Assembly (NCBI RefSeq): GCF_014164505.1 | Contig: NZ_JACJFI010000008.1 | Span: 1-41,317, forward strand | DNA: 41,317 nt | DNA from: Shewanella sp. SG41-4 | Lineage (GTDB): Bacteria; Pseudomonadota; Gammaproteobacteria; Enterobacterales; Shewanellaceae | Reading direction: 5' to 3' | In this document: piece by piece, positions 1 through 41,317 of the stretch | How the letters are laid out: each line of letters begins with the position of its first letter | Numbering within the stretch: position 1 is the stretch's first letter | The notes under the pieces: generated by a model | What the model saw: only the letters and a program-made list of their open reading frames with translations | Databases searched by the model: none | Told to the model about the DNA's origin: nothing | Made by a program: the position numbers and the translations under genes

Positions 1-410
1 AACATTAACTATCAGCATTAACTATCAGCATTAGTCATCGGGGGTTAGCCGTCATCATTAAGCAGCACTCCCCTATCTTCATTAATCCCTCGACATTAAT
101 CCCGCAAAATCAACCCCTACTTATTAGCCACCAGCAATGAACAACCCATTGTCACTTAATGGTGACATTGGAAGAGATCATTAAACTCACATCAATATTT
201 GGCCTTTATTAAGGAGTTATCCTCATAAAGCACGCCTCGGTCACGAAAATAGCACCTTTTTAATTGATGATTTAAGCCATAATTCAGCTAACAAACTTAC
301 CCTAATTAGCGCAAGCAGATTAATCGAATCCTAGTGACTATTTACTATCAACTATTAACATCGATTGGCTAATAACATTGACTAGCCATTAACATAGATT
401 TGAGGTTTAC
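1..410. other. AT-rich leader region without a recognisable gene
   Basis: No convincing coding region is visible on either strand before the dsbA-like start. The stretch is AT-rich and full of short ATTAAC/ATTAAT-type words. A 13-bp direct repeat lies at the left edge, and a short inverted repeat (TGGCTA at 366-371, TAGCCA at 383-388) sits just before the first gene. A Shine-Dalgarno-like AAGGAG near 211 has no ATG at a useful distance. The region probably holds the dsbA-like promoter, but I cannot assign -35/-10 boxes with confidence. Confidence 0.5.
4..33. repeat. 13-bp tandem repeat, about 2.3 copies
   Basis: The unit ATTAACTATCAGC occurs exactly at 4-16 and 17-29, and the first four bases of a third copy follow at 30-33. 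The array may extend left of the window. Degenerate relatives (CTATCAACTATTAAC and similar) occur again around 345-360. Confidence 0.7.
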
Positions 411-1067
411 ATGATTAAATATTTCGCCATTGTACTGACGCTCATCACGGCCTCGTTTAGCACATTTGCTACGCCATTTGTTGAAGGCAAACATTACACC
501 CAAATATCTAACAACATGGTTCCAAGTGAACCTAAAGTCACTGAATTCTTCTCGTTCTATTGCCATAACTGTTTCAATATGGAAAGCCAGTACTTACCTG
601 AAATCAAGGCGGGTTTAGACAAAAAAATCACCTTCGACAGTAAACATGTCGACTTTATGAATAGCGACTTAGGTACAGAAGTCATGCGCGCATTAGCGGT
701 TATTCATGAACTCGATAATAAAGAAGCGTTAAAAATAGCCATGTTTGGCGCAATCCAGGGCAAAGATAATACTGGCGGGCACGACCACGCTGCAGCAGGA
801 CATGAGCACAAATCACAGATTAATAACCGTGATGATATTAAAAATGTTTTTGCTCAGTTTGGTGTCGATGCAAAGCAATATGACACGGTAGCAGACAGTG
901 CAGACACCAATAAAAAGTTAACCATGTGGCGTCAACAGCAAGTGACGTATGCAGTGCAAAGTGTACCGGCATTTATTGTTAACGATAAATACGCTATCAA
1001 TTTAAATGAAATGCGCAGTTTGGACGACATCATTGGGGTCATTAACTACTTAGCATTAAAACAGTAG
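411..1067 (+). CDS. DsbA-like periplasmic thiol:disulfide oxidoreductase with CHNC active site
   Basis: This is a 218-residue thioredoxin-fold protein of the DsbA family, which introduces disulfides into exported proteins. Residues 1-20 are a signal peptide (hydrophobic core FAIVLTLITASF). The redox motif is C51-H52-N53-C54 in FFSFYCHNC, and the cis-proline loop is VPAFIVN near residue 185. E. coli DsbA has CPHC, so the dipeptide between the cysteines is unusual. A His-rich insertion (GGHDHAAAGHEHK, residues 122-134) lies in the helical domain and could bind metal; that is inference. The start is supported by GAGG six bases upstream. The gene appears monocistronic and ends at the terminator at 1081-1117. 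Family membership is secure; the physiological substrate is unknown. Confidence 0.88.
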   Translation: MIKYFAIVLTLITASFSTFATPFVEGKHYTQISNNMVPSEPKVTEFFSFYCHNCFNMESQYLPEIKAGLDKKITFDSKHVDFMNSDLGTEVMRALAVIHELDNKEALKIAMFGAIQGKDNTGGHDHAAAGHEHKSQINNRDDIKNVFAQFGVDAKQYDTVADSADTNKKLTMWRQQQVTYAVQSVPAFIVNDKYAINLNEMRSLDDIIGVINYLALKQ

Positions 1068-1080
1068 TGTTGCCAACCGA

Positions 1081-1117
1081 TACAAAAATGGCTATCCACT
1101 GGATAGCCATTTTTGTA
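1081..1117. terminator. Bidirectional Rho-independent terminator
   Basis: A perfect 17-bp inverted repeat (TACAAAAATGGCTATCC / GGATAGCCATTTTTGTA) has a 3-base loop. Each arm contains an A5/T5 tract, so it gives a GC-containing stem with a U-run on both strands. It lies between the stop codons of the convergent dsbA-like and amylase genes and probably serves both. Confidence 0.9.
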
Positions 1118-1127
1118 TCTCTATTGC

Positions 1128-2927
1128 TTAACTTGCAGTGGTATAAATTGCATAACTTAATCGCGGTAAAGTCACCGTTAATTCTGCTAATGCGGCCTGT
1201 GTGGCATCTTCAATTGATGGCACGACAACATCTGGCCATGTGGTCATTAAGCGATAACGCTTACCCTCTTGAGTGACATTAATCGTCTGCGCTTGCTCAC
1301 CGCTATTAAACACCATCAAAAATTCTGCCCCTGTTTCAGGGTCTACCCTAGCGAATGCAAACATGTCTTTGTCTGCTTGGTAAAAGCGGTCTTGATATTG
1401 GCCGCGACGCAAAATAGGATATTGCTTACGCAGTTCACTCAGTTGCGCTATCGCTTGATACAAAGGGTGTTTAGGGTCAAAGTTATCATCAGCCGTTGTC
1501 GCGTTCGTGCCCAATAAAATATTGTCATTGTAGCTAGCAACGTGAGATGCAAACATATCTTCTCGCGCAGCAATGTCATTACCATCACCTGTGAACCCTT
1601 GCTCATCACCATAATAAATCACTGGAATACCACGAGATAAAAACATAAACGCATGAGACAAAATACTGCGTTGCAGTTTATCGGCTGAGCTCACATCAGG
1701 ATTGGCTTGATTGATGAAATAACCAGTGCGGCCCATGTCATGATTACCTAAAAAAGTCATCAATAAATCAGCCTGACTGTCGTCATCTTTATATAACGAA
1801 TCTTGGGCAAATAATTGCTGGGCTAATACAGGACTCTTACCGCGATAAAAAATATCTGCCGCCGTTTGTTGAAACGCAAAGTCCAATACCGAAGGTAACT
1901 TGCCTTGGGTGGTAAAAACACTGAGGTTGTTAGGGTTGGTATCGTACACTTCACCAAACACATGAAACTGAGGAATGCCTTGCGCCTTGGCAAAGTTAAC
2001 GATTTCAGGGCTAAACGTTTGCCAAAATGACAAGTCCACATGTTTAACCGTGTCGATCCTAAATCCATCTGGCTTAAATTCTTTAATCAGATTTTGGTAA
2101 ATATCAACCATGCCAGATACCACTTGAGGATCTGCGGTATTAAGATCATCTAAGCCACTAAAGTCGCCATTTAATGAGCTCTCACCTTTAAATGTGCTAT
2201 CACCTTGGTTGTGATAAAAACGTGGGTCATTTAACCAATCAGGCACTTTTACACTCGCTTGATCTTGCGGCAAAAACGGCGTGTAACTGTCGCCATTTTC
2301 AACTTGAGATAACGACTTGTATTCACAATGGGTTTGCGGCGCAATAAACTCACCCGACGCTTGATGACACTCTTGGTACTTGATGACATCGGCCGTGTGG
2401 TTAGTAATAATATCAAAAAAGACTTTTATACCGCGTTGATGTGCAGAGTCTATAAGCTGCTTTAAGTCTGCGTTAGAGCCAAAATGCGGGTCTATTTCGG
2501 TAAAGTCGACAATCCAATAACCATGATGCGCAATGCCATCTGATTGAATGGCTTTATTTCGCAATAATGGCGTCATCCAAATCGCGGTAATACCAAGGTT
2601 TTGTAGATAATCTAACTTTTGTTCAATACCTAAAATATCACCACCATGAAAACCTCGACTGCTGCTAGTATCAAAACCACCAGCTGAAATGGGCTTGGTT
2701 GCTGAGCCGTTGTCATTACTGCTATCGCCGTTATAAAAACGGTCTGGCAATACAAAATAGAAAATATCGTCCCGAACATCACGATGTAAGTAATCTTGGT
2801 ATATATCAGCTTGTACGCTTGGTTGTGGCAAAGGCTGAACCGCCGACGCGACCACTTCTGTTTCTGCCTGCTGACATCCACTTAACACCAATGCTGCACT
2901 CAATAGTGCCCATGTTGTCTTGTTCAT
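1128..2927 (-). CDS. GH13 alpha-amylase family lipoprotein
   Basis: This 599-residue glycoside hydrolase of family 13 should cleave or rearrange alpha-1,4-glucans. The N-terminus is a lipoprotein signal with lipobox LSGC, so the mature protein is probably anchored in the outer membrane or periplasm. The usual GH13 regions are present: FFDIITNHT (region I), GFRIDTVKH with nucleophile D292, FGEVYD with acid/base E326, and FLGNHDMGR with D397. Region II of the barrel starts around residue 105 (LDYLQNLGITAIWMTPL), and a beta-rich C-terminal domain ends the protein. No maltose transport genes are adjacent, so it appears to act alone. The subfamily and exact product (amylase, neopullulanase or cyclomaltodextrinase) cannot be set from motifs. 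Confidence 0.92.
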   Translation of the reverse strand: MNKTTWALLSAALVLSGCQQAETEVVASAVQPLPQPSVQADIYQDYLHRDVRDDIFYFVLPDRFYNGDSSNDNGSATKPISAGGFDTSSSRGFHGGDILGIEQKLDYLQNLGITAIWMTPLLRNKAIQSDGIAHHGYWIVDFTEIDPHFGSNADLKQLIDSAHQRGIKVFFDIITNHTADVIKYQECHQASGEFIAPQTHCEYKSLSQVENGDSYTPFLPQDQASVKVPDWLNDPRFYHNQGDSTFKGESSLNGDFSGLDDLNTADPQVVSGMVDIYQNLIKEFKPDGFRIDTVKHVDLSFWQTFSPEIVNFAKAQGIPQFHVFGEVYDTNPNNLSVFTTQGKLPSVLDFAFQQTAADIFYRGKSPVLAQQLFAQDSLYKDDDSQADLLMTFLGNHDMGRTGYFINQANPDVSSADKLQRSILSHAFMFLSRGIPVIYYGDEQGFTGDGNDIAAREDMFASHVASYNDNILLGTNATTADDNFDPKHPLYQAIAQLSELRKQYPILRRGQYQDRFYQADKDMFAFARVDPETGAEFLMVFNSGEQAQTINVTQEGKRYRLMTTWPDVVVPSIEDATQAALAELTVTLPRLSYAIYTTAS

Positions 2928-3000
2928 ATTGTCTTAGAATCCTGTAATTGAATGGCATCGATAAATGCTCGGGTATTGATCAAACATGTTGTCGTAATGT

Positions 3001-3972
3001 TTAAGGTAACTCATGCCCTTTAGCGCTAACATACAATGCATACCACTGCTCACGGCTTAACGAAACGCTAGTGGCTTTTGCACAAGCCTTAATACGCTCT
3101 AGGTTGGTGGTGCCAATAACAGGTTGAATTTGGCTAGGATGCTGCATTAACCAACTTAATAAAATGGCTTCTGGGCTAGTGTGATATTCAGCGGCTAACG
3201 TAGCAACAAGCTGGCTAGTTTGCTGCACGGCTGTAGACTGTCCAGCTGTTGCGATGCCACTGTAAACCCCTTGGCATAAGCTGCCCCACGCCTGAATTTG
3301 CATATTATGTTGATTGCAGTACTCGAGCGTACCAGGGGTAAAGTTAATGTCTTTGCCGTCTTGATTACCCGCATAAACGGTTTCGTCTACCCAAGCATGT
3401 TTTTGCAGACTCATTTCAATTTGATTAACCACTAATGGCTCACCAAGCATACGCTGCAGCGCGCTAATCTGATGTTGCTGCATATTCGAAACACCCAGAA
3501 AACGTACCTTACCAGCAGCTTTGAGCTGTTGAAATGTTTCGGCAATTTCTGCTGGTTGCATTAACGGATCGGGGCGATGAAGCACTAATACATCAAGGTA
3601 TTCGGCATTGAGTTGCTTGAGACTGTTATCAACAGAATACTTAATCCACTCTGCTGATAAGTCGTAACGTTTGGGACCTTTGCTGTCTTCAAATCGAATA
3701 CCGCACTTGGTTTGCAGGTACATGTTTTCACGCAACTCAGGGCGCTGAGCCAATACTTTGCCAAAAACTGATTCAGCTTTACCAAAAGTATAAATATCTG
3801 CGTGATCAAAATAGTTTATTTGGTTATCCAGCGCAGTATCAATAACTTCATGGGCTTGCTGAATATCCGCTCGAGTAATGGCATTGTTATTCCAACCGCC
3901 ACCCAGCCCCATACAGCCATACACGATAGGGCTAACATTTGGTAAAAATTCTGTTAAGGGTAAAGCTGTCAT
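3001..3972 (-). CDS. Aldo/keto reductase, YdhF-like
   Basis: This is a 323-residue NAD(P)H-dependent aldo/keto reductase with a TIM-barrel fold. Visible features are the catalytic tyrosine context NYFDHADIYTFG (Asp and Tyr), the lysine motif LQTKCGI, the histidine motif VLHRPDPLM, and a C-terminal NADP-binding region (PVIGTTNLERI). HRPDPLM and the C-terminal QWYALYVSAKGHELP resemble E. coli YdhF. The reading frame is open 33 codons further upstream, but homology begins at MTALPLTEF and AAAGAG precedes that ATG, so I use 3972. It is divergent from a LysR-type regulator that probably controls it. The substrate is unknown. Confidence 0.88.
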   Translation of the reverse strand: MTALPLTEFLPNVSPIVYGCMGLGGGWNNNAITRADIQQAHEVIDTALDNQINYFDHADIYTFGKAESVFGKVLAQRPELRENMYLQTKCGIRFEDSKGPKRYDLSAEWIKYSVDNSLKQLNAEYLDVLVLHRPDPLMQPAEIAETFQQLKAAGKVRFLGVSNMQQHQISALQRMLGEPLVVNQIEMSLQKHAWVDETVYAGNQDGKDINFTPGTLEYCNQHNMQIQAWGSLCQGVYSGIATAGQSTAVQQTSQLVATLAAEYHTSPEAILLSWLMQHPSQIQPVIGTTNLERIKACAKATSVSLSREQWYALYVSAKGHELP

Positions 3973-4055
3973 ATTGATACTCTTTTTATAATTATGATGA
4001 ATATGAGTGTATGGGATTCCGCGTAAAAATGAACCGCAAAAACCAAAATCATTAT

Positions 4056-4104
4056 TTGGTATATCTACCAATAACAGATTACAGTTCTCTATAAAATATT
4101 ATAG
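4056..4104. promoter_or_regulatory. Candidate LysR operator region, two inverted repeats
   Basis: Two dyads lie between the divergent reductase and LysR genes. One is TTGGTA-TATC-TACCAA at 4056-4071; the other is CTATAA-AATA-TTATAG at 4089-4104, just before the LysR start. Both fit the spacing of LysR-type T-N11-A boxes. Binding is inferred from position and symmetry only. Confidence 0.4.
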
Positions 4105-4116
4105 AAGGTCATAATC

Positions 4117-5004
4117 ATGAGCCGCGAACATAAAAAATTTGAGCGATTATTCTTATTCAGTGAAGTCGCCAAACAACTTAGTTTTACCGAAGCGGCTGCC
4201 TCGTTAGGGATATCAAGAGGCTATTTATCTGAGCAGATTAGACAACTTGAAAAAGAAGTAGGCCGGCCATTGCTTATTCGCACAACACGCAGTGTAAGGC
4301 TAACCCCTCAAGGTGAGATGATTTTATCGAGCATGGGACAAGTGAAAGCCGACTTACTCATGCTAGACAAAAGAATTCGTCACGACAACAAAGACATTTC
4401 AGGACGGATCCGCATTACAGCGCCTAGCCAACTAACGCAACGGCATTTACTTAATATTTGCCATGAGTTTACGCAATTGCATCCGCAGGTACATTTTAGT
4501 ATTGATTGCAGCTATACCCTGTACGACTTAACCCGTAACGATTTTGATCTCGCATTTAGGGCAACTGCAACACCACCGCAAAACATGGTCGCTAAAAAAC
4601 TATTTGATTATCAGCAAATCTGTTGTGCGGCCCCTGCATATCTTCAACAACACGGCACACCCAATTCGATTGAGGATTTGCAACATCACCAATGCCTAAC
4701 GGCAACAGAACAAACTCACTGGACCTTCAATGCTCAGCCGATATTAATCAATAGCTGCTTGAGTGTTAACGATAATCATATGCTTAAACAGTTGGCATTA
4801 TTGGGTCGAGGGATTATTGTCGGGCCAGAGTATTTAGTCGATAACGAAATACAAGCAGGCACATTACAAGCAATCTTAACCACAGAAACCATGAACGCAT
4901 CGACCGCCTATTTAATTCACCCACAGTTGGTACAACAATCCGCAAGGCTAAGCAGTTTTATTCAGTTTACGTTAAATTGGTTTCAGCAATTGAATACCCA
5001 ATAA
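4117..5004 (+). CDS. LysR-family transcriptional regulator
   Basis: A 295-residue LysR-type regulator. The N-terminal winged helix covers about residues 6-65 (FTEAAASLGISRGYLSEQIRQLEKEVG is the helix-turn-helix region). The effector-binding domain begins near residue 90 (GRIRITAPSQL) and follows the CrgA/AaeR-like pattern. AAGG lies eight bases before the ATG. It is transcribed divergently from the YdhF-like reductase, the usual arrangement of a LysR protein with its target. The effector is unknown. The stop codon overlaps the start of a small downstream ORF (TAATG). Confidence 0.9.
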   Translation: MSREHKKFERLFLFSEVAKQLSFTEAAASLGISRGYLSEQIRQLEKEVGRPLLIRTTRSVRLTPQGEMILSSMGQVKADLLMLDKRIRHDNKDISGRIRITAPSQLTQRHLLNICHEFTQLHPQVHFSIDCSYTLYDLTRNDFDLAFRATATPPQNMVAKKLFDYQQICCAAPAYLQQHGTPNSIEDLQHHQCLTATEQTHWTFNAQPILINSCLSVNDNHMLKQLALLGRGIIVGPEYLVDNEIQAGTLQAILTTETMNASTAYLIHPQLVQQSARLSSFIQFTLNWFQQLNTQ

Positions 5005-5108
5005 TGAGTCAATTTGAACTAAACCATTCTGCCGGTGATTATGCTGATGAAAATGCCGGTTTGCCAGCGACTCAGGCACAGTTAATTAAAAAAATCGCGA
5101 AGATGTAA
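5004..5108 (+). CDS. Candidate 34-residue protein, stop-start coupled to LysR
   Basis: The LysR stop and this ATG share one base in TAATG, an arrangement typical of translational coupling. The ORF encodes 34 residues beginning MSQFELNHSAGDYADENAG and ending KKIAKM; composition is balanced and protein-like, with a likely amphipathic C-terminal helix (TQAQLIKKIAKM). There is no separate Shine-Dalgarno. The last 27 bases overlap the 3' end of the convergent cytochrome gene. It may be a true small protein or the 5' remnant of a longer gene lost by deletion. I do not recognise a family. Confidence 0.4.
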   Translation: MSQFELNHSAGDYADENAGLPATQAQLIKKIAKM

Positions 5109-5597
5109 AAGAGCCAATAAACAATGAAGCACAATAAAGCCAATAAAACCCTGAGCAAACACAATATGATAACCGCGCCATGCTAAAGCATTACTAGGAT
5201 CTGCTATGTACCAACCAGCTCCGCTACACACCACCAGCAGTAACAAAATAACCCCAATGCCTTCAATCACACTGATTAAACCTTTACCCCCAGAATGTGG
5301 CAATTGACCGTGCACCAACCCTCGCACATCTGCAAGCAATGGCGTTAACTCAAAGGTAAGCCAAGGAAAAAACTGCCGCCACTGCCCGGCCGCACACACT
5401 TTATAAGCAAACATCAATGCTAACAGTGCGGTAAACAAGCCACCGTAAACATGAAATACATCCCAAACACTGGCGCGAGGACTTAATTGACGTCCAATGA
5501 ATATCCATGGGCTGGTGCAAATTAATAACAACGACATCAATATCATCAATGGATGCAATACTGCCTCAATACGCTGCCATAACAGCTTTAATGCCAT
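5082..5597 (-). CDS. Cytochrome b561-like four-helix membrane protein
   Basis: A 171-residue integral membrane protein with four predicted helices at about residues 13-35, 47-68, 105-128 and 140-165. Histidines inside or at the edge of helices (H15, H49, H144, H158) are arranged like the bis-haem ligands of prokaryotic b561/b6-type cytochromes. It lies three bases after the hemG stop, so the two are almost certainly co-transcribed. An electron-transfer role between the quinone pool and a partner is inferred; a functional link with HemG, which uses menaquinone, is plausible but unproven. The 3' end overlaps a convergent small ORF by 27 bp. Confidence 0.7.
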   Translation of the reverse strand: MALKLLWQRIEAVLHPLMILMSLLLICTSPWIFIGRQLSPRASVWDVFHVYGGLFTALLALMFAYKVCAAGQWRQFFPWLTFELTPLLADVRGLVHGQLPHSGGKGLISVIEGIGVILLLLVVCSGAGWYIADPSNALAWRGYHIVFAQGFIGFIVLHCLLALLHLRDFFN

Positions 5598-5600
5598 TAA

Positions 5601-6122
5601 TTAAGCCTCTATTATTTGCTGAGCAAACTCATCAACTTTCTGCCAATCGGTAAACTCTACTTTGGTATTAGGGTCTGTTGGCCCTTTGGTTAGCCACATA
5701 ATAAACCGAATAATATTCCGGTCCATAGCACCATAACCTTGGTAATCTAAATTACCGCCAAACACCTGTAATAACTTGGGCTGCCAAGGGCTTTGACTTA
5801 AAAACTGTTGCATATAGCTGTTAGTTTGCGGCGTATTCTTATTGGGTTTGCGCGCCACTAAACTCACCGAGAAAAAACCACTGGGTTTATTGTCCAATTC
5901 CGCACGATGATCTTCAATAAATTGATACAGGGCTGGGCGATGTTTGCCATGACGAATGCTGGCGCCAATGTACACTTTATCAAATAGAGCCAAATCTGGG
6001 GCTTCCGCTAAGGATGCTACCGTGACCAGTTCGCCTTGCTCAATTAGTTGACGCTGTAAATATTCACATATTTTTTGAGTGTAACCATGGACACTTGAAT
6101 GGATCAGTAAAATTTGGCTCAT
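5601..6122 (-). CDS. hemG: Menaquinone-dependent protoporphyrinogen IX dehydrogenase (HemG)
   Basis: A 173-residue flavodoxin-like protein that oxidises protoporphyrinogen IX to protoporphyrin IX, the penultimate haem step, passing electrons to quinone. It shows the FMN phosphate loop near residues 8-14 (HSSVHGYTQ), IGASIRHGKHRPAL, and the HemG-specific segment VARKPNKNTPQTNSY, which closely resembles E. coli HemG (VARKPEKRTPQTNSY). Length fits the family (181 in E. coli). The frame is open seven codons upstream, but GAGGTCAGC places the Shine-Dalgarno before the ATG at 6122 and homology starts there. First gene of a two-gene unit with the b561-like cytochrome. Confidence 0.93.
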   Translation of the reverse strand: MSQILLIHSSVHGYTQKICEYLQRQLIEQGELVTVASLAEAPDLALFDKVYIGASIRHGKHRPALYQFIEDHRAELDNKPSGFFSVSLVARKPNKNTPQTNSYMQQFLSQSPWQPKLLQVFGGNLDYQGYGAMDRNIIRFIMWLTKGPTDPNTKVEFTDWQKVDEFAQQIIEA

Positions 6123-6262
6123 GCTGACCTCGAATGAAATCATTTAAAAGTAATACAGTATCTTAGACCACTGGCGCGAAAATTTACATGAAACAGATCA
6201 CGTCATCATCATCCATAATTACCGCAATATGAACTACCGTAATGCAATGTGAACTACCGCGC

Positions 6263-6294
6263 AAAAAAATACCCTAGCCATAAATAGCTAGGGT
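6263..6294 (-). terminator. Rho-independent terminator of the porin-imelysin-DUF1111 operon
   Basis: ACCCTAGC (6271-6278) pairs with GCTAGGGT (6287-6294) around an 8-base loop. On the minus strand the stem is followed by a run of seven T residues (6263-6269). It lies 20 bases past the DUF1111 stop codon. Confidence 0.9.
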
Positions 6295-6314
6295 CTATTG
6301 AGCTCTACAGCAAT

Positions 6315-7943
6315 TTATAACGACTGTAAAAAGGCGATAACTTGATCACGCTCTGCTTGCGTTAAGGCCATAAAGTCTTGCTTAGACGTTTTAGATTCTC
6401 CGTCATGCCACAAAATGGCTTCTTCCAAGGTTGCTGCGCGGCCGTCATGTAAAAATCCGGCTTGTGGATTAACCGTTTGGGTTAAGCCTATGCCCCACAA
6501 TGGTCGAGTACGCCATTCGTTACCGTCGGCTAAAAAGTCTGGACGACCATCTGCCAGTCCTTCACCCATATCGTGCAACAACAGGTCACTAAATGGATAA
6601 ATAGTTTGGCCTTTTAAGCTGTCGCTCATCGGTAATCCGCCAATATCACCTGAGGTTTTGGTCACAAACGACGGCGTATGACAACTGCTGCAATTAAGTT
6701 GCTCAAATAACCGAGCGCCTTCACGCACTGCAGTTTTATCAACGTTACGTCTGGCTGGCACCGCTAAAGTTTCGGCATAAAATACCACTGAGTCACTGAA
6801 TTCTGCGCTCGCCTCAGGCGCGCCATTAACATCTTCACCAGTATCAACAAACCCAGTTCGTGTTAAATATGAATCATGTAAACTGGTACCAACAATACTT
6901 TCATCAGGAAATAACGAGTTAGTAATACCAATATCACCACGTAATGCACCTAACGATTGTACCCGCACACTTGGAGTGTTGGCTTTCCAACCAAAGCGAC
7001 CTAAAGACAAGGGTGTACTGTCACCATTTTGTGCTTTTATGGCATCAAATACCCAATTAGCCCGTCCAGAAATATCATCCTTATTGCTGTCATCAGCATC
7101 AACATTGGCGAGAATACTTGCCTCAGGTATTGCTTCTAGCAACCCTAAACCAAACACAGGCATGCCGTTACGCCAACCCATTAACACATCATCTTGTAAT
7201 AGATTTGAAGTTACATTGGTACTTTGTTTGGTTTCGCCTGGTGCATCATATGGATTTTCGACCGCAAAAATAGGCTTCTTCAAACTAATGGTGCGTCCAT
7301 CGGCATACACTTCATCATGTCGCTCATAAGACAAATACACATCTGCTTGACCAACAAATGCATTGTCTTGCCAATCAGGGCGCGCTTTTAACACTCCGCG
7401 ATGAAATAGCTGGTCACCAAAATCTGGCACTTTAATCGGCGCACAGTAATTATTATCTGCAGTTCCTACAGTACAAGGTTCAGCAGGAGCTTTGCTGATA
7501 CGTAAGAAAATACCCGCTGCCGAACCCAGTTTTACCCGAGTTTCATCTGCGGCCAAAAAGGGAGTGGAATTTCGACCATCGCGTTGATGGCAAGAATTAC
7601 AGTCAGCGTTATTAAATACAGGGCCTAAACCATCAAGCTCAGGGTGTTGATCATTCGGGGCTGTAGTAAACGAGACTTCAAAGTTGGTATCACCTCGTAA
7701 ATGTAACGCGAGTTCATCTGCCGTTAAATTTAACGATGGCGTTGAAAAGCCATGGCCAGAGTTACTGGCATCGAATGTCGTGGTGTCACCACCTAAAGCA
7801 ACAATTGAGGTATAGCTAGGATAAGTCACTACCGGATCAATGGGATCTGGCGAGGTTTCATCATCGCCGCTGCCACCACAAGCACTAAGGCTAAGCCCCA
7901 GTAATGCTACAAACCAATATGGTTGTCGTAATAATTTGTTCAT
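6315..7943 (-). CDS. Two-haem c-type lipoprotein, DUF1111 / di-haem oxidoreductase family
   Basis: A 542-residue exported protein. A lipoprotein signal ends at the lipobox LSAC, followed by a Gly/Ser/Asp linker. Two c-type haem sites are visible: CNSCH (C115-H119) with the QRDGR context, and CSSCH (about C418) with HTPSF. GLLEAIPEASILA and GRFGWKA between them are typical of the DUF1111 family, often labelled thiol oxidoreductase. The position in a Fur-box operon behind a porin and an imelysin suggests a periplasmic redox role in iron acquisition; this is inference. I chose the ATG at 7943 rather than one five codons upstream because the signal peptide then has normal form. The terminator at 6263-6294 ends the operon. 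Confidence 0.88.
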   Translation of the reverse strand: MNKLLRQPYWFVALLGLSLSACGGSGDDETSPDPIDPVVTYPSYTSIVALGGDTTTFDASNSGHGFSTPSLNLTADELALHLRGDTNFEVSFTTAPNDQHPELDGLGPVFNNADCNSCHQRDGRNSTPFLAADETRVKLGSAAGIFLRISKAPAEPCTVGTADNNYCAPIKVPDFGDQLFHRGVLKARPDWQDNAFVGQADVYLSYERHDEVYADGRTISLKKPIFAVENPYDAPGETKQSTNVTSNLLQDDVLMGWRNGMPVFGLGLLEAIPEASILANVDADDSNKDDISGRANWVFDAIKAQNGDSTPLSLGRFGWKANTPSVRVQSLGALRGDIGITNSLFPDESIVGTSLHDSYLTRTGFVDTGEDVNGAPEASAEFSDSVVFYAETLAVPARRNVDKTAVREGARLFEQLNCSSCHTPSFVTKTSGDIGGLPMSDSLKGQTIYPFSDLLLHDMGEGLADGRPDFLADGNEWRTRPLWGIGLTQTVNPQAGFLHDGRAATLEEAILWHDGESKTSKQDFMALTQAERDQVIAFLQSL

Positions 7944-8040
7944 CTTTGTCTCGCACATTCACACTAAAAATTGAGTTTATTTGGCAGTAATGCGACCTTG
8001 TTATGAGTTGAGTCTCTATTTTTTTGGTCACACTTACCCT

Positions 8041-8071
8041 CTCAATAAGGTCGTTCCATGGCCTTATTGAG
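8041..8071 (-). other. Intercistronic hairpin between imelysin and DUF1111 genes
   Basis: CTCAATAAGG (8041-8050) and CCTTATTGAG (8062-8071) form a perfect 10-bp stem with an 11-base loop. No U-run follows on the minus strand, so it is not a standard terminator. It could protect or process the upstream mRNA and lower expression of the downstream gene. Confidence 0.55.
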
Positions 8072-8086
8072 ACGGTAACAGCTAAA

Positions 8087-9250
8087 TTATGAGTTCCAAT
8101 CAGATAATAAAGGCAGCACATCTGACTGCAGCGTCGCTTGTAACTTTGTTAATGCATCCACGGCGACTTGGGTTCTAGCACGGCCATCAGCATCGAGAAT
8201 CGCTTGGCGGAACGGCATGCTAGTGCTACCCGAAATGGCTTGAATTTTTAAAATGGCATCATCAATTTCGCTGGCGACTCGCGTAGCTAAAGTCGCATCA
8301 GCTGCTGTTACAAAATCAATTAAGCCTTGCTTATCGGCACCACCCGTAAACTCGCCTTGATAAACGTTACGCACACCAATGATGTTATTTGAAAAGTCGG
8401 TTAGTGAGTTCCACGAATACTGCGACTCCACCTTAGAGGTGTCTGCCGTGGTTAATGACTCTCCGAATGGATCGGCAATTTTACCGTTACCCACTTCATC
8501 GACAATACCAATCATGCCGTTGATCAATTCTTCAATAACCGCCAGCTGTGAAGAGTAGATAGTGTTAGTGGCATCGCCAGGAGTTTTAAGCAGCTCGGCA
8601 TAAGGTTTGGCGTTAGCATCTTGTGGGTTATGGCTCACTTGCCAAGCATTGTCTAATTGCGCGGTGTAATCGCGGAACACTTCCGCTAAGGCGATTAAAT
8701 ACTCACGCTCTTTGGTGCTAAGATCTGCAATCAACTTTGTGTTGCTGTTAACACCATCGCCAAACAACAGATATTCCATGGTATGAAAACCTTGAACGTC
8801 ATCATTCCAACCTTTAATGGTGTCGGCATCAAAACCATTACTGTTGGCTAACTGGGTTTGTAAGTCAGTGGTGTTTAACGGCCAGCTGTCTAAATGCGGG
8901 TCGATACTCAATGAGTCTACTGGGCCAAAGATATGCGACTCCCCTTGCTCCCAAGGTTGACGAGCAGACTTCCACGCATTTTGTGCAGCCACTAAATCGG
9001 CTTGTACCGTTGAAGTAAGTAAAGTTTGGGTTGCCAATAATAAGGCATCACCTTTTGCCGCTAAATCAGCATAACCAGCCACAATCACATCATCGGTTAA
9101 GTTAGTGATCATTTCTGTCGCGACAAAACTAAAACCGGTTGTAGGTGTTGTTGGGGTTGTCGGGGTGCTAGTGTCATCCGAGCCCGAACCGCCACACGCG
9201 GATAATGTTGCCACTAGTGCTAGTGAGATTGCAGTGTAGTTAAAACGCAT
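8087..9250 (-). CDS. Imelysin-family (peptidase M75) iron-regulated lipoprotein
   Basis: A 387-residue lipoprotein with a lipobox ending LSAC-GGSGSDD and a Thr/Pro-rich linker. The imelysin GxHxxE motif is present as GFHTMEYLLFG (H156, E159). Characteristic phrases W-K-S-A-R-Q-P-W-E-Q-GE and VDSLSIDPHLDSWPLN also match the family. Imelysins (ICMP, IrpA, EfeO relatives) are periplasmic or outer-membrane proteins linked to iron uptake; proteolytic activity is doubtful in most. GGAG eight bases before the ATG supports the start. It sits 55 bp after the porin and 143 bp before the DUF1111 gene, all same strand, downstream of a Fur box. Confidence 0.9.
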   Translation of the reverse strand: MRFNYTAISLALVATLSACGGSGSDDTSTPTTPTTPTTGFSFVATEMITNLTDDVIVAGYADLAAKGDALLLATQTLLTSTVQADLVAAQNAWKSARQPWEQGESHIFGPVDSLSIDPHLDSWPLNTTDLQTQLANSNGFDADTIKGWNDDVQGFHTMEYLLFGDGVNSNTKLIADLSTKEREYLIALAEVFRDYTAQLDNAWQVSHNPQDANAKPYAELLKTPGDATNTIYSSQLAVIEELINGMIGIVDEVGNGKIADPFGESLTTADTSKVESQYSWNSLTDFSNNIIGVRNVYQGEFTGGADKQGLIDFVTAADATLATRVASEIDDAILKIQAISGSTSMPFRQAILDADGRARTQVAVDALTKLQATLQSDVLPLLSDWNS

Positions 9251-9305
9251 AATAAAACTCCATGTAAAAAATAAGTCAAAAAACAGGTCAAAAAATTAAA
9301 TTTGC

Positions 9306-10709
9306 TTATAGCGAGAACTGATATCCCACACCTAAAGCAAAGAAATTGGTGTCAGGAATACTGGCAACAGCCACTTGATGAAGACCACCTTCGGCTTTAA
9401 TCACAATCTCAGGTATCGGGAAATAGTTAATACCCACGCTGCTCCAAGTATTTTCATAACGCTTGGTTGCGGTGCCTGTTTCAACGGCCATAAGTGGATT
9501 GGAATAATCGATATTGGCAAACACGGTCATCGGAATATCAAACCATTCATCAAGTTTGACGCCCGCCTCAACAAAGAACGACTGCGACTCTGAACCCAGT
9601 TGAGCAAAATTACCTGGACGTAAACCTGGAGTGGTTTTGTTGGCTTGGGTAATGGCATCGGCATTGTCTAACGAGCCATATAAATATTGACCGCGGAGGA
9701 TCCATGGGCCTTCAACAAAGGCTCCGGCAACAGACACAATACTAAGAGCACCATCAACATCGAGTTTGTTACTCTTATGGCGATTACCACTGGTATTACC
9801 GTAGTAATAAGCCACGCCGACAGCACTACCGGTTTTGAAATTGCCATAATCAATACGGCCAGCAAATGCTAGGTCGTCAGCATTCACTTCTTCAAAGCGT
9901 TTTTGATGGCCTGATGCCACCCAATCATAAGTGCGGAAATACTCAGAGTTTAACCCACTGACAACTTGTGCCTGATAATGAAAATCGGCAATCTCTCCGT
10001 AAACACCAATACCGTTTTCGTTCCAAACGGTCGGCATCATCGCAGCTTCACTCTTGTGACGTTGCACTGTTAGATATTGATTAGGTTTGTGTAACATGCT
10101 CGACAAGCCAATAGGCAAGTGAATATTACCGAATTTCACCCCAAAGGCTTTTGATGGACGGTAACGAATTTCTGCTTTTTCAACCACCACTTCGCCACCC
10201 GCTTCAACTTCGGATTCAAACTCACCAAATTCATCAAAGCCGTCATATTCTAGTGAGGTGCCAGTGCCACCGTGCTCATACTCAATTTCAACTTCCATAC
10301 TCCAATCATCAGTGAACTGATAACCAAACTCGGTCACAATCCGCTCTAAATCAGTACGACTACGTCGCTCTGCGGATGTATCTTGTACGTTATCGAAATA
10401 TTCATCACTGGTGTAAACAGCGCTGCCATATGAGTTAAAGCTAAAACGGCTCAAACGGTCTTGCGCTTTAGTGGTTTGTTGCAACACAGTGTCAACTTGA
10501 GTCGCCACTTGTTTGTTTTGCTGCTGTTGTTGTTTTTGTTCGGCTGCTAATGTAGCAAGCTGCTGTTTTAATATCGTAATTTCAGCTTCCTGCTTGGCAA
10601 TGGCTTTGGCTAATGTTTCAGTATTCGTTGCAGCTTGAGCATTCGGTATTACGCTCAAACCCAATACACTTGCCACAGATACTGCCAACAAGGTTAACTT
10701 TTTATTCAT
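9306..10709 (-). CDS. Outer-membrane porin-like beta-barrel protein with N-terminal coiled coil
   Basis: A 467-residue protein with a signal peptide cleaved near AQAATN. Residues about 27-75 form a Gln/Ala-rich coiled coil (ILKQQLATLAAEQKQQQQQ), as in trimeric OprP/OprO-type or similar porins. The rest alternates short beta strands and loops, with acidic loops (EFGEFESEVEAGGE), and ends GVGYQFSL with a C-terminal aromatic/hydrophobic pattern typical of outer-membrane barrels. GGAG before the ATG at 10709 supports that start over one five codons upstream. It is the first gene after the Fur box and probably the outer-membrane entry point of this iron-linked operon. The solute is unknown. Confidence 0.82.
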   Translation of the reverse strand: MNKKLTLLAVSVASVLGLSVIPNAQAATNTETLAKAIAKQEAEITILKQQLATLAAEQKQQQQQNKQVATQVDTVLQQTTKAQDRLSRFSFNSYGSAVYTSDEYFDNVQDTSAERRSRTDLERIVTEFGYQFTDDWSMEVEIEYEHGGTGTSLEYDGFDEFGEFESEVEAGGEVVVEKAEIRYRPSKAFGVKFGNIHLPIGLSSMLHKPNQYLTVQRHKSEAAMMPTVWNENGIGVYGEIADFHYQAQVVSGLNSEYFRTYDWVASGHQKRFEEVNADDLAFAGRIDYGNFKTGSAVGVAYYYGNTSGNRHKSNKLDVDGALSIVSVAGAFVEGPWILRGQYLYGSLDNADAITQANKTTPGLRPGNFAQLGSESQSFFVEAGVKLDEWFDIPMTVFANIDYSNPLMAVETGTATKRYENTWSSVGINYFPIPEIVIKAEGGLHQVAVASIPDTNFFALGVGYQFSL

Positions 10710-10768
10710 CTGTTTCTCCGACACGTCACGTTAATGCTCCCTCTAATAAACGCAACAACCATAAATCA

Positions 10769-10787
10769 AATAATAACGATTCGCATT
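10769..10787. promoter_or_regulatory. Fur box
   Basis: AATAATAACGATTCGCATT matches a Fur-type consensus AATGATAATGATTCTCATT at 16 of 19 positions by my alignment. It lies 60 bp before the porin start on the minus strand, in the intergenic space shared with the divergent MFS gene. Repression by Fur under iron sufficiency is therefore likely for the porin operon and possible for the MFS gene. Confidence 0.72.
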
Positions 10788-10906
10788 ATAATTTACATTA
10801 AGATTGGCTATTTTATTTACACTAAATTACATTTCACTTAACAAACCGTTTCATGTCACTATGGAAAATAACAACTTAAAAACCTCCTATAAACTGAGTA
10901 TTTTCA

Positions 10907-12130
10907 ATGCCAGACATCAGTAACTCGGCCTTATTTAATGGTAAATCTGCCTTTATTGAACGCACTAACCCGCAACATTTACTGCTATGGATGACCTTTA
11001 TAATGTCCATGGTGTTTGCAGTTTGGCAGGCACTGTTAAATAATTTTGTGATTGAACGCGCCGCGTTTACTGGCGCTGAAATTGGATTACTGCAGAGTCT
11101 AAGAGAGGTACCAGGATTTTTAGCTTTTACCGCGGTGTTTGTATTGCTGCTGATCAAAGAGCAAACTTTTGCCTTAACATCGTTGGCACTATTGTGTATC
11201 GGAGTGGGAATTACCGGCTGGTTTCCCGATGTCATCGGGCTGTATTTAACAACCATACTCATGTCGATTGGGTTTCATTATTTTGAAACAATCAATCAGT
11301 CGCTTACATTACAGTGGGTAGATAAAGCCGATGCACCTGGCTTTATGGGCAAAGCGTTAGCGTGGCGCTCGGCTGCGGCACTTGTTGGTTATGGCTCAAT
11401 TTGGTTAATTATGAGTTGGCTGAGTCTGGACTACATCTGGATGTATAGCATTATTGGCGGATGTGGATTACTCATGGTATTCATCATGGCAGTGTATTTT
11501 CCTCGGTTTGCGATTGGATCCATTCAGCACAAACACTTAATACTTCGAAAACGCTACTGGCTTTATTACTTGCTAACCTTTTTCTCTGGGGCGCGCAGGC
11601 AAATTTTCATGGTGTTTGCTGGCTTCATGATGGTTGAAAAGTTTGGCTATTCGGTGTCTGAAATCACCGCTTTATTCTTAATCAACTATGTCGTTAACTT
11701 ACTCTTTGCCCCAACCATTGGTCGCTTTATTGGAAAAATGGGTGAACGTAACGCGTTAATTATCGAATACGTTGGCTTAGTGATTATTTTTAGTAGTTAC
11801 GCTTATGTCAACGACGCCAATATTGCGGCTGGACTGTATGTGATTGATCACCTGCTTTTTGCTATGGCGATTGCGATGAAAACCTATTTTCAAAAAATTG
11901 CTGATAAACAAGATATTGCATCAACCATGTCGGTCAGCTTTACTATTAATCATATTGCCGCGGTTATTATCCCGGCTTTGTTAGGCATTTTATGGCTGAG
12001 TTCGCCAAAAGCGGTATTCTTCATAGGCACTGGATTTGCTTTGTGTTCACTTGCTTTAGCATTCAATGTGCCGCGTCATCCGGAGCCTGGTAAAGAAGCC
12101 TTATGGTCACCGTTAACGACAAAACACTAA
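10907..12130 (+). CDS. Major facilitator superfamily transporter
   Basis: A 407-residue inner-membrane protein with about twelve hydrophobic segments, beginning LLWMTFIMSMVFAVWQALLNNF. A loop motif resembling the MFS signature (FIGKMGERNALI) follows helix eight, and the central cytoplasmic loop carries basic residues (HKHLILRKRYW). The only upstream Shine-Dalgarno-like sequence is a weak GAG eight bases from the ATG, so the start is less certain. It faces away from the Fur-box operon across 197 bp. An iron- or siderophore-related export or import role can be suggested only from that location; the substrate is unknown. Confidence 0.8.
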   Translation: MPDISNSALFNGKSAFIERTNPQHLLLWMTFIMSMVFAVWQALLNNFVIERAAFTGAEIGLLQSLREVPGFLAFTAVFVLLLIKEQTFALTSLALLCIGVGITGWFPDVIGLYLTTILMSIGFHYFETINQSLTLQWVDKADAPGFMGKALAWRSAAALVGYGSIWLIMSWLSLDYIWMYSIIGGCGLLMVFIMAVYFPRFAIGSIQHKHLILRKRYWLYYLLTFFSGARRQIFMVFAGFMMVEKFGYSVSEITALFLINYVVNLLFAPTIGRFIGKMGERNALIIEYVGLVIIFSSYAYVNDANIAAGLYVIDHLLFAMAIAMKTYFQKIADKQDIASTMSVSFTINHIAAVIIPALLGILWLSSPKAVFFIGTGFALCSLALAFNVPRHPEPGKEALWSPLTTKH

Positions 12131-12193
12131 ACGATTTAGCACAGATGTCATACCATATAAACATGGCGAAAGTGTAATGCATAAAGGGGGTTA

Positions 12194-13030
12194 ATGATGG
12201 CTGATATTGATGTGACGGCAACGCTAGATGACAATACTCAAGTGTCCGCTCGCAAAAAAACCTTATTACTTGGGCGTATTATCGGTTTAGCCAGCGAGGA
12301 CGATTATCGTCCTTCAACGGCATCAGTTGCCGAGCGTGCAGAACACCGTCAACGCAAGCAACTCAGCCAGCATCAGACCAATCTTGAAAGTATTTTTGCA
12401 TTAGCACTCAATTACACCCCATCCGATGTGACAGGAGTTGAATTAGATCCTGATTGGCGCTACCAATTCTTTCAAATGGCAGAACAAATCCATAACCGTA
12501 AGATGCAGGATTTATGGGCCAGAATTTTAGCCAGTGAAGTCGTCAACCCAGGTAACTTTAGCCTTCGAACCTTAGCAATATTACTGCAACTGACGTTTCG
12601 AGATGCACAGATATTTGAAAAAGCCTTAGGCATGTCGGTTAAAATCAACACCGAGCCCAGATTTAAACTGCTCAGTAGTTATCGTATTAACGGCGGAATG
12701 AAACAATATTTTAGGAAGCATACTCAAACCAATTTCGGCTTGTCGCAATTCGGCTTACCTTATTCAAGTATTTTAACGTTAGTCGATGCGGGGATTTTAC
12801 ATAAAAGTGAATTTGAAACAGGGCTATTGAGCACTAATGAACATATTAAGCTAACCATGTGTAATGCCAACTTGTCGTTAAAACCTAAACATCAGCACCT
12901 ATTATTTACTTATTATCGATTTACCACTGTTGGTGATGAGTTATGCCAACTAATACAGGCAAAAAGTGATGATGAATTTATCAGTGCATTCAAAACCATG
13001 TTAGCCAAGGATTTTACAGTTAGCGGTTAA
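12194..13030 (+). CDS. TIGR03899-type protein of unknown function
   Basis: A 278-residue soluble protein. The segment QDLWARILASEVVNPG followed by FSLRTLAILLQL resembles the TIGR03899/DUF2806 group found in Vibrio and Shewanella. The N-terminal third is charged and includes AERAEHRQRKQLSQHQ, likely helical. No enzyme motif or signal peptide is visible. AGGGGG four bases before the ATG is a good Shine-Dalgarno, although a second ATG follows directly. It ends in an 11-bp convergent overlap with the PilZ-like gene. Family identification is from memory of the motif; molecular function is not known to me. Confidence 0.75.
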   Translation: MMADIDVTATLDDNTQVSARKKTLLLGRIIGLASEDDYRPSTASVAERAEHRQRKQLSQHQTNLESIFALALNYTPSDVTGVELDPDWRYQFFQMAEQIHNRKMQDLWARILASEVVNPGNFSLRTLAILLQLTFRDAQIFEKALGMSVKINTEPRFKLLSSYRINGGMKQYFRKHTQTNFGLSQFGLPYSSILTLVDAGILHKSEFETGLLSTNEHIKLTMCNANLSLKPKHQHLLFTYYRFTTVGDELCQLIQAKSDDEFISAFKTMLAKDFTVSG

Positions 13031-13619
13031 TATTTTTGTAAAGATGCGAATACTTAGCTTTATGTTCGCTAAATAAAAATTGGCGCAATATTTCACGGGA
13101 CTCACCTTCTGCACTAATTTTTGCTGCAATGATCCCGTTTTCAGTTCTTACCGGTTCAAACACCATATCGAGGTGTTCACCATTAGGTAAAATAAGCTGA
13201 GTTAAACGCGGCACTTTGGCGTTAAGCTCTTGCGGTACTTTAATCGTCATACCTGAACTCGATAAAGATAATACTTCAACAAATTTAGCCGTATCGTTAT
13301 CAATGACTTTTATATTTTTGACATCATTGAGGCGCCAGCTACGTTCACCGCCGCGCATGTCTATCACTTCAGGAATGCCTAACTCTGGCAAAAATTGCCC
13401 AAGCTCATCCTGCTTTAAGGTTAACGGAAACCATAAACGGTAATAACTAATTTCTGCCAATAAGGTTAATTTGGCATTCCCCAAAATATGAGCAAGCACT
13501 TGCGGTATTTCAGTCGCAACACTTAATGAATGTCTCGATAAAGAATTATCGGCACTGTCATCTTCTGGCGAGAAAACACCGCTAAAATAAGCAATCTCTT
13601 CATCAGATAAAGTAGACAT
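13020..13619 (-). CDS. PilZ-like domain protein (degenerate)
   Basis: A 199-residue soluble protein with two beta-rich parts. The C-terminal half contains VEVLSLSSSGMTIKVP, which resembles the PilZ second motif (D/N-x-S-x-x-G), and an ERSWRLNDVKNI stretch in the place of the arginine motif, but the RxxxR c-di-GMP motif is not clearly intact. It may therefore be a PilZ-fold protein that does not bind c-di-GMP. The first half (LLAEISYYRLWFPLTL) could be a YcgR-N-like partner domain. AAGG eight bases upstream supports the start. Two GGDEF proteins lie elsewhere in the window. Product assignment is tentative. Confidence 0.55.
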   Translation of the reverse strand: MSTLSDEEIAYFSGVFSPEDDSADNSLSRHSLSVATEIPQVLAHILGNAKLTLLAEISYYRLWFPLTLKQDELGQFLPELGIPEVIDMRGGERSWRLNDVKNIKVIDNDTAKFVEVLSLSSSGMTIKVPQELNAKVPRLTQLILPNGEHLDMVFEPVRTENGIIAAKISAEGESREILRQFLFSEHKAKYSHLYKNINR

Positions 13620-13652
13620 AATCTAGCCTTTTTACACACTAACACGACCCCT

Positions 13653-13670
13653 ATACTAACACCTTAGTAT
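13653..13670. promoter_or_regulatory. Inverted repeat before the PilZ-like gene
   Basis: ATACTAA-CACC-TTAGTAT is a perfect 7-bp dyad with a 4-base centre. It lies 34-51 bp upstream of the PilZ-like start, where a promoter or operator would be expected. Function is inferred from position only. Confidence 0.35.
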
Positions 13671-13790
13671 GATGGCGAACAAACTTTAACCAAAGCGAAT
13701 CAGCAATTATAATGTATAAGCATTACTTAATGACGTAAAATACATTACAAAAGATAGGCCGATGTTAACTGTCAGTGCTTACGCCAAAAT

Positions 13791-13818
13791 AAAAAAGACG
13801 AACTCAGTTCGTCCTTTT
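13791..13818 (-). terminator. Rho-independent terminator after the glutathione S-transferase gene
   Basis: GACGAAC (13797-13803) pairs with GTTCGTC (13807-13813) around TCA. On the minus strand a T6 run (13791-13796) follows the stem. On the plus strand CTTTT follows, so it may also stop transcription in that direction. Confidence 0.85.
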
Positions 13819-13839
13819 AGTACTAATACAATCTAATTG

Positions 13840-14460
13840 TTAACGATCGTGTTCAGCTTCTATTTGCATCGATTTTTTAAATGATGCATGACTCATTAAC
13901 TGTTGATAGTACTTAGCAATATTAGGGTACTTGTCAAACTCACCGTTTTGGCCAACAAGTTCTGCAATAAACGACATCATAATATCTGCACCGCTAAGAC
14001 TGTTACCAACTAGGTATGACTTACCCTCTAAACGGTCGTTAACATAGCTGATCACTTTTGCTGTTTCTGCATCGGCATAGCCACCAATAAACCGTGTTTC
14101 AGCGCCATCCATTTTGACAAAAATCTTCAATAATAATGGCAAAGCTGCAGAGCTTTCAGCAAAATGCATCCATTGTAAATAATCAATATAATCAGCCGTG
14201 TCTGGTGCTGGCATCAGTTTATCAGCGCCATAAGTTTGAATTAAATACTCGGTAATCGCCCCAGACTCAGCAATGGTATAACCGCTCGCTTCTAATACTG
14301 GCGACTTACCTAATGGATGAACCGCTTTTAACGATTCTGGTGCTAGAAATGTGGTTGCATCGCGCTGATACGCAACCAACTCATAATCGACACCCAATTC
14401 TTCTAACAACCAAATAATGCGTTTTGAACGTGATTTATTTAAGTGATGTAGTTTAATCAT
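13840..14460 (-). CDS. Glutathione S-transferase family protein
   Basis: A 206-residue cytosolic GST. The N-terminal thioredoxin-like domain (residues 1-80) begins MIKLHHLNKSRSKRIIWLLEEL, with the catalytic serine region LNKSRS, and contains the cis-Pro strand KSPVLEASGYTIAESGAITEYL with the Glu/Ser pair that holds the glutathione gamma-glutamyl group. The C-terminal helical domain has the N-capping motif SGADIMMSFIAEL. AAGGA seven bases upstream supports the start. It lies downstream of the DJ-1 gene but behind a terminator-like hairpin, so it may be only partly co-transcribed with the electrophile-stress genes. Confidence 0.9.
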   Translation of the reverse strand: MIKLHHLNKSRSKRIIWLLEELGVDYELVAYQRDATTFLAPESLKAVHPLGKSPVLEASGYTIAESGAITEYLIQTYGADKLMPAPDTADYIDYLQWMHFAESSAALPLLLKIFVKMDGAETRFIGGYADAETAKVISYVNDRLEGKSYLVGNSLSGADIMMSFIAELVGQNGEFDKYPNIAKYYQQLMSHASFKKSMQIEAEHDR

Positions 14461-14487
14461 TAAGCCATCCTTGTACTGTTAGTGATT

Positions 14488-14526
14488 AAAAGCAAACCCA
14501 ATGAATAACTCACGGGGTTTGCTTTT
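14488..14526 (-). terminator. Terminator-like hairpin after the DJ-1/PfpI gene
   Basis: AAAAGCAAACCC (14488-14499) pairs perfectly with GGGTTTGCTTTT (14515-14526) around a 15-base loop. Read on the minus strand the stem ends in TTTT. It separates the DJ-1/PfpI gene from the GST gene and may reduce read-through. Confidence 0.75.
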
Positions 14527-14584
14527 ATCAATCTATTTACGTTGTAACTTCGAGTTACGACTAACTAGAACTATCAATATATAA

Positions 14585-15262
14585 TTAGCTTAGTAAAGCT
14601 AACATTTTCTCTGCCACTAGTTCAGACGATGCAGGGTTTTGACCCGTCACTAATTTACCGTCAACTACTGCATATGGATGCCAATCGTCGCCCTTAGAAT
14701 AGGTCGCACCATTTTGCTGTAGCATATCTTCAACTAAAAACGGCACAACGTCAGTTAACTGTACGGCTTCTTCTTCACCATTAGTAAAACCAGTCACATT
14801 TTTACCGGCAACAAGTGGAGTTCCGTCTGGCTTTTTAGGGTACTTAAGTGCCGCAGGTGCATGACATACTAAACCTAAAAGTTTCTCTGTTTTGTAGCAC
14901 TGCTCAATTAAGGCAATAGAGTCTTTATCATTGGTTAAATCCCATAATGGGCCATGACCGCCAGGGTAAAATACTGCGTCATAATCGGCTACATCAATTG
15001 ACGCCAATGTGAGCGTATTGGCGAGTAAAGCCTGTGCTTTAGCATCTGCAGTAAAACGACGAGTAGAGTCAGTTTGAAAATCAGCAAGATCACTTGTTGG
15101 ATCCAATGGCGGTAAACCACCTTTAGGTGAGGTCAAAACAACCTCAACACCTTTATCGATAAATGCGTAGTATGGTGCAGCCAATTCTTCTAACCAAAAA
15201 CCAGTTTTTTTACCTGTATCGCCTAATTGATCGTGTGACGTTAATACCATTAATATTTTCAT
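14585..15262 (-). CDS. DJ-1/PfpI family protein, Hsp31/glyoxalase III-like
   Basis: A 225-residue protein of the class I glutamine amidotransferase-like DJ-1 superfamily. The nucleophile elbow is GLVCHAPAAL (C133, followed by H134); the acidic residue of the site is likely in the early FWLEELA segment, and AVFYPGGHGPLWDL is the conserved Gly-rich strand-turn. MKILMVLTSHDQLGDTGKKTGF is typical of the fungal and bacterial Hsp31-like branch, several of which are glutathione-independent glyoxalases that remove methylglyoxal. AAGGA seven bases upstream supports the start. It is 43 bp downstream of the CurA-like reductase on the same strand. Activity is inferred from family and neighbours. Confidence 0.88.
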   Translation of the reverse strand: MKILMVLTSHDQLGDTGKKTGFWLEELAAPYYAFIDKGVEVVLTSPKGGLPPLDPTSDLADFQTDSTRRFTADAKAQALLANTLTLASIDVADYDAVFYPGGHGPLWDLTNDKDSIALIEQCYKTEKLLGLVCHAPAALKYPKKPDGTPLVAGKNVTGFTNGEEEAVQLTDVVPFLVEDMLQQNGATYSKGDDWHPYAVVDGKLVTGQNPASSELVAEKMLALLS

Positions 15263-15305
15263 TATGATTCCTTATATACTTTATGTTTAGCTGCAATCGT
15301 TTAGA

Positions 15306-16334
15306 TTACAGAGGATTATTTACTTTAATGACAACCTTGCCGAAGTTTTCGCCTTTTAACAGCCCGATAAAGGCTTTAGTCATGTTTTCAAGACCATCGA
15401 CAATCTGTTCACGATATTGAATTTTGCCCTGCGCCAACCATTGCCCCATATCATTAGCAAACTCTGGATAGCGGTCGCCATAATCGTCAAAAATAATAAA
15501 GCCTTGCATCTTAATGCGCTTAACCAGCAATGTGCCCATCAGTAATGACAAACGATCAGGTCCCTCGGGTAATGAAGTTGCGTTGTACTGAGAAATTAAG
15601 CCACACACTGGCACTCGAGCGCCGGTATTTAATAACGGTAAAACCGCATCAAACACCTTACCGCCAACGTTTTCAAAATACACATCAATGCCATCGCTGC
15701 AATGGGTTGCCAATTGCTGCGCAAAATCAGCCGCTTTATGGTCAATACATTCATCAAAGCCTAATACTTCTTTCGCGTAGCGACATTTTTCTTCACCACC
15801 GGCGATACCAACAACTCGACAGCCTTTCAGCTTAGCAATTTGGCCAACCGTTGCGCCAACAGGCCCAGTAGCTGCTGCAACCACAATGGTTTCGCCCGCT
15901 TTAGGTGCGCCAATGTCTAATAGCCCCATATACGCAGTAAAGCCTGGCATGCCCATAATACCCAACGCATAAGAAGGATGGCTTGGGTTATCGCCCAGTT
16001 TCATAAGCCCTTCACCATTAGATACCAAATAATCTTGCCAACCACCAAACGCTAATACCCACTCACCTACTTTATAATCAGGATGATTTGACACTTCCAC
16101 TTGTGATACCGCAGCGCCCACCATCACATCGTCAATCGCAACAGGATCTGCATATGATTTGGCGTCATTCATACGGCCACGCATGTAAGGATCAAGCGAT
16201 AAATACACCGCGCGCAATAACACCTCACCTTCTGTTGGTACAGGCTTACTGACGGTTTCTAAGCGAAAATTATTAGCAACAGGCTCACCTTGTGGACGGC
16301 TGGCGAGAACTATACGACGATTTTGAGCGTTCAT
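15306..16334 (-). CDS. NADP-dependent MDR oxidoreductase, CurA/leukotriene B4 dehydrogenase-like
   Basis: A 342-residue zinc-independent medium-chain dehydrogenase/reductase. It resembles E. coli CurA (formerly YncB), which reduces alkenal and alkenone double bonds. Seen motifs are LDPYMRGRM near residue 55, the nucleotide-binding AAATGPVGATVGQIAKLKG, and GIDVYFENVGG. There are no structural zinc cysteines, as expected. The ATG at 16334, preceded by AAGGAC, is preferred over an in-frame ATG ten codons upstream. First gene of a likely unit with the DJ-1 protein and possibly GST; a divergent MarR-type regulator with a conserved Cys faces it. Detoxification of reactive carbonyls is the inferred role. 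Confidence 0.88.
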   Translation of the reverse strand: MNAQNRRIVLASRPQGEPVANNFRLETVSKPVPTEGEVLLRAVYLSLDPYMRGRMNDAKSYADPVAIDDVMVGAAVSQVEVSNHPDYKVGEWVLAFGGWQDYLVSNGEGLMKLGDNPSHPSYALGIMGMPGFTAYMGLLDIGAPKAGETIVVAAATGPVGATVGQIAKLKGCRVVGIAGGEEKCRYAKEVLGFDECIDHKAADFAQQLATHCSDGIDVYFENVGGKVFDAVLPLLNTGARVPVCGLISQYNATSLPEGPDRLSLLMGTLLVKRIKMQGFIIFDDYGDRYPEFANDMGQWLAQGKIQYREQIVDGLENMTKAFIGLLKGENFGKVVIKVNNPL

Positions 16335-16490
16335 CTTGTGTCCTTTAAATAGCATAGGCACCATAAAATGGTACTTGAGAAGACAATATGACCTCGGTTA
16401 TTGAAAGCAATTTACAGCTGTAATACTGATATCAGCCAAACACTGTTACCATAAACGACCAAGGCCAAACAATACGTTCCTTTTACTTAA

Positions 16491-16515
16491 GTTGATCAAT
16501 TAAAATATGATCAAC
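16491..16515. promoter_or_regulatory. Candidate MarR/OhrR operator
   Basis: GTTGATCA (16491-16498) and TGATCAAC (16508-16515) form a perfect 8-bp dyad with a 9-base AT-rich centre. It lies 25 bp before the OhrR-like start and within the promoter space shared with the divergent CurA-like operon. Autoregulation and control of the operon are inferred. Confidence 0.55.
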
Positions 16516-16539
16516 AACTTTGCGAGCTAAGCGATTGAT

Positions 16540-16986
16540 ATGAATAAAAACAAACATCTATTACTCGAAAATCAGTTGTGTTTTGCTGTTTATTCAACGT
16601 CATTGGCGATTACCCAACTGTACAAGCCTTTATTAGACTCTATCGGGCTAACCTACACTCAATATTTGGTGATGTTAGTCCTCTGGGAGCAAGATGGGTT
16701 AAGTTTAAAAACCTTAGCCAGCAAACTCGGGCAACAATCTGGAGCATTAACACCGGTCATAAAACGACTCGAAACTGATGGCCTGCTAAAGCGCATCCGC
16801 GAACCCTTAGATGAACGGACCTTGTGCATGCAATTAACCGAAAAAGGTCATCTACTGCAGCCCCAAGCAGAACAGATTCACCTATGTATTCTTGATAAAT
16901 GCGGTATCGAAATGTCTGAAATCACCGATCTAAAACGACAACTGGATCAATTTAGGCTAAAACTGCCTAGTCATATTGAGTTCTAA
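16540..16986 (+). CDS. MarR-family regulator, OhrR-like with N-terminal cysteine
   Basis: A 148-residue winged-helix regulator. The start LLENQLCFAVYSTSLAITQLY followed by LTYTQYLVMLVLWEQ matches the OhrR subfamily, in which a single N-terminal cysteine senses organic hydroperoxides or electrophiles; here it is C14. The wing contains DERTLCMQLTEKG. A second cysteine near residue 127 (HLCILDKCG) could take part in a disulfide. No ohr gene is adjacent; instead the divergent genes encode carbonyl-detoxifying enzymes, so the inducer may be an electrophile rather than a peroxide. A perfect dyad lies just upstream of the start. Confidence 0.85.
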   Translation: MNKNKHLLLENQLCFAVYSTSLAITQLYKPLLDSIGLTYTQYLVMLVLWEQDGLSLKTLASKLGQQSGALTPVIKRLETDGLLKRIREPLDERTLCMQLTEKGHLLQPQAEQIHLCILDKCGIEMSEITDLKRQLDQFRLKLPSHIEF

Positions 16987-16997
16987 TTCACAAAATG

Positions 16998-17013
16998 ACT
17001 CAAAATTTTGAGT
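16998..17013. other. 16-bp perfect palindrome at the end of the OhrR-like gene
   Basis: ACTCAAAATTTTGAGT is fully self-complementary and can form a 6-bp stem with an AATT loop. It lies 12 bp after the OhrR-like stop codon and is followed by an AT-rich run with T-tracts (TTTAATTTGTTTT), so it may be a weak terminator. The rest of the interval to 17210 contains AGGTCTA/TAGACCT (17086-17112) and no gene. Confidence 0.45.
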
Positions 17014-17210
17014 TTAATTTGTTTTACTTAGTCATATGATAATCACGATAACTAATTGCGCGCAACTTAAATTAACAATTTTTTAAGGTCTAGAACCGAT
17101 TTTTGTAGACCTATAGCCGATTGTTTAATGCCACTACATTGTTTTATCGAAATAAAATGCTATAAAACCCATTTTACTATCCTAAAGAAATGATCATCAA
17201 TCACGTGCCA

Positions 17211-18176
17211 TTACGCGACATTGACACTATTGCGACCAACATGTTTAGATGAATACAACGCTTTATCTGCCCGCTTAAATATCTCTAAAAATGATTTATC
17301 CTGAGAACGTAAGGTTGCAACACCAATACTAATGGTTATCGAAGGGGTTTGTGGTTCGTCATACTGTTGTTGAGCTTCTCTTAACCGCTCGGCCAACACA
17401 TAAGCAGAATCAATATCAGTATCGGGCAATAAAACAGCAAATTCTTCACCGCCAATTCGAGCCAATACATCAGCCTCCCTGACATGTTCATTGCATATAT
17501 TGGCAACGCGCTTAATCACCTCATCGCCCACTAGATGGCCATAGGTGTCATTCACATTTTTGAATAAATCGATATCAATGATCATTAACGAGAATGGTTG
17601 AAAATAGCGAGTAGCTCGAAAAAACTCATGTTCACAAAAAGACGTAAATGAACGACGGTTAAACAACCCCGTTAATGAATCGGTATTAGCGAGTCGCTCT
17701 AGTTTTGAACGTAAATGATAGGCTGCGGTAATATCGGTAGAAATACCAATAAGGCCAATTAATCTGCCTTTATGGTTGTATAAGGGTTGCTTAACTTCGT
17801 GATACACAATGAGCGAGGCAGGGGTATCTACAATAATATCGTCTGATATTTTACTTTGTGAATTAAGCACTTTAGTGTCATTTACATGCAATATATCGAC
17901 AACGTTTTCGGGAAAGTAATCGCTATCGGATGTACCCTTTAGGTTTTCAAGCGTCACACCGAAGTAGTCAAGCGTCAGTTGGTTCGCATAGATGTATTTA
18001 CATTGAGTGTCTTTTAAATAAATGTAGGCATCAACTTGATCAAGAATAAGTTCATAGGTATCTAACATCATCTTTTTAGCTTGCTGCTGGCGATATCGGT
18101 TTAAGTTAAAAAAAAGCAACAAAGCGATAACTAACAATAAGATGAAAATCATTAATCCAACAACTTCAAGCGACAT
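17211..18176 (-). CDS. Membrane PAS-GGDEF diguanylate cyclase
   Basis: A 321-residue enzyme predicted to make c-di-GMP from two GTP. One N-terminal membrane helix (residues about 5-25, LMIFILLLVIALLLFF) is followed by a PAS domain (about 42-150, DAYIYLKDTQCKYIYANQL) and a GGDEF domain (about 163-321). The active-site loop is GGEEF (about 242-246). The inhibitory I-site RxxD is present as READ five residues before it, so product inhibition is expected. AAGGA sits directly against the upstream ATG but six bases from the one at 18176, which I choose. The PAS ligand is unknown. No neighbouring gene is obviously linked. Confidence 0.92.
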   Translation of the reverse strand: MSLEVVGLMIFILLLVIALLLFFNLNRYRQQQAKKMMLDTYELILDQVDAYIYLKDTQCKYIYANQLTLDYFGVTLENLKGTSDSDYFPENVVDILHVNDTKVLNSQSKISDDIIVDTPASLIVYHEVKQPLYNHKGRLIGLIGISTDITAAYHLRSKLERLANTDSLTGLFNRRSFTSFCEHEFFRATRYFQPFSLMIIDIDLFKNVNDTYGHLVGDEVIKRVANICNEHVREADVLARIGGEEFAVLLPDTDIDSAYVLAERLREAQQQYDEPQTPSITISIGVATLRSQDKSFLEIFKRADKALYSSKHVGRNSVNVA

Positions 18177-18182
18177 GAGCAT

Positions 18183-18563
18183 TCCTTAGCTACCATCTAT
18201 ATATCCATATACGTCATTAATGATGTTAATGACGCTAATCAAACAACATACTCTTACCACATACAGTTGACCATACTGTATCGTCAGCGCGGTCAAGTAT
18301 GAGAAGATCTATCGTGAAAATCAAATAATCAATGTCTGGATTCAAATCCGCAGTGCGACACTCTGGATATTATTGAAATACCACAAAATAGACACTGATT
18401 ATCGTGCTGGAATCGACAATGTTTGAGCTCAAGTCAATTTACCCTAAGCTCCGAACAATAAACGATACTCAAACTATTATCTGTTTTACTAATTAACCTC
18501 AACTCAAATTGAGCGTTGAGGTTAATTATTATCGACACCACTAACCTGTAACAATAAATAACA
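18183..18563. other. Intergenic region with a 14-bp hairpin, no gene seen
   Basis: This stretch separates two minus-strand genes and should hold the cyclase promoter. I see no ORF with a credible start. Near the amidohydrolase stop is a strong inverted repeat, TAATTAACCTCAAC (18490-18503) with GTTGAGGTTAATTA (18515-18528), and an 11-base loop that itself contains CTCAA/TTGAG. It lacks a U-run on the minus strand, so it is an atypical terminator at best. Confidence 0.5.
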
Positions 18564-19877
18564 TTAACGCTTATAAATAACTCCGCTCTTCATCACAAAT
18601 GACACATCTAATAACGCTTCAATTTGCTCAAGAGGACTTTTAGGCGTCGCGATGATGTCGGCATACTTGCCAACCTCCAAAGTGCCAAGTTTATCTGACA
18701 TATCAATCAGTTTTGCCGAATTTATCGTCGCACTGATTAAAATATCCTCATTACTCATACCGGCCTTGCTCATCAATACAGCTTCTTTGGCATTATCACC
18801 ATGATGTGACACCCCACTGTCGGTGCCATAAGCAATATTAACTCCTGCTTTATAAGCCGCACTGAAGTTTTGCATCATGTCGCCACCAACACGTATCGCT
18901 TTGGCTTTAATGGCAGGCGACATAAAGTCAGCCCCTGCGGTATTAGCCATTTTCACTACCGTGTCGCCCGCCAACAATGTAGGCACTAAAAACGCGCCAC
19001 TTTTTTTCATTAATTTAATACTTTCTTTATCGGCGTAACTGCCATGTTCAATACTGTCGACGCCGGCGCGCAACGCTGCATTAATGCCTTGGGCAGCATG
19101 GGCATGGCTGGCCACTTTACGGCCTAAAGCATGCGCAGTATCAATAATTTCCTTAAGTTCGTCATCATCCATTTGCTGGCCAGTACCCGTATTAGTGTCC
19201 GATAACACTCCTCCGGTAGAGGTGATTTTAATCACATCAGCGCCAAACTTTATCGCCCTACGAGTCGCACGGCGGCAATCATAAGGCCCATCACAAATGG
19301 TTTTAGAGGTGAACTTATCAAGTAAATCAGGGCTCATACCATCAACATCACCATGGCCTCCCGTTACCGACACGCCACCAGATGCAATAATTCTCGGGCC
19401 ATCAACCCAACCTTTATTAATGCCGTCGCGTAATGCGTAAATCTGTTCCGGTTTAGCGCCCAAGTCTCGTACCGTTGTGAAACCTGCTAACAAGGTTTTC
19501 TTGGCAAAATAAACACTGTGCATCGCCACATCAGCATCCGACATTCGCAAAGCCTCGCTATCATTATTCGGTCCTAACTCGCCTTGTAAATGAACATGCA
19601 TATCCATCATTCCGGGCATAACAAAGCTGTTTTTTAAATCAATCATCTCAACATTGTCATTCTCGTTCGCCATCGGTGCAGACTGATAGCCTGAAGTGAT
19701 AGAAGTGATTACCCCATCTTTTATCACCACAGTTTGCTGAGTTAAAGGTGACTCGCCTGGCGTAGTTAATAATGTTCCAGCATAAATAACGTTAATATCG
19801 GCAGCCTCTACCACCGTAGATGCCATCGTCAATCCGAATACCGCCAAGGCCATTGTGGTAATAGTATTATTATTCAT
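18564..19877 (-). CDS. Exported metal-dependent amidohydrolase
   Basis: A 437-residue member of the amidohydrolase superfamily, close to imidazolonepropionase-like or Xaa-Pro/Xaa-Arg dipeptidases (prolidase-like branch). Residues 1-25 are a signal peptide ending VVEAAD, so it is periplasmic or secreted. Metal ligands are visible: HVH in MDMHVHLQGE, the candidate carbamylated lysine in GADVIKITSTGG, the histidine of VASHAHAAQG, IEHGSY, and aspartate in AYGTDSGVSHHG. This corresponds to a binuclear site. It is divergent from a ketopantoate reductase-like gene with dyads between them. The substrate, perhaps a dipeptide or cyclic amide, cannot be set from sequence. Confidence 0.88.
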   Translation of the reverse strand: MNNNTITTMALAVFGLTMASTVVEAADINVIYAGTLLTTPGESPLTQQTVVIKDGVITSITSGYQSAPMANENDNVEMIDLKNSFVMPGMMDMHVHLQGELGPNNDSEALRMSDADVAMHSVYFAKKTLLAGFTTVRDLGAKPEQIYALRDGINKGWVDGPRIIASGGVSVTGGHGDVDGMSPDLLDKFTSKTICDGPYDCRRATRRAIKFGADVIKITSTGGVLSDTNTGTGQQMDDDELKEIIDTAHALGRKVASHAHAAQGINAALRAGVDSIEHGSYADKESIKLMKKSGAFLVPTLLAGDTVVKMANTAGADFMSPAIKAKAIRVGGDMMQNFSAAYKAGVNIAYGTDSGVSHHGDNAKEAVLMSKAGMSNEDILISATINSAKLIDMSDKLGTLEVGKYADIIATPKSPLEQIEALLDVSFVMKSGVIYKR

Positions 19878-19934
19878 GAACGCTCACTGTTGATAACGAG
19901 AAATAGGTTAAGTTTCTACACTGCCAAAAATGCT

Positions 19935-19987
19935 GTTATGTTACAAGAGAGTAAAATATCGTGTTACATAACGATTAAAGAATCGTT
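19935..19987. promoter_or_regulatory. Overlapping inverted repeats in a divergent promoter region
   Basis: GTTATGTTAC (19935-19944) is nearly complementary to GTTACATAAC (19963-19972; one mismatch), and AACGATT-AAAG-AATCGTT is a perfect dyad at 19970-19987. The two dyads share bases. They lie between the amidohydrolase and the ketopantoate reductase-like gene and may be operator sites for an unidentified regulator. Confidence 0.4.
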
Positions 19988-20017
19988 TCGTCATTAACAA
20001 ACAGTGAATTAACATAA

Positions 20018-20983
20018 ATGAATATTGCAATTTTTGGCGCGGGTTCAACAGGCTGTTATTTAGCGGGTCAGTTATGTATTTCGGGGTTACAAGTCAGCTT
20101 AATTTGTCGCCCAGCAATTAAGCAAAAAATCATCGCCAATAACGGCATTACCTTGACCGATTATAACGGTTTAAAACAAACGATTATGCCGCAAGCGTTG
20201 ATCACCGATATCGACCAAGAATCATCAATCAATGGCAAATTTGATGTAGTATTTGTCACCTTAAAATGTCATCAAGTTAGCAGTATTGCCAATCAATTAA
20301 TGGCGATTACTCACGACAACAGCAGCATTATATTTATGCAAAATGGCTTAGGCAGTTTTGACAGTATTAAAGACTCACTCGATCATTACCGATTACTCCA
20401 AGGGATCACGCCATTTAATGTGCTGCAACTGCCCAATGGCGTATTTCATAAAGGCACAGAGGGTGTGTTTACCTTACAAGAAAACCCTCATACCATCGCA
20501 ATTCAATCCGCACTGGTTAACCATGGATTTGGTTGCGACATTGAAGCAGACTTTACCCCAATGATTTACGGTAAATTATTATTAAATCTCAATAATGCGT
20601 TAAATGCGGTCACCGACCTAACGATTAAACAGCAATTAAGTGACTACAAAAATCGCCGAGTTTTAGCCAAAGCAATGAAAGAATGGCTAGCAGTATGCGA
20701 AGCGGCAAACATTACATTGCATCAATACACCAAGGTCAAACCCACCTGGTTACCCACCATTTTATCGCTACCAAATGGGTTGTTTAATCTGGTCGCTAAA
20801 CAAATGATCGACATCGATCCCAAAGCACGCTCATCAATGTGGGAAGACATTCAAGCAAAACGAAAAACGGAAGTAGATTACATCAATGGCGCGGTGGTCA
20901 GTATTGGCAAAAAGTACGGTATAAAAACACCGGTGAATCAATCGATAGTAGAACAAATAAAGCAGCTAGAACAACGACATTAA
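20018..20983 (+). CDS. Ketopantoate reductase family protein (PanE/ApbA-like)
   Basis: A 321-residue NADPH-dependent reductase of the 2-dehydropantoate 2-reductase family. The N-terminal Rossmann motif is IAIFGAGSTGCYLAGQL, followed by VTLKCHQV and the conserved IIFMQNGLG. The catalytic lysine region GKLLLNLNNALNAVTDL and the C-terminal SSMWEDIQAKRKTEVDYINGAVV are both typical. It could be a true PanE of pantothenate synthesis or one of the paralogues that reduce other 2-oxo acids; its isolation from other pan genes leaves this open. No clear Shine-Dalgarno precedes the ATG, but homology starts at this methionine. Confidence 0.85.
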   Translation: MNIAIFGAGSTGCYLAGQLCISGLQVSLICRPAIKQKIIANNGITLTDYNGLKQTIMPQALITDIDQESSINGKFDVVFVTLKCHQVSSIANQLMAITHDNSSIIFMQNGLGSFDSIKDSLDHYRLLQGITPFNVLQLPNGVFHKGTEGVFTLQENPHTIAIQSALVNHGFGCDIEADFTPMIYGKLLLNLNNALNAVTDLTIKQQLSDYKNRRVLAKAMKEWLAVCEAANITLHQYTKVKPTWLPTILSLPNGLFNLVAKQMIDIDPKARSSMWEDIQAKRKTEVDYINGAVVSIGKKYGIKTPVNQSIVEQIKQLEQRH

Positions 20984-21104
20984 CCAAATGCCGTACGCGA
21001 TATCGTTGTCGAGAAAAAAGTAAATTTATTGTAAAATATTGCAAAAAAATACAATTAACGTAGTCGCACGATACAATCAAACAAGCAGAAGTAGTACGCC
21101 TAAA

Positions 21105-21127
21105 GATGACTCTCAATAAGAGTCATC
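21105..21127. other. Hairpin 60 bp before the STAND regulator gene
   Basis: GATGACTCT (21105-21113) and AGAGTCATC (21119-21127) form a perfect 9-bp stem with a 5-base loop. No U-run follows on the plus strand. It may mark the end of the preceding gene or be an operator or leader structure of the downstream gene. Upstream, ATTGTA and TACAAT (21029-21055) frame an A-rich stretch that could include a promoter. Confidence 0.4.
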
Positions 21128-21187
21128 GTGACGTAATCTTTATTGCTTATAACTTAACGCGATTAACCAATCGGAAATTAATTACAG

Positions 21188-24100
21188 ATGAATGACAGCA
21201 CTTTCTTTTTTGGCGATTGGCAAATTAATCCACACAGCAATAGCATTCAGTCTGGCGATGTTATTCGCAGTCTTGAACCCAAAGCCATGGATGTATTGCG
21301 TTTACTATGCCAACACCAAGGGGAAGTGCTAGCAGCAGACGATATTATTAACCACTGCTGGAACAGCATCGCCATTGGTGATAATCCGCTGCATAAAGTG
21401 ATTACCCAACTGCGTAAAGCATTAGGCGATCAAGCATCTAATCCGCAGTACATAGAAACCATTCGCAAACGCGGTTATCGCACCATCGCCAGTGTTGAGT
21501 TCCCTATTGGTCACCATGCCAAAGTCACTACTCAACAATGGCAAGGCGCCTCACCGTTTCCAGGTTTACGCGCATTTGACACCAACGACTCCAACGTATT
21601 TTTTGGCCGAAGCGAGCAAGTTGACACCTTATTAAATCGCATCACTAAACAAGTTGAATTTGGCCGAGCCTTCTGTTTAATCCTCGGCCCCAGCGGTACA
21701 GGTAAATCATCGCTCATTAATGCCGGTATCATGCCGAATTTAATGTCAAAAAATGGCTTTAACGGGGTTGGCGTAATCGATAATGCCAATCTAGATTTAG
21801 CCGATGTCACTAAAGGACGCTTAATTATCGATATCGCCAGTGCGATGCTCGACTGGGAAATCAAAGACCAAGCGGTGTTTACCGACTGTAGTGCCGATAT
21901 GTTGGCAAACAAGCTGCAAAACGACATCAACGCCGTTATTGAATATTGTCAGCTAGCTTTAGCCAAATACTCATCAATCAATGATGACAATACCCCAAAA
22001 TACAGTCGGCCCCATTTTTCATTGTTTATCGACCGTTTAGAAATCTTATTAGCGTCGCCATTATTTACCGAATCCGAACGCAACAATGTATTAGATATCC
22101 TCGAAACCCTTGCGGTTTCAGGGGTAGTATTAATGATTAGTGCTTGCCGCAATGACTTTTACCCCCAAGTCGTTAGCCACCCGAGCCTAATGGCAGGCAA
22201 AGCCAATGGCTCACATTTCGATTTATCCGCGCCAACCCGAGCAGAGCTGATGCAAATGATCCGCTTACCGGCCAATGCAGCTAACCTCACATGGACACTC
22301 GATCCCGATACGGCAATGCCGCTGGACGAAATACTCTGCAGTGAAGCGGCCTCAAATCCCGATGCACTGCCCATGTTGCAATACACCTTGCAATCACTGT
22401 ATTTAAACAAAGATGACAACAATCAATTATTGGTGTCGGTATACCATTCGCTTGGGGGGATTGAAGGCGCCATCGGTAAAAATGCCGAAGAAGTGCTCAA
22501 TCAATTAAACAACAGCGAACGCGCCGCACTGCCTAAAATACTGTCGATGTTAGTCACCCTAACCGAAGATGAAAAATCGATCACCAGCAGCACCGCCCGC
22601 TGGAGCGATCTCAGTAGTGATGCCGAAATAAACCTCGTCAAAGCCATGGTTGATAACCGTTTGTTTGTTTCGCATCTGCAACAAGATCAACCCTGCTTTA
22701 GTATTGCCCACGAAGCGCTATTAAGGCGCTGGCCCCGTGCCACAAAATGGATAACCGAGCACAGCGACAGTTTAGCGATTAAAAGCCGTTTACAGCATCA
22801 ATCCAACCGCTGGCTGGCGGAGTCAAAAAGTAACGCTTATTTACTGGCAGAAGGCAAACCATTAGCAGAAGCAAGCACATTGCTCAATAACCAATTGTTT
22901 AACCTAGAGCCTCAAGAGCTAGCCCTCATTCAAGCGTCTAGCAAACAAGCCAACATCGGGCGCTGGCGCCGCCGCGCAGTCATGCTAGCCCTTGTGGCAC
23001 TGACATTAATTTCTGTCGCCATGAGTGTTCGCAGCATTGAGGCCGAAAACCAAGCACAACAAAAACGCCTGGCGGCAGAAAACTTACTCGGTTTTATGGT
23101 GGGAGAATTCGCCGACAAAATGCGCGGTATTGGCCGCATGGACTTGCTCGATGGGATCAGTAATAAAGCATTAGAATATTTCAGTGACGTTTCCGCCGAC
23201 GATGCCAGCTATTTAAGCTTTGAAGCCCGTTTCCAACACAGCCAAACCTTAGAGGCCATGGGCGAAGTGGCCTATTCTCGCGGCAATACCGACGAAGCCC
23301 GCAGCGCCTTAATCGCCGCCCGCGAGCGCATGTTGCCGTTACTCGAAATACAACCGCAAAACCTTAGTTTACTTAAAACTTTAGGGGCTAATGCTTTTTG
23401 GCTCGGCCAGCTTGAGTACGATAAAAGTGATTGGACTGCAACACAGACTTGGTTGGAGCGTTATCTTGAATACAGCCAAGCCATGTACCAATACGCGCCA
23501 AACGATAACGATGCCCTTATGGAGTTGTCCTATGCCCACAACTCCCTAGGCTCGATATACATGAAGAAGCAAAACTTTACCGCTGCCCGTGAGGCATTTG
23601 AGCAATCATTACAGTTAAAACAAAAAGCACTAGTTCAAGACCCAAGTAATAGCAAAATGATTGCTGATGTGGCCAATGCACAATCATGGATTGCTAGCGC
23701 GGCCACCGCTCAAGGCGACATTACCGCGGCGATACAAATACACCAACAAATTCAACAGCAGCTGTCCAATCAAGCATTAGAAAAACAGCCTTATTTACTT
23801 GACAGGTTATCGAGCAGCTATCAAATACTGGCTAATTTACTAAATTACCAAGGCCACCAACAACAAGCTTTTGAAAAAGCACAGCTTAGTTTAGTCGCAA
23901 TTACCGATGCCCTAAAACAAGATCCTGATAATGATATTTGGAAGCTCCAACAATATTATGTTCACTTCGATATGTTAGCGTTTAGTACTTTACCTATTAA
24001 AAAAACCATGGAATTTAGTAGTGAATCATTAGCACAAAAAATTAGTATGGATACCGTATTAACAAACTCAAGTAAAAAAAATCATCTACACGCTAAATAT

Positions 24101-24496
24101 CAGCTGGCAACCGCACATTATTTAGCATCACAGAAAAAACTACCAGAAAGTCTAATTTATGCTCGCCAAGCTAGTATCTCTTTTAGTCAATTAATCACTG
24201 AGTTTAGTCAAAACACTGCCTATGCTGCAGAATTAGCCCAAAGTAATATGCTATCAGCTACATTACTAATATCGTTACGAAAACCTCAGCAAGCTAGCAA
24301 ACTGTGTGAACTATCAAAAGCTCTACTACTCCCCATTGTAGTCAGTAACAATAACCCCAAATTTACAGTCCCTTACGCTCATGCCCTCGACTGCCTCGGT
24401 GAGCTTACGCAACACCCCAATTTAGTTCAACTGTTAGAAAGTTCGGCCATAACCGATTTTAGGTTTAATCCTAAAACTAAAAACCCTAACCCCTAA
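21188..24496 (+). CDS. Winged-helix / STAND NTPase / membrane / TPR signalling protein
   Basis: A 1102-residue multi-domain protein. Residues about 5-105 are an OmpR/CadC-type winged helix (LEPKAMDVLRLLCQHQGEVL, then a recognition segment ending IETIRKRGYR). Residues about 121-590 form a STAND-type NTPase resembling nSTAND1: entry motif FPGLRAFDTNDSNVFFGRSE, Walker A GPSGTGKSS (about 167-175), a Walker B-like strand FSLFIDRLEIL (about 277-288) and the sensor-like SACRNDFYP. One membrane helix follows (about 597-615, MLALVALTLISVAMSV), then a coiled coil and IGRMDLLDGISNKALEYF. TPR-like helices fill about 680-1090. This would place DNA-binding and NTPase parts in the cytoplasm and TPRs outside. 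The ligand is unknown. A DP-EP-type protein follows 21 bp later. Confidence 0.85.
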   Translation: MNDSTFFFGDWQINPHSNSIQSGDVIRSLEPKAMDVLRLLCQHQGEVLAADDIINHCWNSIAIGDNPLHKVITQLRKALGDQASNPQYIETIRKRGYRTIASVEFPIGHHAKVTTQQWQGASPFPGLRAFDTNDSNVFFGRSEQVDTLLNRITKQVEFGRAFCLILGPSGTGKSSLINAGIMPNLMSKNGFNGVGVIDNANLDLADVTKGRLIIDIASAMLDWEIKDQAVFTDCSADMLANKLQNDINAVIEYCQLALAKYSSINDDNTPKYSRPHFSLFIDRLEILLASPLFTESERNNVLDILETLAVSGVVLMISACRNDFYPQVVSHPSLMAGKANGSHFDLSAPTRAELMQMIRLPANAANLTWTLDPDTAMPLDEILCSEAASNPDALPMLQYTLQSLYLNKDDNNQLLVSVYHSLGGIEGAIGKNAEEVLNQLNNSERAALPKILSMLVTLTEDEKSITSSTARWSDLSSDAEINLVKAMVDNRLFVSHLQQDQPCFSIAHEALLRRWPRATKWITEHSDSLAIKSRLQHQSNRWLAESKSNAYLLAEGKPLAEASTLLNNQLFNLEPQELALIQASSKQANIGRWRRRAVMLALVALTLISVAMSVRSIEAENQAQQKRLAAENLLGFMVGEFADKMRGIGRMDLLDGISNKALEYFSDVSADDASYLSFEARFQHSQTLEAMGEVAYSRGNTDEARSALIAARERMLPLLEIQPQNLSLLKTLGANAFWLGQLEYDKSDWTATQTWLERYLEYSQAMYQYAPNDNDALMELSYAHNSLGSIYMKKQNFTAAREAFEQSLQLKQKALVQDPSNSKMIADVANAQSWIASAATAQGDITAAIQIHQQIQQQLSNQALEKQPYLLDRLSSSYQILANLLNYQGHQQQAFEKAQLSLVAITDALKQDPDNDIWKLQQYYVHFDMLAFSTLPIKKTMEFSSESLAQKISMDTVLTNSSKKNHLHAKYQLATAHYLASQKKLPESLIYARQASISFSQLITEFSQNTAYAAELAQSNMLSATLLISLRKPQQASKLCELSKALLLPIVVSNNNPKFTVPYAHALDCLGELTQHPNLVQLLESSAITDFRFNPKTKNPNP

Positions 24497-24517
24497 CCCA
24501 ACAAAATGGAAAATATA

Positions 24518-24889
24518 ATGTCAAATACTCAAAACACGACAACATTTTTTAACCTCACCGTCACCCTAGAAAACGGCGAGCCGTTTTTCAGTTATACCAA
24601 TCACGATGGTACCCCTAAAAGCGGTGATGTTATCATTACCAAAAACTGTACCATCACCTACCAACTTATTGACCACACGGGCAAAGGGCTTAAGTTTTTT
24701 GGCGCAGCGTTTATGACCCCATTTGACGGTATTATCGATGCAGTCAGTACTGATGGCAGCTTAATACACTTAACCGACTTAGATGAAATATCGGGCAACA
24801 CCCAATTTCAATTTGTGTTGTCGAACACCAGCAATACCTTATTGGTACTCAGCCCAGACCCTGAAATTATCAACCGCGAAAATGATTAA
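24518..24889 (+). CDS. DP-EP-type small protein
   Basis: A 123-residue protein without signal peptide or membrane helix. It alternates short beta strands and turns ([47 protein letters not shown]), suggesting a beta-sandwich. The C-terminal [10 protein letters not shown] contains the DP-E element I associate with the DP-EP family of marine gammaproteobacteria. The function is not known to me. I chose the ATG at 24518 because GGAAA lies before it, while the in-frame ATG at 24506 has no Shine-Dalgarno. It is directly downstream of the STAND gene and followed by a terminator, so the pair forms a two-gene unit; it may be an effector, partner or target of the STAND protein. Confidence 0.72.
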
Positions 24890-24906
24890 ATAAGTAGAAA
24901 AATGAT

Positions 24907-24933
24907 AAAAGCTCAGACTTGCCCTGAGCTTTT
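24907..24933 (+). terminator. Rho-independent terminator of the STAND/DP-EP unit
   Basis: AAAAGCTCAG (24907-24916) pairs perfectly with CTGAGCTTTT (24924-24933) around a 7-base loop, with TTTT at the end of the stem. It lies 18 bp after the DP-EP stop and closes the two-gene unit. Confidence 0.88.
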
Positions 24934-25422
24934 ATCTTGTTCAGCATAATTAAAACAACCAATAATTAAACCTTGATAAAACTGCTGGTGTTATCCATTA
25001 ACATCACCTGAGGTTGGAGTTATCTTTTACCCGTTAACCGAGCTCAAAAACCAATCATTTCTCAATAGCCCAACGAGTAAACGCCTGCCAAATAACTGTA
25101 TCGCTACCTCCCAATAACGGCTCAACATCTGTCAACGATGCAACCAAATACAGCTGCACAACAAGCTATTTAAGCTAAGAACACTATCGATTTTAGTGAG
25201 ACAAATCCTAAAAACCAGCAACAAAATCAGCTTACCTCCAAGGTACATGCAATAGACACAACTCAATCGCAACACATTTTCACAATAAATAGCAACTTTA
25301 AACAATTTAAAATCAACAAGTTAAAAGCAGAAGGTTACCGAAAGGTAAATAAGCCTTATTCCTAATAGAGTATTTGACATCAACAAGGGGTTACCAATAC
25401 CAAACGCTTAAGGGAATGCACC
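24934..25422. other. 489-bp intergenic region, no gene seen
   Basis: No ORF with start and Shine-Dalgarno is convincing here. Visible elements are a small hairpin with a GAAA tetraloop (TTACC-GAAA-GGTAA, 25335-25348) inside an AAGG/CCTT outer pairing (25331-25357), and a perfect -35-like TTGACA at 25374-25379 whose -10 partner (TACCAA, 25398) is poor. These probably belong to the leader and promoter of the downstream diguanylate cyclase. Confidence 0.45.
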
Positions 25423-26568
25423 ATGTTTACCAATGATAAATTAACTGAACTCAATGACACTATTTCTCGTGTGACTAAATTAACAAACTCATTCGCTAAA
25501 TTTCCCAGCGCGATAAAAATACCATTGCGAGTTGAGGTTGAACCACAATCCAACTCATCAGCAACAGATGTCATTTTTGATACCACTTTTAATGCAACTT
25601 TTGATGCCACCTCAGCAAGCCATAATGGCAAAATGGCAGTAGCAGATAACCTACAAATTAGCACCTTGCTCAATGTGATCACCGCGATTTCAGAAGCGAT
25701 TTTTGTGATTAATTCTGCTGGCGTCATTGAGATGATCAATCCGTTAGGCGCTAAATTATTCGGTGCCCCAGCCGAAATGTTAATCGGTCAAACCTGGACC
25801 GATTATCTACAAAGCCCTTTTAAAGATGAGTATCTATCTTTATTTACCTTGTGGAACAGCGCCAGCGGTCAGGCCAATAAAGTGACTCAGTTTAATCATG
25901 GCCCTAAAGAAATTATCATTAATCGCGCCGACAGCACGTTACTCGAAGCAGACTTATCATTGTCATGTTTACCGTCGATGCAGATAGGTTCTGAGCCGTT
26001 ATTTATTGGCATCATGCATAATCTCACAACCCATAAAGCTGAGTACAACAAACTGCGCCACTTAGCACATACCGACAAATTAACCGGCCTTGCCAATCGT
26101 CACGCTTTTGATGATGCCTTGCAAACCAACTGGAACGACAGCATTAACCACGACCAACCGCTGTGTTTAATCATTATCGATGTCGATTATTTTAAAATGT
26201 TTAATGACCAGTATGGTCATGTTAACGGTGATAAATGTTTGCAAAAAATTGCTCAAGTACTGGCAGAGGTGCTCCCGTCTAACAATGCGATGGCTGCCCG
26301 TTATGGTGGTGAAGAGTTTGTCGTCATTTTACCCAACAGCAATCCGTTAACTGCAGAATACATTGCCAAAAATATTCAACGTCGTATTAACCAGTTAACC
26401 TTTACCGACATAGGGTTACCTGCACAAACCAAAATCAGTGTCAGCCAAGGCATAGCCTGTGAACGCAGTGGCCAATACCGCACGCCAACCGCACTGGTTT
26501 GCGCAGCAGACACAGCACTTTACCGCGCAAAATCAACAGGCCGTAACCGCATTAATATGAGTAGCTAA
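25423..26568 (+). CDS. Soluble PAS-GGDEF diguanylate cyclase without I-site
   Basis: A 381-residue cytosolic protein. Residues 1-80 are a variable N-terminal region with a Thr/Phe-rich stretch (FDTTFNATFDATSAS). A PAS domain spans about 82-205 (AISEAIFVINSAGVIEMINP), then GGDEF at about 213-381 with active-site GGEEF (295-299). The usual RxxD I-site five residues before it is absent (SNNA instead), so feedback inhibition by c-di-GMP is not expected, in contrast to the other cyclase in this window. AGGGA seven bases upstream supports the start. It converges with the AlkB-like operon and has no obvious partner gene. Confidence 0.9.
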   Translation: MFTNDKLTELNDTISRVTKLTNSFAKFPSAIKIPLRVEVEPQSNSSATDVIFDTTFNATFDATSASHNGKMAVADNLQISTLLNVITAISEAIFVINSAGVIEMINPLGAKLFGAPAEMLIGQTWTDYLQSPFKDEYLSLFTLWNSASGQANKVTQFNHGPKEIIINRADSTLLEADLSLSCLPSMQIGSEPLFIGIMHNLTTHKAEYNKLRHLAHTDKLTGLANRHAFDDALQTNWNDSINHDQPLCLIIIDVDYFKMFNDQYGHVNGDKCLQKIAQVLAEVLPSNNAMAARYGGEEFVVILPNSNPLTAEYIAKNIQRRINQLTFTDIGLPAQTKISVSQGIACERSGQYRTPTALVCAADTALYRAKSTGRNRINMSS

Positions 26569-26580
26569 TATCTATTAGCT
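26563..26580. terminator. Weak AT-rich hairpin between convergent genes
   Basis: AGCTAATA-TC-TATTAGCT overlaps the stop codon of the diguanylate cyclase and can form a 7-bp stem with a 4-base loop. It lies in the 36-bp space between convergent stops and is the only candidate terminator there. The following T-tract is very short. Confidence 0.35.
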
Positions 26581-26604
26581 TCTAAACAATCATCAAACAA
26601 AGGG

Positions 26605-27762
26605 TTAACAACACGCTTGGTAAGCGGCTATACCACTTTGTTGATTAGCCTGCTGGGCCATATTATATTCAGCTGGCGTGGCAAAATGTGCATCCCAATG
26701 TTGTAATTTGGGCAGCATAAGTCGATGCCATAAAGGCGGAATGAGGGTCAATACAAAGGTACTAAGGTAACCGCCAATCATTTGCGGTGCATCGGGATAA
26801 GGCGATAACTGATGGTAAGGTAACTGTCCTTGAGCGTGATGATGTGAATGTCGGGTTAAGTTAAACATTGCCCACGAGCTTACCCGCTTATTGGTATTCC
26901 AAGAATGATGAGGTTTTACTGGCGAGTTAAGTTCGCGAACCAAACCATAATGCTCCATGTAATTGACTATCTCTAAAGTCGCTTTAGCCCATAACGCCAT
27001 TAATACAAAAAAGCTTAACCCCTGCCAACCCGCAAGCCAAAATACCCACACCATAATAGCGACACTCATAGCGTAACCTCGTAACGCTTTATTGTGCCAA
27101 CTCCATACCGCTAACTGTTTACGCACCAGCCTTTGTTGCTCAATGTGCCACGCACTAATATTGCCCTTAATGGTCGAAATAATAATATGTGCATAAACAC
27201 CACGACCACGAGGAGCGGTAGCAGGATCGTTCAAGGTACTAACGTATTTATGGTGGCCATATACATGTTCAATGGCAAAGTTAGCATCAAAGCTAAATGC
27301 CAATAACCAGCGTCCAATCAATAATGACACCGGCTGCCAAGTACGATGGGTTAGCTCATGGCCTGTAATCGTCGCCATTACGCCAACCACTAAGCCCAAA
27401 TAAATCACCATCACCCCATATTGAATCATGCTGGTGTTTTGCCTTGCTAACACAGTGTCATACCCCGTAAAACGAGTGACCCATGCGCCATATTGGCCAA
27501 TATCTTGGCTGGCAAATTGCCAGCAACACACAAACACTAATATCACAGTCAATGGCAGCGCCAACCACAATTGCCACGTAAGCAATGCCGGATAGCGATA
27601 TTGTGGCGTCGCGGTATCATCACCAAACACGATGTCACCACCCAAATACACCGCAACCCAAATAGCAAAGCCAATGCTGATATAGGTTCCACCCAAAGTG
27701 ATGCTGATAATAGCGATCACAGCCATAAGATGAAACGACATAAATTTAAGGTATTTAAACAT
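26605..27762 (-). CDS. AlkB/XylM-like membrane di-iron monooxygenase
   Basis: A 385-residue integral membrane oxygenase of the alkane 1-monooxygenase / fatty-acid desaturase superfamily. All histidine boxes expected for the di-iron site are present: GHELTHRT, HVYGHHKYV and RHSHHHAQGQLPYHQL, plus NYMEHYGL. Six or so membrane helices surround them. It would hydroxylate a terminal methyl group of an alkane, xylene-like or lipid substrate using electrons from the ferredoxin encoded just upstream (10 bp). The ATG at 27762 lies seven bases from AAGGA; the one two codons earlier is too close. A divergent AraC regulator probably responds to the substrate, which is unknown. Confidence 0.87.
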   Translation of the reverse strand: MFKYLKFMSFHLMAVIAIISITLGGTYISIGFAIWVAVYLGGDIVFGDDTATPQYRYPALLTWQLWLALPLTVILVFVCCWQFASQDIGQYGAWVTRFTGYDTVLARQNTSMIQYGVMVIYLGLVVGVMATITGHELTHRTWQPVSLLIGRWLLAFSFDANFAIEHVYGHHKYVSTLNDPATAPRGRGVYAHIIISTIKGNISAWHIEQQRLVRKQLAVWSWHNKALRGYAMSVAIMVWVFWLAGWQGLSFFVLMALWAKATLEIVNYMEHYGLVRELNSPVKPHHSWNTNKRVSSWAMFNLTRHSHHHAQGQLPYHQLSPYPDAPQMIGGYLSTFVLTLIPPLWHRLMLPKLQHWDAHFATPAEYNMAQQANQQSGIAAYQACC

Positions 27763-27772
27763 GGCCATGTCC

Positions 27773-28102
27773 TTATGCTTGCGGTTCGTCAGCTAAAGGA
27801 CGCTGGCGTAAATTAACGTGAATGTTCACATCAGTTTTAGGCAGACTCTGACAGGCCAAAATCATTCCTTGAGCGATGGCTTCAGCCGATAAAACATATG
27901 CGCTGTCGGTTAATTGTTTCACTTCGCCAGCAACCAACTTGCATCGACAAGCACCGCAACTGCCTACTCGGCAATGATGCGGAAAGGCTATATTGGCGGC
28001 CAACGCGGCGGTTAAAAGAGAGTGTTTAACGCTAGTTTGCGCTATCACTATTTCATCATTAATGGTTAGGCTAACCGTTTTGGCAGTAAACATAGACAAC
28101 AT
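27773..28102 (-). CDS. Plant-type 2Fe-2S ferredoxin
   Basis: A 109-residue ferredoxin with the CX4CX2C-X31-C pattern: C44, C49, C52 (HHCRVGSCGACRCKL) and C84 (MILACQSLP). This is the arrangement in the ferredoxin domains of oxygenase reductases such as XylA. There is no attached flavin/NADH domain, so a separate reductase must supply electrons. It precedes the AlkB-like gene in one operon and is its probable electron donor, replacing the rubredoxin usual for AlkB. The ATG at 28102 is six bases from AAGGA; the upstream ATG abuts it. Confidence 0.9.
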   Translation of the reverse strand: MLSMFTAKTVSLTINDEIVIAQTSVKHSLLTAALAANIAFPHHCRVGSCGACRCKLVAGEVKQLTDSAYVLSAEAIAQGMILACQSLPKTDVNIHVNLRQRPLADEPQA

Positions 28103-28243
28103 ACGCATTCCTTGGTGATTAAAGGTTTACTGTACGCCAACCAGAAATATAACAAAGAGGGAAGAATGGACATTAAGGGGTCATTAATAGACAAGCACAG
28201 CAAAATCCGTTACAACTAACTCAAAGCCATTAATAAGATTGCT

Positions 28244-29248
28244 ATGCAGCTGCTTCCTGTATTTTACTTAAACCAAGTGTATCAACAGCTGCGCCTGTGG
28301 GAATGCAATGTCGATATATGGCTAGCCCATAACGGCCTTATGCTTGAACAACTACAAGACCCACACTTTCAAGTGAGTTTTGATGATTATCAACGGTTAA
28401 TAACCTCTGCAATTCATCTATCGGCACGACCTGACTTAGGTTTACATGTCGGCAGCCGAATAGGCATTAACACCCATGGTATGATGGGATTTGCCATCCT
28501 TAATAGCAGTACCCTTAAACAAGCTGTTGATATATTGAAGCAATTTATCAATACACGCACACCATTGGTTAATGTTAATACCCATGAAACCGCCAGCAGT
28601 ATGGTTATCACACTGCAAGCGATACAACCATTGGGCGTGATTCAACAACCGTTTATGGATGCTTTGCTCGTCACCATTGCCAACTTGTTACAACAAACCA
28701 CCCCGTTGTCACCTGCAATAAGCCAGGTTAATTTGGGGTTCGCAGCACCAGCCTATTGGCAGCAATACTCCGCATTACTCAAAGTACCAGTGCATTTTAA
28801 TCAAGCCAGCACCCAGCTAATATTAACTCAAGCATCATTAAATCAACGCTTAGATATGGCCGATCCCAGCTCGTTTATTCAAGCCAAACAATGGTGTATT
28901 AACGAACTTAAAAAACTTGATTTACAGCAAAGCCTTAGCGATAAGTTGTATCAGTATTTACTACAAAGTCCGATGCCACTACCAAGCTTAAGCGATACAG
29001 CCACGCATTTTAATATGACCCCACGGACTCTTCATCGCCATTTAACTCAACAACAAACAAGCTATAAGAACATTGTCGCGTCGGTGAATCACCATATTGC
29101 GAAGCAATACTTATCGCAATCTAGTGGCAGTATTAAGCTGTTGGCATATCAATTAGGTTATGTTGATGTGGCTAACTTTCGACGGGCATTTAAACGCTGG
29201 CAAGGCACCACACCCAGTGAATACCGCCAGCAAAAAAGAGTAAAATGA
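28244..29248 (+). CDS. AraC-family transcriptional regulator
   Basis: A 334-residue regulator. The N-terminal part (about 1-200) resembles the arabinose-binding-like domain of the OruR/ArgR-type AraC subgroup (LHVGSRIGINTHGMMGFAIL). The C-terminal double helix-turn-helix covers about 235-330 (LSDTATHFNMTPRTLHRHL, and LAYQLGYVDVANFRRAFKRW with the signature GTTPSEYR). It is divergent from the ferredoxin/AlkB-like operon across 141 bp, and similar AraC proteins activate alkane and xylene oxygenase genes. Effector and operator are not identified. No strong Shine-Dalgarno precedes the ATG, but homology begins close to it. Confidence 0.88.
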   Translation: MQLLPVFYLNQVYQQLRLWECNVDIWLAHNGLMLEQLQDPHFQVSFDDYQRLITSAIHLSARPDLGLHVGSRIGINTHGMMGFAILNSSTLKQAVDILKQFINTRTPLVNVNTHETASSMVITLQAIQPLGVIQQPFMDALLVTIANLLQQTTPLSPAISQVNLGFAAPAYWQQYSALLKVPVHFNQASTQLILTQASLNQRLDMADPSSFIQAKQWCINELKKLDLQQSLSDKLYQYLLQSPMPLPSLSDTATHFNMTPRTLHRHLTQQQTSYKNIVASVNHHIAKQYLSQSSGSIKLLAYQLGYVDVANFRRAFKRWQGTTPSEYRQQKRVK

Positions 29249-29266
29249 CATTCGATTTAGGAACAT

Positions 29267-29390
29267 AAGTGACTAAGCACTAACTAAACACTAAGTGATT
29301 AACTAAACACTATGTAACTAAACACTAAGTGATTAACTAAACACGAAGTGATTAACTAAGCCCTAAGTAAGTAACTAAGCTATTAACTAA
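29267..29390. repeat. 19-bp tandem repeat (minisatellite-like)
   Basis: The unit CACTAAGTGATTAACTAAA is exact at 29289-29307 and 29323-29341. Variants follow at 29342-29360 and 29361-29379, each 19 bp. Shortened copies lie at 29278-29288 and 29308-29322. The array sits between the stop codons of the convergent AraC and BASS genes. Units differ in several bases, so it is an ageing array rather than a fresh expansion. Confidence 0.85.
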
Positions 29391-29429
29391 CCGACAAAAT
29401 CCGTTAATTAATAGCACTAATGTAATTAG

Positions 29430-30308
29430 CTAGATTGAACTGTATTTTTTTTGGTTTCTAGCATAACGGGCATACGCGATTAACAAGCCAGCCCCTAAAT
29501 ACATCGTTAAACTATACACTCCAGCCACCACAGCATAGCTCGGGGCTTGCAGTAAACTAATGCAAATAAGCATTGCCATAGTGGAGTTTTGTAAACCAAT
29601 TTCAATGGCCAACGTTAGGCTATCTTTATGGCTTAATTTGAATATCTTGGCAGTAATTACGCCCACCATCATGGCAATCAAATTTAACAACATGCATGCA
29701 ATAAACACCTCGTTAAAAGCGTCGCTGATAATGTCACGTTCTTGAATCACTACCCCAGTAATCATCAACAATAAAAACACTAATGCAAAGCGCCTAAAAT
29801 ACACCTCAACCTTCACAGCCCAATCGCGATAATAACGCCGCACAATCATGCCAAACATAATCGGTAGCAAGGTAATCACCAATAACCCTAATGAAATGCT
29901 ACTTAACGACACCTCAATATCATGGTTTTCACTAAAATAACTAACCGCAAATTGGATGATAAACGGCGCGGTAAAGACACACATAATGCTACTCAGTGCA
30001 GTCAAACTCACTGACAATGCCAAATTCGCTTTGGCTAAGTGGCTAATTACATTTGAGGTAGTCCCACCAGGACAGGCTGCCAAAATCATTAACCCTACCG
30101 ACATCGCTGGCGATAAATCTATTAGTAAACATAGAGTAAAAGCCAGCAAGGGCAACACGATGATTTGGCCTATAAAGCCGCCAATAATCGGCATGGGAGT
30201 TTGCCACAAACGTAAAAAATCAAACTGGGTTAAGCTTAATCCCATGCCAAACATAATAAACGCCAGCGCAAGTGGCAGCAGTATTTCGGTAATAATCGAA
30301 CCTGTCAT
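29430..30308 (-). CDS. Bile acid:sodium symporter family (BASS) transporter
   Basis: A 292-residue membrane protein with nine to ten hydrophobic segments. The BASS signature region is clear: LMILAACPGGTTSNVISHLAKANLALSVSL is split by the discontinuous helix crossing PGGTTSN, and a second crossing motif GLQNSTMAML follows later. Members carry bile acids or small organic acids with sodium. The ATG at 30308 has AGGA ten bases upstream; the ATG four codons earlier overlaps that sequence. A hairpin lies just before the ribosome-binding site. It is on the same strand as the class II aldolase-like gene 136 bp upstream; whether they share a pathway is unknown. Confidence 0.87.
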   Translation of the reverse strand: MTGSIITEILLPLALAFIMFGMGLSLTQFDFLRLWQTPMPIIGGFIGQIIVLPLLAFTLCLLIDLSPAMSVGLMILAACPGGTTSNVISHLAKANLALSVSLTALSSIMCVFTAPFIIQFAVSYFSENHDIEVSLSSISLGLLVITLLPIMFGMIVRRYYRDWAVKVEVYFRRFALVFLLLMITGVVIQERDIISDAFNEVFIACMLLNLIAMMVGVITAKIFKLSHKDSLTLAIEIGLQNSTMAMLICISLLQAPSYAVVAGVYSLTMYLGAGLLIAYARYARNQKKYSSI

Positions 30309-30325
30309 TGGGAGTAACATCCTTG

Positions 30326-30347
30326 CCCGCTAAACAGGTTTAGCGGG
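30326..30347 (-). other. Hairpin next to the BASS ribosome-binding site
   Basis: CCCGCTAAA (30326-30334) and TTTAGCGGG (30339-30347) form a perfect 9-bp stem with a 4-base loop. On the minus strand it ends about two bases before the Shine-Dalgarno (AAGGA) of the BASS gene. No U-run follows, so attenuation of translation or RNA stability is more likely than termination. Confidence 0.5.
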
Positions 30348-30444
30348 TATCATAAGCTTCAGTACAGAATACGTTCTTGCGAAATATGACTGCATGAATA
30401 CGGTTTTATCAAAATCAAACCGCCCTTTGGCGTCGTTAACAGGC

Positions 30445-31260
30445 TTAATCTAAAAAGCTATTGTCTTGTGCCAACATGACCTGATACAAAGGTTGAAAAT
30501 TACCCCAAGTCACTAAATCAGAACCATTAACTTGACGAGTTTTAGTCGCAATTTCATGGCCAATCAATTTAAGTTCACCCGCCGCCTGTGCCAATAACTG
30601 GCTATGGCAGCAACTGTCTAACATGACAAAATTAGCCGTTGCCGCATCCACAGACTTACCCACAGTGAGTAAGCCATGGTTTTGTAAGATAACCGCAGCA
30701 TGGCCTTGTAGCGCCTCTGCAATCATGTCGCCTTCAGATAAATCAGCGACCACGCCGGTAAAGGTGTCAAAAATGCTGTGGTTTTCATAAAACATACAGG
30801 CATCTTGAGAGATAGGTTTAAGTAACTCACCTAATGATGAAAATGCACGCCCATAAGTGGTATGGGCATGGGCCACTGCGTTGACATCGGGGCGCGCATG
30901 GTGAATACGCGAATGGATAGCAAATGCGGCATTATTGATTGGGTGCTTGCCCTCCAAAATATTGCCTTTATGATCAACACGCACTAAATCTGATGCTTTA
31001 ATTTTAGAAAAATGCACCGCTAATGGATTAACCCAAAATGACTCAGGATCAATACAATCACGCAAGGTAATGTGCCCCGCTAAACCCTCATCAAATCGGT
31101 AATGGGCAAATACCCTAAATGCCGCGGCTAAGCGCTGTTTTTCATATTGTTGTTGCTGTTGTTTGTTATCAAATTTTGGCGGTAGCGGCATTGGATACTT
31201 ATCAGTACCAATAGTCATTTTTTGAATTTGCTGTGCTTGAGTGTCATTTATAGCGGTCAT
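30445..31260 (-). CDS. Class II aldolase/adducin domain protein
   Basis: A 271-residue protein of the class II aldolase/adducin family. Zinc-binding histidines appear in VAHAHTTYG and near the C-terminal NHGLLTVG; the substrate-phosphate region is GHITLRDC near residue 62. Members are fuculose/ribulose-phosphate aldolases or epimerases, but this longer cytosolic subgroup with a 35-residue Gln-rich lead (DNKQQQQQYEKQR) is often of unknown substrate. The divergent LysR regulator at 31352 probably controls it. The weak upstream sequence does not decide the start; M1 is kept because a homologous-looking segment starts soon after. Confidence 0.83.
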   Translation of the reverse strand: MTAINDTQAQQIQKMTIGTDKYPMPLPPKFDNKQQQQQYEKQRLAAAFRVFAHYRFDEGLAGHITLRDCIDPESFWVNPLAVHFSKIKASDLVRVDHKGNILEGKHPINNAAFAIHSRIHHARPDVNAVAHAHTTYGRAFSSLGELLKPISQDACMFYENHSIFDTFTGVVADLSEGDMIAEALQGHAAVILQNHGLLTVGKSVDAATANFVMLDSCCHSQLLAQAAGELKLIGHEIATKTRQVNGSDLVTWGNFQPLYQVMLAQDNSFLD

Positions 31261-31351
31261 GTTGAGTCTACTTTTATTAGTTTAGTTTGACTTTAATTTA
31301 ACCAAGCCTAAAATAAATTCAAATGATACTAAATCATAGATAACTATTAAT

Positions 31352-32257
31352 ATGCTGCATAGTAAGATTGATTTAAACTTATTCCTCATTATGAGTACGG
31401 TATATCAGCACGGCAGCATTACTGCTGCGGCCAGTAAACTGCACCTTACACAACCCGCTGTAAGCCATGCTATTGCTCGGTTACGCGACAAATTTAACGA
31501 CCCATTGTTTGTCCGCCATGGCCGTAAAATGGTACCAACAGCCTTATGCCAAAAAATCATTCCCGACGTGCAACAAGCGCTGCTGTTACTCAATAATACC
31601 GTTAGCCAACCCGCGACATTTGACATACAACAGCACAAACGCGAGATAAAACTAGGCTTAAGAGACATATTAGAGTCAATGTTCTTTCCTATTCTTATGC
31701 CCGATTTACTCAATAACACCCCCAATATCACCCTAAACAGTCGTCAAATTAAACGCACTGAACTTGAGCCGTCACTGGCGCAGCAAAGTTTAGATATTGT
31801 TATCGATGTACTGATGCCAACCCATAAAGATATTTGCAATACTCTAATATGCAGCGAACGATTTTCATTAGTGTGCCGCCGAAACCATCCGATTTTACAG
31901 CAGCACACCCTCGCCAATTATGCCGCCGCATCTCATGCATTAGTGAGCTTAAAAGACTTCAGCATCGACACCGTCGACATGGCGCTTGCCCATCAAGGCG
32001 TTAGCCGTAATATTGCATTACGTTGCGAGCATTACTTTGCCGCCATCAGTGTGATCTGCCAATCAGATTTGATCATGACCATGCCAAACACCTACGCCAT
32101 GTTGCTACAACAAACCATGCCCATTGTGGTGTCGCCATTACCCTTTGAAGTGCCAGAATTGGCGGTACACATGTATTGGCATCAACAAGCTCAAGACGAT
32201 CCGGTAAACCAATGGATCAGAAACAAATTGCTTAATATCTCAGCCCAGTTGTTTTAG
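31352..32257 (+). CDS. LysR-family transcriptional regulator
   Basis: A 301-residue LysR-type protein. The winged helix spans about residues 5-65 (HGSITAAASKLHLTQPAVSHAIARL, then DPLFVRHGRKMVPT), in the pattern of the NodD/PnbR-like branch. The effector domain follows from about 90. It is divergent from the class II aldolase-like gene across 91 AT-rich base pairs, so it probably regulates that gene. No Shine-Dalgarno is evident before the ATG, and no clear dyad operator stands out in the gap. The effector is unknown. Confidence 0.9.
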   Translation: MLHSKIDLNLFLIMSTVYQHGSITAAASKLHLTQPAVSHAIARLRDKFNDPLFVRHGRKMVPTALCQKIIPDVQQALLLLNNTVSQPATFDIQQHKREIKLGLRDILESMFFPILMPDLLNNTPNITLNSRQIKRTELEPSLAQQSLDIVIDVLMPTHKDICNTLICSERFSLVCRRNHPILQQHTLANYAAASHALVSLKDFSIDTVDMALAHQGVSRNIALRCEHYFAAISVICQSDLIMTMPNTYAMLLQQTMPIVVSPLPFEVPELAVHMYWHQQAQDDPVNQWIRNKLLNISAQLF

Positions 32258-32421
32258 CTTCTTTTAAATCGTTAGTAAGTCATAAATAAACCGTAAGAAA
32301 TAAATCGCAGAAAATAGTCAAAAATAAAAACCCTTTTTCATTTTTGTACCGTTTACACTCATAACAGACCTACTTTTCCTGTGTTAAAACAGTATTTAGC
32401 TAACCATTAGCGGAGTTATCA

Positions 32422-33138
32422 ATGAACAAAACATTAATCACTAGCATTATTTCTACCTCATTATTTGCCTTAACCGCCACCAGCAGTTTATCGACAGTGC
32501 AAGCGGCTGAACTCAGTTTTGCTCATATTGAAACAGTAGGAACCAGTACCATTGAAGCCGAAGCAGACATGGCTATTATCAATGTTCAAGTATCTATAGA
32601 AGCCGATAGCGCTAAAGCCGCTAAAGACAAAGCCGACGAAGCCGTCAGCCAATTTATGCAACGGTTACTCAAGGCTGGAGTCGACAAAAAACACATTCAA
32701 AGTGCTAATTTACAACTCAACCCACAATATACGTATGTGCAAAATGAACCTCGAAAACTCACGGGTTATAGCGCAAGTCGTCAAATGACCATTACCGTAA
32801 TTGATCTAAATCGGTTAAATGAGCTACTCGACAGCGCCTTGGTTGAAGGGATTAATAATGTTAATAATATCGAACTAAAATCCAGCCAAGAAGCCAATAT
32901 TATTGCCCAGGCTCGCCAAGCAGCCATTACCGATGCTCAGCAAAAAGCACAGTCACTTGCAAAAGGCTTTGGTGAACAAATTGCTGGGGTATGGGAGGTA
33001 AGATACTTTCCGCAGCAAGCCAATCAGCCAGAAATGTACCGCGCCAGCATGAAAATGAATGCCGATGTGGCGCAAACTTATCAGCAAGGCCAAGTTAACA
33101 TTAGCGACAGAGTTGAAGTGGTTTTTAGATTGAAATAG
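32422..33138 (+). CDS. Periplasmic SIMPL-domain protein (YggE-like)
   Basis: A 238-residue exported protein. Residues 1-28 are a signal peptide ending VQAAEL. The rest is one SIMPL (DUF541) domain: VGTSTIEAEADMAIINVQVSIEA, then the helix AAKDKADEAVSQFMQRL, LQLNPQYTY, LTGYSASRQMTITV and AAITDAQQKAQSLAKGFG. E. coli YggE is linked to oxidative-stress tolerance, but its mechanism is unclear. GGAG seven bases upstream fixes the start. The gene appears monocistronic with a terminator 9 bp after its stop. Confidence 0.88.
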   Translation: MNKTLITSIISTSLFALTATSSLSTVQAAELSFAHIETVGTSTIEAEADMAIINVQVSIEADSAKAAKDKADEAVSQFMQRLLKAGVDKKHIQSANLQLNPQYTYVQNEPRKLTGYSASRQMTITVIDLNRLNELLDSALVEGINNVNNIELKSSQEANIIAQARQAAITDAQQKAQSLAKGFGEQIAGVWEVRYFPQQANQPEMYRASMKMNADVAQTYQQGQVNISDRVEVVFRLK

Positions 33139-33146
33139 CAATAAAC

Positions 33147-33175
33147 AAGCAGGTTGAACTTGATTCAGCCTGCTT
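33147..33175 (+). terminator. Terminator after the SIMPL gene
   Basis: AAGCAGGTTGAA (33147-33158) pairs with TTCAGCCTGCTT (33164-33175) around CTTGA, with a single G:U position. TGTTG follows rather than a long U-run, so efficiency may be moderate. Confidence 0.7.
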
Positions 33176-33333
33176 TGTTGTAACAGCAATGAATCCACTC
33201 ATCGCCACCCACTGTCTACAATCATGAACAATGACAACAAACCATCACTCACCTAGCAATATTTACGACATAAAACCATAAGTAATTAATTGTTTATTAT
33301 AACATTAACATAAAATACACATTTAATCGCAAT

Positions 33334-33355
33334 AAAAATGATCTAAGTCACATCT
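33334..33355. promoter_or_regulatory. CRP-like binding site
   Basis: AAAAATGATCTAAGTCACATCT matches the symmetric CRP consensus (AAATGTGA-N6-TCACATTT) at 17 of 22 positions by my count, with the TCACA half exact. It is about 190 bp before the formate dehydrogenase-like gene. In Shewanella CRP controls many anaerobic respiratory genes, so activation of this gene is plausible. The wider gap 33139-33544 contains this site, the terminator at 33147, the hairpin at 33405, and no other gene. Confidence 0.55.
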
Positions 33356-33404
33356 GAAAATCACTCCTCAAATTAAACTCGATGCATAGACTGTGGATGC
33401 GAGT

Positions 33405-33428
33405 GCCAGATTATCAACATAATCTGGC
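33405..33428 (+). other. Perfect leader hairpin before the formate dehydrogenase-like gene
   Basis: GCCAGATTAT (33405-33414) and ATAATCTGGC (33419-33428) form a perfect 10-bp stem with a CAAC tetraloop. It lies between the CRP-like site and the start codon, so it should be in the 5' untranslated leader. No U-run follows; it may stabilise the mRNA or be part of a regulatory structure. Confidence 0.6.
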
Positions 33429-33544
33429 GTTGCTGACATTAACACCACCTTAGGTTTAGTTGTTTGCCCTTATGACACCCTACTCGTCCCATCCTCAAAG
33501 GCATTAGACTTTGCCAGTGACTCAAAAAATAAAAAGGCTTTGCA

Positions 33545-36500
33545 ATGATTGATATCACTATCGACGGAACAACACTTTCGCTTCCTAAAGCTGACAGCTT
33601 GTTAAAGGCAGCAAAAAACGCCGGTATTAACATCCCTAGCTTATGTGACTATTCTCACCGCCAAGAGAGACAACACTGTAATTTGTGCCAAGTACAAATC
33701 AAAAACCATGATGGCAGTTTGCGATGTGTTCGTGCCTGTGAGACACCGCTTGAAACCGGCTTAGAGGTCATTACCCAGTCAAGCCACTTGAGTCAACTTC
33801 GTCAACAAGCACTCAAAGATATTCTCAGCGACCACTTTGCTGACTGTGAAGCGCCCTGCCAAACTGCCTGCCCTGCCGGCGTTGATGTGCAGTCCTATCT
33901 TTATCATATTGGTAGAGGCGATCATAAAGAAGCCGTCAAAGTCATCAAACAGACCTTACCTTTGCCACTGTCGATTGGCCGTGTTTGTCCTGCTTTTTGT
34001 GAAACCCAATGTCGCCGCGGGCTCGTTGATGAGCCAGTGGCAATTCGCCAATTAAAACGTCATGCAGCAGACCTAGATTTACATGATGCTGAGCCTTATG
34101 TCCCACCAAAAGCACCGGCTACCAATAAGCGTATTGCCATTATCGGCAGTGGCCCAGCAGGACTCACCGCCGGCTATTATTTGTCTAATAATGGTCACGA
34201 TGTCACCATTATGGAATCTGCCCCAAAAGCAGGAGGTTGGTTACGTTACGGCATCCCTGAGTACCGCTTACCTAAAGATATTCTTGATAAAGAGATTGAA
34301 CTGCTCACCCGCAACGGACTTAAAATCGAAACGGGAGTTGAACTTGGCCGCAATACCAATTTAACTGAATTAGTGGCCAATTATGATGCTGTTTGCCTTG
34401 CGATTGGAGCGCAAAAAGCAGTACCAATGAATTACCCTGGCAGCGATTTAATCGGCTGTTATTTAGGGGTGGATTATTTGCGTGACTATTGCACCGATAA
34501 AAAATTGATTACAGGCAAAAAAGTAGCCGTCATTGGTGGCGGTAATACCGCGATTGATTGCGCCCGTACCGCTGTGCGCGATGGCGCTGATGTGACCTTA
34601 ATTTATCGTCGTAGCCGTGAGGAAATGCCAGCTGAACCCTATGAAATACATGAAGCAGAAGTCGAAGGGGTTAAGTTTCATTTTCTCACTAATCCACTGG
34701 AAAACCACAGTGACGACCAGGGCCGGGTCAAATCCATCACCTTTGCTAAAATGGCGCTCGGCGAGCCCGATGAATCTGGGCGCCGTTCTCCTAAAGCGAC
34801 TGGCAAAACCTTTGAAGAAGCATTCGACACTGTAATTCCTGCGGTATCTCAACAAGTGGATTTAGCCTTTTTAGACCAACCAGAAAATCAAATAGACACA
34901 GGGCATATCGCCCTGACCCGCTGGCATACCTTCCTTGGCTGCGAGCAAACCATGTCTGCTGGGGTGGAAAAACTTTTTGTTATCGGTGATTCCCGCACCG
35001 GCCCATCTACCGCAGTAGCAGCAGTAGCGGATGGCCGAAAAGCCGCTGAAGCCATTGAAGGATTGTTAACTGAAGGCTTAACTTGCCATTTAGAGCCTGA
35101 GCTATTTAACTCACGAAAGGCTAACAAAACAGCCTCGTTATCTGCTGAGCTATATCCCAACGCATACCCTAACTTATACCCTGAGACAGCCAAACGTCGC
35201 CGCTTAAAAATGCCTGAACTAAACCAGCTAAATCGAGCGCTTAACTTTGCCGAGGTAGAACTAGGATTCATTCCCGATGAAGCAATGCAAGAAGCGATGC
35301 GCTGTTTGGAGTGTGCTTGCCAAGCCAATACCGATTGTAAGTTACGCGATTATGCCACCGAATATAAAGTAGACGGAAAAACACTGGATCAAACCAAAGC
35401 GCGTAAATTTAAAGTCGATAACAGTGCGCCTTTTATTACTTTCGACGCTAATCGCTGTATCAGTTGCGCCGCTTGTATTGATGCTTGTCATCAACAAAGT
35501 GGTCATAACGTTATCAGCTTTGAAGCCAATAGTTATCAAGCGCTACCCGATGCTGCAACAACAGGCATTAGCCGCAACGCCCCTCGTGTTGGCTTTACTG
35601 CGTCGATGAATGACAGCGATTGTGTGCAATGCGGTAACTGTGTTCAAGTTTGCCCTACTGGCGCTTTGGTTGATGCCCGCGATAAAACCCAAGGTAGCGA
35701 CAGAGCGTTAACCAAAACCTCAACCGTGTGCACATATTGTGGCGTTGGTTGCCGGGTTGAACTGCATGTCGACCAAACCAAAAATCATGTAATGCGAGTA
35801 TCTGGCGATACTCAATCAGTGGTCAATGAAGGCATGCTATGTGTTAAAGGACGCTCTGGTTTTGATTTTTTAAACAGTCCTAAACGCCTTACAACGCCAT
35901 TAATTCGCAAAAATGGTCAGCTAGAACCGGCCACTTGGTCTGAAGCCATTAGTTATATAGCACAGCAACTTCAACCGATTAAAGATGCTGCTGGGCCAAG
36001 CAAGTTTGCGGCATTGTCTTCAGCTAAATGCACTAATGAAGAAAACTATTTAATGCAAAAGTTCGCCCGTAGCATTATGGGCACTAATAACATCGATCAC
36101 TGCGCGCGACTATGTCATTCATCATCTGTTGCTGGGTTATCCGATACCATTGGCGGCGGGGCCATGACCAATGATATTCCCAGCATTAAAGACTCAGATG
36201 TGATTTTTATCATCGGCTCCGATACCACCAGCGCCCATCCTATTATCGCCTCTCACATTAAAAGAGCGGTCAGCCAACACGGCGCGCGCTTAATTGTCGC
36301 GGATCCAAAGAAAACCACTATCGCAGACAGTGCCCATTTATATGTGTCACATAAACCGGGCACAGATGTGATGTTACTCAATGCCATCATGCAGCAAATT
36401 ATCATCAATAACTGGCAAGACATGCACTACATCAATAGCCGTATTGAAGACTATGAATTGCTCAAGCAAGAAGTGATGAAGCCAGATTACAACTTAGCCA

Positions 36501-37774
36501 ATGCAGCGTTGATTACAGGCGTGAGCGCCGAAGACATTGCCGCTATGGCTAAAATGATTGGCACAGCAAACAAAACTGCCTTGTATTATGCCATGGGGAT
36601 TACTCAACATACTTCGGGTTATGACAATGTGGTGTCCACCTCCAACTTGCAATTGCTGTGTGGCAACATTGGCGTAACGGGCGGCGGACTAAACCCACTT
36701 CGTGGCCAAAGTAATGTTCAAGGCGCTTGTGATATGGGCGCGTTACCCAATTATTATCCCGGTTATCAGCAAGTCGATAACCCACTCAATAACGTTAAGT
36801 TTGCCAAAGCTTGGGGCAATACTTCGCTGTCGTCAGAACCTGGATTAGCAGCAACTGAAATCATGCAGGCGATTGTGAAAGGTAAACTCGATGCTCTGTA
36901 TGTTTTGGGAGAAAACCCAGTGCTAAGCGATCCGGACCAAGCTCACGTAATCGCTGCACTATCCAAAATTAAATTTATGGTAGTGCAAGATATCTTTTTA
37001 ACCGAAACCGCGCAGATGGCCCATGTGGTACTACCCGCAACTGCCTTTGCCGAAAAAGATGGCCATTTCACTAATACAGAACGTCGGGTACAACAATTAC
37101 GTGTCGCGTTAACCCCTCCTGGGGATGCGATTGTAGACTGGAAAATTATCCAAATGATTGCCAACAGCCTTGATGCTAATTGGAATTACCACAGCACCAA
37201 AGATATCTGGCAAGAAATTAACCACGTCACCCCGCAATATCAAGGCCTTACCTGGCAACGACTTGAACATAAGGTAGATGGTTTACAGTGGCCATGCTTT
37301 GATGAAAACCATCCTGGCACACCGATTTTGCATACCGAAACATTTTTACGCGGTAAAGGCAGGATGATGCCAGTGAGCTATCGACTACCTGCCGAAATGC
37401 CCGATAGCGAATATCCATTAACCCTTTCAACAGGCCGTTTACTGGAACAATTCCATACTGGCACTATGACCCGTAAAACCCCGGAACTGGATATTAAAGG
37501 CTCGCCCAGAGTAATGATTTCGGTTTTTGATGCTGAGCAATTGGGAGTCAATAACGGTGATATGTTGAAACTGAGTACTCGCCGCGGAGAAATAGACATA
37601 GCCGCCTTTGTGACTAAGCGGGCTCAGGTAGGAGTATTATTTTTACCGTTCCACTTTGCCGAAGCAGCAGCCAATAAACTGACCATTAATGCATTGGATC
37701 CCATTGCAAAAATTCCAGAATATAAGGTGTGTGCCGTTAAAGCAGAAAAGTCACTGCTGCCAAGTGTTGGATGA
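33545..37774 (+). CDS. Fused NAD(P)-flavin / molybdopterin formate dehydrogenase-like protein
   Basis: A 1409-residue soluble fusion. Residues 1-75 are a 2Fe-2S domain (C34, C45, C48, C61). Residues about 85-180 are the GltD-type FeS helical domain (CEAPCQTACPAGVDV, VCPAFCETQCRRG). Residues about 197-500 carry FAD (IAIIGSGPAGL) and NAD(P)H (VAVIGGGNTAID) Rossmann folds. Two ferredoxin-type 4Fe-4S motifs follow (CISCAACIDAC about 638, CVQCGNCVQVCPTG about 693). From 729 comes the catalytic molybdopterin part with its 4Fe-4S (CTYCGVGC), active-site Cys857 in LCHSSSVAGL (Sec in E. coli FdhF), and the C-terminal cofactor domain (STGRLLEQFHTGTMT). Formate oxidation coupled to NAD(P)+ is the best inference. 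No fdhD or other subunit is adjacent. Confidence 0.87.
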   Translation: MIDITIDGTTLSLPKADSLLKAAKNAGINIPSLCDYSHRQERQHCNLCQVQIKNHDGSLRCVRACETPLETGLEVITQSSHLSQLRQQALKDILSDHFADCEAPCQTACPAGVDVQSYLYHIGRGDHKEAVKVIKQTLPLPLSIGRVCPAFCETQCRRGLVDEPVAIRQLKRHAADLDLHDAEPYVPPKAPATNKRIAIIGSGPAGLTAGYYLSNNGHDVTIMESAPKAGGWLRYGIPEYRLPKDILDKEIELLTRNGLKIETGVELGRNTNLTELVANYDAVCLAIGAQKAVPMNYPGSDLIGCYLGVDYLRDYCTDKKLITGKKVAVIGGGNTAIDCARTAVRDGADVTLIYRRSREEMPAEPYEIHEAEVEGVKFHFLTNPLENHSDDQGRVKSITFAKMALGEPDESGRRSPKATGKTFEEAFDTVIPAVSQQVDLAFLDQPENQIDTGHIALTRWHTFLGCEQTMSAGVEKLFVIGDSRTGPSTAVAAVADGRKAAEAIEGLLTEGLTCHLEPELFNSRKANKTASLSAELYPNAYPNLYPETAKRRRLKMPELNQLNRALNFAEVELGFIPDEAMQEAMRCLECACQANTDCKLRDYATEYKVDGKTLDQTKARKFKVDNSAPFITFDANRCISCAACIDACHQQSGHNVISFEANSYQALPDAATTGISRNAPRVGFTASMNDSDCVQCGNCVQVCPTGALVDARDKTQGSDRALTKTSTVCTYCGVGCRVELHVDQTKNHVMRVSGDTQSVVNEGMLCVKGRSGFDFLNSPKRLTTPLIRKNGQLEPATWSEAISYIAQQLQPIKDAAGPSKFAALSSAKCTNEENYLMQKFARSIMGTNNIDHCARLCHSSSVAGLSDTIGGGAMTNDIPSIKDSDVIFIIGSDTTSAHPIIASHIKRAVSQHGARLIVADPKKTTIADSAHLYVSHKPGTDVMLLNAIMQQIIINNWQDMHYINSRIEDYELLKQEVMKPDYNLANAALITGVSAEDIAAMAKMIGTANKTALYYAMGITQHTSGYDNVVSTSNLQLLCGNIGVTGGGLNPLRGQSNVQGACDMGALPNYYPGYQQVDNPLNNVKFAKAWGNTSLSSEPGLAATEIMQAIVKGKLDALYVLGENPVLSDPDQAHVIAALSKIKFMVVQDIFLTETAQMAHVVLPATAFAEKDGHFTNTERRVQQLRVALTPPGDAIVDWKIIQMIANSLDANWNYHSTKDIWQEINHVTPQYQGLTWQRLEHKVDGLQWPCFDENHPGTPILHTETFLRGKGRMMPVSYRLPAEMPDSEYPLTLSTGRLLEQFHTGTMTRKTPELDIKGSPRVMISVFDAEQLGVNNGDMLKLSTRRGEIDIAAFVTKRAQVGVLFLPFHFAEAAANKLTINALDPIAKIPEYKVCAVKAEKSLLPSVG

Positions 37775-37785
37775 CAAGCGGTAAC

Positions 37786-38009
37786 GAGCGATATCAAGCG
37801 ATGACAAACGCCTAGGTGCTAGATCCTTCTATCCGTAAGCGCACCGTTCGCTTGTCACCGCTTGTTATCATTTTTTAAGCTATCCCTATCCCAGAAATAA
37901 TGAGCGGTATCAAGCGATAACAAGCCAAGCGCCTAGGTGCGAGATCCTTCTATCCGTAAGCGCAGCGTTCGCTTATCACCGCTTGTTATCATTTTTTAAG
38001 CTATCCCTA
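37786..38009. repeat. Duplicated about 105-bp hairpin-forming intergenic element
   Basis: Two direct copies occupy 37786-37888 and 37902-38009. Their 80-bp cores (37809-37888 and 37930-38009) differ at only three positions. Each contains an outer pairing (in copy 2, GATAACAAGC at 37916-37925 with GCTTGTTATC at 37981-37990), an inner TAAGCG/CGCTTA stem, and a T6 run just after the outer arm. This resembles a palindromic extragenic repeat and could also terminate transcription of the formate dehydrogenase-like gene. Confidence 0.85.
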
Positions 38010-38015
38010 GTAGGT

Positions 38016-38873
38016 TTAGCGCAACAATAACAATGGGATGTGGCTTTTACTGATCATCCGTGTCGTGTTGCTACCAACAAAAAACTCACGAATACGTGAA
38101 TGACCATAAGCACCCATCACCATTAAATCAATTTGGTGTGCTAGCTGGTAAGCTTCAAGAGCCGCCTGCACCTCGCCCTGACAAACCGCAGTTGTCACCT
38201 CAAAACCAGCTTCGGTAAGAGAGCCTGCAACTGAAGTCAATTCGGTTTGCGCTTGAGACTGATTGTCAGACACCATCACTAAATGACATTCGAGCCCTTT
38301 AAGTAGTGGGCTGCTTTTCACGCGTTCAAGCACTGTTTTCGAGGTGGCACTGCCGTCATAAGCAATCATAAAACGGCTTGGCATTGTAAAATCAGCCATC
38401 ACCACTAAAATCGGCTGTTTAAGGGTGCGAATAACACTTTCTAAATGACTGCCAATCGCTTGCGCCTGATCCTGATGTTGCTCACCTTGGCGACCAATAA
38501 CCACTAGTCTGGCATCGACTTCTTGCTCAAGCAGCGTTTCCACTAAATCCCCATGGCGCTGCAGCGTTTGCACCGCAACTGAAGGCTGTGCCGCCAAGAT
38601 GCACGCTTGAGCATCTTGTAGCATATATTTACCTTGTTCGAGCGCGAGTTTACTCATGCGCCCTTCAAGTTCAACCATCTCAGCAAGTAAATGCTCTCGG
38701 CTACCAAGGCCAATATTTCCCGACAGATTTAACTCTGTAGGATAGGCAGACTTATCCAATACATGTAATAACGTCACAGGGGCGCTCAACTGCATAGCCG
38801 CCCACCCACTAGCATCAGATACCGCGCGTGTTGCTTTTGAACCATCGATACAGGCAATCACATTTGTCATCAT
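38016..38873 (-). CDS. Universal stress protein with two UspA domains
   Basis: A 285-residue cytosolic protein with two tandem Usp folds (about 4-140 and 150-285). The second has the ATP-binding signature G-x2-G-x9-G-S in MGAYGHSRIREFFVGSNT; the first has a modified form (IGRQGEQHQDQAQAIGSH) with one extra residue, so it may not bind nucleotide. Strand one of each domain is clear (VIACIDGSKATRA, FMIAYDGSATSK). AAGGA lies five bases before the first of two adjacent ATGs. It follows the SulP transporter gene by 29 bp and is probably co-transcribed with it; a regulatory role on the transporter or energy sensing is inferred. Confidence 0.9.
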   Translation of the reverse strand: MMTNVIACIDGSKATRAVSDASGWAAMQLSAPVTLLHVLDKSAYPTELNLSGNIGLGSREHLLAEMVELEGRMSKLALEQGKYMLQDAQACILAAQPSVAVQTLQRHGDLVETLLEQEVDARLVVIGRQGEQHQDQAQAIGSHLESVIRTLKQPILVVMADFTMPSRFMIAYDGSATSKTVLERVKSSPLLKGLECHLVMVSDNQSQAQTELTSVAGSLTEAGFEVTTAVCQGEVQAALEAYQLAHQIDLMVMGAYGHSRIREFFVGSNTTRMISKSHIPLLLLR

Positions 38874-38902
38874 TATTATCCTTTTATGGTGTTGCTATGG
38901 GC

Positions 38903-40393
38903 TTAGTGACCTGACATCATTTTTTCAACGTCTTCGGGTTTATCATGCACACCAAATTTATCCACAATGGTAGCGCTGGCTTCATTAAGGCCAATTAACT
39001 CAACTTCAGTGCCCTCGCGGCGGAATTTAATCACCACTTTATCGAGTGCCGATACCGCAGTAATATCCCAAAAATGCGCCAAAGATAAATCAATAGTGAC
39101 TTTTTCAACCACTTCTCTGAAATCAAATGAGTTGCTGAACTTATCTGCTGAGGCAAAAAAGACTTGGCCAATAATTTGATAATGACGACCGGCTTCTGCT
39201 GTAGTGTCGGTGCTTTTAACCACCATAAAACGACCCACTTTATTAGCAAAAAATAACGAGGCAAGTAACACACCTACAAATACCCCAATCGCTAAATTAT
39301 GGGTAGCGACAACCACAACAACTGTGGCAACCATCACAAGATTGGTCGATAAAGGATGATGTTTAAGATTACGGATAGAATCCCAAGAGAAGGTTCCAAT
39401 AGACACCATGATCATCACGGCAACAAGTGCAGCCATAGGGATCATTTTCAACCAATCACCTAAAAACACAATCAAGATAAGCAAAAACAAACCGGCAGAG
39501 AAAGTCGACAAACGTCCACGCCCGCCTGATTTAACGTTGATAATAGATTGACCAATCATGGCACAACCTGCCATGCCGCCCATTAAACCTGCACCAATAT
39601 TCGCAATACCTTGGCCTTTACATTCGCGATTTTTATCACTTGGCGTATCAGTTAAATCATCAACAATGGTCGCTGTCATCATTGATTCTAATAAACCCAC
39701 AACAGCAAGACCCGCTGAATAAGGAAAGATGATGATTAACGTTTCAAGGGTTAATGGCACTTCTGGCCACAAGAAGATTGGTAACGTATCAGGAAGTTGT
39801 CCCATGTCGCCTACGGTACGGATGTCTAATCCCATGTAAACCGCAAAAATGGTTAAGCCGACGATACATATTAAAGGTGACGGCAACGATTTACCAATAA
39901 CAGGGATTAATGGGAATAAATAAATAATCCCCAGTCCTGCTGCGGTCATGGCATACACATGCCACGTCACATTTGTGAGCTCTGGTAACTGTGCCATAAA
40001 AATCAAAATGGCGAGTGCGTTCACAAAGCCAGTCACCACTGAACGCGAGACAAAACGCATCAAACTGCCAAGCTTTAAATAACCTGCTGCAATTTGAAAT
40101 ATGCCGGTCAATAACGTTGCCGCTAATAAATACTCAAGACCATGTTCTTTAACTAAGGTCACCATCAATAGCGCCATAGCACCCGTGGCCGCAGAAATCA
40201 TTCCAGGACGTCCACCCGTAAACGCGATAACCACAGCGATACAGAATGAAGCATACAGACCCACTTTAGGATCAACCCCAGCAATAATAGAAAAGGCTAT
40301 CGCCTCAGGAATTAACGCAAGTGCGACGACTATACCTGCTAACAGATCTCCACGGATGTTGGAAAACCATTCTTTTTTCATGTTTTGTATCAT
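38903..40393 (-). CDS. SulP-family anion transporter with STAS domain
   Basis: A 496-residue transporter with 10-14 membrane segments and a C-terminal STAS domain from about residue 410. The SLC26/SulP start ([30 protein letters not shown]) and the motif [25 protein letters not shown] are clear. The STAS strand-loop is [21 protein letters not shown], where the Ser/Thr phospho-acceptor position is replaced near DITAV. Members carry sulfate, bicarbonate (BicA-like) or dicarboxylates; pairing with a Usp gene is common but does not settle the substrate. Two candidate ATGs four codons apart exist; the first has AGAG upstream and is kept. Confidence 0.9.
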
Positions 40394-40833
40394 GTATTTT
40401 ACTCTGTTTTAATGTTAGCCAATATGCCAATAACATGTGTTAACACCAGATAAATCTGCGTGCGTCAGCAGTGAAATTAACTCATTAATACAACAAAATG
40501 ATATTGGGTAATGATATACAACAAAAACTACCCACAAGGCAGCAATTACGGACGGATCTTAGCGATCCAAATAGGGGAGGAAAAACTAATGCGGTTTAAT
40601 ATTCATTATGAAAAAACAACCTCGTTAATATGGGTAAATTAGGCTTAAAAATTTATTAAACGCGCACTGCATAAAAATGCAGCGGCAAGTATAAAGGGTT
40701 GCATAAGTAAAATCAAAGCGTTTAAACAGTAATGCCTGTGACACGCTTACTGAATTTGAGCCTCGTTAGCGCTGTAAAGTGGACGCAAAACTCAGCTATC
40801 ACCTTTTAATGATCAACTGAACAAAGCCCAATG
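40394..40833. other. Intergenic region with the SulP promoter and a 17-codon ORF
   Basis: Apart from the tiny ORF listed separately I see no gene. A short dyad TAACATGTGTTA (40431-40442) lies in the expected SulP promoter area, and GGATC-TTAGC-GATCC (40554-40568) forms a small stem just before the strong Shine-Dalgarno at 40574-40580. The part from 40643 to 40833 shows only AT-rich sequence. Confidence 0.45.
40589..40642 (+). CDS. Candidate 17-residue peptide ORF with perfect Shine-Dalgarno
   Basis: GGGGAGG ends eight bases before the ATG, the best ribosome-binding site in the window. The ORF encodes MRFNIHYEKTTSLIWVN and stops with TAG. A small stem (40554-40568) lies just upstream. It is divergent from SulP and convergent with the 84-residue membrane protein gene. 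It may be a small protein, a leader peptide whose structural gene is missing, or a chance ORF. Confidence 0.3.
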   Translation: MRFNIHYEKTTSLIWVN

Positions 40834-41088
40834 TTATGATGAAGGGATAACCGCAATTTTTTCTGAGGTAAATTTGTTGTACGCAACGATTAAGCCGTAA
40901 GCCATTAATACTGAAACACACTCTGAAATAGAACCCAATAACCGGAATGCTTCATAAGTAGAGCTAGGAATTAACGCTGCATAAGTGGACCCGAAATTTA
41001 TTATCACTAGGAGAAAAAATGGTAACTGCATCAAAACAGCAGCCTTAACATTAAAGGGAGACCGAGGAACAACCTTTCTAAATAACAT
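40834..41088 (-). CDS. Small membrane protein of unknown function, overlapping the end of priA
   Basis: An 84-residue protein with two likely membrane helices (about 14-38, AAVLMQLPFFLLVIINFGSTY, and 48-70, LLGSISECVSVLMAYGLIVAY). The N-terminus is basic (FRKVVPRSPFNVK), so it is probably cytoplasmic. The ATG lies inside the last codons of priA in another frame (11-bp overlap), with GAGA six bases upstream, which suggests translational coupling. I do not recognise the family. Its clear hydrophobic pattern makes a real gene more likely than a shadow, since no other frame here has one. Confidence 0.6.
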   Translation of the reverse strand: MLFRKVVPRSPFNVKAAVLMQLPFFLLVIINFGSTYAALIPSSTYEAFRLLGSISECVSVLMAYGLIVAYNKFTSEKIAVIPSS

Positions 41089-41317
41089 GTGGATCTCTAT
41101 CGATACTCCAGCGGCAACGCTTACTTTCAGGTATTAGTTCAATTTGGGCTAATACGCGTTCAAATTCGGTTTGTAAACGCTGACGACTTTTGGCTTGCAG
41201 TATTAATTGGCGTCGGTATTTTCCTGCTTTACGATCCAGTGGAGCCGGGATAGGGCCAATAATTTCAAAGTCTTTATCTTGTGGTAATAGCTCGCTGGTG
41301 CGGGCAAGAAAAGCATC
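41078..41317 (-). CDS. priA: Primosomal protein N' (PriA), C-terminal 79 residues
   Basis: The window ends inside this gene. Reading leftward from 41317 the frame is open for 79 residues and stops at 41078-41080. The segment EIIGPIPAPLDRKAGKYRRQ is the conserved C-terminal helicase-side region of PriA, and CRWSIDRDPHVI is close to the usual PriA terminus (RW-x-(I/L)-D-x-DP). PriA restarts stalled replication forks by loading DnaB. The Asp-Arg-Asp form (SIDRDP, where SIDVDP is common) is a small deviation. The start and most of the protein lie outside the window. Confidence 0.87.
   Translation of the reverse strand, partial: DAFLARTSELLPQDKDFEIIGPIPAPLDRKAGKYRRQLILQAKSRQRLQTEFERVLAQIELIPESKRCRWSIDRDPHVI

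Follow-up and report, generated by a model that had tools for sequence, protein, structure and literature searches.

A single-chain fusion of a GltD-type flavin module with a formate dehydrogenase in Shewanella: a probable partner-free formate:NADP+ oxidoreductase

Enzymes that pair a formate dehydrogenase with an NADP-linked flavin module are known as several separate subunits; the interest of the gene described here therefore lies in finding everything in one chain, seemingly without a partner. The question raised by this locus, part of a 41,317-nucleotide stretch of DNA from the marine Shewanella sp. SG41-4 (the window), is whether a single protein could carry electrons from formate to a nicotinamide cofactor. 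The first-pass annotation had read the gene as GltD-like, NuoG-like and FdhF-like parts fused in one chain, with the flavin module ahead of the catalytic part and a catalytic cysteine at position 857. This reading held in each respect: a single 1,409-residue frame carries the corresponding Pfam domains, the GltD part (residues 100 to 497) precedes the formate dehydrogenase part (from residue 723), and Cys857 lies in the context DHCARLCHSS. The features of the gene are as follows.

33545..37774, plus strand: whole gene, single-chain GltD-formate dehydrogenase fusion of 1,409 amino acids; one frame, ATG start, no internal stop
33545..33781, plus strand: N-terminal [2Fe-2S] domain (Pfam Fer2_4, residues 1-79) with ligands C34, C45, C48 and C65
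33842..34078, plus strand: GltD iron-sulfur part (Pfam Fer4_20, residues 100-178) with C101, C105, C109, C148, C152 and C156; two [4Fe-4S] sites by homology
34130..35035, plus strand: FAD/NAD(P) part with two dinucleotide folds (Pfam Pyr_redox_2, residues 196-497); FAD motif GSGPAG at 201-206
34535..34612, plus strand: NADP motif GGGNTA...YRR, residues 331-356; Arg355-Arg356 are the likely 2'-phosphate holders (alignment; PMC8965080)
35303..35338, plus strand: NuoG-like [4Fe-4S] ligands C587, C590, C592 and C598
35456..35653, plus strand: two ferredoxin-type [4Fe-4S] sites, residues 638-703 (Pfam Fer4 dicluster, 637-707)
35711..35878, plus strand: proximal [4Fe-4S] domain of the formate dehydrogenase (Pfam Molybdop_Fe4S4, residues 723-778) with Lys768, aligned to Lys44 of Escherichia coli FdhF
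35885..37165, plus strand: molybdopterin oxidoreductase domain (Pfam Molybdopterin, residues 781-1207)
36113..36118, plus strand: catalytic Cys857-His858, aligned to FdhF Sec140-His141
36701..36709, plus strand: Arg1053 and Gln1055, aligned to FdhF Arg333 and Gln335
37418..37735, plus strand: molybdopterin dinucleotide binding domain (Pfam Molydop_binding, residues 1292-1397)

The full order is thus [2Fe-2S], GltD, NuoG-like [4Fe-4S], two further [4Fe-4S] sites and formate dehydrogenase, which places the GltD module between the [2Fe-2S] domain and the remainder of a NuoG/FdhA-like N terminus. The fusion is neither a chance event nor an assembly artifact, since it is found as one frame in 88 same-genus genomes: among 129 genomes, including that of the window, 93 matched at an E value of ≤1e-200, and 88 of these carried at least 1,361 of the 1,409 residues in one frame (one of them, G051, has a TAG listed inside the match). 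The other five (G055, G067, G083, G092 and G122) contained fragments or split frames. An AlphaFold model of residues 1 to 1200 was weak, with a mean pLDDT of 71, a pTM of 0.46 and many cluster loops below 50, too low to read off distances between clusters.

Several lines of evidence largely support a complete molybdenum or tungsten formate dehydrogenase domain that belongs, by its sequence, to the formate dehydrogenase family. The protein passed the TIGR01591 equivalog model for the formate dehydrogenase alpha subunit (824.8 bits against a cutoff of 666.25), and K768, C857, H858, R1053 and Q1055 match FdhF, with K44, U140, H141 and R333 the aligned counterparts of the first four. Of the 16 fused relatives examined, six have Cys at codon 857; in the other 10, precisely this codon is an in-frame TGA, which we read as selenocysteine. 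A different bis-pterin molybdoenzyme, either a nitrate reductase or an AegA-like uric acid enzyme, is very improbable: the NasC (assimilatory nitrate reductase) and AegA models do match the protein as family relatives, but at scores far under their cutoffs (503 against 1100 and 230 against 1003, respectively). In addition, the four nitrate reductase sequences compared (two Nap and two Nas, with the labels of L007 and L128 assigned from the tree and from similarity) have Met where formate dehydrogenases have His and Thr where they have Arg, and neither substitution is present in the fusion. The active-site His is not universal among annotated formate dehydrogenases, since one such sequence (L127) has Gln in its place. 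Placement of the catalytic part among nitrate reductases, named at the outset as the observation that would speak against a formate dehydrogenase, was not seen; a quick tree built without bootstrap separated a 66-sequence set containing all formate dehydrogenases and one YdeP from the four nitrate reductase sequences with an SH-aLRT value of 99. The program flagged long branches in this tree, one case being Nas with Nap. Its three-sequence outgroup did not form one side of a branch, one of the sequences being misplaced; the YdeP sequence lies inside the 66-sequence set. Given profile scores, active-site residues and tree position, we reject a nitrate reductase or other molybdenum enzyme. The suggested search for fdhD (FdhD sulfurtransferase) returned two copies above the cutoff in the host genome.

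Single-protein operation, as proposed in the first-pass annotation, was also supported. No redox gene was seen to recur next to the fusion in 24 gammaproteobacterial loci, and neither PF01257 (the NuoE family) nor PF10589 (the NuoF C-terminal family) was found in the host genome, each being detected in 7 of 14 control genomes. It therefore seems, from gene content, that the fusion works without a partner protein, although a search confined to these two families leaves room for a ferredoxin or other small partner. Among solved structures, the nearest N-terminal halves are those of Sporomusa ovata StnC (8oh5_C), its relative 9bov_A and NfnA (9n5u_A). StnC and 9bov_A share the order [2Fe-2S], GltD, NuoG-like clusters and FdhF-like domain, and their cluster ligands align with residues 1 to 710 of the fusion; however, the formate dehydrogenase domain of StnC is inactive, and StnC acts with the HydBC-like StnAB (PMC10482914). 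That the Shewanella protein is likewise a transhydrogenase subunit, with a dead formate dehydrogenase domain and a dependence on NuoE/NuoF-type partners, is hardly credible, given its intact catalytic residues, the TGA at the catalytic codon of fused relatives and the failure to find either partner family, for which reason we reject a partner-dependent Stn-like complex in this host. The same absence distinguishes the fusion from FdsABG and other NuoEF-linked NAD-dependent enzymes: FdsA of Rhodobacter capsulatus (6tg9_A) has the NuoG-like N-terminal clusters and the formate dehydrogenase domain, but it reaches NAD+ via a separate FdsB (PMC10671435) and has no GltD module.

The first-pass annotation had left the acceptor as NAD(P)+. 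Our data favor NADP+ and lend less support to NAD+, because of the Arg355-Arg356 pair and the precedent of Thermococcus onnurineus Fdh3. The pair (GGG...YRR) is kept in all 32 distinct gammaproteobacterial fusions compared (36 sequences minus four identical copies), and the motif aligned with the same motif in NfnI (5jca_L), StnC and 9bov_A. Across these 32 proteins, 41 of 42 ligand, FAD, NADP and catalytic positions were invariant, the exception being C48, which is Thr in one. Fdh3 is a proven multisubunit NADP-dependent formate dehydrogenase with an NfnI-like subunit; it prefers NADP+ and is reversible, also reducing CO2 (PMC8965080). Fdh3 and the fusion share a Cys-His-Arg formate dehydrogenase site and an FAD/NADP component of the NfnI type that bears the Arg-Arg pair (PMC8965080); the motifs of this component in the fusion are GSGPAG, GGGNTA and YRR. 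Fdh3, however, consists of four separate proteins (Fdh3A, Fdh3B and Fdh3G1/G2) and contains tungsten, whereas the fusion has everything on a single chain and possesses, in addition, a [2Fe-2S] domain and a NuoG-like cluster. By sequence and analogy, the fusion is best described as a single-chain variant of the multisubunit NADP-dependent formate dehydrogenases with a GltD/NfnI-type flavin module, rather than as a plain member of that group. Two more distant parallels are E. coli FdhF and AegA, which combine FdhF-type catalysis and a GltD-type flavoprotein in one proposed pathway (PMC8097209) but are two unfused proteins, and a GltD-DMSO reductase family fusion noted as a new domain pair in 2018; the latter is a single line in Table 4 of PMC6147048, comparable by domain pair, and may include StnC-type proteins.

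A less probable reading keeps the single-chain formate dehydrogenase but has its flavin module work with NAD+ (or with both cofactors) or pass electrons to ferredoxin or flavodoxin, so that NADP+ is not the main acceptor. The acceptor is, after all, read from a motif, and Fdh3 also reduces ferredoxin (PMC8965080). Moreover, outside the Gammaproteobacteria, 11 of 13 fusions have replaced the leading Arg by Gln, Pro or Ser, suggesting that the module may have changed acceptor during evolution. Against this reading stands the conservation of the aligned motif throughout the gammaproteobacterial proteins.

We consider it likely that the fusion is a cytosolic, partner-free formate:NADP+ oxidoreductase. 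By homology, formate would be oxidized to CO2 at a bis-pterin molybdenum (or tungsten) center held by Cys857, with the help of His858 and Arg1053. Electrons would then pass one by one from the proximal [4Fe-4S] cluster through the two ferredoxin-type sites, the NuoG-like site and the two GltD [4Fe-4S] sites to the FAD of the GltD module, where they would accumulate before being transferred as hydride to NADP+ bound by Arg355-Arg356. As for the [2Fe-2S] domain, it may lie to the side of this route or be a relic of docking to a NuoE/NuoF-type partner, a kind of protein that our searches did not find in this organism. Each half of this wire is present in solved homologues, StnC and 9bov_A covering residues 2 to 710 and FdsA residues 587 to 1405, with an overlap at residues 587 to 710.

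In the cell, the enzyme probably uses formate released by pyruvate formate-lyase to generate NADPH, and the reaction may be reversible; the host genome also encodes one pyruvate formate-lyase-like protein and one formate/nitrite transporter. The S. oneidensis orthologue may be SO_0988, which appears in PMC8371737 only as a molybdopterin-binding oxidoreductase. A recent study counted three other major formate dehydrogenases in Shewanella, and its strain JG2957, as described there, lacks only those three yet was used to prevent formate oxidation to CO2 (PMC12093963). If the orthology is correct, SO_0988 would add little formate oxidation in that strain, which counts against the interpretation that we prefer.

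It can also be envisioned that the enzyme runs mainly in reverse, as an NADPH-dependent CO2 reductase, the role that its Desulfobacterota relatives probably have in the Wood-Ljungdahl pathway. Fused relatives lie downstream of acetyl-CoA synthase/CO dehydrogenase genes in 10 of 12 loci compared (L015 was left out, and L020 gave no result). In the catalytic-part tree, a single clade of eight such fusions (L012 to L014, L016, L017, L019, L021 and L061) and 18 gammaproteobacterial fusions, a hypothesis chosen after the tree was seen, was not rejected (p-AU, 0.345). We regard this direction as improbable, however: the 24 gammaproteobacterial loci lack all four CO dehydrogenase/acetyl-CoA synthase gene clusters, and formate is a stronger reductant than NADPH.

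The trees of the two parts of the protein differ on whether the fusions may have had one origin. A single clade of all 29 fused sequences was rejected by the catalytic-part tree (p-AU, 4e-5), yet the GltD-part tree, built without StnC sequences, united all 30 fused sequences with support of 88/93. Two further genes adjoin the fusion.

38016..38873, minus strand: gene for a Usp-domain protein, forming a pair with that for SulP; a possible functional link only
38903..40393, minus strand: SulP-family anion transporter with a STAS domain; a possible functional link only

This pair is shared across genera and recurs beside the fusion in two bacterial families, the order and orientation of the SulP gene differing between them. 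Taken together, these observations allow a tentative scenario, which we think rather doubtful as a whole: that the fusions are a distinct class, with no earlier study, of partner-free formate:NADP+ oxidoreductases combining metal site, iron-sulfur wire and NADP-flavin site in one chain. The gammaproteobacterial form might derive from a selenocysteine-containing CO2 reductase of Wood-Ljungdahl anaerobes, having exchanged Sec for Cys and gained or kept the NADP site, and might now, on its own, supply facultative marine bacteria with NADPH or reduce CO2 reversibly in them, coupled in some lineages to the adjoining SulP transporter moving formate or bicarbonate.

No biochemical study of the fused protein was found in the open-access PMC literature searched. 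Most formate dehydrogenases use NAD+ (PMC8965080), and an NAD-linked metal-containing enzyme has been reengineered for NADP+ (PMC10671435). If our interpretation is correct, a natural NADP-dependent enzyme encoded by one gene would offer an easily handled model for both reversible formate/NADPH exchange and C1 biotechnology, and an overlooked route would be added to the formate metabolism of Shewanella and its relatives.

Rfam gave no match in the window at the gathering score, and sites resembling promoters or terminators were no more frequent around the gene than in shuffled sequences. The other neighbors in the window encode SIMPL and LysR proteins, whose identities give no hint of formate. 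Three further neighbor clusters, all from broad families (MCP and GGDEF, assigned by Pfam, and LysR, assigned from the window's own member), recur in 4 or 5 of the 24 loci, as read from larger gene clusters.

The fusion gene begins with an ATG and encodes a single chain of 1,409 residues. It is laid out as follows, with the gene pair that lies just downstream of it.

33545-37774, forward strand: GltD-FDH fusion gene (FDH, Mo/W formate dehydrogenase)
Residues 1-79: [2Fe-2S] domain
Residues 100-178: GltD iron-sulphur part
Residues 196-497: FAD/NAD(P) folds
Residues 587-598: NuoG-like cysteines
Residues 638-703: two [4Fe-4S] sites
Residues 723-778: FDH [4Fe-4S]
Residues 781-1207: molybdopterin domain
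Residues 1292-1397: dinucleotide-binding domain
38016-40393, reverse strand, opposite to the fusion: Usp protein and SulP-family transporter

By homology, the protein is expected to carry one [2Fe-2S] and six [4Fe-4S] clusters, one FAD and one bis-pterin metal site. Residues 2-656 are covered by a match to PRK12814, a GltD-like model (score, 611; cut-off, 916). The first-pass annotation had placed a GltD-like flavin module before an FdhF-like part and a catalytic cysteine at 857; the domain order agrees with this arrangement, and the catalytic position is Cys857, which aligns with Sec140 of Escherichia coli FdhF.

Judged by its sequence, the fusion is an FDH. It scores 824.8 bits against the FDH alpha model TIGR01591 (cut-off, 666.25), and Lys44, Sec140, His141, Arg333 and Gln335 of FdhF from E. 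coli MG1655 align with Lys768, Cys857, His858, Arg1053 and Gln1055 of the fusion; in the Nap and Nas rows of the same alignment (two of each), the His position is Met and the Arg position is Thr. The His position is Gln in an annotated Pantoea FDH (L127). A quick tree built from 70 catalytic parts separated a 66-row set holding the FDHs, one YdeP row included, from Nas/Nap with an SH-aLRT of 99, and the 24 gammaproteobacterial fusions formed one clade (support, 100); 21 of the 66 inner branches of this tree are open, and the positions of long rows are unsure. The catalytic part did not cluster with nitrate reductases, and the FDH reading was upheld. Nitrate reductase identity was rejected on this split, on the NasC model score (503; cut-off, 1100) and on the absence from the fusion of the Nap/Nas Met and Thr.

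Among 16 fused relatives, taken from titled records that are mostly MAGs, ten have an in-frame TGA at precisely the codon aligned with Cys857, flanked by open frame to either side; the other six have Cys, three of them from Shewanella. We infer that this TGA is read as Sec; a codon position that alternates between Sec and Cys in this way strongly indicates an active FDH site.

Residues 2-710 are homologous to Sporomusa ovata StnC (8oh5_C) and the related chain 9bov_A, with every cluster ligand aligned, and residues 587-1405 are homologous to Rhodobacter capsulatus FdsA (6tg9_A). Since the StnC-type and FdsA templates overlap in shared clusters, a continuous metal-to-NADP+ route is plausible: electrons would pass from the metal to the FDH [4Fe-4S], the two [4Fe-4S] sites, the NuoG-like site, the GltD sites, FAD and finally NADP+. 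The structure model of the fusion is too weak for reading cluster distances. FAD, NADPH and clusters are described as visible in the StnC structure (PMC10482914), where the branch leading to the FDH domain is regarded as a remnant without function; in the fusion, the corresponding branch leads to an intact site. Among biochemically studied enzymes, the closest precedent is Fdh3 of Thermococcus onnurineus, described as comprising a tungsten-containing Fdh3A with Cys-His-Arg, an NfnI-like Fdh3B with Arg204-Arg205 and two iron-sulphur proteins, and as having a strong NADP+ preference and NADPH-driven CO2 reduction (PMC8965080). Judging from its sequence, the fusion looks like the Fdh3 complex in one chain.

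Among the recurring gene clusters beside the fusion in 24 gammaproteobacterial loci, which were assigned to families, there was no redox gene. A search of the host genome (5.0 Mb in 808 contigs, 99.98% complete) gave no match to PF10589 (NuoF C-terminal domain) or PF01257 (NuoE), each of which was detected in 7 of 14 control genomes. The fdhD gene that was to be sought elsewhere in the genome is present in two copies, along with one formate/nitrite transporter and one PFL-like protein.

Of 42 ligand and cofactor positions, 41 do not vary among 32 distinct gammaproteobacterial fusions, and the invariant ones include the NADP motif YRR (Arg355-Arg356). Its first Arg is Gln, Pro or Ser in 11 of 13 fusions from outside this class; L014 and L018 keep it. 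Retention of the motif in the one branch and its loss in most other fusions suggests that only the gammaproteobacterial branch and a few other fusions use NADP+. The fusions that have lost this Arg (L012, L013, L015-L017, L019-L023 and L061) belong to anaerobes, most lying beside CODH/ACS genes, and because of this loss they may use a different electron acceptor.

Acetyl-CoA pathway genes lie upstream of the fusion in 10 of the 12 non-gammaproteobacterial loci compared (corrinoid protein gamma subunit in 10, acetyl-CoA synthase/CODH alpha-beta in 9, delta subunit in 7 and methyltransferase in 6), with gene names taken from one representative per cluster and several contigs ending in the upstream region; of the two exceptions, L018 has other neighbours and L020 gave no result. 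At acetyl-CoA loci, the fusion most likely serves the Wood-Ljungdahl pathway as its CO2-reducing FDH. In the Halanaerobiales MAG locus L018 (4069-10086), a NuoF-like gene directly precedes a fusion with an intact Cys site; the two could form a Stn-like, perhaps bifurcating, complex whose FDH is active. In the unfused locus L024 (4351-10157), a 1,022-residue NuoF-GltD fusion adjoins FdhA with an in-frame TGA, the same modules being joined in another way.

Within Shewanella, matches at E<=1e-200 were obtained in 93 of 129 genomes, 88 of which have one frame over nearly the full length; the copies in G055, G067, G083, G092 and G122 are split or partial, possibly through decay or assembly breaks. 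Among the best 80 loci, which the scan of relatives covered, the protein of S. frigidimarina KCTC 23109 (L009) is 97% identical. Of 394 genomes sampled from the order, 59 match, four through an unfused catalytic part only (query 584-1404) and one through a fragment, leaving 54 with the fusion, spread over six genera and four families. Among 369 genomes sampled across the class, the fusion was found at E<=1e-200 only in the window's own genome, and the sole other match was unfused.

The S. oneidensis orthologue is presumably SO_0988. That locus has been named as a molybdopterin-binding oxidoreductase (PMC8371737). An S. oneidensis strain lacking three other FDHs is described as having been used to prevent formate oxidation (PMC12093963); therefore, the orthologue may be silent, or running otherwise, under those conditions. 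The gene is common. A 2018 study tabulated the pairing of GltD with the DMSO-reductase family as a new fusion (PMC6147048, Table 4), and 2022 saw the characterisation of an NADP-FDH that has an NfnI-like subunit (PMC8965080). No study of the fused gammaproteobacterial protein was found in the open-access literature searched. What is new is the reading of this branch as a putative single-chain, partner-free enzyme, a reading supported by the conservation of the NADP site, by the Sec/Cys codon and by the lack of the NuoE/NuoF families in the host genome.

Of 37 further loci, 10 have the SulP/Usp pair no more than 5 kb from the fusion. In L009 and L141-L143, from the same Shewanella subclade, it is convergent with the fusion, Usp first; in six of eight loci from another bacterial family, f2 (L109 and L136-L140), it is on the fusion's strand, SulP first. 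Identity between the families is 78-80% for SulP, about 60% for the fusion and about 41% for Usp. SulP genes are frequent in their own right (matches at E<=1e-120 in 43 of 129 genomes of the genus and 98 of 394 of the order) and mostly lie away from the fusion. SulP and the fusion are within 10 kb in six (G000, G031, G051, G072, G090 and G122) of the 37 genus genomes that have both, both being broken in G122, and equally close in six of seven such f2 genomes; coordinates showed no such proximity in other families with both genes. Matches to curated SulP-family models fall below NCBIfam cut-offs. The two differently arranged placements, noticed after the fact, may point to a connection of the FDH with an anion carrier, its putative cargo perhaps formate or bicarbonate.

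Just 3' of the fusion gene, at 37772-38009, are two 84-nt copies, 95% identical and 121 apart, with shorter sub-repeats. The repeat occurs in five places genome-wide, the other three being partial copies on contigs C144 and C154, and it resembles a small repeat element of intergenic DNA.
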